From: Saccharospirillum mangrovi
GTDB lineage: Bacteria; Pseudomonadota; Gammaproteobacteria; Pseudomonadales; Natronospirillaceae
Direction: 5' to 3'
Assembly: GCF_003367315.1 (NCBI RefSeq)
Contig: NZ_CP031415.1
Location: 990,001-1,054,000, forward strand
DNA length: 64,000 nt
A program made the translations under genes and the position numbers. The notes beneath the pieces were generated by a model. It was not told the DNA's origin. It searched no databases and was given only the letters and a program-made list of their open reading frames with translations. Each line of letters starts with the position of its first letter. Position 1 is the first letter of the stretch. Positions 1 through 64,000 of the stretch are shown in pieces.

Positions 1-1
1 C

Positions 2-472
2 TTGCCGCAAGAAGCCATTCTGGCCTCGCTGCGCCGCTTCAAAGGTTTGCCGCATCGCTGTGAATTGGTGGCCACCAAAGCGGGCGTGCGCTACGTCAAC
101 GATTCCAAAGGCACCAACGTCGGCGCGACGCTGGCGGCGGTCGAAGGCCTGGGTCGCGAAGCACCGGGCACGCTGATTTTGTTGGTTGGCGGCCAGGGCA
201 AAGACGCGGATTTCGCGCCGCTGGCAGCGCCGGTTAATGAATTGTGCAAGGCGGTTTTTGCTTACGGCGAAGATGGCGATTTGCTGGCGGCGGCCATCGG
301 CCCGCTGACGCAACGCCTGGATACAATGCAGGACGCATTAACAGCGGCGCATCAAAGCGCCAGCGATGGTGACACTGTATTGTTGTCGCCGGCCTGCGCC
401 AGCTTCGATCAATTTCGCAATTTCGAACACAGAGGCGAGCAGTTCCGCGCTCTGGTGGAGGCGCTGGCATGA
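2..472 (+). CDS. murD: UDP-N-acetylmuramoyl-L-alanine:D-glutamate ligase, C-terminal part
   Basis: This is the 3' end of a gene cut by the left edge of the window; the TTG at base 2 is an internal codon, not a start. About 156 residues of a protein usually near 440 are visible. MurD adds D-glutamate to UDP-MurNAc-L-Ala in the cytoplasm. The fragment has the C-terminal Mur-ligase domain, with the family stretch YVNDSKGTNVGAT near its start and the LVGGQGK segment. The stop overlaps the ftsW start by 4 bp, as in the conserved division and cell-wall cluster. The identification is secure from motif and context. Confidence 0.95.
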   Translation: MPQEAILASLRRFKGLPHRCELVATKAGVRYVNDSKGTNVGATLAAVEGLGREAPGTLILLVGGQGKDADFAPLAAPVNELCKAVFAYGEDGDLLAAAIGPLTQRLDTMQDALTAAHQSASDGDTVLLSPACASFDQFRNFEHRGEQFRALVEALA

Positions 473-1659
473 CCGCACAAGCGCGTTCATTTCCGTTACT
501 GACCGACCGACTCAGCGCCGCCTATCAACCGCTGTGGCGCGGTGACCGCTGGTTGCTCGGCAGCAGCATCACGCTATTGATTCTGGGTGTGGTGATGATC
601 GCCTCGGCGTCCATCGACATCAGTCAGCAGAATTTCGGTGTGCCGTATCACTACACCTTGCGGCATCTGATGTATCTCGCCCTCGGCGTCATGCTGGCTG
701 CACTGGTGTCGGTGGTGCCCATGGTGGTGTGGCAGCGGTTGAGTGGTGTGTTTCTGATTGCGGCTTTGTTGCTGTTGGTGATCGTGCTGATTCCGGGTGT
801 CGGCCGCGAAGTAAAAGGCAGCTGGCGCTGGATCGATTTAGGCCCGTTCGGCTTCCAGCCGTCGGAGTTGGGTAAAGGCGCCATCATTTTGTACGTCTCG
901 GCGTATCTGGTGCGGCGTCGCGATGAAGTCATGACCCAGTTGTCGGGCTTTGTGAAACCACTGTTGGTGATGTCGGTGATGATCATGCTGCTGTTGCTGG
1001 AGCCGGATTTCGGCACGGTGGTGGTGGTGCTCGGCACCATTCTCGGCATGTTGTTTTTGGGTGGCGTGAAGGCCGGGCAATTCTTCCTGGCGATTCTCGC
1101 CGCCAGTGGCGCCATCACCATCATGGTGGCGTCGCAGACGTATCGGGTGCGGCGCGTACTGGCGTTCCTGGACCCTTGGTCGGCGGAAAATGTGTACGGC
1201 AGCGGCTATCAGCTGACGCAATCGTTGATCGCTTTTGGGCGTGGCGAATGGTTCGGCGTCGGCCTCGGTAATTCGATGCAGAAACTGTTTTACCTGCCCG
1301 AAGCGCACAACGATTTCATTCTCGCCATCGTCGGTGAAGAACTGGGTCTGGTCGGTGTGCTGTCGGTTTTGGTGCTGTTTGGCATTTTGATTCAGCGGAT
1401 GTTTTTCATCGCCCGCCTGGCCGAGCGCAAAGGTTATTTGTTTGGCGCCTTTGTCAGTTATGGCATCGGTTTGCTGTTCGCGATTCAGGTGCTGATCAAC
1501 ATCGGCGTGAACACCGGCCTGTTGCCGACCAAGGGTTTGACGCTGCCGTTTTTGTCATCCGGCGGCACCAGTCTGCTGATTTGTTTGTCGCTGCTGGCGT
1601 TGGTTAATCGCGTCTACGGCGAAGCCCTGGCACGTGATGCCGAGGAGGCGACGTCATGA
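469..1659 (+). CDS. ftsW: Peptidoglycan glycosyltransferase FtsW
   Basis: Polytopic SEDS-family glycosyltransferase that polymerises lipid II at the division septum together with PBP3. The 396-residue product has many hydrophobic segments. It carries SEDS hallmarks: GSWRWIDLG and FQPSELGK in the middle, YGSGYQLTQS, PEAHNDFI, and the C-terminal LPFLSSGGTS. The ATG at 469 overlaps the murD stop by 4 bp, and the gene overlaps murG by 4 bp. A second SEDS gene (rodA, 34002-35132) lies elsewhere in the window. The cluster position between murD and murG identifies this copy as the septal one. Confidence 0.97.
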   Translation: MTAQARSFPLLTDRLSAAYQPLWRGDRWLLGSSITLLILGVVMIASASIDISQQNFGVPYHYTLRHLMYLALGVMLAALVSVVPMVVWQRLSGVFLIAALLLLVIVLIPGVGREVKGSWRWIDLGPFGFQPSELGKGAIILYVSAYLVRRRDEVMTQLSGFVKPLLVMSVMIMLLLLEPDFGTVVVVLGTILGMLFLGGVKAGQFFLAILAASGAITIMVASQTYRVRRVLAFLDPWSAENVYGSGYQLTQSLIAFGRGEWFGVGLGNSMQKLFYLPEAHNDFILAIVGEELGLVGVLSVLVLFGILIQRMFFIARLAERKGYLFGAFVSYGIGLLFAIQVLINIGVNTGLLPTKGLTLPFLSSGGTSLLICLSLLALVNRVYGEALARDAEEATS

Positions 1660-2735
1660 GTCGCATCCTGATCATGGCCGGTGGCACCGGTGGCCATATT
1701 TTCCCGGCCATGGCCGTTGCCGAAGCCTTGCAGGCCGAGGGCTATCAGGTGAGTTGGCTGGGTGCTAAGCGCGGTATGGAAACCGATTTGGTGCCGCGCG
1801 CGGGTTTTGATCTGCACACTTTGGGTGTGACCGCCTGGCAAGGCGGCGGTCTGCTGCGCAAGGTGACTGCACCGTTTAATTTGCTCGGCGCGCTGATGCA
1901 GGCGTTGGGTTTGTTGGGTCGATTAAAGCCAGCGGCGGTGATCGGCTTTGGCGGCTATGCCTCGGCACCGGGCGGCGTTGCGGCGCTGTTGCGTGGCATT
2001 CCGCTGGTATTGCACGAACAAAACGGCGTGCCGGGTTTGACCAACGCCAAGTTGGCCAAGCGTGCGACGCGTCTGTTGCAGGCGTTTCCGCGCACCTTTG
2101 TCGGCGATGTCGAAGTGGTCGGTAATCCGGTACGGCAGGCGCTGACGCAATTGGCACCGCCGGCTGAGCGCGGTTTGGGCGGCCACAGTCGGTTGCGGGT
2201 TTTGGTGATGGGCGGCAGTCAGGGTGCTCAGGCGTTGAACGAAACCGTGCCGGCGGCGATGGCGACATTGAGCTCGACCCAGCAGCCGGAAGTCTGGCAT
2301 CAGGCCGGGCGTGGTAAGGCTAACGAAACTCAGGCGGCCTATAGCCAGGCCGGGGTTGAGGCGAGCGTGGTCGAGTTTGTTGACGACATGGCGAAGGCCT
2401 ATCAGTGGGCCGATCTGGTGATTTGCCGCAGCGGTGCGTCAACGGTGTCGGAACTGGCGGCCGTTGGGGTGTACAGCCTGTTGGTGCCGTACCCCTGGCA
2501 CAAGGATCGCCAACAGTATCGCAACGCCGATTGGCTGGTTTCAGAACAGGCTGCGGAGTTGTGTGATCAGGCGGATTTGACCGCCGACAGCCTGGGTGAG
2601 CGACTGGCCTATTGGCACGCTCACCGCGACGAATTGAAGGCCGGCGCCCAGCGTTGCTGGCGTTTGGGAATACGTGATTCGGCCCGGCGTGTGGTTCGGG
2701 TCGTCGATGAAATTTTAGTGGAGCAAGCCGCATGA
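1656..2735 (+). CDS. murG: UDP-GlcNAc:undecaprenyl-PP-MurNAc-pentapeptide GlcNAc transferase
   Basis: Membrane-associated GT28 glycosyltransferase that turns lipid I into lipid II. At 359 residues it is of normal length. The N-terminal glycine-rich loop [10 protein letters not shown] (about residues 9-18) and the GFGGYAS motif mark the acceptor domain. VMGGSQGAQ and [14 protein letters not shown] mark the UDP-GlcNAc-binding C-terminal domain. It overlaps both ftsW and murC by 4 bp, which suggests translational coupling through the cluster. Confidence 0.97.
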
Positions 2736-4177
2736 CGCGTCTGGATTTGAACAACGGCCAGGAATTTCCAATTCCGGAGATGCGCCGCATTCGCCGCATT
2801 CATTTTATCGGCATCGGTGGCGCAGGCATGTGCGGCATCGCCGAGGTGTTGCACAACCAGGGCTATGCGATCAGCGGTTCGGATTTGAAACTGAGTGCCG
2901 TCACCAAGCGCCTGGAAGACCTGGGCATGACGGTGTTTTACGGCCATGACGAAAGCAACGTCAGCGGCGCCGATGTCGTGGTGGTGTCCAGCGCGATCAA
3001 TCCGGCCAACCCGGAAGTGAAGTGGGCGCTGGATCGCCGCGTGCCGGTGGTGCGTCGCGCCGAAATGCTGGCGGAGTTGATGCGTTATCGCCACGGCATT
3101 GCCATTGCCGGTACGCACGGCAAAACCACCACAACCTCTTTGATGGCGTCGGTCATGGCCAAAGGCGGCCTGGACCCGACCTTTGTGATTGGCGGCAAAC
3201 TGAACAGCGCCGGTGCCAATGCGCGCTTGGGCACCAGTCGTTATCTGGTCGCTGAAGCCGATGAAAGCGATGCGTCGTTTCTGCATCTGCAACCGATGAC
3301 CGCCATCGTCACCAACATCGATGCCGATCACATGGGCACCTACGAAGGCGACTTCGAACGGCTCAAAGACACCTACATCCAATTCCTGCACAACCTGCCG
3401 TTTTACGGTTTGGCGGTGCTGTGCATCGACGACGAACACGTGCGCTCCATTCTGCCGCGCCTGAGTCGGCAGTTCGTCACCTACGGATTCAGTGACGAGG
3501 CCGACTACCGGGCGGTGAACGTCCGTCAGCAAGGCATGGTGACTTACTTCAAAGTGGAGCGTCCGGCGGGTCAGTCGCCGCTCGACATTGCGCTGCACAT
3601 GCCGGGCGACCACAACGTACTGAACGCCCTGGCGGTGATTGCCGTCGCCAGTGACGAAGGTGTGTCGGACGAAGGCATTCAGGCCGGTCTGAACGAATTC
3701 GACGGCGTCGGCCGCCGTTTCCAGGTGCAGGGCGAATTCGCCATTCCTGGCGGCAAAGTCATGTTGGTCGACGACTACGGCCATCACCCGCGTGAACTGG
3801 CGGTGACCTTCGATGCGATTCGTCGCGGCTGGCCGGACAAGCGGTTGGTGGTGCTGTTCCAACCACACCGCTACAGCCGCACGCGCGATCTGTACGAAGA
3901 CTTTGTCGATGTGCTGTCCAAGGTTGACGTGCTGCTGTTGCTCGACGTCTACGCCGCTGGCGAAGAACCGATTCCCGGCGCCGATGGCCGCAGCCTGAGC
4001 CGCAGTTTGCGCATGCGCGGCAAGGTCGAACCGATTTTCATCGAACACCGCGACAAGGTGCTGGCCGCCTTGCCGGATATTTTGCAGGACGGCGATTTGC
4101 TGCTGACTCAGGGCGCGGGCGATGTCGGCGCGCTGTCGGCGGAAATCGCGCACGCTCAATTGGGGTTTAAAGCATGA
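2732..4177 (+). CDS. murC: UDP-N-acetylmuramate:L-alanine ligase
   Basis: Cytoplasmic ATP-dependent ligase that adds the first amino acid (L-Ala) to UDP-MurNAc. The 481-residue product has an N-terminal Rossmann glycine loop [12 protein letters not shown] (from about residue 27). It also has the Mur-ligase ATP loop [10 protein letters not shown] (near residue 128), the [10 protein letters not shown] segment, and C-terminal FQPHRYSRT. It overlaps murG and ddlB by 4 bp each. A long open frame on the other strand (2621-4159) is a shadow of this gene. Confidence 0.97.
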
Positions 4178-5103
4178 CGGCGGGCAAACAATTCAATCGC
4201 GTGGCGGTGCCGTACGGCGGCCTGTCGGCCGAACGCGAGGTCGCTTTGAACAGCGGCATGACGGTGATCCAGGCACTCAAAGACGCCGGCTACGACGTTG
4301 TCACGCACGATGTGACGGATAAAGCGGCGCTGGTTGAGTGGATCGGCCAGTTGGACGTCGATGTGGTCTTCCCGATGCTGCACGGTCGTGGCGGTGAAGA
4401 CGGGCAGATCCAGGGTTTGCTGGAGTGGCATCGGCTGCCATACGTCGGCAGTGGTGTGCTCGGTTCGGCGCTGGCGATGGACAAATTGCGCGCCAAGTGG
4501 GTGTTTGCCAGCGCTGGTGTCGCCACGCCGCCGTTCGCGGTGATTCGCTCCGACGCCGAGCGCGAAGCGCTGCAAACACAACTGGAATATCCGGTCATGG
4601 TGAAGCCGGTGCACGAAGGTTCCAGCATCGGCATGAGCCGTGTTGATTCGGCCGAACAACTGGCCGCTGCCTGCACCGAAGCGTTTCGTTTCGACAGCGA
4701 AGTGATGATCGAACAGTTCATCGCTGGCAGCGAATACACCATCGGCATCGTTGGCGACATTGCCTTGCCGCCGATTCGACTGGAAGCGGCCAATACGTTC
4801 TACGACTACAACGCCAAATACTTGTCCGACGACACCCGCTACTTCCTGCCATGCGGCCTGGATGCGCAGCGCGAAGCGGCGATCAAAGAACTGGCGTTGC
4901 AGGCATTCCGCGCGCTCGGCTGTTACGGCTGGGGTCGGGTGGATTTGATGATGGATGAGGCCGGTCAGGCCATGGTGCTGGAAGTGAACACCATTCCGGG
5001 CATGACCGATCACAGCTTGCTGCCCAAGGCATCGCGGGCGCACGGCTGGGAGTTGCCGCAATTGATGCATGAAATTCTGGCGACGGTGGTGCTGCCGAAA
5101 TGA
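4174..5103 (+). CDS. ddlB: D-alanine:D-alanine ligase
   Basis: ATP-grasp enzyme that makes the D-Ala-D-Ala dipeptide for the peptidoglycan stem. The 309-residue product opens with [17 protein letters not shown], in which the SAEREV serine/glutamate region is typical of Ddl. It contains HGRGGEDG and [12 protein letters not shown] of the ATP-binding loop, and ends with [14 protein letters not shown], the metal-binding end of the family. Family members usually have KVAVL where this one has RVAVP. The 4-bp overlaps and position between murC and ftsQ fit the DdlB paralogue of the division cluster. Confidence 0.96.
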
Positions 5104-5873
5104 ACGACGCCCGCAAACGCAAACAGGGCGCCACCGTGCGCCGGCAGCCGCTGAACTGGCGGCGGCCTTTGCGTTATGGCTCGCGGGCGTTACTGGGCGG
5201 TATCGCTTTGGCGTTGGTGATTACGGTTGGCCGTTGGTTGGTGGGCCTGGAAGTGAGCTGGCAGCCGATGGCGTTGAACGATTGGCAGTTGGACGAAGTG
5301 CTGATTTATCAGAGCCGTGCCGATCTGGACCAGACCCTTTCGCACTATCAGGGCCGCAGCCTGCTGCTGATTTCGCCCGAAGCGGTGCGCAAAGATTTGG
5401 AAGCGTTGCCCTGGGTGTCGGACGCCCGGGTCAGCAAAGAATGGCCGGATCGGTTGCAGATTCATATTGATGAACACCAGCCGGTCGCCCGCTGGAACGG
5501 CGAGCAGGTGCTGAACAGCGATGGCGAACCGCTGACGCGGCCAGTGGCGGATCTGGTACTGGCCGATTTGCGCGGGCCGGAGGGGCAGGCCAAGCGGGTC
5601 ATGGATCAGTACCTGCAATATTCCCGCGTCTTCGTCGACTCGGGTGTGCGTCTGGCGGGTGTGCGCATGCATCCGCGCGGCGCCTGGGATTTGCAGTTGG
5701 ACAACGGCATTGAAGTGGCGCTGGGTTCCAGCGACATGCTGGACCGGACCACTCGGGTGGTGGCGCTGCTCGAACGCAGCCCACTGAACCTGACAGAGAT
5801 TGACTATATAGACGCTCGTTACCCGAACGGTGTGGCCGTCGGGCGGCGGGCGAATCGCGAACCATCGGCTTGA
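5100..5873 (+). CDS. ftsQ: Cell division protein FtsQ
   Basis: Bitopic inner-membrane divisome protein that links early and late division proteins through FtsB/FtsL. The 257-residue product has a basic cytoplasmic N-terminus, one membrane span at about residues 34-52, a POTRA-like region containing LEALPWVSDARVSKEWPD, and a beta domain. The end VAVGRR is typical of FtsQ C-termini. The ATG at 5100 overlaps the ddlB stop. Sequence conservation in this family is low, so the order ddlB-ftsQ-ftsA carries part of the identification. Confidence 0.94.
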   Translation: MNDARKRKQGATVRRQPLNWRRPLRYGSRALLGGIALALVITVGRWLVGLEVSWQPMALNDWQLDEVLIYQSRADLDQTLSHYQGRSLLLISPEAVRKDLEALPWVSDARVSKEWPDRLQIHIDEHQPVARWNGEQVLNSDGEPLTRPVADLVLADLRGPEGQAKRVMDQYLQYSRVFVDSGVRLAGVRMHPRGAWDLQLDNGIEVALGSSDMLDRTTRVVALLERSPLNLTEIDYIDARYPNGVAVGRRANREPSA

Positions 5874-5881
5874 GGTGAATC

Positions 5882-7132
5882 ATGACATCGCCGTTGAAGG
5901 GAAAATTGATCGTCGGCCTGGACATTGGCACGTCCAAGGTGGTCGCCATCGTCGGTACGGTGACGGCGGACGGCGGCATCGAGATTGTCGGTCTCGGTTC
6001 GCATCCGTCGCGCGGGCTGAAGAAAGGCGTGGTGGTCAACATTGAATCGACCGTGCAGAGCATTCAGCGCGCGGTGGAAGAGGCTGAACTGATGTCCGGC
6101 TGTGACATTCATTCGGTCTACGTCGGCATTGCCGGCAGCCACATCAACAGCCTGAACAGTCACGGCATTGTCGCGATCAAAGAGAAAGAAGTGATCGAGG
6201 CAGATCTGGAACGGGTAATTGATGCCGCTCAGGCGGTCGCGATTCCGGCGGACCAGAAGATCCTGCACATCCTGCCGCAGGAATACATCATCGATAACCA
6301 GGAAGGCATCAAAGAGCCGCTGGGCATGTTCGGTGTGCGTCTGGAGGCCAAGGTGCATCTGGTGACCGGTGCGCAGAATGCAGTGCAGAACATCGAAAAA
6401 TGTGTGCGCCGCTGCGGTCTGGAAGTGGATCAGATCATTCTCGAGCAACTGGCTTCGTCACAATCGGTACTGACTGATGATGAAAAAGAATTGGGCGTGT
6501 GCATGGTCGACATCGGCGGCGGCACCACCGATATGGCGATCTTCACCGAAGGCGCGATTCGCCACACGGCGGTGATTCCGATTGCCGGCGATCAGGTGAC
6601 CAATGACATCGCCATGGCGTTCGCAACACCGACGCAGCATGCCGAAGAAATCAAGATCAAATACGCCTGTGCGCTGTCGCAACTGGCGGGCGAGCACGAA
6701 ACCATCAAGGTGCCGTCGGTCGGTGATCGCAGTCCGCGCGAACTGACGCGTCAGGCGTTGGCTGAAGTGGTCGAGCCGCGCTACGAAGAGTTGTTCAACC
6801 TGGTTAAGGCGGAACTGCGTCGCAGCGGTTTCGAAGACATGATCCCGGCCGGCATCGTGTTGACCGGCGGCACCGCCAAGATGGAAGGCGCCGTCGAACT
6901 GGCCGAAGAAGTGTTTCACGTGCCGGTCCGGCTGGCGATTCCGCAAGGCATCTCGGGTTTGTCTGACGTGGTGTCAAACCCGATTCACGCCACTGGCGTT
7001 GGCTTGCTGCAGTACGGCTTGAAGCAGCTGCACAGCGGTGGTGCGGGGCAGGCGGTATCCAAGGGGCGTCACAACGAAGATGAACTCGGCGGTTGGGCGC
7101 GCTTTAAGCAGTGGGTTGCCGACAATTTTTAA
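5882..7132 (+). CDS. ftsA: Cell division protein FtsA
   Basis: Actin-like ATPase that tethers FtsZ to the membrane and recruits the divisome. The 416-residue product has the phosphate-1 loop VGLDIGTSKV near the N-terminus, MVDIGGGTTDMAIF (phosphate 2), and GIVLTGGTAKM (adenosine motif). The C-terminal end, GWARFKQWVADNF, is an amphipathic membrane-targeting helix. The ATG follows ftsQ by 8 bp with a GAGG ribosome-binding sequence. All key motifs are intact. Confidence 0.97.
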   Translation: MTSPLKGKLIVGLDIGTSKVVAIVGTVTADGGIEIVGLGSHPSRGLKKGVVVNIESTVQSIQRAVEEAELMSGCDIHSVYVGIAGSHINSLNSHGIVAIKEKEVIEADLERVIDAAQAVAIPADQKILHILPQEYIIDNQEGIKEPLGMFGVRLEAKVHLVTGAQNAVQNIEKCVRRCGLEVDQIILEQLASSQSVLTDDEKELGVCMVDIGGGTTDMAIFTEGAIRHTAVIPIAGDQVTNDIAMAFATPTQHAEEIKIKYACALSQLAGEHETIKVPSVGDRSPRELTRQALAEVVEPRYEELFNLVKAELRRSGFEDMIPAGIVLTGGTAKMEGAVELAEEVFHVPVRLAIPQGISGLSDVVSNPIHATGVGLLQYGLKQLHSGGAGQAVSKGRHNEDELGGWARFKQWVADNF

Positions 7133-7163
7133 GCGGTTTTTAACAGCAATTTTTAACGACAGC

Positions 7164-7195
7164 ATTCAGGGCACGGACGCGAGTCCGTATTGAAT
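7164..7195 (+). promoter_or_regulatory. Hairpin with GNRA loop in the ftsZ leader
   Basis: The 86-bp ftsA-ftsZ gap holds a two-part stem. The outer arms are ATTCA (7164-7168) and TGAAT (7191-7195). The inner arms are ACGGAC (7173-7178) and GTCCGT (7183-7188), closed by a GCGA loop of the GNRA type. It ends 23 nt before the ftsZ ATG. It has no U-tract, so it is not a terminator; it could shape ftsZ translation or mRNA stability. The structure is seen in the sequence; the role is inference. Confidence 0.5.
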
Positions 7196-7218
7196 ATCAC
7201 GAAGATAGGAGCAGGAAG

Positions 7219-8415
7219 ATGTCCAACTACGATACCGACATGAACGGTGGCGACATGTTCACGCTGGTCGATGAACAGCCACAATCCGCGGTCATCAAAG
7301 TATTCGGTTGCGGCGGCGGCGGCGGTAACGCTGTGCGTCATATGCTGGAATCGAAAATCGATGGCGTTGAATTCATTTGCGCCAACACCGACGCCCAGGC
7401 GTTGCGTGGCGTCGGTGCGACGACTCAGTTACAGCTGGGCAACGCCATCACCCGAGGTTTGGGTGCCGGTGCCAACCCGGAAGTGGGTCGTCAGGCGGCG
7501 CTGGAAGATCGTGAGCGCATTGCTGAAGTGCTTAAAGGTGCCGACATGGTGTTCATCACCGCCGGCATGGGCGGCGGTACCGGTACCGGTGCGGCTCCTG
7601 TGGTTGCAGAAGTTGCGCGCGATCTCGGTATTCTTGCGGTGGCGGTGGTAACCAAGCCGTTCCCGTTTGAAGGCCGTCGCCGGATGAAAGTGGCGATGGA
7701 AGGTCTGGATATGTTGCGTGAAAACGTCGACTCCCTGATCACCATCCCCAACGAAAAGTTACTGACGGTACTGGGCAAGAACGTCACCTTGCTGGAAGCT
7801 TTCTCCGAAGCCAACAACGTCTTGCAAAACGCGGTACAGGGCGTAGCCGATCTGATCGTTCGTCCCGGCACCATCAACCTCGACTTTGCCGACGTTCGTA
7901 CCGTGATGTCTGAAATGGGCATGGCGATGATGGGTTCCGGCATTGCATCAGGCGAAAACCGCGCGGCGCGTGCTGCCGAAATGGCGATCCGCAGTCCGTT
8001 GCTGGAAGACGTCGATCTGGTTGGTGCTCGCGGCATTCTGGTGAACATCTCAGCCGGTGTGGATTTGGGCCTGGATGAGTTCACCGAAGTGGGTAACACC
8101 ATTGAGGAATTTGCCTCCGAAGAAGCCACCGTGGTGATTGGCACAGTTATTGATCCTGAGCTGAAAGATGAAGTCCGTGTGACCGTGGTTGCAACGGGGA
8201 TTGGCCAGGGTGAGGCTCGTGCTGTGAAGCCCAAGGTTGCGGTCGATAACACGCGCAAATCGGATGGCAGTGTGGATTACAAAAAGCTGGAGCGCCCCAC
8301 GGCAGTGCGAAACGCCCAGCCGGCCGCACCAGAAGAGGACGCCAAGCCCGTTCGCAGTGCAAAGGATTTGGACTATTTGGACATCCCGGCGTTTTTGCGA
8401 CGTCAGGCGGACTGA
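7219..8415 (+). CDS. ftsZ: Cell division GTPase FtsZ
   Basis: Tubulin homologue that forms the Z ring. The 398-residue product has the glycine-rich nucleotide loop near residue 32, the tubulin signature GGGTGTGAAP near residue 118, and NLDFADVRTVM. Its C-terminal tail, DYLDIPAFLRRQAD, is the peptide bound by FtsA, ZipA and MinC. The first nucleotide loop reads FGCGGGGGN; a cysteine sits where E. coli has valine. The start at 7219 has a strong AGGAG/AGGAAG ribosome site. It is the last gene of the cluster and has no clear intrinsic terminator. Confidence 0.98.
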   Translation: MSNYDTDMNGGDMFTLVDEQPQSAVIKVFGCGGGGGNAVRHMLESKIDGVEFICANTDAQALRGVGATTQLQLGNAITRGLGAGANPEVGRQAALEDRERIAEVLKGADMVFITAGMGGGTGTGAAPVVAEVARDLGILAVAVVTKPFPFEGRRRMKVAMEGLDMLRENVDSLITIPNEKLLTVLGKNVTLLEAFSEANNVLQNAVQGVADLIVRPGTINLDFADVRTVMSEMGMAMMGSGIASGENRAARAAEMAIRSPLLEDVDLVGARGILVNISAGVDLGLDEFTEVGNTIEEFASEEATVVIGTVIDPELKDEVRVTVVATGIGQGEARAVKPKVAVDNTRKSDGSVDYKKLERPTAVRNAQPAAPEEDAKPVRSAKDLDYLDIPAFLRRQAD

Positions 8416-8445
8416 GAACTGGTTAATAGTTGTGCAGCGCACCAT

Positions 8446-8473
8446 TTGTGCACAGCTGGGGTTCTGCTAGAAT
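8446..8473 (+). promoter_or_regulatory. Candidate sigma-70 promoter for lpxC
   Basis: In the 139-bp ftsZ-lpxC gap, TTGTGC (8446-8451) and TAGAAT (8468-8473) are separated by 16 bp, with an extended -10 TGC just before the second hexamer. This would give a leader of about 75 nt before the lpxC ATG. A tandem TGTGCA motif (8431 and 8448 regions) overlaps the -35 side. It is assigned from consensus match only. Confidence 0.5.
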
Positions 8474-8554
8474 GCCCGCTCTTGGAACAGGTTAGACGGT
8501 ATTCTGCCGCCCCCAGGCTAAGGAACCACTTACTTTATAGGGTCAATTCACCCC

Positions 8555-9472
8555 ATGGTTAAGCAACGCACTCTGAAAAACACCATCCGCGCCACCGGCG
8601 TGGGCCTGCATACAGGTAAAAAGGTGTACCTGACGCTGAAACCGGCGCCAGTGGACACGGGTATCGTATTCTGCCGCACCGATCTGGATCCGGTGGTGGA
8701 AATTCCTGCTCACGCCCTGAATGTGGGCGATACCACTTTGTCCACCACGCTTGTGCAGGGTGACGTGAGCATCGACACCGTTGAACACCTGTTGTCCGCC
8801 TGTGCGGGCCTGGGTGTGGATAATGCCTATATAGAAGTCAGTGCTGCCGAAGTGCCGATCATGGATGGCAGTGCCGGCCCGTTCGTGTTCCTGCTGCAAT
8901 CGGCGGGTATCGAAGAACAACCGAAAGCCAAACGCTTTATTCGTATTAAAAAGCCGGTCTCTATTGTCGATGGTGACAAAGAAGCCCGCTTTGAACCTTA
9001 CGAGGGTTTCTCGGTCCGTTTCACAATCGATTTCGACCATCCGGTTTTTCGTGATCGCGTACAAACGGCTGAGTTGGATTTTTCCACGACTGCCTTTGTC
9101 AAAGAAATCAGCCGCGCCCGTACTTTTGGTTTTATGCGCGATTTCGAATATCTGCGCGCCAATAATCTCGCCCTGGGTGCCAGCGTTAATAACGCCATTG
9201 CGGTTGACGACTACAAAATCCTGAATGAAGATGGGCTGCGGTACGAAGATGAATTCGTCAAACACAAGGTGTTGGACGCGATTGGCGATCTGTATCTGTT
9301 GGGCCACAGCCTGATTGGTCGCTTCACAGGTGTGAAATCCGGACATGGGTTGAATAACCTCCTGTTACGCGAACTGCTGAAGCAAGAAGACGCTTGGGAG
9401 TTTGTTACTTTTGAGGAGGGCGAGGCCGAATCCGTGCCCATCGCTTACGCGCCCGTTCTGGCAACAAGCTAG
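8555..9472 (+). CDS. lpxC: UDP-3-O-acyl-N-acetylglucosamine deacetylase
   Basis: Zinc deacetylase and committed step of lipid A synthesis. The 305-residue product opens MVKQRTLKN and shows [17 protein letters not shown], which holds a zinc-ligand histidine. [12 protein letters not shown] and the C-terminal [17 protein letters not shown] supply the other zinc and catalytic residues, and [14 protein letters not shown] follows. Length and motifs are normal. It has its own likely promoter upstream and lies 13 bp before a LytM-peptidase gene, a common neighbour in pseudomonads. Confidence 0.97.
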
Positions 9473-9485
9473 GTAGTACTGTGGT

Positions 9486-10406
9486 ATGAACATCATAGTG
9501 GTTAGCCGACGGCACGGTCGGTCTCGAACGATTACATTTTCGGCTTTGGTGACGATGCTGACACTCGGCGTTGTCAGCTTGGTCACCTTGGCGGTGCTGT
9601 CCATTCAATGGATACGCGCCAGTGAGCCGTCCATCATTGATATCCAGGCTGTTAAACAGTGGCAGCAGCGTTTGGTCAGTCAGGAAAGCGAACTGGACCG
9701 AACGCGGGCTCACACTGAAGAACAGATTCGAGCACTCACCGTTAAATTGGCGGAATTGCAGTCTCGTTTGACTCGACTGGATGCGCTCGGTGAACGTCTG
9801 GTCGATGTTGCTGAGCTGGATGACGGCGAATTTGATTTCACCATTCCGCCTGGCGTCGGTGGCCCTGAAACCGAAGCGGGCAGTTATACCCCTCCTGATA
9901 TCGTTGGCGCTCTGGATAGCCTCTCTTCAATGATCGACGACCGTGAGCAACAACTCTCGGTACTGAATTCGTTGTTGGGTGATCGTAAAATTCAGTCCGC
10001 TACCTTTGTTGCTGGTCGTCCGATTGAGCGCGGCTGGATGAGTTCCCGTTATGGTTACCGGAACGATCCCTTTACCGGCGAAGTGGCTTGGCACGACGGT
10101 GTCGACTTTGCAGGTAAAGATGGTTCCAACATCATCGCTGTGGCTGCTGGTGTCGTGACCTGGGCCAGTGAACGATACGGCTACGGCAACCTGGTTGAGA
10201 TTAACCACGGTAATGGTTATGTCACACGCTATGGCCACGCCAAGGAAATTCTGGTCAATGTGGGTGATGTCGTTAAGAAAAATGACGTTATTGCATTGAT
10301 GGGTAGCACCGGTCGTTCTACCGGTCCTCACACCCACTTCGAGGTTCACCACCGCGGCCGTTCAGTCGATCCGGCTGAATACATCAACCGCGTCGCACGC
10401 TTCTAA
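9486..10406 (+). CDS. Membrane-anchored M23 (LytM) peptidase
   Basis: 306 residues. An N-terminal basic stretch and one membrane span (about residues 19-40) are followed by a predicted coiled coil (about 55-105) and a C-terminal LytM domain. The catalytic zinc ligands appear intact: HDGVDF, YGHAKEI, and HTHFEVH. Enzymes of this layout cut peptidoglycan cross-links in the periplasm or serve as activators. The position between lpxC and secA is as in pseudomonads, but the DUF721 (DciA) gene often found between lpxC and this gene is absent. The ATG is 13 bp after lpxC. Confidence 0.85.
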   Translation: MNIIVVSRRHGRSRTITFSALVTMLTLGVVSLVTLAVLSIQWIRASEPSIIDIQAVKQWQQRLVSQESELDRTRAHTEEQIRALTVKLAELQSRLTRLDALGERLVDVAELDDGEFDFTIPPGVGGPETEAGSYTPPDIVGALDSLSSMIDDREQQLSVLNSLLGDRKIQSATFVAGRPIERGWMSSRYGYRNDPFTGEVAWHDGVDFAGKDGSNIIAVAAGVVTWASERYGYGNLVEINHGNGYVTRYGHAKEILVNVGDVVKKNDVIALMGSTGRSTGPHTHFEVHHRGRSVDPAEYINRVARF

Positions 10407-10407
10407 A

Positions 10408-10445
10408 CGTTTTCGGCCGAGCACCCTCGTACTCGGCCGAAAACG
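10408..10445. repeat. 14-bp inverted repeat after the M23 gene
   Basis: Just after the peptidase stop, CGTTTTCGGCCGAG (10408-10421) and CTCGGCCGAAAACG (10432-10445) form a perfect 14-bp stem with a 10-nt loop. No U-tract follows on the plus strand, so it is not a canonical terminator. It may still stop or protect the upstream transcript, because secA appears to have its own promoter about 50 bp later. Confidence 0.6.
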
Positions 10446-10494
10446 CTTCCACTTCCAGCGAACATCGGATCCCTTTGATTCTTCGCCAATTTCA

Positions 10495-10523
10495 AAGACA
10501 AACGCACTTGCAGTCAGTATAGT
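10495..10523 (+). promoter_or_regulatory. Candidate sigma-70 promoter for secA
   Basis: AAGACA (10495-10500) and TATAGT (10518-10523) are spaced by 17 bp and sit 48 bp before the preferred secA ATG. The alternative upstream TTG start at 10542 would leave only a short leader. Assigned by consensus and position alone. Confidence 0.45.
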
Positions 10524-10571
10524 GGGCCACCACTTAAGTCTTTGAATCCAATCCAAAAACGACGCTTTCCT

Positions 10572-13307
10572 ATGTTCACCACTCTGATCCGAAAGGTGGT
10601 CGGTACCAAGAACGACCGCGAAGTTAAGCGGTTGAGCCGCTTAGTTCAACGTATTAATGCCCTTGAGCCAGACATGCAGGCTCTTTCCGATGACGCCATT
10701 CGCGCTAAAACCGCTGAGTTTCGTCAGCGTCTGGAAACGGGTGAAACACTGGATTCCCTTCTGACTGAAGCCTTTGCGCTGGTTCGCGAAGCCAGCCGTC
10801 GAACGCTGGGACTGCGTCATTTTGACGTCCAGTTGATCGGCGGCATGGTGCTGCACGCGGGCAAAATTGCCGAGATGAAAACCGGTGAAGGTAAGACACT
10901 GGTCGCCACCTTGGCGGTCTATCTCAATGCGTTACCCGGCAAGGGCGTTCACGTCATCACCGTCAACGATTATTTGGCGCGGCGCGATTCCGAATGGATG
11001 CGGCCACTTTATGAAGCGCTGGGTATGAGCGTGGGCGTGGTGGTTTCCCGCCAGGAACCGGCTGAAAAACGCGCTGCCTACGAAGCTGACATCACTTACG
11101 GCACCAACAACGAATTCGGCTTTGACTATCTGCGCGACAACATGGCGTTCAGCCTGGCCGACAAATATCAGCGCGGCCAGCCGTACGGCATTGTCGATGA
11201 AGTGGACTCCATCCTGATCGATGAAGCCCGGACGCCGTTGATCATTTCCGGTGCCGCGGAAGATTCCAGCGAACGCTATCTGCAGATCAACAAGCTGATC
11301 CCGTCTCTCATCCGCGCCTATGAAGCCAACGAAGGCGAAGAGGCGAAAGCGGGTGATTTTCTGGTCGATGAAAAGAACCGCACCATTGAGTTGACTGAGC
11401 AGGGCCACGAAAAGATTGAGCAGCTGTTGCAGCAGGCCGGCTTGTTGCCGGAAGGTGAATCGCTCTATGCACCGCATAACTTATTGCTGTTCCATCACGT
11501 CACAGCGGGCTTGAAAGCGCATCACCTGTTCCATCGCAATGTCGATTACATCGTCCAGGACGCCCAGGTCATCATCGTGGACGAACACACCGGCCGTACC
11601 ATGCCGGGTCGACGCTGGAGCGACGGTCTGCACCAGGCGGTTGAAGCCAAAGAAGGCCTGCAGGTTCAGAAAGAAAATCAGACGCTGGCCTCCACGACCT
11701 TCCAGAACTATTTCCGCCTGTACGAAAAATTGTCCGGTATGACCGGTACTGCCGACACCGAAGCTTTTGAGTTAAATCAGATCTACGGTCTGGACGTGGT
11801 GGTGATTCCGACCAACAAGCCGGTGTCCCGTACCGATAAAAACGATCTCATCTATCTGACCGAGCGGGAAAAATACAACGCCGTTATCGAAGACATCATT
11901 GCCGAGCGCGATAAAGGCAGGCCGGTGTTGGTGGGTACCGCGTCGGTCGAAGCGTCCGAACGCATTTCCGAAGCGCTGACGAAAGCCAAGATCGAACACA
12001 ACGTACTCAACGCCAAGCAACACGACCGTGAAGCGGATGTGATCGCTCAGGCCGGTCGCCCCGGCGCGGTGACCATCGCCACCAACATGGCCGGTCGAGG
12101 CACCGACATCGTGCTGGGTGGTAACTGGAAAAACGAAGCCGAAAAACTCGACAACCCGAGCCAGGCCGATCTCGATAAGCTTCAGGCCCAATGGCAGGAA
12201 TTGAACCGCCAGGTGTTGGACGCGGGCGGTTTACACATCATTGGTACCGAACGCCACGAAAGCCGACGCATCGACAACCAGTTGCGTGGTCGCGCCGGTC
12301 GTCAAGGCGATCAGGGTTCGTCGCGTTTCTTCCTGTCGATGGAAGACAACCTGATGCGCATTTTTATGCCGCCGCGCATGAAAGGCATGATGCAGTCGCT
12401 GGGCATGAAAGAAGGTGAAGCCATCGAAGCCCGGATGGTGACCAACGCCATTGAGAAGGCACAGCGCAAAGTCGAGAACCGCAACTTCGATATTCGTAAA
12501 CAGTTGTTGGAATACGACGACGTTGCCAACGATCAACGTCAGGTGGTGTACCAGCAGCGCGATGAGCTGATGGCGTCTGAATCCATCGAAGATGTGATCG
12601 ACAACATCCGTACCGATATCGTCGATTCAGAAATCAGTTACTACATCCCGCCGCAAAGTTTGCCGGAACAATGGGACGTTGCCGAACTGGAAAAAGCGCT
12701 GCAGCGTGAATTCGCCGTCGAGCTGCCGGTGCAACAGTGGCTGGATGATGACGACCATTTGAGCGAAGAAGGCGTCCGCGAACGAATTCAGCAAGCGGTG
12801 CACGAACGTTACAAAGAAAAAGAAGCCGTGGCGGGCGCTCAGGCGCTGCGTCAATTTGAAAAGCAAGTCATGTTGCAGGTGCTCGATCAACATTGGAAAG
12901 AGCATTTGTACAACATGGACCACTTGCGTCAGGGCATTCACTTGCGCGGTTACGCGCAGCGCAATCCCAAGCAGGAATACAAACGCGAATCCTTTGAGCT
13001 GTTCCAGTCCATGCTGGAGCAGGTCAAGGCCGATACCATTCGCATTTTGTCGAACGTTCGGGTGCGGACACCGGAAGAAGCCGCTGATGAAGAGCGTAAG
13101 CGTCGTGAGGCCGCTCTGGCCCGGATGCGCTTCCAGCACGCCCAAGCCTCGGCCATGGCTGACGCCAATGCCGGGCCAGCTGATCAACCGGCTGGCGTTG
13201 CAACCGCGCAACCGCAAACACGCCAGGGCCAGAAAGTCGGGCGTAACGAACTGTGCCCGTGCGGTTCCGGCAAGAAATACAAGCACTGTCACGGCAAGTT
13301 GAACTGA
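10572..13307 (+). CDS. secA: Preprotein translocase ATPase SecA
   Basis: Motor ATPase that drives proteins through SecYEG. From the ATG at 10572 the product is 911 residues and opens [17 protein letters not shown], matching SecA N-termini, so I prefer it to the in-frame TTG at 10542. The Walker A is [13 protein letters not shown]. Other marks are the [19 protein letters not shown] Walker B region, [15 protein letters not shown] in the second nucleotide domain, and [13 protein letters not shown]. The C-terminal tail carries the zinc-binding [12 protein letters not shown] motif used for SecB and lipid contact. It is complete. Confidence 0.97.
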
Positions 13308-13316
13308 GGAAAGGCC

Positions 13317-14537
13317 ATGGCCGTTGGTGAAGGTTTAACGGGAGTGTTGTTGCCCATCGCCGGTGTTGACATCGGCGTGGCGCAAGCGGGCATCAAGCGC
13401 GTTGGACGAACCGATCTGGTGGTGTTCCGCCTGGCCGACGGTGCAAGAACCGCGGGTGTGTTCACGACCAACGCGTTTTGTGCAGCACCGGTTCAAGTGG
13501 CTAAGGCGCACTTGCAGTCTCAGCCGCCCCAACTCTGGTTGATCAACACCGGCAATGCCAACGCCGGTACCGGCGCCCGTGGCTTGAAAGACGCCAACGA
13601 CAGCTGTCAGGAACTGGGCCGCTTAACCGATTTGCCGAGTGAGTCGGTATTACCGTTTTCCACCGGAGTCATCGGTGAGTATCTGCCGATGGATCGTTTG
13701 TTGGCCGGCTTGCCCAACGCCCTGGATGATCTGAAAGCAGACAATTGGCAAGCCGCCGCACGCGGCATCATGACAACCGATACCCGCCCCAAAGGCCTGT
13801 CGTGTGAAATCGAACTTGATGGCGAGCGCATTCGCATCACCGGCATCGCCAAGGGTTCGGGTATGATTAAACCGAACATGGCTACCATGCTGTCGTTCGT
13901 CGCCACCGATGCTAAAGTCGCGCCTGCCTTATTGGATTCATTGTTACGCGACGCAGTGAACGCCAGTTTCAATCGCATCACCGTCGACAGCGACACCTCC
14001 ACCAACGACGCCTGCATGTTGGTCGCCACCGGCCAGGCAGCGGTCAGTGAGATCGATTCACCACAGCACCCAAGCTACGACGCTTTCCGCGATGCCTTGA
14101 TCGACGTTATGCGCGGCCTGGCTCACGAAATCGTGCGCGACGGCGAAGGCGCCACCAAATTTATCGAGATAGCCGTTGAGCAGGCAGCGTCGACCGACGA
14201 AGCGTTGGCCGTGGCTTACACCATTGCACACAGCCCGCTGGTAAAAACGGCACTGACGGCGTCAGACGCCAACTGGGGGCGCATTCTGGCGGCGGTTGGT
14301 CGCAGTGGCCTGGCCGACCTGGATGTCGACAAAGTGGATATCTGGCTGGACGACATTCAAATCGTAGCCCAGGGCGAGCGCGCCGCCGACTACACCGAAG
14401 CGGCGGGCAGCGCGGTTATGCGTCAGGAAGAATTGACCATTCGGGTGGTGTTGAATCGCGGTCCGGTAGCCGATCGAGTCTGGACCACGGATCTGTCCTA
14501 CGAATACATCCGCATCAACGCGGAATATCGCACCTGA
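13317..14537 (+). CDS. argJ: Bifunctional ornithine acetyltransferase / N-acetylglutamate synthase
   Basis: Recycles the acetyl group in arginine synthesis and can make N-acetylglutamate from acetyl-CoA. The 406-residue precursor self-cleaves before a nucleophilic threonine. The expected site is in KGSGMIKPNMATMLSF, where the family cuts between Ala and Thr. TTDTRPK and the C-terminal SYEYIRINAEYRT end are also typical. The gene lies 9 bp after secA and ends 1 bp before mutT, so these are probably one transcript. Confidence 0.95.
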   Translation: MAVGEGLTGVLLPIAGVDIGVAQAGIKRVGRTDLVVFRLADGARTAGVFTTNAFCAAPVQVAKAHLQSQPPQLWLINTGNANAGTGARGLKDANDSCQELGRLTDLPSESVLPFSTGVIGEYLPMDRLLAGLPNALDDLKADNWQAAARGIMTTDTRPKGLSCEIELDGERIRITGIAKGSGMIKPNMATMLSFVATDAKVAPALLDSLLRDAVNASFNRITVDSDTSTNDACMLVATGQAAVSEIDSPQHPSYDAFRDALIDVMRGLAHEIVRDGEGATKFIEIAVEQAASTDEALAVAYTIAHSPLVKTALTASDANWGRILAAVGRSGLADLDVDKVDIWLDDIQIVAQGERAADYTEAAGSAVMRQEELTIRVVLNRGPVADRVWTTDLSYEYIRINAEYRT

Positions 14538-14538
14538 T

Positions 14539-14952
14539 ATGGCGGTCAAGACCGTACAGGTTGCCGTTGGCATGGTGTTGGATGGCGATGCCGTATTGAT
14601 CGCCAAGCGCGCCGACCACCAACATCAGGGCGGCCTGTGGGAATTTCCGGGCGGAAAAGTCGAAACTGGAGAAACGGTACCGCAGGCACTGGCGCGGGAA
14701 TTGGCCGAAGAAGTCGGCCTGACGGTCGATCCGAACACGATGATTGCGCTGACTTGTCTGGATTTTGACTACGGCGACAAGCGCGTTTTGTTGGACACCT
14801 GGATTTGCCCCGAATTCACCGGTCAGGCGCAAGGTCTGGAAGGTCAGCCGGTGCGCTGGGTGGCGGTCAATGAGCTGGATCAGTACGACTTCCCCGAAGC
14901 CAATCGCAGCTTAATTGCTCAGTTGCAGTCTTACCTCGCCACCTCAGTCTGA
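14539..14952 (+). CDS. mutT: 8-oxo-dGTP diphosphatase (Nudix)
   Basis: Removes oxidised dGTP from the nucleotide pool, preventing A:T to C:G transversions. The 137-residue product has the full Nudix box, GGKVETGETVPQALARELAEE followed by VG (about residues 37-59). WEFPGGK precedes it, and the C-terminal VRWVAVNELDQYDFPEAN is typical of MutT. It lacks the thiamine-phosphate synthase fusion found in some relatives. The start codon lies immediately after the argJ stop. Confidence 0.92.
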   Translation: MAVKTVQVAVGMVLDGDAVLIAKRADHQHQGGLWEFPGGKVETGETVPQALARELAEEVGLTVDPNTMIALTCLDFDYGDKRVLLDTWICPEFTGQAQGLEGQPVRWVAVNELDQYDFPEANRSLIAQLQSYLATSV

Positions 14953-14958
14953 CACCGC

Positions 14959-15162
14959 TCAGTGCGGGCGTTCGTCGCTCGGCGGCAAATCATCACTCAG
15001 TAATTCTTCCGCCGCTGGCTTACCTGCAATGCGATGGCTTTCACTCGCCCATTCCCCTAAATCGATCAAACGACAGCGTTCGCTGCAAAACGGGCGGTGC
15101 GGGTTGGCCGGATCGTATTTCAGAGTTTTGCGACAGGTAGGACAAGGCACTTCAACGGTCAT
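14959..15162 (-). CDS. yacG: DNA gyrase inhibitor / zinc-finger protein YacG
   Basis: Small 67-residue zinc protein; the family binds GyrB and inhibits gyrase. The zinc ligands are seen as CPTC near the N-terminus and CSERC about 20 residues later, followed by [11 protein letters not shown], which is diagnostic for the family. The ATG overlaps the coaE stop by 4 bp, so it is the last gene of the minus-strand pilBCD-coaE-yacG run. It converges on mutT with only 6 bp between stops. Confidence 0.93.
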
Positions 15163-15776
15163 GACGTTGGCCCGGGTGGTGATTGGGTGGGCAGTTTTGC
15201 CATAAAGCTGTGGTGCAATGCAACCACAGCGGCTTCCAATTCGGCCAGGGTGCCGCTGTTGTCGATGATGTGATCGGCGCGGGCGCGTTTGTCAGCGCGG
15301 CTCATTTGTCGATCGATGATGGCTCGGGCCTGTGCCTCGCTGCCACCGTCACGCTCAATTACACGGCGAATCTGAATGTCTTCGGAAACATCAATCAGCA
15401 CGCTCTCATCGCAGCCCTGGTCCAGATCGTTCTCGAACAACAGCGGCGCCACCAACAGAGCGTAGGGTGATTGAAACGCCGCTAACTGCTGTTGCATGCG
15501 TTGGCGGATGGCCGGGTGCAATAACGCTTCCAGCCAAAGTCGTTGCTCGTCGTCCTGGAAAATGCGATCCCGCAGGGCAGCCCGATTCAAGTGACCGTCG
15601 GTCGTCAGGATGCCAGCGCCGAAATGGTCAAGGATGGCCGCCAGCGCTGGTTCGCCGGGTTCGACCACTTCGCGTGCCACCCGATCCGCATCGACGCAGC
15701 CAATGCCGAGGCGTTCGAAAATCAACGCCGCTGACGATTTGCCAGAACCGATACCGCCGGTAAGTCCAATGATCAT
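15159..15776 (-). CDS. coaE: Dephospho-CoA kinase
   Basis: Final step of coenzyme A synthesis, phosphorylating the ribose 3'-hydroxyl. The 205-residue product has the P-loop [14 protein letters not shown] at residues 4-17, a DADRVARE motif, and LFENDLD. The last few residues (TQSPPGPTS) are encoded by a 21-bp sequence that recurs exactly upstream of proA, so the tail is unlikely to be functionally conserved. It overlaps pilD and yacG by 4 bp each. Confidence 0.96.
15170..15190. repeat. Exact 21-bp repeat, copy 1 (coaE 3' end)
   Basis: This 21-bp sequence on the plus strand contains CCCGGGTGGTGATTGGGT. It is identical to 29187-29207, 14 kb away in an intergenic region. Here it forms the end of coaE, about ten codons before the stop. 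The two flanks differ at once on both sides. Confidence 0.8.
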
Positions 15777-16636
15777 GCCAGTCCCCTCAGATACCAGTGC
15801 ATCAACGCGTCACCCCAAAACACATACACCAGCGCCGCGCCGCACAAATAAGGACCAAACGGAATCGGCAATTGACGCTGGCGACCCATCACCGCGATGG
15901 CCGCCAAACCCAGCACCGCGCCGACGATGGCTGCAAGAAAAATGATCAGTGGCAGGCTGGCCCAACCAAACCAGGCGCCGAAGGCGGCAAAGAGTTTGAA
16001 GTCGCCGAAGCCCATGCCGTCTTTGCCGGTCAATAACTTGAACACCCAGTACAGCGACCAAAGCGACGAATAGCCCAAGGCAGCACCGAGCACGGCATCA
16101 GGCAGTGGCGTGAACAAGCCATTGAGATTCAGCAGCAATCCGACCCATAACAGCGGCAGCGTAAGCACATCGGGCAACAATTGATGGTCGATATCGATGG
16201 CGGTCAGCGTCAGCAAAGTCCAGAAAAACCCCATCAGCGCCAACGTCTGCAGGCTGGCACCGAAGCGCCAGGCCACGGCCAGCGCCAATATCGCGGCCGC
16301 TAGTTCTAACAATGGATAGCGCAGTGAAATGGGAGCCTGGCAATGTGAGCATCGACCGCGCAATACGATATAGCTGAGCAGCGGAATGTTTTCCCAGGCG
16401 CGAATGCGATGTTGGCAATGTGGGCAATGCGAATCGGGACGCATCAGATTGAATGGTTCGGAAGGCGGTAATTCCCGGCCTTCGTGCTGGGCTACATCGC
16501 GCGCCCATTGGCGTTGCATCATGATGGGTAAGCGATGAATTACGACGTTCAGAAAGCTGCCGAAAATCAGTCCGGCGAGGCCGGCAAACACCAGCAAAGT
16601 CGCCGGGCTGGCGCGCAAAATATCCAAGAGATTCAT
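15773..16636 (-). CDS. pilD: Type IV prepilin peptidase / N-methyltransferase
   Basis: Polytopic inner-membrane aspartic protease that removes the pilin leader and methylates the new N-terminus. The 287-residue product has a cytoplasmic four-cysteine motif (CPHC and CSHC, about residues 72-98). The two catalytic aspartates are in TAIDIDHQLLPD and GMGFGDFKLFAA. GSFLNVVIHRLP is near the N-terminus. It shares a 1-bp stop/start overlap with pilC and a 4-bp overlap with coaE. It probably also serves any type II secretion system in the cell. Confidence 0.96.
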   Translation of the reverse strand: MNLLDILRASPATLLVFAGLAGLIFGSFLNVVIHRLPIMMQRQWARDVAQHEGRELPPSEPFNLMRPDSHCPHCQHRIRAWENIPLLSYIVLRGRCSHCQAPISLRYPLLELAAAILALAVAWRFGASLQTLALMGFFWTLLTLTAIDIDHQLLPDVLTLPLLWVGLLLNLNGLFTPLPDAVLGAALGYSSLWSLYWVFKLLTGKDGMGFGDFKLFAAFGAWFGWASLPLIIFLAAIVGAVLGLAAIAVMGRQRQLPIPFGPYLCGAALVYVFWGDALMHWYLRGLA

Positions 16637-17859
16637 TAACCGATGACCGCTCCCAGGCGGAAGATGGGCAGATACATGGATACTACCAAACCGCCGACCA
16701 GGAGTCCCAAGACAGTCATGATCATCGGCTCCAGTAAACGGGTCAGCGAATTCACCTGCTGGTCGACCGCGCTTTCGTAGATGTCAGCGGCCTTGTTTAG
16801 CATAGATTCCAAGGTGCCGGACTGTTCACCGATGGCAACCAACTGCGTCAGCAACGCAGGAAAGCACGCATGTTGCCGCATGGCGTTAGCCAATTCCGTG
16901 CCGTTAGCAACCGTTTTGCCAACCTCAGTTATCGCTTTTTGGTAAACCCAATTACCGGCCGCGCCGGCTGCGGATTGCAAAGCATTGAACAACGGAACTC
17001 CGGCCGCAAAGGTGGTCGATAACGTTCGGGCATAACGGGCCAGGGCCGCCTGGTGCAAAACCGGCCCGAGCAGCGGTAGTTTCAATTGCAGCCTTTGCCA
17101 TGCGCGTTGCCAGTTCAGCGAACGGCGCAGTTGGAACCGCAACAAAACCGAAACCATCACCAGTCCGCCGAACAGCATCGGGCCTTTGGCCTGTAGCTGT
17201 TGCGACAGTTGAATCACCAGGGCTGTGGCGGTTGGCAAGGAGGCACCAAAGCTGGCGAACATCTCGGCAAAGGTCGGTACCACCTTGAGCAACAAGATGG
17301 CGGTCACGATGCCAGCAACCGCTAATACCAGTATCGGGTAAGTCAAAGCGCCACGAATTTGCTGGCGAATTCGTTCGGATTTTTCCAAATGCACCGCGAC
17401 CCGTTCGAGCATCACATCCAAACTGCCCGACCGTTCTCCGGCGTCAATAAGCGCGACATAGAGTGCGCTGAACTGGTCGGGGTGTTGGCGTAAGGCATCA
17501 GTAAAAGTGCTGCCGCTGGCGACCGCCTGGCTCAGTTGATTAACGAGTTGAGACAGCCGCGGTTGCGCCAACCCCTGCCGAATAATGTCGAACGCCTGCA
17601 TAAGCGGAACGCCGGCTTTGAGTAACGTCGCAAGCTGACGGGTGAACGCAGCAATGTCGGCTGGCCTGACGCTGCGTTGGCCGAAACCGAACCAGGATGT
17701 TTGCCGGTACAAGCGGATGACGCGCACCATCCCCTGGCGTTGCAACATCAGCCTGGCCAGAGTGGGCGACGAGCTGGAAATGCGGCCTTGATGTCGGAGT
17801 CCGGTGTGATCGATGGCAACAAAGTTGAACCAAATTTCCGGCGAAGGTGATTTGTTCAT
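16636..17859 (-). CDS. pilC: Type IV pilus inner-membrane platform protein PilC
   Basis: Inner-membrane platform on which the PilB and PilT ATPases act. The 407-residue product has the GspF-type duplicated domain. Each half begins with a hydrophilic segment (FTRQLATLLKAGVPL, then YARTLSTTFAAGVPL) and has membrane spans near residues 170-195, 220-240 and 375-400. The ATG at 17859 has a GGGGG ribosome site. It lies 11 bp after pilB in the same direction. Confidence 0.95.
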   Translation of the reverse strand: MNKSPSPEIWFNFVAIDHTGLRHQGRISSSSPTLARLMLQRQGMVRVIRLYRQTSWFGFGQRSVRPADIAAFTRQLATLLKAGVPLMQAFDIIRQGLAQPRLSQLVNQLSQAVASGSTFTDALRQHPDQFSALYVALIDAGERSGSLDVMLERVAVHLEKSERIRQQIRGALTYPILVLAVAGIVTAILLLKVVPTFAEMFASFGASLPTATALVIQLSQQLQAKGPMLFGGLVMVSVLLRFQLRRSLNWQRAWQRLQLKLPLLGPVLHQAALARYARTLSTTFAAGVPLFNALQSAAGAAGNWVYQKAITEVGKTVANGTELANAMRQHACFPALLTQLVAIGEQSGTLESMLNKAADIYESAVDQQVNSLTRLLEPMIMTVLGLLVGGLVVSMYLPIFRLGAVIG

Positions 17860-17870
17860 GGTGCCCCCTT

Positions 17871-19559
17871 TCAGTCATCCACGGTGATGCGGTGTACTTC
17901 TTCCAGGCTGGTCAAACCGGCCAGAACCTTGCGCAAGCCCGCTTGTCGCAGGCCGTCGTATCCAGCGTCGGCCAAAGCGTTTTCTAAAGCCTGAACGCTC
18001 GCGCCGGTTAACATCGATTGCGCCATTTCCGCCGTCAGTTCGACCACTTCAAACAAACCCAACCGACCCTTGTAGCCCTGATGGCAGTGTTCACAACCGA
18101 CGGCCTTAAATAATGTCGTTTGACCAAACTGTGCGGGGTCCAGCCCCGCCGCCTGCCACTCCTGTTGGCTCAAGGTCGTGGCTGCTTTGCAATGCGCGCA
18201 CAAACGCCGAACCAGACGCTGGGCCACAATCAATTGAATACTGGCGATCAGGTTAAAGGCCGGTACGCCCATGTTGAGCATGCGAATCAGCGTCGCCGCA
18301 GCGCTGTTGGTGTGCAGCGTCGATAACACCAGATGGCCGGTTTGCGCTGCGCGAATCGCCGTGTTGGCGGTGTCCAGATCGCGTATTTCACCGACCATAA
18401 TGACGTCCGGATCCTGTCGTAAAAATGCGCGCAAAACGGTGGCGAATTCCAATCCGATGCGCGGGTTGATGCTGACCTGATTCACGCCTTCAAGATGAAT
18501 TTCCACCGGATCTTCGGCGCTGGAAATGTTGATGCCTTCCCGATTCAACAAACTTAACGCCGCGTAGAGCGACACGGTTTTTCCCGAACCGGTCGGGCCG
18601 GTTACCAGAATCATGCCCTGCGGTTTTTTCAACGCGCGCAACAGACGTTGCAGAGAGTCTTCCTCCAATCCCAGCGCCTCAATGTTCAATCGTGCGGTTG
18701 ACGCGTCGAGTACCCGCAACACCACTTTTTCACCAAAGAGGGTCGGCAAGGTGCTGACGCGAAAATCGGTTGTGGTGTTTGCGTCGAGTCGCAGTGTCAG
18801 TCGGCCATCCTGGGGCAGGCGCCGCTCGGAGATGTCCAGATTGGCCAGAATTTTCAGACGAGCAGCGAGTTTCGGGCCGACCGACACCGGCGGTTGAGCG
18901 ATGTCCTTCAAGACGCCATCAATGCGAAATCGAATCCGATAGCGGTGCTCATAGGGTTCGAAATGAAGGTCGGACGCACCTTGGCGAATGGCCGTGGTCA
19001 GCATCTGCTGCACAAACCGAATGATCGGTGCATCGTCGGTATCGCTGGTCAGTTCAAGATGCATCGGCGGTCGGTGAATTGCAGACTGCGCTTCGGTGTC
19101 TTTCGACTCCAACAGCACATCCGACGCCTTATCGAGCCACTGCTGCAGCGCGCGTTCCAACTGATCGTGATCGACCATCCAGGCTTCAATGGCTAAGCCG
19201 GTGTGAAAGCGAACTTCGTCCAGCGCCGACAACTGACTGGGATCGGCCAGGCCCACACAGAGCACCTCGTCGCGCTGCTGCAATGGCAACAACCGCAACC
19301 GGTTCAACAGTTGATCAGACACCAACTGCGTTGGTGCGTTGGATAAGTCGAGCGTGTTCAGATCGCAAAAAGGTAAACCAAATTCTCCCGCTGCCAGTTC
19401 CGCCAACGGGCGTGGTGGTACCCGTCTTTCGTTCAGCAACAGTGTCATCAGGCTGAGGTTTTGTTGTTGTGCCGTCGCCGTCAGTTGTTGGGCTTCAGAG
19501 GCGGTCAGCAGTTGTGCCTGAACCAGGCGTTGGGCCAAGCCAGAAAGTGAAGTGGTCAT
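17871..19559 (-). CDS. pilB: Type IV pilus extension ATPase PilB
   Basis: Cytoplasmic hexameric ATPase that powers pilus extension. I take the ATG at 19559 (562 residues, AAAGGAC ribosome site) over the longer open frame reaching 19895, which would run across the pilA promoter. The N-terminal MshEN-type domain is followed by Walker A GPTGSGKT, Walker B DPDVIMVGEIRD, and a zinc tetracysteine region (CAHC and CEHC about 30 residues apart). It is divergent from pilA, the arrangement known from Pseudomonas. Confidence 0.95.
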   Translation of the reverse strand: MTTSLSGLAQRLVQAQLLTASEAQQLTATAQQQNLSLMTLLLNERRVPPRPLAELAAGEFGLPFCDLNTLDLSNAPTQLVSDQLLNRLRLLPLQQRDEVLCVGLADPSQLSALDEVRFHTGLAIEAWMVDHDQLERALQQWLDKASDVLLESKDTEAQSAIHRPPMHLELTSDTDDAPIIRFVQQMLTTAIRQGASDLHFEPYEHRYRIRFRIDGVLKDIAQPPVSVGPKLAARLKILANLDISERRLPQDGRLTLRLDANTTTDFRVSTLPTLFGEKVVLRVLDASTARLNIEALGLEEDSLQRLLRALKKPQGMILVTGPTGSGKTVSLYAALSLLNREGINISSAEDPVEIHLEGVNQVSINPRIGLEFATVLRAFLRQDPDVIMVGEIRDLDTANTAIRAAQTGHLVLSTLHTNSAAATLIRMLNMGVPAFNLIASIQLIVAQRLVRRLCAHCKAATTLSQQEWQAAGLDPAQFGQTTLFKAVGCEHCHQGYKGRLGLFEVVELTAEMAQSMLTGASVQALENALADAGYDGLRQAGLRKVLAGLTSLEEVHRITVDD

Positions 19560-19711
19560 CGACAGTCCTTTGTTAAAACAGAGTGAACGCCCATCCAATG
19601 GGCGAAGCCGTTTATAGCCGATGCGGCGTCCCGACTTCAGTGTTGTGGCCGACCTTATTGTCAGGTTGTGAGCCAGCGCACTTTTTATCGTGGCTTGAAC
19701 GGTTAACTCAG

Positions 19712-19727
19712 CGGAACGGCGTTGGCA
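19712..19727 (+). promoter_or_regulatory. Candidate sigma-54 promoter for pilA
   Basis: CGGAACGGCGTTGGCA keeps the obligatory GG-N10-GC spacing of the -24/-12 elements and matches the usual consensus at most other positions. It would start transcription near 19738, about 60 nt before the pilA ATG, which has a strong AAGGAGAAGGAAG ribosome site. Pilin genes of pseudomonads are driven by sigma-54 with PilR; PilS and PilR are not in this window. The 237-bp divergent gap shows no other gene. Confidence 0.5.
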
Positions 19728-19796
19728 TGATCGGTCGGTGCGATTGAGTAAGCCCAACGAGATCGTGCATGACAGTTTTTTCCAAGGAGAAGGAAG

Positions 19797-20258
19797 ATGC
19801 GAAATCAGCAGGGATTTAGTTTGATTGAATTGATGATGGTGGTTGCCATCATCGGCATTTTGGCATCGTTGGTATTGCCAGCGTATCAGGACCACATTGC
19901 ACGGACGCAGGTCAATCGAGTCTATGCCGAACTGACGGCATTGAAGTCGAATGTTGAAGATCGGTTGATGCGCGGTGTTACCGATTTTGACGAAATAGCA
20001 GACTTGGGTGGTCAGGTGTCGTCGCTGGTGGGTGAAGGAAATTATCAGATTGATTTTGCCAGTTCAGCAAACGGTTCCGGTTTTTTACGCGCCACTTTAG
20101 GAGGTGACGCCGCTGTCTCGATTGCCGGCACTGTGTTTTCTCTGGAACGAAATTCGGCCGGAATCTGGAACTGTAAAATATACAAAGATGCTCTGGGCGG
20201 TTGGCAGGATGACTACACGCCCAGCGGTTGCAGCGCTGAAGATGACGTGGCTTTTTGA
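19797..20258 (+). CDS. pilA: Major type IV pilin PilA
   Basis: Pilus subunit precursor of 153 residues. The short leader MRNQQG is cleaved by PilD before phenylalanine of FSLIELMMVVAIIGILASL, with the conserved Glu at mature position 5. The hydrophobic helix and tail carry pilus assembly. Two cysteines near the C-terminus (in IWNCKIY and PSGCSAED) would form the D-region disulfide loop. A strong terminator follows. Divergence from pilB and the single-copy arrangement point to the major pilin rather than a minor one. Confidence 0.93.
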   Translation: MRNQQGFSLIELMMVVAIIGILASLVLPAYQDHIARTQVNRVYAELTALKSNVEDRLMRGVTDFDEIADLGGQVSSLVGEGNYQIDFASSANGSGFLRATLGGDAAVSIAGTVFSLERNSAGIWNCKIYKDALGGWQDDYTPSGCSAEDDVAF

Positions 20259-20294
20259 TGTCTTGAATGGCTGCAAACTTTTACTGAGCTAGCC

Positions 20295-20337
20295 AAAAAA
20301 AAGCCGCGAATCGTTACTGGATTCGCGGCTTTTTTTT
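20295..20337. terminator. Bidirectional intrinsic terminator, pilA / nadC
   Basis: GCCGCGAATC (20303-20312) and GATTCGCGGC (20320-20329) form a perfect 10-bp stem with a 7-nt loop. Eight A residues precede it and eight T residues follow. It can act on both strands: for pilA (plus) and for nadC (minus, ending at 20353). Confidence 0.95.
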
Positions 20338-20352
20338 ATTTGGATTTGAATA

Positions 20353-21228
20353 TCAGGCAGACTCGTCCATCGTCAGTCGTAAACTGAGATCCATCGCCTG
20401 AATGTGTTTGGTGATCGCGCCGACGGAAATAAAATCGACACTGGCACCCGCTGCCAGGTCGGCGTTCAATCGATCCAGATCGAAGTCCCCCGAGCTTTCC
20501 AGTTTGACGCGACCGGCGGTGCGTTCAACGGCCTGGCGGGTGGCGTCGGTATCGAAATTATCCAGCATCACGATGTCGGCGCCGGCGGCAATGGCTTCGT
20601 CCAGTTGCGCCAGAGTTTCCACTTCAATTTCAACGGGAATGTCCGGGTGCAAACGTTTGGCCTGAGCAATGGCCGGTTGAATGCCACCGCAGGCGGCGAT
20701 GTGATTTTCTTTGATCAAAAACCGGTCGTACAAACCCAACCGATGATTCTGACAACCTCCGGCTAACACTGCGTATTTTTGCGCCAGGCGCAAACCTGGC
20801 AGCGTTTTGCGGGTGTCGAGAATGGCGAGCGGCAACGACTCGACGCGGCTGGCGTAATGGTGTGCTGCCGTGGCGGTGGCACTGAGCGTTTGCAGAAAAT
20901 TCAGTGCGCAACGTTCTGCGGTCAAAATGCTGCGCGCTGCGCCATGAATCTCGACCAACAGTTGATTGGGCGTTACCGCGTCGCCGTCTTCAACGTGCCA
21001 GTTTAATTGCAGTCTGGCGTCGATCTGATGAAAGCAGGCGTCAAACCATTCGCGGCCACACAGGACACCGGCCTCTCGGGTGATGACGCGTGCCGAGGCT
21101 TGAGTGTCAGCCGGAATCAGTTGGGCGGTTATGTCGCCGGAACCGAGATCTTCTTCCAGCGCAAAACGAACGCTGCGCGCCAGATGGTCGGCTAAAGTGG
21201 CGGCGTAAGGCGTGTCGGCAATAAACAT
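20353..21228 (-). CDS. nadC: Nicotinate-nucleotide pyrophosphorylase (carboxylating)
   Basis: Converts quinolinate and PRPP to nicotinate mononucleotide in de novo NAD synthesis. The 291-residue product has EEDLGSGDITAQLIP near the N-terminus. RCALNFLQTLSA and the catalytic-site segments ILDTRKTLPGLR, CQNHRLGLYD and LKEN-like FLIKENHIAA follow, with VEIEVETLAQL and IMLDNF after them. nadB (55495-57114) and nadD (30593-31225) of the same pathway are in the window but unlinked. The ATG at 21228 has an AGGAC ribosome site. Confidence 0.96.
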   Translation of the reverse strand: MFIADTPYAATLADHLARSVRFALEEDLGSGDITAQLIPADTQASARVITREAGVLCGREWFDACFHQIDARLQLNWHVEDGDAVTPNQLLVEIHGAARSILTAERCALNFLQTLSATATAAHHYASRVESLPLAILDTRKTLPGLRLAQKYAVLAGGCQNHRLGLYDRFLIKENHIAACGGIQPAIAQAKRLHPDIPVEIEVETLAQLDEAIAAGADIVMLDNFDTDATRQAVERTAGRVKLESSGDFDLDRLNADLAAGASVDFISVGAITKHIQAMDLSLRLTMDESA

Positions 21229-21343
21229 TAGGCGTCCTGGTCGTCGGTTGAGGCGGCATTATAGGGAGGCGGCCGAGCGCTTCGCAATCGGTCGGGGCCG
21301 ATGGTAATCTGAGCGCCATTATCGCAACTTGGAGCTTCGCAAC

Positions 21344-22153
21344 ATGACCTTTGTGGCAGCATTGCTTGCCTGGCTGGTGTCGCTCAGCGTTACCGCCCGG
21401 CGCTTGCCCGGCATGGATTCTATGCACTCCGTTCTGGCCTTTCTCATTCGCCGTCTTGGCGGCGGAACCTTGGCTTTGTTGTTGATTGTTCTGTTGCCAG
21501 CCGTTCTGGTCTGGCTGTTGCTGTGGTGGTTGCAGCTGTGGTGGGTGTCGGCGCTGGTGGGGTTCATCGTGCTGGTGCTGGCGTTTGGCCCCGGCGATCA
21601 GTCGGACCGGCTGAAAGCCTATCGCGCCTTGCAGGAAGAGGGCGATGACGAAGCCGCCTATCAGTTGGCGGTCTCCTCGCTGGGGTTGCAGGAAGGCCTG
21701 TACGAACGCGGCGCCAGTCAGATGGATCAGGCGGTTAAGCAGGGCATCGCTTATCAGTTGTTTCAGAATTTCTTTGTCAGCCTGTTTTGGTATGTCGCCT
21801 TTGGCGCGCCGGGTGTGGTGATGTCGTGTCTGTTGAGCCAGGTGCAACCCATTTTCCGTGGTGAGCTGGGCGGCACGCTGGCGCTGCAATTGAGCCATGC
21901 GGTGAACTGGATTCCGGTTCGTCTGCTGACGCTCAGTCTGGCGCTGGTCGGCAATTTTGCGCAGGGGTTTGCCATCTGGGTGCGGCGCTTGCGTGAGTTT
22001 GAATACGTCGATCGTGCCTTGCTGGCGTCGGCGGTGCGTTCGTCGTTGCCGGGTGAACCGCACGAACAAAAACCGGAAGATTTGTTGTTGCTGGTCAAGC
22101 GCGCGCAGGTGCTTTGGCTGGTGGTGTTGGCGATGTTTACTATTTTCGCCTGA
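21344..22153 (+). CDS. ampE: AmpE-like inner-membrane protein
   Basis: 269-residue polytopic membrane protein resembling AmpE (CobD/CbiB-like fold), proposed as a sensory or modulator protein for beta-lactamase induction with AmpD. Hydrophobic spans lie near residues 3-20, 45-75, 150-170, 185-205 and the C-terminus. The RDRYSPLFW-like region of the family is not clear here. I prefer the ATG at 21344, with a GGAG site 10 bp upstream, over an in-frame TTG at 21329. The usual partner ampD between nadC and ampE is missing here, so the role is less certain. Confidence 0.7.
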   Translation: MTFVAALLAWLVSLSVTARRLPGMDSMHSVLAFLIRRLGGGTLALLLIVLLPAVLVWLLLWWLQLWWVSALVGFIVLVLAFGPGDQSDRLKAYRALQEEGDDEAAYQLAVSSLGLQEGLYERGASQMDQAVKQGIAYQLFQNFFVSLFWYVAFGAPGVVMSCLLSQVQPIFRGELGGTLALQLSHAVNWIPVRLLTLSLALVGNFAQGFAIWVRRLREFEYVDRALLASAVRSSLPGEPHEQKPEDLLLLVKRAQVLWLVVLAMFTIFA

Positions 22154-22311
22154 CCGATGCGGGCGCCTTCCCGCGACGGCAGGGCGCCCGGCTATTCATT
22201 TAATCCTCACTTAATCTTAGTCATTAACAATCGCCGCTATAGAAAGGCAAGGCTTGAATCAATCGCCAAAGCCGCCATTCTATGCGCCAGTCGAATTTCT
22301 CCCACCTTTAA

Positions 22312-23286
<975 letters not shown>

Positions 23287-23302
23287 GTGATATTCAGACC
23301 AT

Positions 23303-23331
23303 AAAAAACGCCGGCAGTTGCCGGCGTTTTT
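23303..23331. terminator. Bidirectional intrinsic terminator, trxB / minE
   Basis: CGCCGGC (23309-23315) and GCCGGCG (23320-23326) form a 7-bp stem with loop AGTT, flanked by six A residues and five T residues. It serves trxB on the plus strand and minE, which ends at 23349, on the minus strand. Confidence 0.93.
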
Positions 23332-23348
23332 GTTTTTCGGGACGGGAA

Positions 23349-23600
23349 TTATTTGGGCAGGTTGACGTTCACTTCCAGGATCGAATGGTTGCCGTCGTCG
23401 TTCAGATCGACCTGCACCTGATCCGGCTCTACCCGCACGTATTTTTCGATCACCGCCAGGATGTCGCGTTGCAACGAGGGTAAGTAACTCGGTGCGTTGC
23501 GTTGGCGGCGTTCGTGGCTGACGATCACCTTGAGGCGATCACGGGCGACATCCGCCGACCGGGCCTCTTCCTTGTCGCGAAAGCGGTCGAAGAATGCCAT
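23349..23600 (-). CDS. minE: Cell division topological specificity factor MinE
   Basis: Stimulates MinD ATPase and drives pole-to-pole Min oscillation. The start MAFFDRFRDKEEARSA at 23600 gives 83 residues; a longer open frame to 23672 would overlap minD and lacks family similarity. The anti-MinCD helix includes DVARDRLKVIVSHER. The C-terminal topological domain contains LPSLQRDILAVIEKYV. The ATG lies 1 bp after the minD stop. It is the last gene of the unit. Confidence 0.96.
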   Translation of the reverse strand: MAFFDRFRDKEEARSADVARDRLKVIVSHERRQRNAPSYLPSLQRDILAVIEKYVRVEPDQVQVDLNDDGNHSILEVNVNLPK

Positions 23601-23601
23601 C

Positions 23602-24411
23602 TCAGCCTCCGAAAACCCGTTTGAAGAAACCCTTGCGCTGGGCTTCGAGGAAACGGTGCGGTTTGTCTTCACCGAGGAAGCGGTCGACGGTGTCCAGATA
23701 GGCCTGACCTGCGTCGCTCTTTTCGTCCAACACCACCGGCATGCCTTTGTTCGAGGCGTTCAGTACTGCCTGGCTTTCCGGGATCACACCGAGCAACGAC
23801 ACCGCCAGAATTTCTTCGATGTCCTGAACCGTCAGCATTTCACCGCGGGCGACGCGTTCCGGGTCAAAGCGAGTGATCAGCAAGTGTTCTTTTACCGGCT
23901 CAGCGCCGGTTTCGGCACGCAGACTCTTGCTTTGCAGAATGCCGAGAATGCGATCGGAATCGCGCACGGATGAGACTTCCGGGTTGGTCACGACAATGGC
24001 TTCATCGGCGTAATACAGCGCCATCAACGCGCCCTGTTCGATGCCGGCGGGCGAGTCGCAGATGATGAATTCGAATTGCTGCGCCAGTTCGTCCAGCACG
24101 GCTTTGACGCCCTCGCGGGTCAGCGCGTCTTTGTCGCGCGTTTGCGACGCCGGCAGGATGTACAGCTGGTCGCAGCGTTTGTCTTTGATCAACGCCTGAT
24201 TGAGGCTGGCTTCGCCTTGAATCACATTGACGAAATCGAACACCACGCGGCGTTCGCAATTCATGATGATGTCGAGGTTGCGCAGGCCGATGTCAAAATC
24301 GATGACCACGGTTTTGTGGCCTTTCAACGCCAGGCCCATGCTGATGGCGGCACTGGTTGTGGTCTTGCCCACGCCCCCTTTGCCGGAGGTGATGACGACG
24401 ATCTTGGCCAA
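23602..24411 (-). CDS. minD: Septum-site determining ATPase MinD
   Basis: Membrane-cycling ParA-type ATPase that carries MinC. The family start (AKIVVITSGKGGVGKTTT) is reached only from a TTG codon at 24411, giving 269 residues; the open frame upstream to 24522 is not family-like. The deviant Walker A KGGVGKTT, IDFDIGLRNLD and CDSPAGIEQGA are seen. A C-terminal amphipathic membrane helix ends in KGFFKRVFGG. AGGAA lies 11 bp before the TTG. A 101-bp gap separates it from minC, unlike the tight minD-minE spacing. Confidence 0.95.
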   Translation of the reverse strand: MAKIVVITSGKGGVGKTTTSAAISMGLALKGHKTVVIDFDIGLRNLDIIMNCERRVVFDFVNVIQGEASLNQALIKDKRCDQLYILPASQTRDKDALTREGVKAVLDELAQQFEFIICDSPAGIEQGALMALYYADEAIVVTNPEVSSVRDSDRILGILQSKSLRAETGAEPVKEHLLITRFDPERVARGEMLTVQDIEEILAVSLLGVIPESQAVLNASNKGMPVVLDEKSDAGQAYLDTVDRFLGEDKPHRFLEAQRKGFFKRVFGG

Positions 24412-24512
24412 AATAAAGCGTTCCTGTGTTTGTTGAATCCATGATGTTGCGGTGACGATTGCGCGCGAATCATTGCCCGTCGCGGCGAGCCTAGCAAGGA
24501 TAGCGTCTGGCT

Positions 24513-25181
24513 TCAGTAGCAATCCACCCGAATCTCATCGTCGAGCCGGTAAATGCGCGCAGCGCCGGTCGCTTCGGGCAGATCATCCCGCACCCGATAC
24601 AGACCGGCGATGGCGACCAGATCGGCGTCCATCTGCTGGCAGACAATTTCGGCGTTGGTCCAGCCTTGCCCGCCGGCCAGCGCCCGCCCGCGCAACCGAC
24701 CGAACACGTGAATGTTGCCGTCGGCGATGATTTCCGCACCGGCGCTGACCTGATTCATCACGATCAAATGCGCGTCCCGGGCATAAATCTGTTGGCCGGA
24801 TCGCACCGGCTGAGTCACCACCTGGGTGCTCAGCGTCGGCGTGTGAGCGCGGGCTTTGGCTGGCTTGTCCTGCTCGTCCTGCCAGGCCAGATGAAACTGA
24901 TCGCACCAGGGCAGCAAGTCCGCCTTGGGACCGGCCAGCGCAAAGACGATCAGGCCGCGCTGGCGTGCCTGTGCCAGTGCGTTCGTCAGCGCTGGCTCGC
25001 TCAGGTGTTCGATCACCGGGCTGAGATCGAGCGCTACCGGCGCGCGTTGAAACAGCGCCGGCGCTTGTTTGACGGTGGCGTCCAGGCGTTGGCTCAGTTC
25101 GGTTTCGTCCAGCGAGTCGATGCGCAGCCGTTGAATTGGCAGCATGCGGGCGCGGACGTCGAGCGGTTGCGGTGCGCTCAT
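24513..25181 (-). CDS. minC: Septum-site determining protein MinC
   Basis: Inhibitor of FtsZ assembly away from midcell. The 222-residue product has an N-terminal FtsZ-binding domain and a linker around residues 105-125. The C-terminal beta-helix contains VRSGQQIYARDAHLIV, GAEIIADGNIHVFGRLRGRALAG and ARIYRLDDEIRVDCY-type segments, which bind MinD. The ATG overlaps the stop of an XRE-family regulator by 4 bp, an unusual partner for a min operon. Confidence 0.94.
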   Translation of the reverse strand: MSAPQPLDVRARMLPIQRLRIDSLDETELSQRLDATVKQAPALFQRAPVALDLSPVIEHLSEPALTNALAQARQRGLIVFALAGPKADLLPWCDQFHLAWQDEQDKPAKARAHTPTLSTQVVTQPVRSGQQIYARDAHLIVMNQVSAGAEIIADGNIHVFGRLRGRALAGGQGWTNAEIVCQQMDADLVAIAGLYRVRDDLPEATGAARIYRLDDEIRVDCY

Positions 25182-26671
25182 GCGTGCTGGTCCAGATAAT
25201 CTTGCAGCGCGATTTCGCGTTGCCGTTGTTGTTGCTTGGCGGTCAGCAACGTCGGTTCGGCAGCGCGGCTGTCGCAGTCGGTCAGCGGGCAGCGTTCGCA
25301 GCTTTCGTGGACGTCCATTTCCGGTACGTCGGTGTCTTGCCAGAACGCCGCAATTTCACGGAAGCGATCGTCGATCAGAAAGCCCAATGCCATGGCGGTA
25401 TTGCTGTTTTGTTCCAGCGACAGCGGCCGTACCACGGCGAAATTGAAGAACGTCTGGTCCTGATGAATGAACCGGCTGCGCTGCGCGGCCACCAGCAATT
25501 GCGGCGTTTCGCCACTGCGTTGCCGGTCGCTGACGACTTCGAGCAGTTTCATCGCCACCCAGCGGCGGCAATGGTGTTCGTTGGGGCCAAAGCCGCGCGG
25601 TGAGAACACGTTGGTGGTGTTCAGTTCTTTGGCGATGGTGTAGCGCCGACTGTCGGCCGGGTTGTGCAGGCGCATGTAATGCATCTGATGCAGACCAAAG
25701 TGATGCGGCATCAGTTGCGACATCCGATACAGAAACATTTCCGGCGTGGCGTCGTAACGCTGCATCAGTGCGACCAGGGCGTCGCCATCAAAACGCGGCT
25801 GTGCCAGCCAGGCGCGCAGATCGTCGATCAGTGGCGCTTCGGGAATCAGCAGGGCGCTGGCGAAGTACGAGGCTTTGAAGTTGTTGAACACCTGTTCGAA
25901 CGACTCGACCTTGATCCAGGACGACGTCATCGACCGCTCGGCCATCGCCAGATAGCGAAAGCCCAATTCCTTGGCGAGCAGAAACTGCCGTTGCTGATTG
26001 GATAGCCGGCTGTTAACGACCAGGCGGCGCGGCGATACGCAGATTGAGCGCAGCCCGGTCAATTCCGGTTTCGATTCGAAATCGTCGTATTCGACGGCGC
26101 AGCGGTAGTCGTTGGTCAGGCGCTGAGTCAGCCAGTCCAGCGTCAACGTCTGATCGGTCGGCAACTGGTGTTGCTGGCGAAATTGCTGTGCCTGTTCTTC
26201 CAGTTCGGCGAAATAATTCAGGTGCATTTTCTGGTACGAGCGCAGCGCGGCGAGCAGGAAATGCTCGACCTGCATGTCGTAACCGCGGCCGATTTCCAGC
26301 AGGGTGCGCACAAAGGCGCCGGCTTTGGATGGCGAATCGGTGACCAGATCGAACAGGTCCGACAAGCCGATGCCGAATTGTTGCAGTGGAAAATCCTTGA
26401 ACAACGGCGAGTTGAGCAGGGCGGTGATGGGGTTCAGTTCTTCGTCGAGCTGCATCGACACCAGATCGTCGTAGCTCTTGCCCAGCCCCTCGGCCAATTG
26501 AATGATTTTTTCCGGCTTGGGGTACTTTTTGCCTTTTTCGATTTCGCTGAGGTAGGAAATCGATAAATCGGTGCGTTGTGCCAGTTGCTTCAACGACAAA
26601 CCCGCCGCCTGGCGGTACTGCTTGACCTTGATGCCCAAAATGAAGCGCAGGCTTTCGCTGTTAATCGTCAT
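25178..26671 (-). CDS. XRE-family regulator with degenerate IrrE-like domain and Cys cluster
   Basis: 497-residue putative transcription factor. Residues about 10-65 form an XRE helix-turn-helix (SLKQLAQRTDLSISYLSEIE). Residues about 180-290 resemble an IrrE/ImmA fold, but the metalloprotease motif is replaced by LAKELGFRY (233-240), without the HExxH zinc site. The C-terminal third has EHHCRRW (C368) and CERCPLTDC (C458, C461, C466). This layout matches the RamB/ScfR-type regulators that sense acyl-CoA-linked metabolism; that assignment is from memory of the family. It overlaps minC by 4 bp (ATGA) and therefore probably heads the minCDE operon. Confidence 0.75.
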   Translation of the reverse strand: MTINSESLRFILGIKVKQYRQAAGLSLKQLAQRTDLSISYLSEIEKGKKYPKPEKIIQLAEGLGKSYDDLVSMQLDEELNPITALLNSPLFKDFPLQQFGIGLSDLFDLVTDSPSKAGAFVRTLLEIGRGYDMQVEHFLLAALRSYQKMHLNYFAELEEQAQQFRQQHQLPTDQTLTLDWLTQRLTNDYRCAVEYDDFESKPELTGLRSICVSPRRLVVNSRLSNQQRQFLLAKELGFRYLAMAERSMTSSWIKVESFEQVFNNFKASYFASALLIPEAPLIDDLRAWLAQPRFDGDALVALMQRYDATPEMFLYRMSQLMPHHFGLHQMHYMRLHNPADSRRYTIAKELNTTNVFSPRGFGPNEHHCRRWVAMKLLEVVSDRQRSGETPQLLVAAQRSRFIHQDQTFFNFAVVRPLSLEQNSNTAMALGFLIDDRFREIAAFWQDTDVPEMDVHESCERCPLTDCDSRAAEPTLLTAKQQQRQREIALQDYLDQHA

Positions 26672-26704
26672 GAAAAGTTCGCTGCTGGCGAAATGGTGGC
26701 GAGC

Positions 26705-26733
26705 ATTCTAGTGACCTGTCGGTCGGAAGTGAA
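26705..26733 (-). promoter_or_regulatory. Candidate promoter and operator for the regulator-min operon
   Basis: On the minus strand TTCACT (26733-26728) and TAGAAT (26710-26705) are 17 bp apart, giving a start site about 27 nt before the regulator ATG. Within the spacer lies GACC-TGTC-GGTC (26713-26724), a short inverted repeat suited to a dimeric repressor. Autoregulation by the XRE protein is inference. Confidence 0.45.
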
Positions 26734-26842
26734 CTGCCGTGCGCGACCCACGACGGTGGCAACATTTCGTAACAGTCGGTCTGGCAGGCTGAACTAGGCT
26801 GAAAGAGCGTTCCACCGTCCGCTGTCGTGCAGGAGGGTCGCC

Positions 26843-27079
26843 ATGGCGTATTGGTGTTGCTTGGCTGTGTTGCGCTGGTGGCAGTTCTGGCGTTTGCCGG
26901 AAACGCCGCACAGCCTGCGTGTGCAAAGCGCCCGTCACCGGGTCAAGATCGATTGGGTCAAACGCCTCTGGCTGGGCGGTGCGACGCTGGTCTGGTGCAT
27001 TCCTTCGCCACCCTTTGCCGCCATCACTTTCCTGGTGCTGACCTTTCTGTCCTTTGTACTATTAGATGAAACCGCCTGA
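26843..27079 (+). CDS. Small membrane protein, unknown function
   Basis: 78-residue product preceded by a strong AGGAGG ribosome site 7 bp upstream, which decides this frame over an overlapping one at 26827. The N-terminal part is rich in Trp and Cys (MAYWCCLAVLRWWQFWRLP). The C-terminal half has one or two hydrophobic spans (about residues 44-74) with a basic segment before them. I do not recognise a family. It lies 54 bp before the LON-domain gene and may share its transcript. Confidence 0.55.
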   Translation: MAYWCCLAVLRWWQFWRLPETPHSLRVQSARHRVKIDWVKRLWLGGATLVWCIPSPPFAAITFLVLTFLSFVLLDETA

Positions 27080-27133
27080 CGTAACTGAGCGTATAGGTCG
27101 GCCATTGTCTGTAATCGATGTTGGGAGGTCGTG

Positions 27134-27742
27134 ATGTCCGACACCTGGGTCCGGTCCGGTGAACGCTGCGCCCTGTTCCCATTGGAAGCGCTGCTGCTGC
27201 CCGAAGCCACCTTGCCGCTGCAAATATTCGAGCCGCGCTACCTGATGATGGTGTCGCGCTGCATGCGCGAAGACGATGGTTTCGTGGTGCTGATTGGCGA
27301 GCCGGTGCGTGGTCAATCGGTGATAGGTTGCTGGGGCAACATCATCGATTTTGGTCAGCGCGATAACGGCTTGCTCGGCATTACCGTGGCCGGGCGTTGC
27401 CGCGTTCGTGTCAGCGATCTGGATAAAGATGCGACCGGGTTGTGGTGGGGAACAGTGGTTCCGTTGGAAGAAACGGCATCGGAAGTCGCCGCTTTGGCGC
27501 ATTGGCGCGAGCATTTTCAGCCGTTGATGGACGCGTTGCTGGATCATCCGTATCTGGCCGAACAGGTCGGCATCGACATGGAACCGTCGCTCAGCGCGCT
27601 GCATCAGTTGATGACCTGGCTGCCGCTGGAGCGTCGTATGAAACAGCGGTTGCTGGATGCGGACGGTTTGGTCGAGCGCTGTCGGCAACTCGACCGGATG
27701 CTCGCGGAACTGGCGGGCGTGGACGCTCAGCCCAAGGCGTAA
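27134..27742 (+). CDS. LON substrate-binding domain protein
   Basis: 202-residue cytoplasmic protein consisting of a Lon N-terminal-like domain without ATPase or protease domains. It shows CALFPLEALLLPEATLPLQIFEPRYLMMVSRC, split here as FPLEALLLPEA and LQIFEPRYLMMV, which is the domain signature, and GRCRVRV further on. Such stand-alone proteins are common in gammaproteobacteria and their role is unclear. The ATG at 27134 is preferred to a GTG three bases earlier, behind GGGAGG. Its stop overlaps the convergent DedA-PAP2 gene by 16 bp. Confidence 0.85.
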   Translation: MSDTWVRSGERCALFPLEALLLPEATLPLQIFEPRYLMMVSRCMREDDGFVVLIGEPVRGQSVIGCWGNIIDFGQRDNGLLGITVAGRCRVRVSDLDKDATGLWWGTVVPLEETASEVAALAHWREHFQPLMDALLDHPYLAEQVGIDMEPSLSALHQLMTWLPLERRMKQRLLDADGLVERCRQLDRMLAELAGVDAQPKA

Positions 27743-29079
27743 TCCAGCCGCGCCTGCGGCAGCATCAGCACCAGATAAGCCGCAAAGGTCAGCCCGATCA
27801 GCCACCAGAACGCAGCGGTGCCGGCCAGATGAAACCGTTTGGCGGTCAATTGGGCGTATGCCAGCCGACCCAGGGCCGCGCAGAACAGCGCCAGCGCCAG
27901 TCCCGCCAACACATCCGACAGCCAGTGCACGCCCAGCCATACCCGGGAAAACGCCATGCCGAGCATCACGATGCCGGCCGGCAGGTACAGTTGCCAGCGT
28001 TTGTCGGCCGGGCGGCTCTCGTTGGCGATGGCGGCTGCCAAGGCGATGTAGAGCGCAAAGGCGGAGGCGTGACCGGATGGAAACGAATCGCCCGGCGGCA
28101 AGGTGGCAACCCAGGTCGGGCGGGGCACGCTGAAGAAGGATTTGAGTTCAAAAATGCCCCACTGCGCCAAAGCGATGGTGACCACCAGTTGCGTTGGTAG
28201 CCAGTAGAAGCCTTTCAGGAAAAACCAGAACGCGAACATCAGGCCGGTCAGCGCCAGAATTCGTGGATCGCCCAGCAAGGTGTAGGCAACAAACAACGAA
28301 TCGGCCCAGCCGCTGCGCCAGATGGGCACCTGAGCGTTCAACAACGCATCCCAGACCAAGGGTCGTGCCAGAATCAGCCACAGCAGTGCGCTGCCGGCAG
28401 TGACCGCAAGCATGACCGAGGAAAACGGCAACCGTGGCGACAAGCGGTTCAGCCAGGGCCAGCGTTGCAACATCTTCGGGTGCTGTGGGTGCAAATGGTG
28501 GTAGAGCACCATAAAGGCCAGCAAGCCAGCCGTGGCGACCAGGACGGTGACGATCAGGCTGCGTTCGGCCAACGAGCGGTGATGCATGAGCTCCACCAAT
28601 TCACCGGCGATAAACCCAGGCAACATATACGCCGGGGCCCAGGCAATCACCGAGCCAATCGACAAACCGACAAACACCCGTGGCGACATATTCAGCATGC
28701 CGGCAATCAACGGCACGACCGGACGCAGCGGACCAACAAAGCGACCGATCAACACACTGAGCCAACCCCAGCGCCGGAAAAACCATTCACCCTCGGCCAA
28801 CCAGTCGCGGTGGCGTTGCACCCACGCCAAACGGTCCAGTTGATGTTGCAGCCGATAGCCAATAAAGAAACTCGACAGATCACCCAGGCAAGCGCCCAAC
28901 GCCGCCGCCAACAGAACCCACCACAGCGCAATACCGGTGCTTTGTGCCAAGGCGGCAAGGCTGAACAAAAACACCACGCCCGGCACGATGACGCCCACCA
29001 GTGCAAAGGATTCGATAAAAGCAACGACAAAAATGGCGGCCAGAATCAGCCAGGGACTCGCTTGTAACCAAACAGCCAT
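27727..29079 (-). CDS. DedA-family / PAP2 phosphatase fusion membrane protein
   Basis: 450-residue polytopic protein starting at the ATG at 29079 (AAGGAC ribosome site). Residues about 1-200 are a DedA domain, with the ESFALVGVIVPG and RFVGPLRPVVPLIAGMLNM motifs. Residues about 250-430 are a PAP2 phosphatase with all three motifs: KSFFSVPRP, PSGHAS and SRVWLGVHWLSD. DedA proteins move undecaprenyl phosphate across the inner membrane and PAP2 enzymes dephosphorylate undecaprenyl pyrophosphate. The fusion therefore suggests coupled recycling of the carrier lipid; that is inference. It converges on the LON gene with a 16-bp overlap. Confidence 0.88.
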   Translation of the reverse strand: MAVWLQASPWLILAAIFVVAFIESFALVGVIVPGVVFLFSLAALAQSTGIALWWVLLAAALGACLGDLSSFFIGYRLQHQLDRLAWVQRHRDWLAEGEWFFRRWGWLSVLIGRFVGPLRPVVPLIAGMLNMSPRVFVGLSIGSVIAWAPAYMLPGFIAGELVELMHHRSLAERSLIVTVLVATAGLLAFMVLYHHLHPQHPKMLQRWPWLNRLSPRLPFSSVMLAVTAGSALLWLILARPLVWDALLNAQVPIWRSGWADSLFVAYTLLGDPRILALTGLMFAFWFFLKGFYWLPTQLVVTIALAQWGIFELKSFFSVPRPTWVATLPPGDSFPSGHASAFALYIALAAAIANESRPADKRWQLYLPAGIVMLGMAFSRVWLGVHWLSDVLAGLALALFCAALGRLAYAQLTAKRFHLAGTAAFWWLIGLTFAAYLVLMLPQARLDYALG

Positions 29080-29186
29080 GGGCGTCCTTAAACGTAATGA
29101 TGGTGCGAATGGGTTAACGGAGCCGACAAAGATAATCGGCGTAGACCAGACCCGGACCCTGTGGTGACACTCCTTGAGCCTAGCTT

Positions 29187-29207
29187 GCCCGGGTGGTGAT
29201 TGGGTGG
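29187..29207. repeat. Exact 21-bp repeat, copy 2 (upstream of proA)
   Basis: Identical over 21 bp to 15170-15190 in the coaE 3' end. Here it is intergenic and ends 10 bp before a TATAAT hexamer (29218-29223), so it covers the -35 position of any promoter using that hexamer. Confidence 0.8.
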
Positions 29208-29217
29208 CTCTAGTCGC

Positions 29218-29312
29218 TATAATGACGGCATTCTTAGTCGGGACTGTCAAGAGCGCAAGGCGCTCATCGGTCCGGGGCTGTCAGCCTGAAATGACACGGC
29301 AAATCGCCCGAC
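29218..29312 (+). promoter_or_regulatory. proA: TATAAT box and structured proA leader
   Basis: A perfect TATAAT (29218-29223) lies 124 bp before the proA ATG but has no good -35 hexamer 17 bp upstream. The following leader can fold. GAGCGC/GCGCTC (29251-29256/29260-29265) lies within GGAC/GTCC (29241-29244/29270-29273). GTCG/CGAC (29237-29240/29309-29312) closes the whole. TGACA (29292-29296) can pair with either of two TGTCA copies (29245-29249 or 29279-29283). No known riboswitch was recognised. Confidence 0.4.
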
Positions 29313-29346
29313 GACAATCACAGCGAGACGACCAGAGATTGCTCCA

Positions 29347-30600
29347 ATGAATGTCACTGATTACATGCACGACTTAGGTCGCGCCGCCCGTTCTGCCGCC
29401 ACCGCCTTGGCGCGTGCCAATACCGGCACCAAAAACCGGGCGTTGCTGGCTACTGCTGAGGCGATTGCGCAGCAGCGACCGGCGCTGCAACGGGCCAATC
29501 AGGCGGACTTGGCGGCCGGTCGTGAACGCGGCCTGGATGCTGCCATGCTGGACCGCCTGGAACTGACCGATGCGCGCGTGAACGCCATGATTGAAGGTTT
29601 GCATCAGGTGGCGGCGCTGGCCGATCCGGTCGGTGGCATTACCGATTTGAATTTCCGCCCGTCGGGTATTCAGGTTGGCAAGATGCGCGTGCCGCTGGGC
29701 GTGATCGGCATCATTTATGAGTCGCGTCCTAATGTGACCATTGAAGCGGCCAGTCTGTGCATCAAGTCCGGCAACGCGGTGATATTGCGCGGCGGCAGCG
29801 AAGCCATTCAATCCAATCAGGCGCTGGCCGCGTGCATTCGCACTGGTCTGGCGGCGGCCGGTTTGCCCGAAGCGGTGGTGCAGGTGGTCGAGACAACCGA
29901 CCGCGCCGCCGTTGGCGAATTGATCGCCATGCCTGAGCTTGTCGACGTTATCGTACCGCGCGGCGGCAAGGGTCTGATCGAACGCATCAGCCGCGACGCC
30001 CGCGTGCCGGTGATCAAACATCTGGACGGCATCTGCCACGTGTACATCGACGACGACGCCGATGCGACCAAGGCAATGAACATCGCCATCAACGCCAAGA
30101 CGCATCGCTATGGCGTCTGCAACGCCATGGAAACCTTGCTGGTGGCTCAATCGCGTGCCGAAGAATTGCTGCCACAACTGGCTGCCGCCTTCACTGAACG
30201 CGGTGTCGAGTTGCGCGGCTGCGAACGCACTCAGGCATTGATCGATTGCAACGCCGCCAGCGAGGAAGATTGGACCACTGAATATCTGGGTCCGATTCTG
30301 TCGATCCGCGTGGTTGCCGGTCTGGATGAAGCCATTGAGCACATCAACACCTATTCCAGCCAGCACACCGACAGCATCGTCACCGAGAACTACACCCGTG
30401 GTCGTCGTTTCCTGACCGAAGTGGATTCGGCGTCGGTAATGATTAACGCATCTACCCGTTTTGCCGACGGCTTTGAATTCGGCCTGGGCGCGGAAATCGG
30501 CATTTCCACCGATAAGATTCACGCCCGGGGCCCGGTTGGTCTGGAAGGTTTGACCTCGCAGAAATACATCGTGCTTGGAGACGGCCAGATCCGTGAGTAA
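29347..30600 (+). CDS. proA: Gamma-glutamyl phosphate reductase
   Basis: NADPH-dependent second step of proline synthesis. The 417-residue product has the aldehyde-dehydrogenase fold. [18 protein letters not shown] and the catalytic cysteine in [14 protein letters not shown] are seen, followed by [12 protein letters not shown] and the C-terminal [16 protein letters not shown]-like end ([10 protein letters not shown]). The ATG follows a leader of over 100 nt. proB is not adjacent. Its end overlaps the GTG start of nadD by 8 bp, as in the conserved proA-nadD order. Confidence 0.97.
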
Positions 30601-31225
30601 TCCGCTCATGGCCGTGTTCGGCGGCACCTTCGATCCCTTTCATCGCACTCACGAATGGCTGTGCCAAACCGTTCTGGCGAACCCTGAGGTTCGCCAGTTG
30701 CGGTTGGTGCCTTGCCAATTACCGGCGTTGAAGGCCGCGGCGCAGGCGTCGCCGGAGGATCGCCTGGCGATGTTGCAGGCCTGGGCCCAGACGCAGGACG
30801 AAGCCGACCGGCTGGTGATTGATCGCCGTGAACTGGACCGCCCCGGCCCGAGTTACAGCCGCGATACGCTGACGGCATTGCAACAGGAATACCCAAACTG
30901 GCGCCGCGTTTTCGTGATGGGCGCCGACGCCTTCGCATCGCTGGCACGTTGGGATGGCGTAGACGACCTGATCCGCTGCTCGCACTTTTGGGTGTTCCCT
31001 CGCGGTAATGATCCGATTACTGTTCCGGCCCTGCCATTGCGACAGGTCGAACACTTATCGCAGCTGGATTTAACCGGCGGAGCCTGGCTGGCTGGCCCGG
31101 CGACCGGTTCGGACTTATCCTCCACCAGCCTGCGCCGCGGCCGTCTGGATTGGCAGGCGGAATTGCCGGCGCCCATTTATCACTACATCAAGACGGCTGG
31201 TCTGTACCGGCCGAGCTTTCATTGA
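30593..31225 (+). CDS. nadD: Nicotinate-mononucleotide adenylyltransferase
   Basis: Makes deamido-NAD from nicotinate mononucleotide and ATP. I take the GTG at 30593 (210 residues, opening [17 protein letters not shown]), which gives the usual eight residues before the GGTFDP nucleotide loop. The ATG at 30608 is a possible shorter start. The family histidine motif reads FHRTH rather than the common VHxGH. The C-terminal SSTSLRRGR matches the ISSTxIR ATP-site motif. Confidence 0.94.
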
Positions 31226-31266
31226 ATCAAGAGCCCTCCTGTGGAGGTCGCAACCTGGAAAACCGA

Positions 31267-31644
31267 ATGACCGATAGCAAAACCGCCAATGCCCAACCTG
31301 CCGGCTTGACTGAGGCCGTGATCGAAGCCCTGGAAGACATCAAGGCGCAAGACGTTCAGGTGATCGATGTCACCGATAAAACCTCCTTGATGGACACCCT
31401 GGTAGTTGCCTCCGGTACCTCGCGGCGGCATCTGTCGGCGGTGGTCAATTCCGTCGCCGAAGATTTGAAAAAGAAAGGCTTTATCGCCCGCGCCCAGGAA
31501 GGCAGCGGCGCCGGTTCGGATTGGGTGTTGCTCGATTTCACGGATCTCGTGCTGCACGTCATGTTGCCGGAAACCCGCGCTTATTATGATCTGGAACGAC
31601 TCTGGTCCGGCGCCGGCCCCATGGGTTCCGAAGCGATCGAATAA
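31267..31644 (+). CDS. rsfS: Ribosomal silencing factor RsfS
   Basis: Binds uL14 and blocks subunit joining under starvation. From the ATG at 31267 the product is 125 residues with a poorly conserved N-terminal extension of about 15 residues. The core [47 protein letters not shown] and [19 protein letters not shown] is typical. Its TAA shares one base with the rlmH ATG. No strong ribosome site is visible, so the precise start is less certain. Confidence 0.93.
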
Positions 31645-32111
31645 TGAAGCTGCGTGTGCTCGCGGTCGGGCAAAAAATGCCGGCCTGGGTTAAAGACGGT
31701 GTGGCCGAATACGATAAGCGATTACCCGCCGAAATGCCGCTGGAATGGGTGGAGTTACCGCTCGGTCAGCGCGCGAAAAATCGTCCGATTGAACAGGCCA
31801 TTGCCCAAGAAGGCGATGCCATGCTGGCAGCCATTCGTGCGGATGATAAAGTGATCGCCCTGGCCGTCGATGGTAAAGCCTGGTCCACGCCGGAACTCGC
31901 CCGTCAGTTGGAAAACTGGTGGCTCGAAGGGCGTGACATCAGCTTGCTGATTGGCGGTCCGGATGGCCTGGACGCCCGTTGTCTGGCGCGTGCCGACCAG
32001 CGCTGGTCGTTGTCGGCGTTAACCCTGCCGCACCCCTTGGTGCGCGTACTGCTCGCGGAACAGTTGTATCGTGCCTGGACCATTACCCGTAACCACCCTT
32101 ACCATAAGTGA
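31644..32111 (+). CDS. rlmH: 23S rRNA pseudouridine-1915 N3-methyltransferase
   Basis: SPOUT methyltransferase acting on helix 69 of 23S rRNA. The 155-residue product has the trefoil-knot SAM site [13 protein letters not shown] and ends with the diagnostic [20 protein letters not shown]. It is coupled to rsfS by a 1-bp stop/start overlap and followed by mrdA, the standard gammaproteobacterial order. Confidence 0.97.
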
Positions 32112-32157
32112 CCCGATTTTCAGCGGACCTTTTGGCTGTCATGAGTAATTGCCGCCC

Positions 32158-34005
32158 ATGTTGAATACGTCGCTCGACAACCGCGAACAGGAACGGCGGT
32201 TGTTTTTAAACAGGATGACGGCGGCAGCGGTTTTCGTCTGTCTGATGCTGTTGATCCTGGTCGCCCGGCTGTTTTATTTACAGATCATCGAAAACGAACA
32301 GCACGTCGCCCGCTCGGAAAATAACCGTCTCGAAGTGCTGCCAATCGCGCCAACGCGTGGGTTAATTTATGACCGCAATGGCGATTTGCTGGCCCGCAAC
32401 CAACCCAGTTACACCCTCAGTGTGGTGGTGGAACGTGCTCAGAATGTCGACGCGCTGATCGAAGAAGTCAGCACCATGGTCGACATCTCCGATGAGCAGA
32501 AAGAACGCTTTTTCCAGCGCTTGAAATCCTACCGGCGTCCGTTCGAACCCATTCCTTTAAAACTCAATTTGAATGAACGCGAAATTGCGATTCTGGCGGC
32601 CAATCGCGTGTTTCTTGAAGGCGTTCAGGTGCAGGCGGAATTGATTCGACATTACCCTTATGGCGATACCTTTGCGCACGTTTTGGGTTACGTCGGCCGC
32701 ATCAATGAAGAAGAATTGCGCTCGGTCGATTTGGGGCGCTACGCCGGTACGCGTTACATCGGCAAGCAGGGTGTGGAGCGACAATACGAATCGGCCTTGC
32801 TGGGCTCGCCCGGTTTTCAACGCGTGGAAACCAACGCACGCGGACGCATCATCAGCGTCATGGAACGGCAGCCGCCGCAACCGGGCGCTAACCTGCATCT
32901 GTATCTCGACCGCCGATTGCAGCAAAAGGCTGTTGAATTGCTGGGTGACCGGCGCGGTGCCATCGTCGCCATCGAACCGGAAACCGGTGGCATTCTGGCA
33001 ATGGTCAGCCAGCCCGGTTTCAACCCCAATCTGTATGTTTCGGGTTTCCCGCTGGAGTTGTACAACCAACTGCGCGATTCACCTGACAAACCGTTTTTGA
33101 ACCGCGCTATTCGCGGTCAGTATCCGGCTGCTTCTACTATCAAACCCTTTATCGGCATTGCGGGAGTGGATCAGGGTTTTGTTACTTGGGATTACACCAT
33201 CAACGACCGCGGTTGGTTCCAGTTACCCAATGACGATCGCATCTACCGCGACTGGCTTCGTGGCGGCCACGGTGAAGTGAATATGACCACCGCCATCGCG
33301 CAATCCTGTGACGTCTATTTCTACGAGCTTGCTTACAAAATGAAGCTCGAATCCATCCACGATACGCTGGATCAATTTGGTTTCGGCCGCGTCACCGCCG
33401 CCGACGTGTACAACTCAGAACCTGGCATCAATCCAACGCGCGACTGGAAGAAAAACCGCCACGGTTTTGCCTGGTACGCAGGTGACACCGTTAACCTCAG
33501 TATCGGTCAGGGTTATATGTTGACCACGCCAATGCAGTTGGCCATTGCTACGGCCGTTATGGCGAATAAAGGGCATTGGGTCACGCCCCGTTTGTTGCGC
33601 TACAGCAACGACAATCAGTTGATGGACAATATTCCTGAACCACCCGCTGACATCGAATTAAACGATCCCACCAACTGGGATCGCATGCATCAGGCTATGC
33701 ACGAAGTGGTACAAAGTAACCGCGGTACAGCCCGGGGTTCGGGCTTGAGCGCCAGCTACGACTGGGCCGGCAAATCCGGTACTGCTCAGGTGATTGCGAT
33801 TGAGCGTGACGACGACGGTAACCCCATCGAAGACGTGCCGGAACGCTTCCAGGATCATGCCTGGTTTAACGCATTTGCGCCCTTGGAAAACCCCAAAATT
33901 GCCGTCGCAGTGTTGGTTGAAAACGGCGGTGGCGGCAGTGGTGTCGCCGCGCCCATCGTGCGGCAGTTGTTTGATTATTATCTCGGACTGGAGTCGAACT
34001 CATGA
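32158..34005 (+). CDS. mrdA: Penicillin-binding protein 2 (elongation transpeptidase)
   Basis: Class B PBP that cross-links side-wall peptidoglycan with RodA. From the ATG at 32158 the product is 615 residues; a TTG at 32149 is an alternative. One membrane span lies near residues 19-40. The PBP dimerisation domain (ARNQPSYTLSV, RHYPYGDTFAHVLGYVG) precedes the transpeptidase. The transpeptidase has the active-site serine in AASTIKPF, the SCD motif in QSCDVYFYE, and KSGTAQV. Its stop overlaps the rodA start by 4 bp. Confidence 0.96.
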   Translation: MLNTSLDNREQERRLFLNRMTAAAVFVCLMLLILVARLFYLQIIENEQHVARSENNRLEVLPIAPTRGLIYDRNGDLLARNQPSYTLSVVVERAQNVDALIEEVSTMVDISDEQKERFFQRLKSYRRPFEPIPLKLNLNEREIAILAANRVFLEGVQVQAELIRHYPYGDTFAHVLGYVGRINEEELRSVDLGRYAGTRYIGKQGVERQYESALLGSPGFQRVETNARGRIISVMERQPPQPGANLHLYLDRRLQQKAVELLGDRRGAIVAIEPETGGILAMVSQPGFNPNLYVSGFPLELYNQLRDSPDKPFLNRAIRGQYPAASTIKPFIGIAGVDQGFVTWDYTINDRGWFQLPNDDRIYRDWLRGGHGEVNMTTAIAQSCDVYFYELAYKMKLESIHDTLDQFGFGRVTAADVYNSEPGINPTRDWKKNRHGFAWYAGDTVNLSIGQGYMLTTPMQLAIATAVMANKGHWVTPRLLRYSNDNQLMDNIPEPPADIELNDPTNWDRMHQAMHEVVQSNRGTARGSGLSASYDWAGKSGTAQVIAIERDDDGNPIEDVPERFQDHAWFNAFAPLENPKIAVAVLVENGGGGSGVAAPIVRQLFDYYLGLESNS

Positions 34006-35132
34006 GCTTAATGGATTCCGTTCGACTGAGTCCTGACCATCGTATGGATCGGCCGCGCAGCCTGTGGTTGCGCGTGCATCTGGACCCGTATTTGTTCTTT
34101 GGTTTGTTGCTGATTTGTGGTTGTGGACTGTTCATTCTGTTCAGTGCCACAGGCGGTAATTGGAACGTCGTATTACGCCAGATGGTACGCCTGGCCGTTG
34201 GCTTTGGTGTGCTCTTTGTTGTGGCGCAATTCGACCCGAATTTTTTCCAGCGTTGGAGCCTGGGTTTGTTCCTGGTCGGCGTTGCGTTGCTGGCTGCTGT
34301 GCCGGTATTGGGCACTCACGCCATGGGCGCGCAGCGCTGGCTGACGATTCCGGGTCTGTTTCGATTCCAGCCGGCTGAAATTATGAAATTGGCGTTGCCG
34401 ATCATGTTGGCCTGGTATTTATCGCGGTACGGCGTGCCACCTAAATATCGGCATTTGTTTGTCTCGGTCATTCTGTTGGCGACGCCGGTGGTGTTGATCG
34501 TCGAGCAGCCCGATTTGGGGACGGCGTTGTTGATTGCCGCCTCCGGTGTGTTTGTGATTTTTCTTGCCGGCTTGAGCTGGAAATTGATTCTGGCGCTGAC
34601 CACCTTATCGATTGGCATGATGCCGGTGTTGTGGATCTACGTGATGCGCGACTATCAGCGCCAACGCGTACTGACGTTATTCAATCCAGAGTCCGATCCA
34701 CTCGGTGCCGGCTGGAATACGATTCAGTCGATTACCGCCATCGGTTCCGGTGGCTTGCAGGGCAAAGGCTACATGCTTGGCACTCAATCGCAGTTGGATT
34801 TTCTTCCGGAAAGTCATACCGATTTTATTGTTGCGGTGCTCGGCGAAGAATTGGGTTTTGTCGGCATGTTGTTGTTGCTGGCGGCCTACGTTTGGGTGTT
34901 GATGCGCGGCATGCTGATTGCCGTGCGCGGCCGCGATAATTTCTGTCGATTATTGGCCGGCAGTTTGACGCTGACGTTCTTTATTTACGTCTTTGTAAAT
35001 GTCGGCATGGTCTGCGGCATCCTCCCAGTGGTCGGTGTACCCTTGCCGCTGGTGAGTTACGGGGGTACCTCCATCGTAACGCTCCTGGCCGGGTTCGGTG
35101 TGTTGATGTCGATCAGCACCCATCCACGTTAG
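34002..35132 (+). CDS. mrdB: Peptidoglycan glycosyltransferase RodA
   Basis: SEDS-family polymerase of side-wall synthesis and partner of PBP2. The 376-residue polytopic product has GAQRWLTIPGLFRFQPAEIMK, split here as AQRWLTIPG and FQPAEIMK, then EQPDLGTALL and GWNTIQSITAIGSGG. LPESHTDFI and the C-terminal GVPLPLVSYGGTS complete the SEDS pattern. Its tight coupling to mrdA distinguishes it from FtsW at 469-1659. Confidence 0.96.
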   Translation: MSLMDSVRLSPDHRMDRPRSLWLRVHLDPYLFFGLLLICGCGLFILFSATGGNWNVVLRQMVRLAVGFGVLFVVAQFDPNFFQRWSLGLFLVGVALLAAVPVLGTHAMGAQRWLTIPGLFRFQPAEIMKLALPIMLAWYLSRYGVPPKYRHLFVSVILLATPVVLIVEQPDLGTALLIAASGVFVIFLAGLSWKLILALTTLSIGMMPVLWIYVMRDYQRQRVLTLFNPESDPLGAGWNTIQSITAIGSGGLQGKGYMLGTQSQLDFLPESHTDFIVAVLGEELGFVGMLLLLAAYVWVLMRGMLIAVRGRDNFCRLLAGSLTLTFFIYVFVNVGMVCGILPVVGVPLPLVSYGGTSIVTLLAGFGVLMSISTHPR

Positions 35133-35179
35133 CTGAACGCTCCGCCAGCGGCGGGGCCCGACCAGAAGAAGGAAGACCG

Positions 35180-36178
35180 ATGTCCAGAGTTGTCTGCCAT
35201 TTGCTGTTGATGGGCGTGTGCGCCGGTTCAACAGCCCAGGCCAACAGTCTGATCGACCATCCACTCAGTCGCAGTGTTATCGATGCATTGGTGACTGAAC
35301 ACAGCTTCGATCGCAGTGAAATGGAAGCGCTCTTTGCCGAAGGTGAATACCTGGAACGCAACGTTGAGTCGCTGGCCAATCCGGCCGAACGCACCCAGTC
35401 TTACCATCAATATCGCCCCATGTTTATTTCCGACGCCATGATCGAAAACGGTCGTCGGTTTATGGACGAGCAGGCGCAATGGTTGGATAAAGCCGAAGAG
35501 CGCACTGGCGTGGCGCCGGAAGTGATTGCAGCCATTATCGGCGTGGAAACCCGCTACGGTGGTTTTCTGGGTCAGCACCGCACCTTTGATGCGTTAGGCA
35601 CTTTGGCTGTAACCGAAGGTCGGCGTGCCAATTATTTTCAGCGTGAATTGATCAACTTTATGGGCATCAGCCGCGATCAGGGTTTTGCGCCGCGTTCGGT
35701 GAATGGCTCCTACGCCGGTGCCATGGGCTATCCGCAATTTATGCCGTCCAGTTATCTCGCTTATGCAATTGATCTGGATGAAGACGGCGATATTGATATC
35801 TGGAATGACCCCATCGATGCCATCGGTTCGGTCGCTAATTATCTGGGTCAGCACGGTTGGCGACGCGGTCAATTGGTGGCAACCCGGGCGCACGTCAGTG
35901 GCGATTATCTGAGCGTCAAACTCAACAGTTTTGATCGCGATCAGGATTTGATCGACGTCCGCGCCAAAGGCTGGGAACCGGTTCAGGCATTGAGCGATGA
36001 TGCCCAGGTTCATCCGATTCGGCTGGACGGAGAATTGGGCGCTGAATTCTGGCTGGGCTATCGCAATTTCTGGGCGATTTCACGCTACAATCGCTCCATC
36101 GTTTACAGCATGGCGGTGTATCAATTGTCGGAAGAATTACGCACAGCGGTGCAATCGGCGCGTGAGGGCGCGCAGTAA
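35180..36178 (+). CDS. mltB: Lytic murein transglycosylase B
   Basis: Cleaves glycan strands with formation of 1,6-anhydromuramyl ends. The 332-residue product has a signal peptide of about 21 residues ending AQA, and no lipobox, so it is likely soluble periplasmic (SltB-like) rather than a lipoprotein like E. coli MltB. The catalytic glutamate is in IIGVETRYGG. RSVNGSYAGAMGYPQFMPSSY and AIDLDEDGDIDIW are family segments. The AGAAGG ribosome site is good. Its stop shares a base with the rlpA start. Confidence 0.93.
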   Translation: MSRVVCHLLLMGVCAGSTAQANSLIDHPLSRSVIDALVTEHSFDRSEMEALFAEGEYLERNVESLANPAERTQSYHQYRPMFISDAMIENGRRFMDEQAQWLDKAEERTGVAPEVIAAIIGVETRYGGFLGQHRTFDALGTLAVTEGRRANYFQRELINFMGISRDQGFAPRSVNGSYAGAMGYPQFMPSSYLAYAIDLDEDGDIDIWNDPIDAIGSVANYLGQHGWRRGQLVATRAHVSGDYLSVKLNSFDRDQDLIDVRAKGWEPVQALSDDAQVHPIRLDGELGAEFWLGYRNFWAISRYNRSIVYSMAVYQLSEELRTAVQSAREGAQ

Positions 36179-36996
36179 TGGTATCAGCGCGCGGGCTCAG
36201 CCTGCTGCCGGTGCTGATGCTGGTGTTGACCAGCTGTTCGACGCAATACAGTTCGGGTGTCGTGCAAGAAAGCAACGCCGGCCGGTATTCGATCAGTCAG
36301 GATCGAGGCCCGGACCAGACCCAAACCTTAAGTGCCGACGACATCGTTATCCCCACGCCACGTTTTGAGCCGATCAGCCCACGCGGCAATGCCAGTCCTT
36401 ATGTGGTGAATGGTCGTCAGTATTATGTGTTAGCCAGTGCGGATCAGTACGTCGAGGAAGGTCTGGCGTCCTGGTATGGCGCCAAATTCCACGGCCACAC
36501 CACCTCCAATGGCGAAGTCTTCGACATGTATCAGATCAGCGCGGCGCACCGTTCCTTGCCGTTGCCGACCTGGGTTCGGGTTACCAATCTGGAAAACAAC
36601 AAAAGCATCATCGCGCGGGTTAATGACCGCGGGCCTTTTCATCCGGGGCGGGTGATTGATTTGTCGTACGCCGGTGCGGTCAAGCTCGACTACGTGCACA
36701 AAGGTACCGCTCGGGTTCGTGTTGAAGCGTTGTCGTTCGACGGCGGTGGCAGCAGCAGTCCGGCACCAGTGGGGCAGACCGCCTACTACGTGCAACTGGG
36801 TGCGTTCAGCGAACGCAATTCTGCTGAAGCATTGCGTGACCGGGTTTCTGGCCGGGTTCAGGACACCGTTCGTATCGATCACAGCGATTTATTCCGCGTG
36901 CGCATCGGCCCGGTGGACTACGATCGTGCGCTGCAATTACAGCAGCAATTGACCAGCCCGGAGTTGGGTCGACCGATGCTGGTTGGGGCAAACTGA
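36178..36996 (+). CDS. rlpA: Septal ring lytic transglycosylase lipoprotein RlpA
   Basis: 272-residue outer-membrane lipoprotein that acts on peptide-stripped (denuded) glycan at the septum. The signal peptide ends in the lipobox LTSC, with Cys near residue 20. A double-psi beta-barrel domain (GLASWYGAKFHGHTTSNGEVFD; ARVNDRGPFHPGRVIDLS, both interrupted here by normal linkers) is followed by a C-terminal SPOR domain (YYVQLGAFSERNSAEAL) that binds denuded septal glycan. The position between mltB and dacA is conserved. Confidence 0.94.
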   Translation: MVSARGLSLLPVLMLVLTSCSTQYSSGVVQESNAGRYSISQDRGPDQTQTLSADDIVIPTPRFEPISPRGNASPYVVNGRQYYVLASADQYVEEGLASWYGAKFHGHTTSNGEVFDMYQISAAHRSLPLPTWVRVTNLENNKSIIARVNDRGPFHPGRVIDLSYAGAVKLDYVHKGTARVRVEALSFDGGGSSSPAPVGQTAYYVQLGAFSERNSAEALRDRVSGRVQDTVRIDHSDLFRVRIGPVDYDRALQLQQQLTSPELGRPMLVGAN

Positions 36997-37056
36997 CCGC
37001 GATTGAGGTCAGCGTCGGCTTTCACATCCTTTACGCTTTCACTCTGCTTACAACCG

Positions 37057-37121
37057 CCAAGGTGATTTTACTGGTCGCCTTGGTACAATGCCGGCCTGCG
37101 GCCGGTGTCGCCTGTCAGGCG
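37057..37121 (+). promoter_or_regulatory. dacA upstream region with hairpins and TACAAT
   Basis: In the 175-bp rlpA-dacA gap, CCAAGGTGA (37057-37065) pairs with TCGCCTTGG (37075-37083, one G-T pair). A TACAAT hexamer follows at once (37084-37089), without a good -35. Then come CCGGCC-TGC-GGCCGG (37091-37105) and the odd palindrome CGCCTG-T-CAGGCG (37109-37121). The first hairpin may end the rlpA transcript poorly. The others lie in the presumed dacA leader. Confidence 0.35.
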
Positions 37122-37171
37122 GGCCCTCTATTCCACAGTTATCAGCCACTTCTGAAATAAGGACAGTGTTC

Positions 37172-38359
37172 GTGTTGAAACGCCGTTTCAAACCCCGTGT
37201 TGTCATCGTTGCATCTGTTTGCCTCGCCTTTCTCACCAGCATCGCCAGCCCGCTTCAGGCCGAACCGATTATCCCGGCTCCGCCTCAGTTGGCGGCGTCG
37301 TCCTACATTCTGATGGATGCGCAGACCGGGCAGATTCTAGTCGATGAAAACTCGGACGAGCGCCAGCCGCCGGCGAGTCTGACCAAATTGATGACCAGTT
37401 ACATCGCCGAGCGCGAGATCATCGAAGGCCGTATGAATCTGGACGACGAGACGTTGGTCAGCGTGAAAGCCTGGCAGACCGGCGGCTCGCGGATGTTTAT
37501 CCAGGAAGGCCGTTATGTATCGATGGAAGATTTGCTGCGCGGCATCATCATTCAGTCGGGTAACGACGCTTCGGTTGCTATGGCTGAACACATCGCCGGC
37601 AGTGAAACCAATTTCGCGCAGATGATGAATTCCTATGCCCAGCGCCTGGGTATGACGCAGACGCATTTTGAAAATGCCACCGGCTTGCCGTCGGACGAGC
37701 ATTATTCGTCCGCTCGCGACATCGCCATCCTGTCGCGCGCCATCATCTACAACAACGCCGAATTCTATCCGCTGTACGCGGAACGTAATTTCACCTTCAA
37801 CGGCATTACTCAGTCGAACCGCAATTCGTTGTTGGGTCGTAATCCATCGGTCGACGGTTTGAAAACCGGCCACACCGACGAAGCCGGTTATTGCCTGGCC
37901 GCCTCGGCCGCGCAAGACGGCATGCGGCTGATCAGCGTCGTGATGGGTACCAGCTCCGACGAAGCACGCAGCCAGGAAACGCAGAAACTGCTGGCCTACG
38001 GCTTCCGTTATTTCCAGACCGCTCAGTTGCACGAAGCCAATACCTCGCTGTATCAGGCGCGCGTCTGGGCTGGTAAGTCCGATGAGGTCAATCTGGGTCT
38101 GGCCAACGACATGCGGTTGACCATTGCCCGTGGTGGCGAAGGCGGCATCAGCACGGTGTTGAACATCAACCCGGTGATCAAAGCGCCAGTGCAGACCGGC
38201 CAGGTACTGGGCGAGCTGGTGGTGCGTCAGGACGGCGAAGAAGTTGCGCGCCGGCCATTGCTGGCATTGGAGCCAGTGGAGTCGTCGGGTTTCTTTGCCC
38301 GGATTTGGGACTATATTTTGTTGTTCTTCTTTAACCTGTTCAGTGGTGACGGTGAATAG
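37172..38359 (+). CDS. dacA: D-alanyl-D-alanine carboxypeptidase (PBP5/6 type)
   Basis: Trims the terminal D-Ala from stem peptides in the periplasm. I take the GTG at 37172, 8 bp after AAGGAC (395 residues); TTG at 37175 is equally close, and the open frame extends further upstream without support. A signal peptide ends near LQAEP. The active-site motifs are PASLTKLM (SxxK), SGN in QSGNDASVAMAE, and LKTGHTDEAGYC (KTG). The C-terminal amphipathic anchor FARIWDYILLFFFNLF holds it to the inner membrane. The stop shares a base with the ybeD start. Confidence 0.95.
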   Translation: MLKRRFKPRVVIVASVCLAFLTSIASPLQAEPIIPAPPQLAASSYILMDAQTGQILVDENSDERQPPASLTKLMTSYIAEREIIEGRMNLDDETLVSVKAWQTGGSRMFIQEGRYVSMEDLLRGIIIQSGNDASVAMAEHIAGSETNFAQMMNSYAQRLGMTQTHFENATGLPSDEHYSSARDIAILSRAIIYNNAEFYPLYAERNFTFNGITQSNRNSLLGRNPSVDGLKTGHTDEAGYCLAASAAQDGMRLISVVMGTSSDEARSQETQKLLAYGFRYFQTAQLHEANTSLYQARVWAGKSDEVNLGLANDMRLTIARGGEGGISTVLNINPVIKAPVQTGQVLGELVVRQDGEEVARRPLLALEPVESSGFFARIWDYILLFFFNLFSGDGE

Positions 38360-38631
38360 TGAGCCAGCCTGACGCCCCCAAAATTTCCTTTCCGTGCGAC
38401 GACTACATGATCAAGGTCGTCGGCGATGCCGAAGTCGCTTTGTGCGACTTCGTGCATTCGGTACTGGTCCAGTTCGACGAGCAGCTGACGCTGGATTCGT
38501 TCACCACCAAGCCAAGCCGCAACGGCCGGTTCGAAAGCCTGACGGTGTTCATGCGCATCGAAGAAGAAGTGCATTTGAGTGAATTGTTCGAGCAACTCAA
38601 ATCCGATGAACGCGTCAAGATGGTGATCTGA
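38359..38631 (+). CDS. ybeD: DUF493 protein YbeD
   Basis: 90-residue cytoplasmic protein with a small ferredoxin-like alpha/beta fold, conserved between dacA and lipB in gammaproteobacteria; its function is not established. FPCDYMIKV-like [12 protein letters not shown] near the N-terminus and [16 protein letters not shown] in the second half are family features. It starts at a GTG overlapping the dacA stop, and its own stop overlaps the lipB ATG by one base. Confidence 0.92.
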
Positions 38632-39290
38632 TGAGCGCCGAGGTGTTAATTCGCGATCTGGGCCGGGCTGAGTATTTGCCAACCTGGCATACCATGCAGC
38701 GGTCCACCGAGCAGCGCGAAGCCGGCAGCCAGGACGAAATCTGGCTGGTCGAACACGAACGCGTTTTCACCCAAGGCCAGGCCGGCAAGCCAGAACATCT
38801 GTTGATGCCCGGCGATATTCCGGTGGTCCAGGCCGATCGGGGCGGTCAGGTGACCTACCACGGCCCTGGTCAGTTGGTGGCCTATGTGCTGTTGGATTTG
38901 AAGCGTTTGGGCAGTGATGTCCGCCGGTTGGTCTCGGCACTGGAAGACAGCATTGTCGACCTGTTGGCCGAGCAGGGTGTTACTGCCGCAGCGCGTCCTG
39001 ACGCGCCGGGCGTCTATGTCGGCGAACGCAAGATCTGCTCACTGGGACTGCGCATCAAGCGCGGCTTCAGTTACCACGGCCTGGCGTTGAATCTGGACAT
39101 GGACCTGGAGCCCTTCCAACGCATCAATCCGTGCGGCTATCAGGGCATGGAAATGACGCAATTGGCCGATTTCATGTCCGATGTGAATCGAGCCGCCATC
39201 CAACGACGCTGGGTTGAATTGTTCTGCCAACGCCTCGATTTGCATGCCCAATGGGTCGATGCTGAGACCGAGCAACGTCAGGCTGGCTGA
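38631..39290 (+). CDS. lipB: Octanoyl-[acyl-carrier-protein]:protein transferase
   Basis: Moves octanoate from ACP to lipoyl domains in lipoic acid synthesis. The 219-residue product has [20 protein letters not shown], and the catalytic region with [21 protein letters not shown] (lysine) and [14 protein letters not shown] (cysteine). The order dacA-ybeD-lipB-lipA is standard. The three upstream genes are linked by one-base stop/start overlaps, while lipA lies 72 bp further. Confidence 0.97.
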
Positions 39291-39362
39291 AAGCCGGTCG
39301 CTTAGGCGCGGTCGCGTTGCTATCATTCGTCCCCGTCGTTTCACTGCTATGAGCCTGCCTGT

Positions 39363-40352
39363 ATGAGCGAAAACCGCATTCCTGTAGTTCAAGTCGAAAG
39401 TGGTCGCAAATTTGTGAACCATAACGGCGTCACCGCCATTAAAAATGGCATCAAGGTGCATAAGGATGCGCGTCGTAACACCGAGCGTAAGCCCGAGTGG
39501 TTGCGGGTTCGTCTGTCGACCGGGCCGGAATACGAGGCGGTGAAAGGCATCGTTCATGAGCATCGGCTGAGTACAGTGTGTGAAGAGGCGATGTGTCCGA
39601 ACATCGGCGAATGCTGGAGTGCCGGCACCGCGACCATCATGCTGATGGGCGATGTCTGCACCCGGGCTTGCCGTTTCTGCGCGGTTGATACCGGCAATTC
39701 TCACGGCTGGCTGGATTCGGAAGAGCCGGAAAACACCGCTCAGTCGGTGGCATTGATGGGCCTGAAATACATCGTGTTGACGTCGGTGAACCGCGATGAC
39801 CTGGAAGACGGCGGTGCAGCACACTACGCAGCCACTGTTAAGCGCGTTAAGGAAGTCAACCCGGACACCGCCGTTGAAGCTCTGACACCGGATTTCCAGG
39901 GCAAACTCAGCGATGTCGAAGTGGTGGTGGATTCCGGCATTGAAGTCTTCGCCCAGAACGTTGAAACGGTGCGCCGATTGACGCATCCGGTGCGTGATCC
40001 GCGCGCCAGCTACGAACAAACACTGGCGGTGCTGGAACACGCCAAACGTTACAAGCCAGAGGTGTTGACCAAGACCAGCGTGATGCTCGGTTTGGGCGAA
40101 ACCGATGAGGAAATTCTGGAAACGCTGGATGACCTCAAAGCGATTGGCGTCGACATCGTTACCTTTGGTCAGTATCTGCAACCGTCGCTGAACCACTTGC
40201 CGGTAGAGCGTTATGTGACGCCGGAACAGTTCCAGGAATACCGCCGTTGGGGGTTGGAACGTGGCTTCCTCGAAGTGGTGTCGGGCGCCTTCGTCCGGTC
40301 CAGTTACCGCGCTGAACAGGTGCTGGAAAAGAACAACGTTGGTCTGGGTTAA
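39363..40352 (+). CDS. lipA: Lipoyl synthase
   Basis: Radical-SAM enzyme that inserts two sulfurs into octanoyl-lipoyl domains. The 329-residue product has the auxiliary cluster cysteines in [12 protein letters not shown] and the radical-SAM motif in [10 protein letters not shown]. The C-terminal serine ligand region RSSYRAEQ is present. The final codons form one arm of the downstream terminator. A long open frame on the opposite strand (39039-40358) is a shadow. Confidence 0.98.
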
Positions 40353-40364
40353 GACCAACGTTTT
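40335..40364. terminator. Terminator hairpin spanning the lipA stop codon
   Basis: AACGTTGGTCT (40335-40345) and AGACCAACGTT (40352-40362) form a perfect 11-bp stem with a 6-nt loop that includes most of the lipA stop codon; TT and then ACG follow. The plus-strand U-tract is only four bases (two in the stem). On the minus strand the hairpin is followed by TGTTCTTTT, so it may also end the convergent regulator gene (stop at 40363). Confidence 0.7.
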
Positions 40365-41187
40365 ACGCCGGTTCGGCTAAGACGCGGGACACTTCGTTCA
40401 CCCGCGCCAAACCGGCTTCGTCCAGCCGCTCCAACCAGGGCAGCAGAATCGCAAAGTTGGCGTTCTGCGCTTGCCGGTACAGATAGACCGGCGTTTCTTT
40501 GGACAGCGACAGCGGACTGGTTCCTGTCGCCATCCAAAACCGCATGATCATGTTGACGCTGTAATGCGGGCACAACTCGGGCGTTTCGTATTTTTTATAC
40601 GCCGCCAAAGACACCCCCATCAACCGCGCCACTTCTTCCTGAGAAACCTCACGCTGCAAACGAAAGTCGCGCAGCTTTTCCGACACCGACCGATAGTAGG
40701 GGTCACGCAACAACCCCGCGCTCAGACTGCTGCGCAACTCAGCAACGCTGACGAACGGATTGGTTTCCGTGCTGTAGTCCCGCAATAAGCCCCGGAGTAC
40801 CGAGTGCAGGGCTTCCAACGCCCAATCGGGCGCGCGATTCACGAAATACAGCACCGGCACCCAGGCGGGTTTGAACGGCAACTGCAGCCATTGTTGGTAA
40901 CGGGTGCCATAGAACAACCAATGCGTTGGCAATCCGGTTTCCAGCGACCACAGCAGGGCGGAATGCAATCGGGGTAAATCCCGGCCGGCCTCGTACTTGC
41001 GGTATTGGCTGAGTGAAATCTGCATGCGCTCACTCAGACCGCGCTGACCCAGGCCCAGATGGCTGCGCACCGAACGCAGGTTCTGACCAATCTGATCGGC
41101 CAATGTTTCTTCAATGGTGGCGTAGTCGGGTGGCTCGCCCTGATGCGCCAGGAAGACTTCGGTCGGCGGCGCTTGGGGTTCAAACAT
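40363..41187 (-). CDS. Regulator with two tandem XRE helix-turn-helix domains
   Basis: 274-residue protein from the ATG at 41187; the open frame reaches 41244 but has no better ribosome site. Residues about 33-86 form one helix-turn-helix (LGQRGLSERMQISLSQYRKYE). Residues about 166-222 form a second (VSQEEVARLMGVSLAAYKKYE). The linker is rich in Trp and aromatic residues. I do not recognise a named family. It converges on lipA with only 10 bp between stops and is divergent from a candidate regulatory RNA starting about 70-80 bp upstream of it. Confidence 0.75.
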   Translation of the reverse strand: MFEPQAPPTEVFLAHQGEPPDYATIEETLADQIGQNLRSVRSHLGLGQRGLSERMQISLSQYRKYEAGRDLPRLHSALLWSLETGLPTHWLFYGTRYQQWLQLPFKPAWVPVLYFVNRAPDWALEALHSVLRGLLRDYSTETNPFVSVAELRSSLSAGLLRDPYYRSVSEKLRDFRLQREVSQEEVARLMGVSLAAYKKYETPELCPHYSVNMIMRFWMATGTSPLSLSKETPVYLYRQAQNANFAILLPWLERLDEAGLARVNEVSRVLAEPA

Positions 41188-41254
41188 GGCGTTTTTTATC
41201 GTAATTATGGCTACCTTTGTGACTGTACCACCGCTGGGGGTCATTGCAGAATAC

Positions 41255-41450
41255 GACTGCGCGCTGAAGGGAGTCTGGCGCCATCACAGGGAAGTGATAA
41301 CTTGCCTCAGCAAAGGCATAGGGAACAGCCGGGAAGGCTGGCTTTGCTGACAACGAGTCTCTTCTGCTTCACACCCTGGTTGTGAACGTTCTACAGACAA
41401 CCCTCACTTTTCCGTCCCCTTGCTCGTCCGCCGACTGCGGGCGAGTTTTT
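41255..41450 (+). ncRNA. Candidate CsrB/Rsm-type CsrA-sequestering small RNA
   Basis: This non-coding stretch has four GGGA motifs. ATCAC/GTGAT (41283-41287/41294-41298) exposes AGGGAA. CAGCC/GGCTG (41326-41330/41336-41340) exposes GGGAA. That hairpin and another GGGA (41321-41324) sit inside a 9-bp stem, TCAGCAAAG/CTTTGCTGA (41307-41315/41342-41350). A further GGGA is at 41269-41272. TTCACA/TGTGAA (41368-41373/41381-41386) follows, then an intrinsic terminator. The second motif, ACAGGGAAGU, differs at one base from the CsrA consensus ACARGGAUGU. I see no clear promoter or GacA-type upstream site, so the 5' end is approximate. Confidence 0.6.
41423..41450 (+). terminator. Intrinsic terminator of the candidate small RNA
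   Basis: CTCGTCCGC (41423-41431) and GCGGGCGAG (41437-41445) pair over 9 bp (one G-T) around a 5-nt loop, followed by five T residues. No plus-strand gene ends nearby: lipA stops over 1 kb upstream at its own hairpin. The terminator therefore implies a separate short transcript between 41188 and 41423. Confidence 0.88.
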
Positions 41451-41495
41451 GTTGCCTCCTCACCACCGCCAAACCAACACATTCACGCTAGAAAA

Positions 41496-41513
41496 CTGTA
41501 AATTCATACAGTA
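41496..41513 (+). promoter_or_regulatory. LexA operator of dinB
   Basis: CTGTAAATTCATACAGTA contains CTG-N10-CAG and is AT-rich, matching the gammaproteobacterial SOS box. A likely -10 hexamer TATATT (41512-41517) overlaps its right end, so LexA would cover the promoter. It lies about 35 bp before the dinB start and downstream of the small-RNA terminator. Confidence 0.92.
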
Positions 41514-41547
41514 TATTGGCCGCGCTGGTGCACTGGGGGCAGTGGTT

Positions 41548-42642
41548 GTGACCGGGCGAAAAATCATCCACATCGATTGCGATTGTTACTACGCCGCGCT
41601 GGAAGTTCGGGATTTCCCCGAGTTGCGGGGCCAGCCGGTTGCGGTCGGCGGGTTAGGGCCGAGAAGTGTGCTGTCTACCTGCAACTATGAGGCGCGTGCC
41701 TTTGGCGTGCGTTCCGCCATGCCTACCGGCCGTGCGCTGGCACTCTGTCCGCAATTGATCGTCCGGCCGTCCCGCTTTGATGTGTACCGTTCCGTCTCAC
41801 GCCAGATGCGGGACATCTTCAGCCGTTACACCGACCGCATTGAGCCGTTGTCGCTCGACGAAGCCTTTCTGGACGTCACCAACAACCGGGCGTTTGCCGG
41901 CAGCGCGACACGCCTGGCCGAACATCTGCGTGCGGAGATCAAACGTGAAACCGGCATCACGGTGTCGGCCGGCGTAGCGCCCAATAAATACCTCGCCAAA
42001 ATTGCATCCGACTGGAACAAGCCCGATGGCCTTTGCGTGATCACACCCGATCAGGTGGCAGATTTTGTACGCAAACTGCCGGTGGAGCGGTTGTTTGGCG
42101 TGGGTCAGAAGACCGCCGAACGGATGCATCAGTTGGGTTACCGCACCTGTGGCGACTTACAGCAGGCTGAATTGATGACGTTGGTGGATCAGTTTGGCCG
42201 GTTCGGGCCGCGACTGTATCAGTTGGCCCGAGGGCAGGATGATCGACCCGTGCGCACCGAGTATCGGGCCAAGTCACTCAGCGTTGAGCACACCTACCCA
42301 ACTGACTTGCCCGACGAAGCCGCCTGCCGCGCCGAATTGGCAGCTTTGCACGAAGAACTGCAACGCCGTCTGGCACGGCGTCAGCAGGTTGCTGATATCG
42401 ATCGGGTGTTTCTGAAAATGCGCTTTCGTTCGTTTCGTCAGACCACGGTGGAGCGGGCGTTGCCCGTCGCTCTGGAGTCGTTTGAGCCGTTGTTGGCGGA
42501 AGCCTGGCAGCGTCGGCAGGAGCCGGTGAGATTGCTGGGGCTGGGCGTCCGTTTCGTGGAAGAAGCACCCAGCCAGCAGTTGGCGTTATTTGAAGGAATG
42601 TCACTCGCTGGTGTAGATGCGGTCCATCAGTCGGCCGTTTAG
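41548..42642 (+). CDS. dinB: DNA polymerase IV
   Basis: Y-family translesion polymerase of the SOS response. I take the GTG at 41548, behind GGGGG (364 residues); the open frame upstream covers the LexA box. The catalytic metal ligands are in HIDCDCYYAALEVRD and SLDEAFLDVT. The steric-gate region reads CYY where E. coli has CFF. VSAGVAPNKYLAKIASDWNKPDG, split by SAGVAPNKYLAK, is the palm motif, and the helix-hairpin-helix and little-finger regions follow. There is no obvious beta-clamp QLxLF end other than QQLALFEG near the C-terminus, which fits. The 3' end overlaps the convergent TetR gene by 42 bp. Confidence 0.94.
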   Translation: MTGRKIIHIDCDCYYAALEVRDFPELRGQPVAVGGLGPRSVLSTCNYEARAFGVRSAMPTGRALALCPQLIVRPSRFDVYRSVSRQMRDIFSRYTDRIEPLSLDEAFLDVTNNRAFAGSATRLAEHLRAEIKRETGITVSAGVAPNKYLAKIASDWNKPDGLCVITPDQVADFVRKLPVERLFGVGQKTAERMHQLGYRTCGDLQQAELMTLVDQFGRFGPRLYQLARGQDDRPVRTEYRAKSLSVEHTYPTDLPDEAACRAELAALHEELQRRLARRQQVADIDRVFLKMRFRSFRQTTVERALPVALESFEPLLAEAWQRRQEPVRLLGLGVRFVEEAPSQQLALFEGMSLAGVDAVHQSAV

Positions 42643-42996
42643 TTCGTACAGCCGGTCGCCCAGCATTGAGCGGAGTGTCTGATAGGCTGCCGTTTGCGAC
42701 ACGTACGGGTAGTACTCGGCCTGAGTGATGAACAGCTTGAAATCATCCGGGCGCTGCAACCAGAAGTCGCTGTAGGCTTCGTCGTTATTGGCGGGGTTGT
42801 TCAGCTGTCGCAACAGATCCGGTGCGATGGCTTCCCATAACCCAGCGACAATTTCCTGCTTGTTGCGGAAGTAGTAGTAAATGGACGGCGCAGCGCAGCC
42901 GGTTTCAGCCGCGATTTTACGCAGTGACAGCTTGTTAATGCCTTGCTGAGACAAGACATTGCGAGCCGATTCGAGAATATTTTCTTTCTTAATCAT
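42601..42996 (-). CDS. Short TetR-family regulator
   Basis: 131-residue protein with a clear TetR helix-turn-helix at residues about 7-55 (LSLRKIAAETGCAAPSIYYYFRNKQEIVAGLW). The ligand-binding part is only about 75 residues, compared with about 140 in usual members. The gene ends inside the 3' end of dinB on the opposite strand (42-bp overlap), so it may be a truncated family member or a naturally short one. The ATG at 42996 lies right beside one arm of an inverted repeat that could hold its operator. Confidence 0.75.
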   Translation of the reverse strand: MIKKENILESARNVLSQQGINKLSLRKIAAETGCAAPSIYYYFRNKQEIVAGLWEAIAPDLLRQLNNPANNDEAYSDFWLQRPDDFKLFITQAEYYPYVSQTAAYQTLRSMLGDRLYELNGRLMDRIYTSE

Positions 42997-43001
42997 GGCG
43001 T

Positions 43002-43108
43002 GAATACATCCGAGTAAACAGCGTTTTAAAATCTAGCAGTGGATTTCAGAGGCCGCTAAATTTCGCTTCGTGTTGTTTTGTAACGCGCTGTTTATCTGGG
43101 ATGTATTC
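43002..43108. repeat. Inverted-repeat element upstream of the tetR gene
   Basis: The left arm, GAATACATCCGAGTAAACAG plus CG, spans 43002-43023. The right arm (43086-43108), read on the minus strand, is GAATACATCCCAGATAAACA plus GCG. The arms match apart from one inserted base and two substitutions, and enclose 62 bp of AT-richer DNA. It could be a MITE-like element with terminal repeats, or paired operators of the adjacent TetR protein. I see no target-site duplication. Confidence 0.6.
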
Positions 43109-43132
43109 GTATTGGCCGGCTGGCGGTGCGGC

Positions 43133-43588
43133 TTATTGCAACTGCTGGGCGGCGCTCAGTGTGCTGACCAGACGTCCGAGTTTTTGCCATTGCTGGCGTT
43201 CGGAGCGGGTGTCGCTGTGTTCGACACGGTGTTGAATGCGCTCGGGCAAACCGGCCGGCTCCACCGGGTTGTCTTCCAGGGGTTTGGCCAGGCTCATCAG
43301 CCTGCCTGCTTCGGGAACGGAAATTAGGTCGTAGCGCAGCAGGCGGTCGGACAGGCGGCCAAGATTGGCCGCTTCGTTGCCGCTGGCGGCACTGAGATTG
43401 GGGCTGTTGTCGGCAATCCATTCCAGGATGATGATGCCGTCGCTGAGCGATACCGAATCGTCTTGCAGACTGTCGGTAGCGGCACTGTCCGCCGTTTTGC
43501 CCGCTTCTGCCGCCTTGGGCGGGGTGTCCAGGTGGCTGAGTTGTTGGTGTGACTGGTAGCGTTCCAGACCTTGCAGGCTGACACTCAT
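43133..43588 (-). CDS. Conserved-looking protein, unknown function
   Basis: 151-residue hydrophilic protein from the ATG at 43588, which has a GGAG site 7 bp upstream; an in-frame ATG at 43600 lacks one. There is no signal peptide or membrane span. The N-terminal half is low-complexity (Ala/Asp/Ser/Thr), followed by DDSVSLSDGIIILEWIAD and a helical half with LSDRLLRYDLIS. I do not recognise the family. It is transcribed toward the tetR gene and lies downstream of the dksA terminator. Confidence 0.6.
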   Translation of the reverse strand: MSVSLQGLERYQSHQQLSHLDTPPKAAEAGKTADSAATDSLQDDSVSLSDGIIILEWIADNSPNLSAASGNEAANLGRLSDRLLRYDLISVPEAGRLMSLAKPLEDNPVEPAGLPERIQHRVEHSDTRSERQQWQKLGRLVSTLSAAQQLQ

Positions 43589-43660
43589 GCCGTTCTCCAA
43601 TACCGTCGATGTTGCCGTTATCGCGGTCTATCGCAAGGCTTGTGCCAAATGCGCAGGCAC

Positions 43661-43689
43661 AAAAAAAAGCGCCTCAATGGGCGCTTTTT
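43661..43689 (-). terminator. Intrinsic terminator of dksA
   Basis: GCGCC (43669-43673) pairs with GGCGC (43680-43684), extended by A/T pairing of the flanking runs. On the minus strand eight T residues follow the stem. It lies about 18 bp after the dksA stop and could also work weakly on the plus strand, where TTTTT follows. Confidence 0.88.
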
Positions 43690-43706
43690 CGAGTCTGGCT
43701 GGCGGC

Positions 43707-44114
43707 TCAGGCGTCGCGGAAATTGCGTTCCTGACGTTCCTGGCGCTGCTTTTCTTCGGCACAGAGAGTGGCGGTGGGGCGCAACAACAGGCGACGAACG
43801 CCAATCGGCTCACCGGTCACTTCGCAGTAACCGAAATCGCCAGCGTCGATGCGCTTGATGGCGTCATCGATTTTCGGCAGCAATTTGGTCTGGCGGTCGA
43901 GAAAGCGCAAGTTCATGCGACGCTCTTCTTCGATGCTGGCCTTGTCCAATTCGTCGGGTTCATTTTCGAACTTGGTCAGCGTTTCGCGAGCTTCTTTAAG
44001 CGCAGCGCGTACTTCGTCTGCTTGTTCTTGCAGCAGATTACGGAAGAACGCCAGTTGCGCTTCGTTCATGTACTCCTCGTCCGGAGCTGCCAACAACTGT
44101 TCTTCAGTCAGCAT
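43707..44114 (-). CDS. dksA: RNA polymerase-binding transcription factor DksA, two-cysteine type
   Basis: 135-residue regulator that enters the polymerase secondary channel and works with ppGpp. The coiled-coil tip has the key D-x-A motif (DKA in PDELDKASIEEE). The C-terminal globule reads YCEVTGEPIGVRRLLLRP and then TLCAEEK. Classical E. coli DksA has CxxC twice; here the second cysteine of each pair is replaced (by Thr and Glu), as in the zinc-independent DksA2 of Pseudomonas. The AGGAAT ribosome site at 44114 is good. It has its own terminator. Confidence 0.93.
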   Translation of the reverse strand: MLTEEQLLAAPDEEYMNEAQLAFFRNLLQEQADEVRAALKEARETLTKFENEPDELDKASIEEERRMNLRFLDRQTKLLPKIDDAIKRIDAGDFGYCEVTGEPIGVRRLLLRPTATLCAEEKQRQERQERNFRDA

Positions 44115-44283
44115 ATTGGATTCCTGTTCGGTCGCTTGGTTGCCTTTAATAAGGGCTTTCCAAGGGGCTGCAAGCTGTACAAATTTTGCTCGCAGTCGTC
44201 AAAAGAGGGCACATCATATATCATCACCCAGGCCGTTAAAACAGCTTTTTTCCTGTAGATTCAAGCCCTTGGAGTAGCCCTCA

Positions 44284-45138
44284 ATGGAAGGTGTGTATCG
44301 CCTGGTGATGTCCTGTCCGGACCGTGTCGGCATTGTTGCGCGGGTCAGTAATTTTCTGGCGCAGTACAACGGCAGCATCATGGAAGCCAACCATCATGCC
44401 GATTTGGAACAGGGCTGGTTTTTCATGCGCAACGAAATCAAAGCCAGTTCGCTGCCATTCGGTGCCGACACCCTGGCGGAAGTCTTCGCGCCCATTGCCG
44501 CCGACCTGAATATGAGTTGGCGCATCACCGATTCGGCAGTCAAACCCCAGGTCGTACTGATGGCGAGCCGCGACAGCCATTGCCTGGCCGACATTCTTAA
44601 CCGCTGGCACAGCGGCGATCTGGATTGCGACATTCCCTGCGTCATTTCCAATCACGACGATTTGCGCAGCCTGGTCGAGTGGCACGGCATTCACTTCCAT
44701 CACGTGCCGGTCGATCCCGAAAACAAGGCGCCACATTTTGCCGAAGTGGAACGTCTGATCGAGCATTACAAAGCCGATACCGTGGTGCTGGCGCGCTACA
44801 TGCAAATTTTGCCGCCAGCGCTGTGCGGCAAATTGCCGTATCGCATCATCAATATTCATCACAGCTTTTTACCGTCGTTCATCGGTGCCCGGCCGTATCA
44901 TCAGGCGCACGAGCGCGGTGTGAAGCTGATCGGCGCGACCTGTCATTACGTGACCGAAGATCTGGATGCCGGACCCATCATCGACCAGGACGTGGTGCGG
45001 GTAACGCATCGTGATCGCATCGACGACATGGTGCGCTTAGGTAAAGACTGCGAACGGACGGTGTTGGCGCGCGGTTTGCGCTGGCATCTTGAGGACCGAG
45101 TTTTGGTACATGGCAATAAAACAGTGGTGTTTAACTGA
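44284..45138 (+). CDS. purU: Formyltetrahydrofolate deformylase
   Basis: Hydrolyses 10-formyl-THF to THF and formate, balancing one-carbon pools and feeding PurT. The 284-residue product has an N-terminal ACT domain (VMSCPDRVGIVARVSNFLA) and a C-terminal formyltransferase-like domain. The latter carries LARYMQILPPALC, INIHHSFLPSFIGARPYHQA (catalytic His) and THRDRIDDMVRLGKDCER. GGAG lies 9 bp before the ATG. It precedes a porin-like gene by 2 bp. Confidence 0.96.
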   Translation: MEGVYRLVMSCPDRVGIVARVSNFLAQYNGSIMEANHHADLEQGWFFMRNEIKASSLPFGADTLAEVFAPIAADLNMSWRITDSAVKPQVVLMASRDSHCLADILNRWHSGDLDCDIPCVISNHDDLRSLVEWHGIHFHHVPVDPENKAPHFAEVERLIEHYKADTVVLARYMQILPPALCGKLPYRIINIHHSFLPSFIGARPYHQAHERGVKLIGATCHYVTEDLDAGPIIDQDVVRVTHRDRIDDMVRLGKDCERTVLARGLRWHLEDRVLVHGNKTVVFN

Positions 45139-45140
45139 CA

Positions 45141-46013
45141 ATGCAAAAACCTTTCTACCTGGCCGCCCTGGCGGTGGCCCTTCCCGCCGTGGCGAATGCC
45201 ACTGACAGTCGATTTACCGGTCAGATTCAAGTTCAGGGCAATTATCAGGAAACCGATGGCGAGGACGGCAAATGGTCGTTGGCGACGCGTCATTCCTGGC
45301 TCGGCATTGAGGCCGTTGAGGCCATCAACGGCACGCGCTACGTCGGCGTTGCCGAGGCCGATGTTGATCCGCTGGAAGACAGCGCCAGTGCGCGCCAGTT
45401 CTATCTCGGTCTGGAACAGGCCTTATATGAAGTGCGCGCCGGCCGGATAACCACCTTGGAATACAACTATCTGGCAGAGCCGGTCAGCCTGATGCAGGGC
45501 ACTGGCGCTGACAGTTCAGCGGTAGGGCAATACCTGGATCCTTTTGCCGACCGGTTGGTGCAGTTGGAATTGAGCAGTCGTGAGGCCGGATTCTTCGCCG
45601 CTGAATGGCAACTCGAAGATGAAGATGCCAGCGACACTTTGGCCGCCTGGACCGTGGTGACCGGCCTGTACACCGCCGAAGGCCAGGCCAGCCTGAGTTA
45701 CCATCAGGATGAAACGCAGGACGCCGGCCGTTGGGGCCTCAGTCTGCGCTGGGCCGATGGCCCCTGGGCCTTGTCGGCGGCTTATCTGTTCCGTGAAGAC
45801 CCGCTGGCGTGGGACATCGGTGTCGATTATCAAACCGGCCAGATCGTCTCTAAATTTGCCTACGGTCAGGATGAAACCCCGGGCGGGGTGGAATATTGGT
45901 CGGCGGGATTTGAGCAGCTGTTCACCGTTAACGTGAACAATTTCTTCGAGGTGCGCTGGCAGCCGGAAGACGAAATCCTGTTGGGCCAGGTTGGTTTCCA
46001 GCTGCGTCTCTGA
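45141..46013 (+). CDS. Porin-like outer-membrane beta-barrel protein
   Basis: 290-residue exported protein with a signal peptide of about 20 residues (ending ANA-TDS). Alternating polar and hydrophobic stretches, YVGVAEADVDPLE, and REFYLGLE-like RQFYLGLEQALYEVRAG resemble the start of trimeric Gram-negative porins, though it is shorter than the usual 330-380 residues. It ends QLRL rather than with the common terminal Phe. It follows purU by 2 bp, so the two are probably co-transcribed. Substrate unknown. Confidence 0.65.
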   Translation: MQKPFYLAALAVALPAVANATDSRFTGQIQVQGNYQETDGEDGKWSLATRHSWLGIEAVEAINGTRYVGVAEADVDPLEDSASARQFYLGLEQALYEVRAGRITTLEYNYLAEPVSLMQGTGADSSAVGQYLDPFADRLVQLELSSREAGFFAAEWQLEDEDASDTLAAWTVVTGLYTAEGQASLSYHQDETQDAGRWGLSLRWADGPWALSAAYLFREDPLAWDIGVDYQTGQIVSKFAYGQDETPGGVEYWSAGFEQLFTVNVNNFFEVRWQPEDEILLGQVGFQLRL

Positions 46014-46035
46014 ACCGGCGTCAGAACACCGGTTC
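46012..46035. terminator. Weak shared hairpin between porin-like gene and mltF
   Basis: GAACCGG (46012-46018) and CCGGTTC (46029-46035) form a 7-bp stem with a 10-nt loop that lies across both convergent stop codons. There is no U-tract on either strand, so it may act only as a weak or factor-assisted terminator. Confidence 0.35.
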
Positions 46036-47457
46036 TACCGGCAGTCCGGGCATCGGCAAGGTATTTAGCGGTTGCCCGGTGCTGTGTTCGGCCGCTTGTG
46101 GGTAGGCGCGTCGCATCAGGTTGTAATAGCGACGGATGTTGGCGACGTAGACCACGGGTTCGTGACCTCGGGCATAGCCGTGTTCGGTCCAGGGGTACCA
46201 GGCTTTGAGCGCCAGCTTCGGCAGATGCTGGCGCACATCGATCCAGGAATCCGGATCGCCGCCCTGGTTTTCGGTGATGCGTCGCGCATCTTCCAAATGG
46301 CCGGGGCCGACGTTGTAGGCGGCCAACGCCATCCAGGTCCGGTCCGGTTCGACAATGCGCGTCGGTAAACGATCCTTAATGCCCGCCAGAAAACGACTGC
46401 CCGCCTCAATGCTTTGATCCGGATCCAGACGGTTGCTGATGCCCATGTCGCGCGCTGTCTGCAAGGTCACCATCATGATGCCGCGCACGCCGGTCGGCGA
46501 CACCGCGTTGGCGCGCCAATGACTCTCCTGATACGCCACCGATGCCAGCAAACGCCAATCCAGCCCAGTCGCGTCGGCCTGGGCGCGGAAGCTGTCTTCA
46601 AAGTTGGGCAGGCGTGTGCGCATGTGGCGCTCGAAGGTAACGTTACCGACGTAATCGAAATCGGCGGTGTGGCCCAGATGCCGATCCTGCAGACGATTCA
46701 ACTGGCCGTCTTCGCTCATCTGCTGAATCGCCTGATTGACCTTGTCGATCAACGAATGATCGCTCTGATTGCGAAACAGTGGGCCAATCGGCCTGGGTTG
46801 ATCGCTCAACGGGCTGAACCATTGATTGGGAAAGAATGGCCGTTGCACCAGAAAATCACGCCGGTCCATAACCGCCATTTCCAGTTCGCCCAGTTCAATT
46901 CGGGTCATTAATTCAGCGGCAGATTCACTGCCTTGTGGCGACAGCCGGGTGGTGCCGGATTGGCTCAGTTGCGCCAGCACCCAATCGTGAGCGAACGGAT
47001 CGAGCAGGGCGACTCGATTGGTTTGCGGCGTCGCATCACGCGCGCCCATGGCGCGCACCAGGCCGACCCGGGAACTGAGGTAGGGCGTGCCGGAAATAAA
47101 CTGGTGCGCATCGGTCAGGGTGGTGCCGGGCAAGGCCAGATCGACCGCGCCGCTGGCCAGCGCCCGGTACAGATCGGCGGTGTCGGTAACCGAAAACAGC
47201 TGAACGTTGACACCCAGGTCATCGGCCAGTTGTTCCAGCAGATCGTGTTCCAGGCCGACGTAGCGTTGATCTTCCGGCCAATACACGCCTTCGCTTTCGC
47301 GCACGGCTACGACCAGTGAACCGCGCGCCAGCACGCGGTCCCAGTGATTGCGCCATTGCAGCCCCTGTAGCAACAGCCACAACACCAGCAGAACGGGCAG
47401 CGCAAACAGGCCTAGGCGCAGGCTGTTGCGGATGGGATTTGACCAGAAAAAAACCAT
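46021..47457 (-). CDS. mltF: Membrane-bound lytic murein transglycosylase F
   Basis: 478 residues. A membrane anchor or uncleaved signal (residues about 10-33) is followed by a periplasmic substrate-binding domain of the SBP_bac_3 type (about 45-270) and a C-terminal Slt-type transglycosylase domain. The catalytic glutamate is in ASVAYQESHWRA; GVRGIMMVT and ALAAYNVGPGHLEDAR follow. It is divergent from purL, as in E. coli. The binding domain regulates the enzyme allosterically in Pseudomonas homologues. Confidence 0.95.
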   Translation of the reverse strand: MVFFWSNPIRNSLRLGLFALPVLLVLWLLLQGLQWRNHWDRVLARGSLVVAVRESEGVYWPEDQRYVGLEHDLLEQLADDLGVNVQLFSVTDTADLYRALASGAVDLALPGTTLTDAHQFISGTPYLSSRVGLVRAMGARDATPQTNRVALLDPFAHDWVLAQLSQSGTTRLSPQGSESAAELMTRIELGELEMAVMDRRDFLVQRPFFPNQWFSPLSDQPRPIGPLFRNQSDHSLIDKVNQAIQQMSEDGQLNRLQDRHLGHTADFDYVGNVTFERHMRTRLPNFEDSFRAQADATGLDWRLLASVAYQESHWRANAVSPTGVRGIMMVTLQTARDMGISNRLDPDQSIEAGSRFLAGIKDRLPTRIVEPDRTWMALAAYNVGPGHLEDARRITENQGGDPDSWIDVRQHLPKLALKAWYPWTEHGYARGHEPVVYVANIRRYYNLMRRAYPQAAEHSTGQPLNTLPMPGLPVEPVF

Positions 47458-47561
47458 AGAAACATCAACAGACGAGGGCGGTACGACGCTGCCATTCTAG
47501 CCGCTTTTCCGCTACCATACGCGCCGTTTTTTCTCCCCTCTTACGAACAGGCCGTCCCGTC

Positions 47562-50500
47562 ATGCTGACACTTCGTGGAACCCCCGCCCTTTCGTCGTTT
47601 CGTCGCCAGCGACTGCTGGAACGACTCAGCACCGCCCTGGAACCGACGCTGGCTGGCAAGATCACCGATGTTTACGCCGAGTACCGGCATTTTGCCGATC
47701 TGTCCGAGCCGTTGAGCGCCGATCAACAAGCGGTTCTCGAAGCCCTGTTGCACTACGGACCGAGCAGCGACAGCCAGGACATCGACGGCCCGGCGCTCTG
47801 GGTAATTCCGCGGCTGGGCACGCTGTCGCCCTGGTCGACTAAAGCCACTGACATTGCCCACAACGCCGGTTTGCAGACGGTACGCCGCCTGGAGCGGGGC
47901 ATCGAGTATCGTCTGGTCACCAAGGCGGACCTGAGCGACGCCGAACGCCAATCTGTGGGCGCGGTGTTGCACGATCGCATGACTGAAAGCCTGTTGCTGG
48001 CCGAACCGGAAGCCGACGCTCTGTTCGGTCGTCAAACCCCCGCCGAACTGGGCCGGGTGCCGGTGTTGACCGGCGGCCGCGACGCTCTGGTTCGCGCCAA
48101 CAACGAACTGGGCCTGGCGCTGGCGGACGACGAAATCGACTACTTGCTGGACGCCTACCTCGGCCTGGAACGCGACCCGACCGACGTCGAACTGATGATG
48201 TTTGCCCAGGCCAACTCCGAACATTGCCGTCACAAAATCTTCAACGCCACCTGGACCATCGATGGCGAAGAACAGCCCTGGTCGCTGTTCAAAATGATCA
48301 AGAACACCTACCAGAACAACAGCACCGGCGTGCTCTCGGCCTACAAAGACAACGCGGCGGTGGTCGAAGGTTTTAAAACCGGCCGCTTCTACCCCGGTGC
48401 CGATCATCATTACGGTTACCACGACGAAAACGTCCACATCCTGTTCAAGGTGGAAACCCACAACCACCCGACCGCCATCGCGCCCTTTGCCGGTGCGGCA
48501 ACCGGCGCTGGTGGTGAAATTCGCGACGAAGGCGCTACCGGCACCGGCGGCAAACCGAAAGCGGGCCTGGCCGGTTTCAGCGTATCCGACCTGAACATTC
48601 CCGGTTTCGTGCAGCCGTGGGAAAGCCAATACGGCAAGCCCGGCCGCATCGTGTCTGCTTTGGACATCATGATCGATGGTCCGCTCGGCGCGGCGGCGTT
48701 CAATAACGAATTCGGCCGCCCCAATTTGCTCGGTTATTTCCGCACGTTGGAAATCACCGCGCCGGGCGTCAACGGCAAAGAAGTGCGCGGTTACCACAAG
48801 CCGATCATGATCGCCGGCGGCTACGGCAACATCCGCGAAGACCACGTCGATAAAGCCTGGGACGCCATTCCCGAAGGCGCCAAGCTGATCGTGCTTGGTG
48901 GCCCGGCCATGCAGATTGGTCTGGGTGGCGGTGCGGCGTCGTCGGTCGATTCGGCCGAAGGCAACGAAGATCTGGATTTCGCTTCGGTGCAGCGCGGCAA
49001 CCCGGAAATGGAGCGTCGCTGCCAGGAAGTCATCGACCGTTGCTGGCAGCTCGGCGCCGATAACCCGATTGCCTTTATTCACGACGTCGGCGCCGGCGGC
49101 CTGTCGAACGCCTTCCCGGAACTGGTTAACGACGGCGGCCGTGGCGGCAAATTCGAATTGCGCGATGTGCCGAACGACGAACCGGGCATGTCGCCGTTGG
49201 CGATCTGGTGTAACGAAAGCCAGGAGCGTTACGTCCTCGCGGTCACGCCAGAGAAATTGGCGCAGTTTGAAGCGCTGTGTGCGCGTGAACGCTGTCCGTT
49301 TGCTGTCATCGGTGAAGCCACGACGGACCGCCGTCTGGTGGTTACCGATCAGCATTTCGGCGACACCCCGATCGACCTGCCGTTGAACATTCTGCTTGGC
49401 AAACCGCCGCGCATGGACCGTGCGTTTGATCGCACCGACTTTGATCGTGATGCCTTCAGCAGCAAAGGCATCGACTTGAACGACGCCGCCGAACGTGTGT
49501 TGCGTTTGCCGTCCGTCGCCAGCAAAAGCTTTTTGATCACCATCGGCGACCGCTCCATCACCGGCCAGGTCGCACGCGACCAGATGGTTGGCCCGTGGCA
49601 GATTCCGGTCGCCAACGCAGCGGTTACCACCAGCGGTTATCAGGGTTACACCGGCGAAGCCATGTCGATGGGCGAACGCACACCGGTCGCCTTGATCGAC
49701 GCGCCGGCGTCCGGTCGTCTGGCCGTGGCCGAAGTGCTGACCAACCTGGCGTCGGTCGCCATCGGCGAGATGAAACGGGTGCGTTTGTCCGCCAACTGGA
49801 TGGCCGCTGCCGGTCACCCGGGTGAGGACCAGGCTTTGTACGACACCGTTAAAGCCGTGGGTCTGGAACTCTGCCCGGCGCTCGATCTGACCATTCCGGT
49901 CGGCAAAGACTCCATGTCGATGCGCACCACCTGGGACGACAACGGCCGCACCAAAGCGGTGACCGCGCCGCTGTCGCTGATCGTCTCCGGCCTGGCGCCG
50001 GTAACCGATGTGCGCCGCACGGTCACGCCGCAATTGCGCACCGACCAGGGCGACACCGATTTGATTCTGATCGACCTCGGCCGCGGCCAGAACCGTCTGG
50101 CGGGTTCGGCGCTGGCGCAGGTTTATCGCAAGGTTGGCGACGTGCCGGCGGATCTGGACGACCCGGAAGATCTGAAAGCTTTCTGGGCCGTGCTGCAAGG
50201 TCTGGTCAGCGATGAATTGTTGCTGGCCTACCACGACCGTTCCGATGGCGGCCTGTTCGCCACCCTGTCAGAAATGGCCTTTGCCGGCCGCACTGGCATC
50301 GACATCGACCTGGGCCGTGTCAGCGACGGCGACCACGCCGCAGCCTTGTTCAGCGAAGAATTGGGCGCAGTGATTCAGGTTAAGCGCGACCACACCGAAT
50401 CGATTTTGCAGCAGTTCACCGCCGCGGGTCTGGGCGACTGCACCACCGTGATCGGCCAATGCAACGACGACGATTTCGTGCGCATTCTGGTCGAGGGCGA

Positions 50501-51473
50501 GGAAATTCTGGTCAAGGCACGCACCGATTTATTGCGCGCCTGGAACGAAACCAGCTACCGCATTCAGGCGCTGCGCGACAACGCCGACTGCGCGCAGCAG
50601 GAATACGACCGCTGGCTCGACGCCAACGATCCGGGCCTGCACGCCAAACTCAGTTTTGATCCGAGTGACGACATCGCCGCGCCTTTGATCGGCGGTGCCC
50701 GACCGCCGGTGGCGATTCTACGCGAGCAGGGCGTTAACGGTCAGGTGGAAATGGCGGCCGCGTTTGACCGCGCTGGTTTCGATTCGGTCGACGTACACAT
50801 GAGCGATTTGCTGGCCGGCCGCGTGCAACTGAGCGACTTCCGTGGTCTGGTCGCTTGCGGCGGTTTCTCCTACGGCGACGTGCTCGGTGCCGGCGAAGGC
50901 TGGGCCAAAACCATTCGCTTCAACGCTCAGGTGCGCGACGCCTTCCAGGCGTTTTTCGAGAATCCGAATACGTTCAGTCTGGGCGTGTGCAACGGCTGTC
51001 AGATGATGTCGAACCTGCGCGATCTGATTCCCGGCGCTGAACTCTGGCCGCACTTTGTGCGCAACGCATCGGAACAGTTCGAAGGCCGGGCGGTGATGGT
51101 CGAAGTGCCGGAATCGCCGTCACTGTTCTTCGCCGGCATGGCCGGTTCACGCATGCCGATTGCCGTAGCGCACGGCGAAGGCCTGGCTGAATTCCGCGAC
51201 GAACAGCATCGCCAGCAGGCGCACAACAGCGGTCTGGTGGCGATGCGTTACGTCGATAACCAGGGCGCGATCACCGAGCGCTATCCGTTCAACCCGAACG
51301 GTTCGCCACTCGGCATGACCGGCTTCACCACCGCCGACGGCCGCGCCACCGTGATGATGCCGCACCCGGAACGGGTGTTCCGCGCGGTCACCAACTCCTG
51401 GAAGCCGGACAGCTGGCAGGAAGATGGCGGCTGGCTGCGGTTGTTCCGCAACGCCCGTCACTGGTTGGGGTAA
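47562..51473 (+). CDS. purL: Phosphoribosylformylglycinamidine synthase
   Basis: Large single-chain enzyme (1303 residues) for step 4 of purine synthesis. The N-terminal PurS-like domain is followed by two PurM-like halves: [29 protein letters not shown] with [13 protein letters not shown], and DRSDGG in the second half. The C-terminal glutaminase domain has the nucleophile in GVCNGCQMM and the His-Glu pair in MMPHPERV. The 104-bp gap to mltF has a TACCAT hexamer near 47513 but no PurR box that I can recognise. A very long antisense open frame (47541-50234) is a shadow. Confidence 0.98.
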
Positions 51474-51479
51474 GCGAAG

Positions 51480-51830
51480 ATGCTGGAGTTGCTGGTCGTC
51501 ACCCTGGTCACCGCTTTGGTGTTCGGCGGGGTGGCGCTGGCGCTGGTGTTTGGCAGTGCACCGGTGTACCGGCCAACGGTGGAATCAGTGCAGGCGCTAA
51601 TGACCTCGTTGCTCGAAGGCGATGCCGACGAGCAACAATGGCAATTCTTTCTGGATATGCCGATCCGCCACGACCCGGACCTGGAAGCGTTGCGTCAGGA
51701 ATGCGTTGAGATGCAACAGCAATTCGGTCGCCGGCCGCGCGACGGCAAAGCACGGCTGACCGAAGCCGGTGAGATTCGCCTGCGCCACAAATTGCACCAG
51801 TTGGAGCAAAGTGGCGCCCGCACGTTCTGA
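51480..51830 (+). CDS. Single-span membrane protein, unknown function
   Basis: 116-residue protein with an N-terminal hydrophobic segment (LLVVTLVTALVFGGVALALVFG, split as LLVVTLVTALVF and GGVALALVF) and a charged cytoplasmic or periplasmic remainder rich in Glu, Gln and Arg. I do not recognise the family. It starts 7 bp after purL and is probably co-transcribed. It converges on ybfF. Confidence 0.7.
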   Translation: MLELLVVTLVTALVFGGVALALVFGSAPVYRPTVESVQALMTSLLEGDADEQQWQFFLDMPIRHDPDLEALRQECVEMQQQFGRRPRDGKARLTEAGEIRLRHKLHQLEQSGARTF

Positions 51831-51841
51831 TTTCTGCGTCG

Positions 51842-52609
51842 TTATTCCGGTAAAAACCCTTCCAAAATACGCATGAACGCACGCGGTTTTTCCGCGTGCG
51901 GCCAATGGCCGGCGCCTTCAATCAGTTTGGCTTGGGCGTGTGGAAAGCGTTCTTCGATGGCGGGTTGATCGTCGCGGCTGATGTAGTGGCTGTTCATGCC
52001 TTTGATAAACAGAGTTGGGCCGGTAAAGGGCGCGGTGAAGTCTGGTGCTTTGGCGATGCCGTCGTAGCTGGATTTCAGTAATTCCAGATTAAAGCGCCAG
52101 GCCAGTTGGTTCTCATCATTGCGATACAGGCTTTTCAGCAAAAACTGACGGATGCCCAGATCGCGCACGCCGTGCTCCATCAAGGCCGATTCAACGCCGC
52201 GACGGTCGCTGAACTGGCTCAGATCGATGGCGTCGAGTGCGGCAAAAATATCTTGATGATGCGGCGGATAATCGCGCGGCGCGATGTCGACAATCACCAG
52301 TTTCTGCAACCAATCGGTGTCGCCGGACAACGCCAGTTGCATTGCCGTTTTGCCGCCCATTGAATGGCCGATCAGATGCGTGTGTTTAATGCCGTTGGCG
52401 TCGATCCAGTCGCGCACCGCATCGGCAAAACTCGGGTAATTCAGTTGCTCGGTCCAGGGCGATTGGCCGTGGTTGGGCAGGTCCAGGCAGTGCACCTGGA
52501 AGCGGTCCGACAGCGCCTTGGCGACGCTGCGCCAGTTGTCGCCGCTGCCAAACAGGCCGTGCAGAATGATCAGATTCGGGCCTTTACCCAGGCTATGGCT
52601 GTGCAGCAT
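51842..52609 (-). CDS. ybfF: Alpha/beta hydrolase, YbfF-type esterase
   Basis: 255-residue soluble hydrolase. The nucleophile elbow is in LIGHSMGGKTAM (Ser near residue 97), with the oxyanion region LHGLFGSGDNWRSVA near the N-terminus. The catalytic histidine is in IEGAGHWPHAEKP near the C-terminus. IVDIAPRDY is characteristic of the YbfF group, whose E. coli member hydrolyses acyl-CoA and p-nitrophenyl esters. The physiological substrate is unknown. No close operon partners. Confidence 0.88.
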   Translation of the reverse strand: MLHSHSLGKGPNLIILHGLFGSGDNWRSVAKALSDRFQVHCLDLPNHGQSPWTEQLNYPSFADAVRDWIDANGIKHTHLIGHSMGGKTAMQLALSGDTDWLQKLVIVDIAPRDYPPHHQDIFAALDAIDLSQFSDRRGVESALMEHGVRDLGIRQFLLKSLYRNDENQLAWRFNLELLKSSYDGIAKAPDFTAPFTGPTLFIKGMNSHYISRDDQPAIEERFPHAQAKLIEGAGHWPHAEKPRAFMRILEGFLPE

Positions 52610-52647
52610 AGTGCGCTCTCATTTTTCCCAGTGATCGAGGCAAAGCA

Positions 52648-52911
52648 GTGGAGTGTCGTTCCGGGTGCGGTGCCTGTTGCATTGCGCCATCGATTAAGAC
52701 GCCGTATTTCGGAATGCCCGAGGGCAAGCCTGCGGGCGTTCGTTGTGTGCATTTATTGCCGGATTATCGCTGCGGCATTTTCGGTCAACCGGAGCGACCG
52801 GCGGCTTGCGCGGCCTTTCAGGCGGAGCCGGATTTTTGCGGTCAGGATCGAACCGAAGCGCTGCGCATCTTAACGCAGATGGAAACCGATACGCTGCCGT
52901 CAATCAGATAA
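52648..52911 (+). CDS. YkgJ-family cysteine cluster protein
   Basis: 87-residue protein beginning at a GTG behind GAGG. The cysteine pattern CRSGCGACC near the N-terminus, CVHL, RCGIFG and CAAF is that of the YkgJ/DUF3109-like metal or Fe-S-binding family, of unknown function. The GxPxGxPAGxRCxHL-like segment reads MPEGKPAGVRCVHL. Its 3' end overlaps the convergent HDOD gene by 8 bp. Confidence 0.85.
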   Translation: MECRSGCGACCIAPSIKTPYFGMPEGKPAGVRCVHLLPDYRCGIFGQPERPAACAAFQAEPDFCGQDRTEALRILTQMETDTLPSIR

Positions 52912-53740
52912 AGGCGGCACGTGCGCGGGCCGCCAGATCGTCGAGCCGCAGGTACACCTCGGCATCGCGCTCAGTCGGCAATTCCAGTCGGGTAAAAGCC
53001 GATACCGAGGCCCAATCCTGCTGCGCCCAGGCATTGTTGGCATCCCGTTGCGCCAGCAGGTTTGCCACCATTACCAGATCGACCAGATCGGCGCTGGCCG
53101 GTTGCCGGTCAAAGTCCCGATAGTGCAGCGGCACATCGACAAAGACCGTCGGAAAATCCCAGCTTTTCAGAATGGATTGCCCCAGGTTGCTGTGCAGTTC
53201 GTTGATGACGGTGGACAGGGTGTCGTCATCGACGACCAACGCCGGATGCGATTCGGCGTAACTCAAAATCGGCAATGCGCCGAGGCGGTGAATCAGCCCC
53301 GCCAGCAGCGCTTCATCGGCACCGGCCGCACCGCTGTGACGAGCCAGCACCGACGCCAGCGCCGACACCTGACCGTTCAATCGCCATAAATCATGCAATC
53401 GCCGATCGATGTTTTTATCGGTCGCCTGAAACATCTGCTCCATGGCCAGGCCAATGGCGAGATTGCAGCTGTAATTCATGCCCAACCGACTGACCGCCAT
53501 CGCCAGGTCGCGCACTTCCTGTGGCGCTCGCAGCAGCGGGCTGTTGACCACCCGGATGATGCGCGCGCTCAAGGCGCTGTCCTGGCTGATGATGTCGACC
53601 AGATCTTTGATGGTGGCGTCAGGGTTTTCGGCGGTAGAACGAATTTGCAGTGCGACTTCAGGCAGACTGGGCAGGAACAACTGGTCGCTGTTCAGGGCAT
53701 CGAGAATGTCTTGTTTAACGGTTTCAGCCAGCGTACTCAT
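52904..53740 (-). CDS. HDOD-domain signalling protein
   Basis: 278 residues from the ATG at 53740; another ATG at 53755 has almost no room for a ribosome site. Nearly the whole protein is an HDOD domain: LPSLPEVALQIRSTAENPDATIKDLVDIISQDSALSARIIRVVNS, seen in pieces such as LPEVALQI and SALSARIIRVVNS, and LAGLIHRLGALPIL. HDOD proteins lack most HD metal ligands and act in signalling or motility control. There is no linked output domain. Confidence 0.87.
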   Translation of the reverse strand: MSTLAETVKQDILDALNSDQLFLPSLPEVALQIRSTAENPDATIKDLVDIISQDSALSARIIRVVNSPLLRAPQEVRDLAMAVSRLGMNYSCNLAIGLAMEQMFQATDKNIDRRLHDLWRLNGQVSALASVLARHSGAAGADEALLAGLIHRLGALPILSYAESHPALVVDDDTLSTVINELHSNLGQSILKSWDFPTVFVDVPLHYRDFDRQPASADLVDLVMVANLLAQRDANNAWAQQDWASVSAFTRLELPTERDAEVYLRLDDLAARARAAFI

Positions 53741-53818
53741 CGGCTTGATGCCCATCCTGCGGTCACAACGGAGGCTCAGTTTAGCAGCAAGTTTGCGCGG
53801 CTGAACATCGCTCCAGAA

Positions 53819-54730
53819 TCAGCCGACCTGAACAGCAATTTGCCGGTCGGCGTCGATGAACAGCGGCGTTGGCGCTTCAATGTTGCGAACCACGGCCAGG
53901 CCGGCACCACCGCTGTCGGTGCCAATCCAGTTAATCCATTCGCCGGCCGGGCCGGTGTTGCCGAACAGCTCGGTGCCGGTCGGCTCAGCCTTGCCTTGCC
54001 ACTGCACCCGAACCATGCCGCGTTTGCTCTGGCCTTTGAAGTGCAGCCGGGCGACAACTTCCTGGCCGGTGTAACAGCCTTTGCGGAAGGAAATGCCATC
54101 GCTGTCTTCCAGGCCAATGGTCTGCGGCACGAAGGCGCCACTTTGGGCTGCTTCGATCCAGGGTTGGGCGGCGGCGATGTCGAGTTGTTGCCAGGCAGAC
54201 GTTGGCGCGATGCTGTATTGCTCGACTCGGGTCAGCCAGTCTTCGTAACTGTCGGCGCGGGCATCGAGCCACAGCTGAGTGCGGCCGTCGGGCAGGGCGA
54301 AGGCGAAATGGCCGTTGCGAGTCCAGACGCCATGGTGTGCCGGTGCGCCAAACCAGTCGTTCATCAGTGCAGCGTCGCCGTCACCAGTGATGCCGAGGCC
54401 GTGATAATTCAGCCGGTCGTCGGTCAGTTTGGAGCCACGGAAAAACGGAATGTATTTCGCCAGGTGTTGCTGTAACAGCGGCGCGGTCGAGGCGTGCAAT
54501 ACCAGTTTCAGATGCGCGGGTTCAGCTTCCAGCAACACATTCCAGACATTGCTCACCGCCCGGCCTTTGGGTGTGCAGAACGCACCGGGCAGGGCGCTGG
54601 TCTCGCTCAGACGACGATAATCCTGAGTGCCCTGGCCTTGCAGGAAGGTCAGCGCATCGCTGCCCTGAATGCCCAGCAAACTCAGATGTTCAAGCGGATA
54701 AAAAGTGACGTTGGCAGTGGCAGTTGGCAT
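53819..54730 (-). CDS. ygfZ: Folate-binding Fe-S cluster assembly protein YgfZ
   Basis: 303-residue member of the aminomethyltransferase-like fold that supports repair or assembly of certain Fe-S enzymes such as MiaB. The signature [17 protein letters not shown] with its conserved cysteine is intact near residue 215. N-terminal [20 protein letters not shown] is typical. It is divergent from sdhE with about 90 bp between starts, the same neighbourhood as in E. coli. Confidence 0.93.
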
Positions 54731-54822
54731 TGGTGTCGGCTCAATGGACGTGCTGTTACAATGGCGCGGCCCGCTCGCGGGCCTGTCTCTTTATTCTTAG
54801 GGCTAAGCCTGGACTTTTAAAC

Positions 54823-55089
54823 GTGGATTCAACAGAAAAAGCCGCTTTGGAACATCGCCGCCTGTGGTGGCACAGCCGCCGCGGCATGCTCGAACTCGAT
54901 GTGTTGCTGGTGCCGTACACTGAAACCGTCTACCCAACGTTGAGCGCCGATCAGCAGCACATCTATCAACGCTTGCTCGCCTGCGAAGACCAGGACTTGT
55001 TCAACTGGTTCCTGGAAAAATCCAAACCCGAAGACACCGAACTGGCCGCTATGGTGCGTCAGATTCTGGATCGTGTTCAGCCCAATTGA
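54823..55089 (+). CDS. sdhE: FAD assembly factor SdhE
   Basis: Helps attach FAD covalently to the succinate dehydrogenase flavoprotein subunit. The GTG at 54823, with GGA 9 bp upstream, gives 88 residues, exactly the E. coli length; the open frame to 54724 is not family-like. The diagnostic RRGMLELD motif is at about residues 20-27, and [10 protein letters not shown] follows. It overlaps ygfX by 17 bp, the conserved sdhE-ygfX pair. Confidence 0.94.
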
Positions 55090-55507
55090 GTGCCGCTTGC
55101 GGCCATCACGCCTTGCCTGGCTGATGGTTGTGCTGCCGGCGCCGCTGTTGGCCTTGGTTGCCATCGCGGCGCAACGGCCTGTCGGTCTGACGTTGTTGGC
55201 GGCTGCGGCGGTGCAATTGGCGTTGTGGCACAGCCGGCCGGCCAATCCGCCGGCACAGCGGCTGCGTTGGGACGGCGATCGTCTGTTGCTGTTTGAATCC
55301 GACACCCAGGCGGCCGAATTCCGCTGGCGTGGCACGGGTCGTCGGTCCATGGCGTACATCCGCTTGCCGTTGGTGCAGGAATCGACCGGCTTAAAGCACA
55401 CGCTGATGCTGTGGCGCGACAGCCTCGACGACCCCAGTTGGCGCACGTTAAACGCCTATTTCCGCGTCCACGAAGCGGCTGTCCGCCGCGAGGCTCAGGC
55501 CGACTGA
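55073..55507 (+). CDS. ygfX: YgfX-like membrane protein
   Basis: 144-residue protein with two N-terminal hydrophobic segments (about residues 12-52) and a soluble C-terminal part containing [14 protein letters not shown], which resembles the family end. In E. coli YgfX (CptA) was reported as a toxin that inhibits FtsZ and MreB with SdhE (CptB) as antitoxin; that role is disputed. The start is a GTG inside sdhE. Its stop overlaps the convergent nadB by 13 bp. Identification rests on weak similarity plus the conserved neighbour. Confidence 0.72.
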
Positions 55508-57114
55508 CTGGGTTCGGTTCGCGGCGACAGCACAGTAATTTCCGCGCGCTCGCTGGTCTGCGGGTAACTGCGAGTGAAATGCAGGCCGCGACTTTCCTTG
55601 CGCGACAGCGCCGACTCAATAATCAGCTCCGCCACCACAATCAAATTACGCAGCTCCAGCAAGTCGCTGTTGACGCGGAAGCTGGCGTAATAATCGTGAA
55701 TTTCCTGCTTCAATAAATGCACGCGCCGACGCGCCCGTTCCAGGCGTTTGTCCGACCGGACAATGCCGACGTAGTCCCACATAAAACGACGCACTTCGTC
55801 CCAGTTGTGGCTGATGACGACTTTTTCGTCCGAGTCCGACACGCGCGATTCATCCCACAGCGGCAGACGGTCGGCGTCGAATTCCGGCAAGGTCTGAGCG
55901 GTTAAATCGTCGGCAGCGGCGCGCGCGTAGACAATGCATTCGAGCAGCGAATTCGACGCCAGTCGGTTGGCACCGTGCAAGCCGGTGTAGGCGCATTCAC
56001 CGGCGGCGTACAAACCGGGTACGTCAGTACGGGCCGACAAGTCCGTGCGAATGCCGCCACAGGTATAGTGCGCGGCCGGCACTACCGGAATCGGTTCGCG
56101 CGTCATGTCGTAGCCGTAGCTGAGGCAGCGTTCGTAGATGGTCGGAAAATGCTGGCGAATGAAATCGGCCGGTTTGTGGCTGATGTCGAGCAACAGATGG
56201 TCGGCACCGAGGCGTTTCATTTCGTGGTCGATGGCGCGGGCGACTACATCGCGCGGCGCCAGTTCGGCGCGTTCGTCGAAGCGATGCATAAAGCGTTCGC
56301 CGTTGGGCAGTTTCAGCAAACCGCCTTCGCCGCGCACCGCTTCGGAAATCAAAAACGACTTGGCGCGCGGGTGGTACAAGCAGGTCGGGTGGAATTGGTT
56401 GAATTCCATGTTCACGACGCGGCAGCCGGCGCGCCAGGCCATGGCGATGCCGTCGCCGGTGGCGCCGTCCGGATTCGAGGTAAACAGATAAACTTTGCTG
56501 GCACCGCCGGAAGCCAATACCGTCGCGCTGGCGCCGATGGTGATTACCGCGTCGTTGCGGGTATCGAGCACGTAGGCGCCAAGGCAGCGGTCGTCGCCAC
56601 CTTCGTTGGGAAAAATTTTGCGCCGGGTGATTAAATCGACCGCAACGTGATGCTCCAGCACATGAACGTTGGCGCGCTGGCGCACTTGTCGAATCAGCGT
56701 TTCGGAAATGGCGCGGCCGGTGGCGTCGGCGGCGTGAATGATGCGGCGGTGGCTGTGGCCGCCTTCGCGGGTCAGGTGGTAATCGACTTCCGAGCCGTCT
56801 TTGTGGGTGAACGGCACGCCCTGGTCGATCAGCCATTGAATGGCGCTGGCCGAGCGCTCGACGGTGTGCCGCACGGCCTTGGGTTCGCACAGGCCGCCAC
56901 CGGCGGTCAGCGTATCGGCGACGTGGTCTTCCACTGAATCGACTTTATCGAGCACCGCCGCCACGCCGCCTTGCGCCCAGGCGGTGGAGCCGGTGCCCAG
57001 TTCGCCTTTGCAGATCAGGAACACATTCAGATGGCGCGGCAGGCTGAGCGCCAGCGTCAGGCCGGCGGCGCCGGTACCGATCACCAGAACATCAGCGGAC
57101 AGACGGGAAGCCAT
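55495..57114 (-). CDS. nadB: L-aspartate oxidase
   Basis: FAD enzyme that oxidises aspartate to iminoaspartate, the first step of de novo NAD synthesis. From the ATG at 57114 (GGAG site) the product is 539 residues. The FAD loop [29 protein letters not shown], and HTHRDGS-region equivalents are present; [18 protein letters not shown] and [13 protein letters not shown] are strong family marks. It is divergent from rpoE, as in many gammaproteobacteria. Confidence 0.97.
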
Positions 57115-57188
57115 GGACCACTCCGGCAGACTTGGGCGGACGGCGAGTATACTCAAAGCCGGTCGCTTTCCGATAATCTCAATGCCGT

Positions 57189-57217
57189 TGAACTTTTCCG
57201 CGACGCCACCGTCGATA
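57189..57217 (+). promoter_or_regulatory. Candidate sigma-E promoter of rpoE
   Basis: TGAACTT (57189-57195), 16 bp of spacer, and TCGATA (57212-57217) match the sigma-E pattern GAACTT-N16-TCtga in the -35 half and partly in the -10 half. It lies about 25 bp before the rpoE ATG and would give the usual autoregulation. A second possible -10 (TATACT, near 57148) sits in the palindrome GAGTATACTC. Confidence 0.55.
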
Positions 57218-57242
57218 GGGAAAGCACAGTAGGAGTTGCGCC

Positions 57243-57857
57243 ATGGCCGAGCGCCAGGACGCCGATCAGATTCTGGTCGACAAAGCCCAAAAGGGCGACA
57301 AACGGGCCTTCGATTTGCTGGTGTTGAAATACCAGCATCGGGTTGCCACGGTGATCACCCGCTACCTGCGCGATCAGGATGCGGTGGCGGACATCGTTCA
57401 GGAAGCCTTTATCAAAGCCTACAGAGCGCTGCCGAATTTTCGCGGCGACAGCGCTTTTTATTCGTGGCTGTATCGCATTGCCATCAATTGCGCCAACAGC
57501 CATCTGGACGCCAGCCGGCGTCGGCCGAGCCAGGATGGCGTCGATATCGATGGCCTGGTGTCGGCCGATGAACTAATGGATTTGGCGACGCCCGACCGCC
57601 TGCTGGCGCGCGAGCAAATGGAGCAACGCCTGCAACGCACCTTAAATGCCTTGCCGGAAGATTTGCGCGTGGCGGTGACGCTGCGCGAGTTTGAAGGTCT
57701 GAGTTACGAAGACATCGCACGCATCATGGATTCCCCGGTGGGAACGGTGCGCTCGCGAATTTTTCGCGCCCGCGAGGCGATAGAAGTGGCCTTGGAAGTG
57801 CCGGTCGGCGTGACCAAAGGCCGAGCCCGCCCAACCGATTTTGCGCGAGGTGAATGA
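57243..57857 (+). CDS. rpoE: Envelope-stress sigma factor RpoE (AlgU)
   Basis: ECF sigma factor that activates genes for outer-membrane protein and LPS stress. The 204-residue product has region 2 ([40 protein letters not shown], seen in parts such as [17 protein letters not shown] and [15 protein letters not shown]) and region 4 ([32 protein letters not shown], including [18 protein letters not shown]). It heads rpoE-rseA-rseB-rseC-mucD and overlaps rseA by 4 bp. Confidence 0.96.
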
Positions 57858-58357
57858 TGAAACAGGATCGCATTAACGAAACCTTTTCGGCGTTTCTCGA
57901 TGGAGAAGCCAGTGAAATGGACATCCAGCGCTTGCTCAAAGCCATGGAGTCCGACCCGGAACGCATTCAGGATTGGCATCAGCTGTCGCGCGTGCAAGGC
58001 GCGTTGCGCGGCGATGTGCTGGTCGATGTCGCGGTGCAGCCGCAGGCACAGGATGAACCGACGCGTGAACAAAGCGGTTCGCGCTGGTCGTTGCGTCTGG
58101 GGCAGTTTGGTGTGGCAGCAGCGGTGGCAACGGTGGTGATTGTCGGCGCGCAGTGGTCGCTGCAAACACCGACGGCGCCGACTCAGCTGGCGCTCGACAC
58201 ACCGGCCGCTCAGACCGAAGACGTCGCCGCTGCCCAGGCGCGTTTCGAAGCGCAGCAACGCCTGAATCTGTATCTGCGCGAACACGCCGAAGCGGCGTCG
58301 TTCAGCAGCGGCCACGCCGTAGCGCCGTACCCGGTGGATTGGATGGAGGCTGAATGA
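57854..58357 (+). CDS. rseA: Anti-sigma-E factor RseA (MucA)
   Basis: Inner-membrane protein that holds RpoE inactive until DegS and RseP cleave it. The 167-residue product has an N-terminal sigma-binding domain (NETFSAFLDGEASEMDIQRLLKAM, seen as FSAFLDGEASEMD) and one membrane span near residues 85-102. A short Gln/Ala-rich periplasmic tail follows. It is somewhat shorter than Pseudomonas MucA. The 4-bp overlap with rpoE suggests stoichiometric translation, and rseB overlaps by 4 bp. Confidence 0.92.
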   Translation: MMKQDRINETFSAFLDGEASEMDIQRLLKAMESDPERIQDWHQLSRVQGALRGDVLVDVAVQPQAQDEPTREQSGSRWSLRLGQFGVAAAVATVVIVGAQWSLQTPTAPTQLALDTPAAQTEDVAAAQARFEAQQRLNLYLREHAEAASFSSGHAVAPYPVDWMEAE

Positions 58358-59289
58358 GAGCTCTGTTAGTCGTATTGGCGTTGGGATTGTCCTGGCCGGT
58401 TCAGGCCATGGAATGGGAATGGCTCGACCAAATGCGCGACGCCATTCAGAACGCCAGTTATCAGGGTGAATACGTGCACCGGCGTGGCGACCAGACCAGC
58501 GCCTACGCCATCGCTCACACCGTGCGCGACGGCGAACCGGTCGAGCGGCTGCAACAACTCGATGGCGCCATGATCGAAGTGATTCGTCACGGTAATCAGG
58601 TGGTGTGCTATTACCCGGCCGGCGCCGAAGACCAGATCGATCGACCAATTCCGGCCGCGCCGTTTTCCCAGGTCGGGCCGATGGCGCTGGATCGTCTGGC
58701 GCAGAGTTATCAGGCGCAGGCGCAGGGCGAAGCCCGGGTGGCGGGGCGTCAGGCGCGCATCCTGACGTTGAGTGCCGACGCCTGGCGTTACAGCCATCGA
58801 CTGTGGCTGGACCAGGACACCGGCCTGTTGCTGCAATCGGAAATTCTCAGTGCCGACGGCGAAGTGCTGGAACAGTTCCGCTACACCCGCCTGAGCGTTG
58901 GCGGTCCCATTGCTGAGTCGGCGTTGCAACCGACCATCGCCGGTTCTACCGGCCGGCAGCAGAGCCGGGTGCAGATGCCGATGCCGGAACCAAACACCGA
59001 TGCGTTTGTCACCACGCTGAGCTGGATGCCGCCGATGTTCAAACTGACCATGGCCGAACGCACCGTGAGTGCCGATGGCTGGCTGGAAAAACGCGTGTAC
59101 AGCGACGGCCTGGCAACCTTTTCGATGTTCGTCGAACCGGCCATGGCCGCCGAACCCGACAGCCTGGTGCGCATGGGCGCGACCACGGCGTTAATGAGTG
59201 ACATCAACGGCCTGACTGTCACGGTAATTGGTGAAATTCCCCGCGTCACTGCCGAGCGTTTGCGCGACTCCGTCAGCCGCCTACAATAG
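58354..59289 (+). CDS. rseB: Sigma-E regulatory protein RseB (MucB)
   Basis: Periplasmic protein that shields RseA from DegS and senses mislocalised LPS and lipoproteins. The 311-residue precursor has a signal peptide ending near residue 18 (VQA-MEW), an N-terminal LolA-like domain (NASYQGEYVHRRGDQ) and a C-terminal MucB domain. VRMGATTALMSDINGLTVTVIGEIP (seen as GATTALMSDINGLTVTVIG) is near the end. Position and coupling support the assignment. Confidence 0.94.
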   Translation: MRALLVVLALGLSWPVQAMEWEWLDQMRDAIQNASYQGEYVHRRGDQTSAYAIAHTVRDGEPVERLQQLDGAMIEVIRHGNQVVCYYPAGAEDQIDRPIPAAPFSQVGPMALDRLAQSYQAQAQGEARVAGRQARILTLSADAWRYSHRLWLDQDTGLLLQSEILSADGEVLEQFRYTRLSVGGPIAESALQPTIAGSTGRQQSRVQMPMPEPNTDAFVTTLSWMPPMFKLTMAERTVSADGWLEKRVYSDGLATFSMFVEPAMAAEPDSLVRMGATTALMSDINGLTVTVIGEIPRVTAERLRDSVSRLQ

Positions 59290-59319
59290 GCGGCACTTTT
59301 TGTCCTCAGGTTGGCTGTC

Positions 59320-59805
59320 TTGGTCGAAGAAAACGGCACGGTTATTCGCAGCGATGCGCAACAATTAATTGTTGCGGTGGTGCAAAGCAGCGCCTGCGAC
59401 AGCTGTCGCGCTCGCCAGGGTTGCGGCCAGGCGGTGTTGAGTAATTTCACCAGCGCCGATGCTCAGGCAGCCAAAAATCATTTCTCCTTGTCACCACAGC
59501 CCAACCTTCAGGTGGGCGATGTGGTGCGCCTGGGCATTCCTGAAGATTCGCTGACATTGGCCGCTATCTGGATGTATTTGTGGCCGCTGTTGGCCGCGTT
59601 ATCGGCGTTGCTGGTGAGTTCGATCTGGGTGGCGTCAGAAGGCGTTCAATTGCTGGCGGCGGTGCTCGCCGGTGGTGCGGCGCTGTTGTTTACAAAGCGA
59701 CGTTTTCAACACGCCGATACGCGCTGGGAACCGCGTGTACTGGCGCTTTCATCGAATGTAAAGACCCAGTCTTCATCGAACTCTGCGCCGGCTGTTAAGC
59801 CGTAA
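59320..59805 (+). CDS. rseC: SoxR-reducing / sigma-E modulator protein RseC
   Basis: 161-residue inner-membrane protein from the TTG at 59320, which has AGG 9 bp upstream; a TTG at 59311 is too close to that site. The N-terminal part carries the cysteine motif SACDSCRARQGCGQAVL, typical of RseC/MucC. Two membrane spans follow (about residues 75-125), then a basic tail. RseC has a mild positive effect on sigma-E and a role in SoxR reduction in E. coli. Confidence 0.88.
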   Translation: MVEENGTVIRSDAQQLIVAVVQSSACDSCRARQGCGQAVLSNFTSADAQAAKNHFSLSPQPNLQVGDVVRLGIPEDSLTLAAIWMYLWPLLAALSALLVSSIWVASEGVQLLAAVLAGGAALLFTKRRFQHADTRWEPRVLALSSNVKTQSSSNSAPAVKP

Positions 59806-59901
59806 AAGAGACGTAAACCAGGGTGTGACCGCGTTTGCATTTTTGCGGCCTCGCCTAATATGCGAAACCTGGTTAGAGGACACAACAGGAGTAGGGTATT
59901 T

Positions 59902-61278
59902 ATGTTCAAGCGGACTTCCATTTGGGCCGCAGTTTTGGTTGTGACTGCATTTGCCGCTCAGGCAATGGCTGAGAGCCTGCCCGATTTCACCGAACTGGTC
60001 GAACGCAATTCACCATCGGTTGTTAAGATCACCACCACCACGGCTGTGGCGCAAAACCGCTCGTCGGGTCAGCCGCAAGAAGTGCCGGAAATTTTCCGTT
60101 ATTTCTTCGGCGATCAACTGCCGGACAATTTCAATTACCAACCCAATCCGCAACCGCGTCAGGGCGTCGGTTCCGGTTTTATTCTGTCGGAAGACGGTTA
60201 CATTCTGACCAACAACCACGTCGTCGATCACACCGATGAAGTGGTGGTCACGCTGACCGATGGCACCGAATACGAAGCCGAACTGATCGGCACCGACCCG
60301 CAATCCGATGTGGCGTTGTTGAAAATCGATGGCGAAGATCTGCACGCTGTCGATATCGGCAGCAGCGAAGATTTGAAAGTCGGCGAATGGGTATTAGCCA
60401 TCGGTTCACCGTTCAACTTCGACTACTCGGTGACTGCCGGCATCGTCAGCGCCAAAGGCCGCGCTTTGGGTGGCGCCGACCGTTACGTGCCGTTCATTCA
60501 GACCGACGTGGCGATCAACCCCGGTAACTCTGGCGGCCCGCTGTTCAATCTGGACGGTGAAGTGGTCGGTATTAATTCCCAGATCTACACCCGTTCCGGC
60601 GGCTTTATGGGTGTGTCGTTCGCCATTCCGATCGACATTGCCATGGACATTGCCGATCAGTTGAAAGCCACCGGCACTGTCGAACGCGGTTGGCTGGGCG
60701 TGGAAATGTACCCGCCGTTCAACGACAACCCGGAACTGGCGCAGTCGATGGGTCTGGATCGTGCCGAAGGCGCTTTGGTCGCCCGTGTTTTTGACGGCAG
60801 CCCGGCCGCCGATGGCGGCATTCAGACCGACGACATCATCCTTGAATTCAACGGTCATCCGGTGCGTCGCTATTCCGATCTGCCGCCGCTGGTTGGTCAG
60901 GTGCGTCCGGGCACAACCGTTGAAGTGGACGTACTGCGCGGCGGTAAACGCCAGACGCTGGATGTCACCATCGGTGTGTTGAACGAGCAGCAACTGGCGT
61001 CCGGCACGCCGCAACAACCGACCTCCGACAACCCGCTCAACATCATCGTCAGCGATGTTGATAACGGCGACGGCGTTCGGGTTGAACGCGTCCTGGCTGG
61101 TCCGGCGCTGGAAGCCGGTCTGCGTGACGGCGACATCATCACCATGCTCGGCGGCGAATTCATCAACGACAAAGAAGAATTCGACCGTCTGGTGACCGAA
61201 TTGCCGGACAACGGCGCGGTGGCGGTGCGTGTCTTGCGCGGTACCAACATCGTCTATCTGGCTATCCCGACCGACTGA
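59902..61278 (+). CDS. mucD: Periplasmic serine protease MucD (DegP/DegQ family)
   Basis: HtrA-type protease and chaperone for misfolded envelope proteins. The ATG at 59902 has AGGAG upstream; the open frame starts earlier at 59860. The 458-residue precursor has a signal peptide ending AMA-ESL. The catalytic triad is in TNNHVVDH (His), DPQSDVALLKID (Asp) and PGNSGGPLFN (Ser). Two PDZ domains follow (about residues 255-345 and 365-455), with GDIITMLGGEFINDKEEF in the second. Linkage to rpoE-rseABC is the Pseudomonas algU-mucABCD arrangement. Confidence 0.95.
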   Translation: MFKRTSIWAAVLVVTAFAAQAMAESLPDFTELVERNSPSVVKITTTTAVAQNRSSGQPQEVPEIFRYFFGDQLPDNFNYQPNPQPRQGVGSGFILSEDGYILTNNHVVDHTDEVVVTLTDGTEYEAELIGTDPQSDVALLKIDGEDLHAVDIGSSEDLKVGEWVLAIGSPFNFDYSVTAGIVSAKGRALGGADRYVPFIQTDVAINPGNSGGPLFNLDGEVVGINSQIYTRSGGFMGVSFAIPIDIAMDIADQLKATGTVERGWLGVEMYPPFNDNPELAQSMGLDRAEGALVARVFDGSPAADGGIQTDDIILEFNGHPVRRYSDLPPLVGQVRPGTTVEVDVLRGGKRQTLDVTIGVLNEQQLASGTPQQPTSDNPLNIIVSDVDNGDGVRVERVLAGPALEAGLRDGDIITMLGGEFINDKEEFDRLVTELPDNGAVAVRVLRGTNIVYLAIPTD

Positions 61279-61289
61279 GTCGAGCCATT

Positions 61290-61315
61290 GCCCCGACCGC
61301 CCTGGCGGTCGGGGC
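61290..61315 (+). terminator. Hairpin after mucD
   Basis: GCCCCGACCG (61290-61299) and CGGTCGGGGC (61306-61315) form a 10-bp GC-rich stem with a 6-nt loop, followed by TTCGTGG rather than a clean U-tract. It probably ends or weakens the rpoE-mucD transcript before lepA. Confidence 0.6.
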
Positions 61316-61383
61316 TTCGTGGTCTTCCCAGACCAGTTGGTGTAAACTCGCGGCCCCATTTTTCAAGCTGAGTATTGGCTTCT

Positions 61384-63186
61384 GTGAGCAGCGATCTCTC
61401 TCATATTCGCAACTTCTCCATCATCGCCCACATCGACCACGGAAAATCGACCCTTGCCGACCGCTTCATTCAGGTTTGCGGTGGTCTGAGCGACCGTGAA
61501 ATGGCCGAGCAGGTGCTCGATTCCATGGAGTTGGAGCGTGAACGTGGCATCACCATCAAAGCGCAGAGCGTGACGCTGGATTACACCGCACGCAGTGGCC
61601 GTACCTATCAGCTCAATTTCATCGACACCCCCGGACACGTCGACTTCGCTTACGAAGTGTCGCGCTCGCTGTTCGCCTGTGAAGGCGCGCTGCTGGTCGT
61701 GGATGCGGCGCAAGGCGTCGAAGCCCAGTCGGTTGCCAACTGCTACACCGCCATCGAACAGGGTTTGGAAGTGGTGCCGGTGCTGAACAAGATGGACCTG
61801 CCGCAAGCCGAACCGGAACGCGTGGCGCAGGAAATCGAAGAAATCATCGGCATCGACGCTCACGATGCCGTCCATGCTTCGGCCAAGGCCAACATCGGCA
61901 TCGAAGACATTCTCGAGCAGTTGATCGAGCGCATTCCGGCCCCGGAAGGCAACCTCGACGGCAAGCTGCAAGCGCTGATCATCGACTCCTGGTTCGACAA
62001 CTACCTGGGCGTTGTCTCACTGGTGCGGGTGCGCCACGGCACGCTCAAGCGTGGCGACAAAATCTGGATCAAGAGCACCGGCCGCACCCATGTAGTCGAT
62101 AAACTGGGCATCTTCACGCCCAAGATGCGCGATCTGGATGTACTGCGCGCCGGCGAAGTCGGCTTTATCTGCGCCTCGATCAAAGACATCAAAGGCGCGC
62201 CGGTGGGCGACACCATCACCCACGCATCGACGCCAGACGTCGAACCGGTGCCGGGTTTCCAGAAGAGCAAGCCGCAGGTTTATTCCGGTCTGTTCCCGGT
62301 CTCGGCCGACGATTACGAAGATTTCCGTGTCGCGCTGGAAAAACTCAGCCTCAACGACGCCTCGCTGTTCTACGAGCCGGAAAGCTCCGACGCCCTGGGC
62401 TTTGGTTTCCGCTGTGGCTTCCTTGGCATGCTGCACATGGAAATCATCCAGGAACGGCTCGAGCGTGAATACGACCTGGACTTGATCACCACAGCGCCGA
62501 CGGTGGTGTACGAAATTCTCAAGACCGACGGTGAAGTGGTTCAGGTGGCGAACCCGTCGCAATTGCCAGCCGTCAACAACATCGAAGAATTCCGCGAGCC
62601 AATCGTGCGCGCCAACATCCTGGTGCCGCAGGAACACGTCGGTAACGTCATCATGTTGTGCGAAGAACGCCGCGGCACCCAGAAAGACATGCAGTTCATG
62701 GGCAGCCAGGTGTCGGTGGTGTACGACCTGCCGATGGCGGAAATCGTCATGGACTTTTTCGACCGCCTGAAATCGGTCAGCCGTGGTTTCGCCTCGCTCG
62801 ATTTCGCCTTTGATCGCTTTGAAGCCGCCAACCTGACGCGTCTGGACGTCTTGGTGAACGGCGACCGGGTCGATGCGCTGGCGGTGATCATGCACCGTGA
62901 ACACATTCAACGTCGTGGCCGGGTGTTGTGTGAAAAAATGAAAGAACTGATTCCGCGCCAGATGTACGACGTCGCCATTCAGGCGGCGGTTGGTAATCAG
63001 GTCGTGGCGCGGACCACGGTAAAAGCATTGCGCAAGAACGTCACCGCCAAGTGTTATGGTGGCGACGTCAGCCGTAAGAAAAAACTGCTGCAACGTCAAA
63101 AGGAAGGCAAGAAACGGATGAAACAGGTGGGATCGGTAACGATCCCGCAGGACGCCTTTCTTGCGGTACTCAAAGTCGATAGCTAA
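61384..63186 (+). CDS. lepA: Elongation factor 4 (LepA)
   Basis: Ribosomal GTPase that affects initiation and back-translocation. The GTG at 61384 gives 600 residues, close to E. coli LepA (599); a TTG at 61375 is an alternative. The G1 loop [22 protein letters not shown] (G2), DTPGHVDF (G3) and NKMDLPQA (G4) are intact. The C-terminal LepA domain contains [21 protein letters not shown], seen as [11 protein letters not shown]. It is followed by lepB. Confidence 0.96.
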
Positions 63187-63200
63187 GGAAGTCGAAGCGG

Positions 63201-64000
63201 ATGAATGTCATCGTCATTTTTTGGACCTGTCTGGCATTGACCCTGGTCCTGGCAGTATTGACGCTGGTGCGCCATCGCGCGCGTCTGCGTGCGGGCGTCG
63301 AGCGAACCGATTGGACGCTGGACGAGCTCAAGGCGCTGTTTGAACCGGGCATCGATGAAAAGGCGCTCGGATATTTGCTGTTGTTCATGCTGGCCTGGCT
63401 GGTGGTGCAAACCATCCTGGCGAGTTTCGATTTTGCGTTGGTCATGGCTGCGGCCTGTCTGGCGACCGGCCTGGTGTGGGCGGCAGACGCTTTTTTGCTG
63501 CAACCGATGCGCCGTCAGGTACTGACCAACGCCACCACCAGCATCAAGGGTTTTGATGCCAAACACCCGCCGATCAACACCGAGCCGGGTGTGATCGATA
63601 ACAGCCGGGCGTTTTTCCCGGTGCTATTGATCGTGTTTCTGCTGCGCAGCTTTATGTTCGAACCGTTCAAAATTCCGTCCGGTTCCATGAAACCAACGCT
63701 GGAAGTGGGCGATTTCATTCTGGTGAATCGCTTCACTTACGGTCTGCGCATGCCGATCACCAACGACGTGGTGATTCCGATCAACGAACCGCAACGCGGC
63801 GATGTCATTGTTTTCCGCCCGCCGCACTTGCCCAACACCAACTACATCAAGCGCGTCATCGGCGTGCCGGGCGATTTGATTCAGTACGATTACGGTCGCC
63901 GCATTCTGACGCTCAACGGCGAACCGGTGGAGCTGACCTTTGATCGCCGCGTCACCGACGACGAAGGCCGCTACATTCGCTACACCGAGCATCTGGACGG
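63201..64000 (+). CDS. lepB: Signal peptidase I, N-terminal part
   Basis: Inner-membrane serine protease that removes Sec and Tat signal peptides. The gene starts at the ATG at 63201 (AAGGAA site 8 bp upstream) and runs off the window end; about 266 codons are present. Membrane spans lie near residues 3-22, 54-90 and 137-150. The catalytic serine is in IPSGSMKPTL and the lysine in YIKRVIGVPGD; both are visible. An extra hydrophobic pair before the catalytic domain makes the N-terminus long, as in gammaproteobacterial LepB. Confidence 0.96.
   Translation, partial: MNVIVIFWTCLALTLVLAVLTLVRHRARLRAGVERTDWTLDELKALFEPGIDEKALGYLLLFMLAWLVVQTILASFDFALVMAAACLATGLVWAADAFLLQPMRRQVLTNATTSIKGFDAKHPPINTEPGVIDNSRAFFPVLLIVFLLRSFMFEPFKIPSGSMKPTLEVGDFILVNRFTYGLRMPITNDVVIPINEPQRGDVIVFRPPHLPNTNYIKRVIGVPGDLIQYDYGRRILTLNGEPVELTFDRRVTDDEGRYIRYTEHLD

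Follow-up and report, generated by a model that had tools for sequence, protein, structure and literature searches.

In the window analyzed here, a stretch of 64,000 nucleotides from Saccharospirillum mangrovi, the region between a tandem-HTH regulator gene and dinB carries what looks, from its sequence, like a real, conserved small-RNA gene that is free-standing and apparently non-coding. We best read its product as a CsrA-binding small RNA that resembles McaS or RsmW and lies outside visible Gac control. It seems reasonably probable that this genus-restricted, independently transcribed RNA binds a CsrA dimer via two invariant GGGA hairpins. Comparison of relatives shows that this two-hairpin GGA unit is preserved as the remainder of the RNA changes, and the finding adds a conserved small-RNA gene to Saccharospirillum.

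In the source genome (G000; 3.69 Mb, single contig), the RNA locus has as its neighbors lipA, dinB, and, on the minus strand, the tandem-HTH regulator gene. The neighbor names lipA, lipB, dacA, and ybeD are those we presume from the translations; Pfam was searched with the HTH, dinB, and tetR-like proteins. A preliminary description of the region had reported four GGGA motifs, two of them in perfect hairpin loops, a 9-bp stem with an inner hairpin, and a terminator, all of which were recovered in place, and it had missed conserved hairpin 1, which displays the first GGGA (Table 1). The -10-like hexamer was not listed by a promoter scan, and the terminator scan returned one terminator-like site in 801 bases, the same as the mean of its shuffles. 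Boxes of the form CTGT-N8-ACAG, resembling the LexA-like box 5' of dinB, are also present in G002 and G004.

Table 1 Features of the small-RNA locus, in positions of the window.
Feature	Position	Strand	Remarks
Tandem-HTH gene	40363-41244	-
Conserved promoter box TGGYYACNTTTRTGRCTGT	41208..41226	+	Centre ~42 bases 5' of presumed RNA start; putative activator site
-10-like hexamer CAGAAT	41247..41252	+	CARAAT across five orthologues
Presumed small RNA	41259..41446	+	~190 nt; start deduced from -10-like hexamer, end from terminator
Hairpin 1 GCGCUGAAGGGAGUCUGGCGC	41261..41281	+	GGGA in loop; seven stem pairs, all invariant in 5/5
Hairpin 2 AUCAC-AGGGAA-GUGAU	41283..41298	+	Perfect; as DNA ATCAC-AGGGAA-GTGAT
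GGGA motifs	41269-41272, 41289-41292, 41321-41324, 41331-41334
Middle region	41307..41350		Holds two further GGGA motifs
9-bp stem TCAGCAAAG/CTTTGCTGA	41307-41315 with 41342-41350	+	Encloses GGGAA hairpin; unconserved as a block
Perfect hairpin CAGCC-GGGAA-GGCTG	41326-41340	+	Inside 9-bp stem
Invariant C-rich tract CGTCCCCT	41413..41420	+	Directly 5' of terminator; identical in 5/5
Intrinsic terminator	41422..41446	+	10-pair stem-loop and T tail; in two stem pairs both sides differ among the five
Box CTGTAAATTCATACAG	41496-41511		LexA-like; 5' of dinB

The RNA block was located beside lipA in five of the six genus genomes (G000, G002, G004, G005, and G001). A DNA search of 57 relatives returned the copies in G002 (E 5.5e-32), G004 (3.5e-18), and G005 (4.3e-6); the G001 copy was missed by this search and was found by reading downstream of lipA, while the sixth genome, G003, had no RNA at that place and no match to model R1. 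In G000, G002, and G004 the RNA is situated between the HTH gene and dinB. In G005 and G001 it is flanked by lipA and a convergent tetR-like gene, and the stretches read around it contain neither an HTH gene nor dinB. Alignment of the five revealed conservation of the promoter box, the -10-like hexamer, hairpins 1 and 2, the C-rich tract, and the terminator. Per 10-column block, mean pairwise identity was 0.80-0.93 across the two hairpins, against 0.12-0.38 for the middle, where the two further GGGA motifs and the 9-bp stem could not be aligned; the length of the presumed RNA varies by species from about 135 to 210 nt. The five orthologues contain 4, 4, 3, 3, and 4 GGA motifs, two of which are conserved.

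The named structure (hairpins 1 and 2 and the terminator) was paired in 100/100 cells of the alignment. RNAalifold, which was not told this structure, recovered all three elements; its input included the promoter, so the pairs it placed there mean nothing. Hairpin 2 keeps its loop AGGGAN and shows an A-U to G-C double change at the base pair in G005 and G001. The covariation score was 0.260 compared with 0.165 for shuffled alignments, was reached by 2/500 shuffles, and was at most 0.060 when the structure was slid; three pairs underlie it, two of them terminator pairs and the third a pair of hairpin 2. Of five covariation measures, two together with this score were reached by only 2/500 shuffles each, the number of pairs changed on both sides (three) was reached by 69/500 and the number of pair types by 407/500, and without the terminator none of the measures rose above shuffles (covariation score reached by 141/500 and 151/500). 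Hairpin 1 never varies and hence contributes no covariation, and the double changes are common to groups of related genomes and so represent few events. Compensatory changes, whose absence from relatives the preliminary description had named as a refutation, are thus present but few.

In the proposed mode of action, a CsrA dimer would dock on hairpins 1 and 2. In 5/5 orthologues, 17-18 nt separate the two invariant GGAs. According to the available portion of PMC7652899, CsrA bridges sites 10-63 nt apart, with a printed optimum of '>18 nt', which places this spacing inside the bridging range, at the lower limit of the optimum as printed; the two GGA sites within bridging range that we looked for in a McaS- or RsmW-like RNA are therefore found in all five species. 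When the hairpins were compared with the CsrA consensus given there, RUACARGGAUGU (PMC7652899), it was observed that hairpin 2 keeps ACAGGGA-N-GU, that both loops keep AGGGA, that hairpin 2 of G004 holds an exact ACAGGGAUGU, and that ACAGGGAAGT differs by one base from ACARGGAUGU, as had been noted before. The 5' part alone folded into hairpins 1 and 2 in 5/5 orthologues. In full-length predicted folds, hairpin 1 had a probability of 0.16 in G000, 0.49 in G002, 0.15 in G004, 1.0 in G005, and 1.0 in G001; the values for hairpin 2, in the same order, were 0.16, 0.12, 0.02, 0.01, and 0.00, so hairpin 2 is mostly displaced and may be masked. With just two GGGA hairpins conserved, the RNA is unlikely to be a large titrating sponge. 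We infer both the binding of CsrA and an effect on it: the presumably transcribed RNA would be either a minor CsrA antagonist with separate control or a riboregulator modulated by CsrA, alongside a CsrB-like RNA situated downstream of a GacA site.

The invariant C-rich tract is unexplained by CsrA binding alone, and it may be a base-pairing seed. The main alternative, rather doubtful though tenable, is a small RNA that acts by base pairing, with the invariant tract CGUCCCCU 5' of the terminator as its seed, hairpins that serve for stability, and no partnership with CsrA. Such an RNA would fit the identity of the tract in 5/5 although the preceding sequence is unalignable, and the predicted G000 folds leave the tract largely open. 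However, the tract is predicted to be paired in G004, G005, and G001, and the kept AGGGA loops and the ACAGGGA-N-GU of hairpin 2 are left unexplained. The predicted pairing of the C-rich tract is with the CAGGG of hairpin 2 (probability 0.89 in G004, 0.99 in G005, 0.94 in G001, 0.40 in G002, and 0.01 in G000), and in the first three of these species it is the tract that displaces hairpin 2 in the full-length folds. A speculative model built on these folds, to which we assign little likelihood, is a CsrA-gated riboregulator in which CsrA docking would free the tract from the CAGGG of hairpin 2. Once free, the tract would pair with the ribosome sites of mRNAs, and control would lie with a regulator other than Gac, whose box would also precede an HlyC-family gene in two species.

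A cis-acting element, either an untranslated leader or attenuator of dinB or a part of the HTH gene promoter, would account for the position of the RNA between these two genes in three genomes. Nevertheless, it is a very unlikely explanation: the RNA is still present in the two genomes in which neither gene adjoins it, G005 and G001, and so is not a leader of those genes, and the terminator and the LexA-like box separate it from dinB.

Taken by itself, the single sequence proves little, and only its GGGA density stands out. Four GGGA per 200 bases occurred in 3/2552 overlapping windows on both strands, all three at the RNA locus, and four GGA per 200 bases were reached by 18% of such windows. 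The + strand carried 8 pairs of GGA-loop hairpins (stem of 5 or more, 10-60 nt apart) and the - strand 3, whereas 20 simulated sequences averaged 7.95 per strand. The fold energy over 201 nt was at chance (z 0.22; 118/200 shuffles at least as stable), the G000 piece with hairpins 1 and 2 was no stabler than its shuffles (z -0.63; 43/200), and the hairpin pair had no extra stability in the three sequences tried (z -0.63, 0.49, and 0.43); the 48-nt piece with the 9-bp stem was stabler (z -2.25; 3/200). The anatomy is real, and with hairpin pairs and whole-length fold at chance, the weight rests on conservation. Chance motifs within an ordinary intergenic region would agree with these single-sequence values, but the block conservation over five species and the fully paired structure cells make this extremely improbable. 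A small protein gene or dual coding RNA, for which a GTG following the AGGGA-N of hairpin 2 in 5/5 could speak, is hardly credible either, as frames of 12 or more codons from this GTG exist only in G000, G004, and G001, with differing sequences, and the other listed short frames differ in start, length, and sequence; a reading frame common to the orthologues, which the preliminary description had held to be incompatible with its proposal, was not found among them.

Regarding control of the proposed CsrA-binding RNA, the box TGGYYACNTTTRTGRCTGT was present in 5/5 orthologues, from which its pattern had been written, and its other matches at up to 2 mismatches were not above the reversed-pattern control. 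We infer an activator at this -42 box, which would control the RNA. By eye, the box forms one arm of a long inverted repeat in G005 and G001. In these two genomes, a similar inverted-repeat element was also seen 5' of a gene for an HlyC-family acyltransferase (L128 ~1475-1520 and L138 ~1475-1520); since the pattern counts do not exceed the reversed control, this link is suggestive only. The tandem-HTH protein was considered as a possible regulator of the RNA: its homologues (E 1e-15) were found in the five RNA-bearing genus genomes and not in RNA-less G003, but also in five family genomes without a known RNA copy. Those of G001 and G005 are distant (34% identity) and located elsewhere, and TGGTCAC is absent from the 500 bases upstream of them. 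The RNA suggests that Saccharospirillum may couple a second, non-Gac signal to CsrA.

CsrA was found in 22/22 family genomes, as a single-copy gene of ordinary sequence in G000, and a UvrY/SirA/GacA-family regulator exceeded the cut-off in 6/6 genus genomes. For the GacA upstream site, defined as TGTAAG-N6-CTTACA, the pattern TGTARG-N6-CYTACA matched six places in G000 at up to one mismatch, none of them at the RNA locus, in agreement with the earlier remark that no such site is visible there. As the reversed-pattern control gave 17 matches against these 6, the sites count by context only. Two exact sites exist in G000, C1:602558 and C1:3164599, both away from the RNA locus. Downstream of the former lies a CsrB-like stretch (L101; G000:C1 ~602150-602575, minus strand) that has many CAGGA motifs, with 13 GGA in the 330 nt following a TATAAT box. 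The CsrB-like RNA behind a GacA site thus lies elsewhere, and the RNA described here is a further GGA RNA with no visible Gac control. The site at C1:3164599 (L107) is followed by a GGA-containing stretch alike in G002 (L103), possibly a further Rsm-type RNA; its fold in G000 was no stabler than shuffles (z 0.60). In G004, two adjoining weak CsrB matches of 32.6 and 19.9 bits on the minus strand of L096 (1023-1749) are perhaps tandem csrB copies.

An exact-pattern scan of one genome each for 84,980 species, which would miss diverged copies and from which the window's own record was perhaps left out, gave four stretches, all in Saccharospirillum: Saccharospirillum sp. MSK14-1, MAG M30B14, S. 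impatiens DSM 12546, and S. salsuginis KCTC 22169. Model R1 matched 8/194 genomes of the order at E up to 0.05, strongly in G000 (72.6 bits) and G002 (68.6). The other six matches (21-26 bits) were dropped, being fewer than the ~10 expected from E 0.05 per genome across 194 genomes, with rough E-values and strict filters. Copies of CATCACAGGGANGTGATG in G001 and G005 were considered as a multicopy RNA family and rejected: those of L007, L034, and L035 are repeats without hairpin 1, adjoined by tRNA-Gly and tRNA-Glu according to ARAGORN, and two further copies in L038, at a contig end where no tRNA was found, were counted and dropped likewise. Nothing was found for the RNA in plasmids or phages, and a search of the open-licence literature found no paper on Saccharospirillum small RNAs or CsrA.

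In the window, Rfam yielded nothing at the gathering cut-off, and even at E up to 10 no Csr/Rsm family matched; the four orthologues gave no match at E up to 1, a weak test given that the CsrB-like L101 was also unlisted at E up to 1. Across the 22 family genomes, CsrB and PrrB_RsmZ were found over the Rfam cut-off in none (below it in five and four genomes, respectively), and RsmY in none among the matches listed. None of the RsmY, CsrB, or PrrB_RsmZ matches listed fell at the RNA locus; for RsmY, where only the matches listed were available, the search of the window to E 10 is the better test. The preliminary description had proposed a CsrA-titrating RNA of CsrB/RsmY type. Of this, the sequence supports a conserved RNA gene, free-standing and apparently without coding function, whose GGGA hairpins come near the CsrA consensus in a genome that encodes CsrA and GacA. 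It does not support the family assignment, for which both the Rfam match, a weak test here, and the GacA site are missing.

We regard the RNA as an extra one of known kind and not a standard CsrB or RsmY gene. Like CsrB/CsrC and RsmX/RsmY/RsmZ, it has GGA in hairpin loops and, at the sequence level, an orphan RNA gene with an intrinsic terminator; unlike them, it has neither Rfam match nor GacA site, and two conserved GGA hairpins. In Pseudomonas brassicacearum, RsmX, RsmY, and RsmZ contain 6, 7, and 10 GGA, as given in the accessible text of PMC7911923. CsrR1 and CsrR2 of Alcanivorax dieselolei, with nine and six GGA motifs and, for CsrR2, its own promoter, are likewise putative CsrA-related RNAs that are restricted to one lineage and come from a marine gammaproteobacterium, but in another genus, at another genome place, and with more GGA motifs (PMC9788540, from the part available). 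McaS of Escherichia coli is described, in the sections of PMC10729762 at hand, as having four GGA, two of which are CsrA sites, and as also being a base-pairing RNA. The Saccharospirillum RNA resembles it, by description, in its few GGA motifs and two candidate CsrA sites, whereas its own CsrA binding and targets remain putative. RsmW of Pseudomonas aeruginosa, as portrayed in the accessible pages of PMC4950607, has 3 of 7 GGA in exposed loops, is not activated by GacA, and is presumed to originate at the 3' end of an mRNA. The Saccharospirillum RNA is similar in its few exposed GGA loops and lack of a GacA site, and differs from RsmW in having fewer GGA motifs and its own promoter box and terminator.
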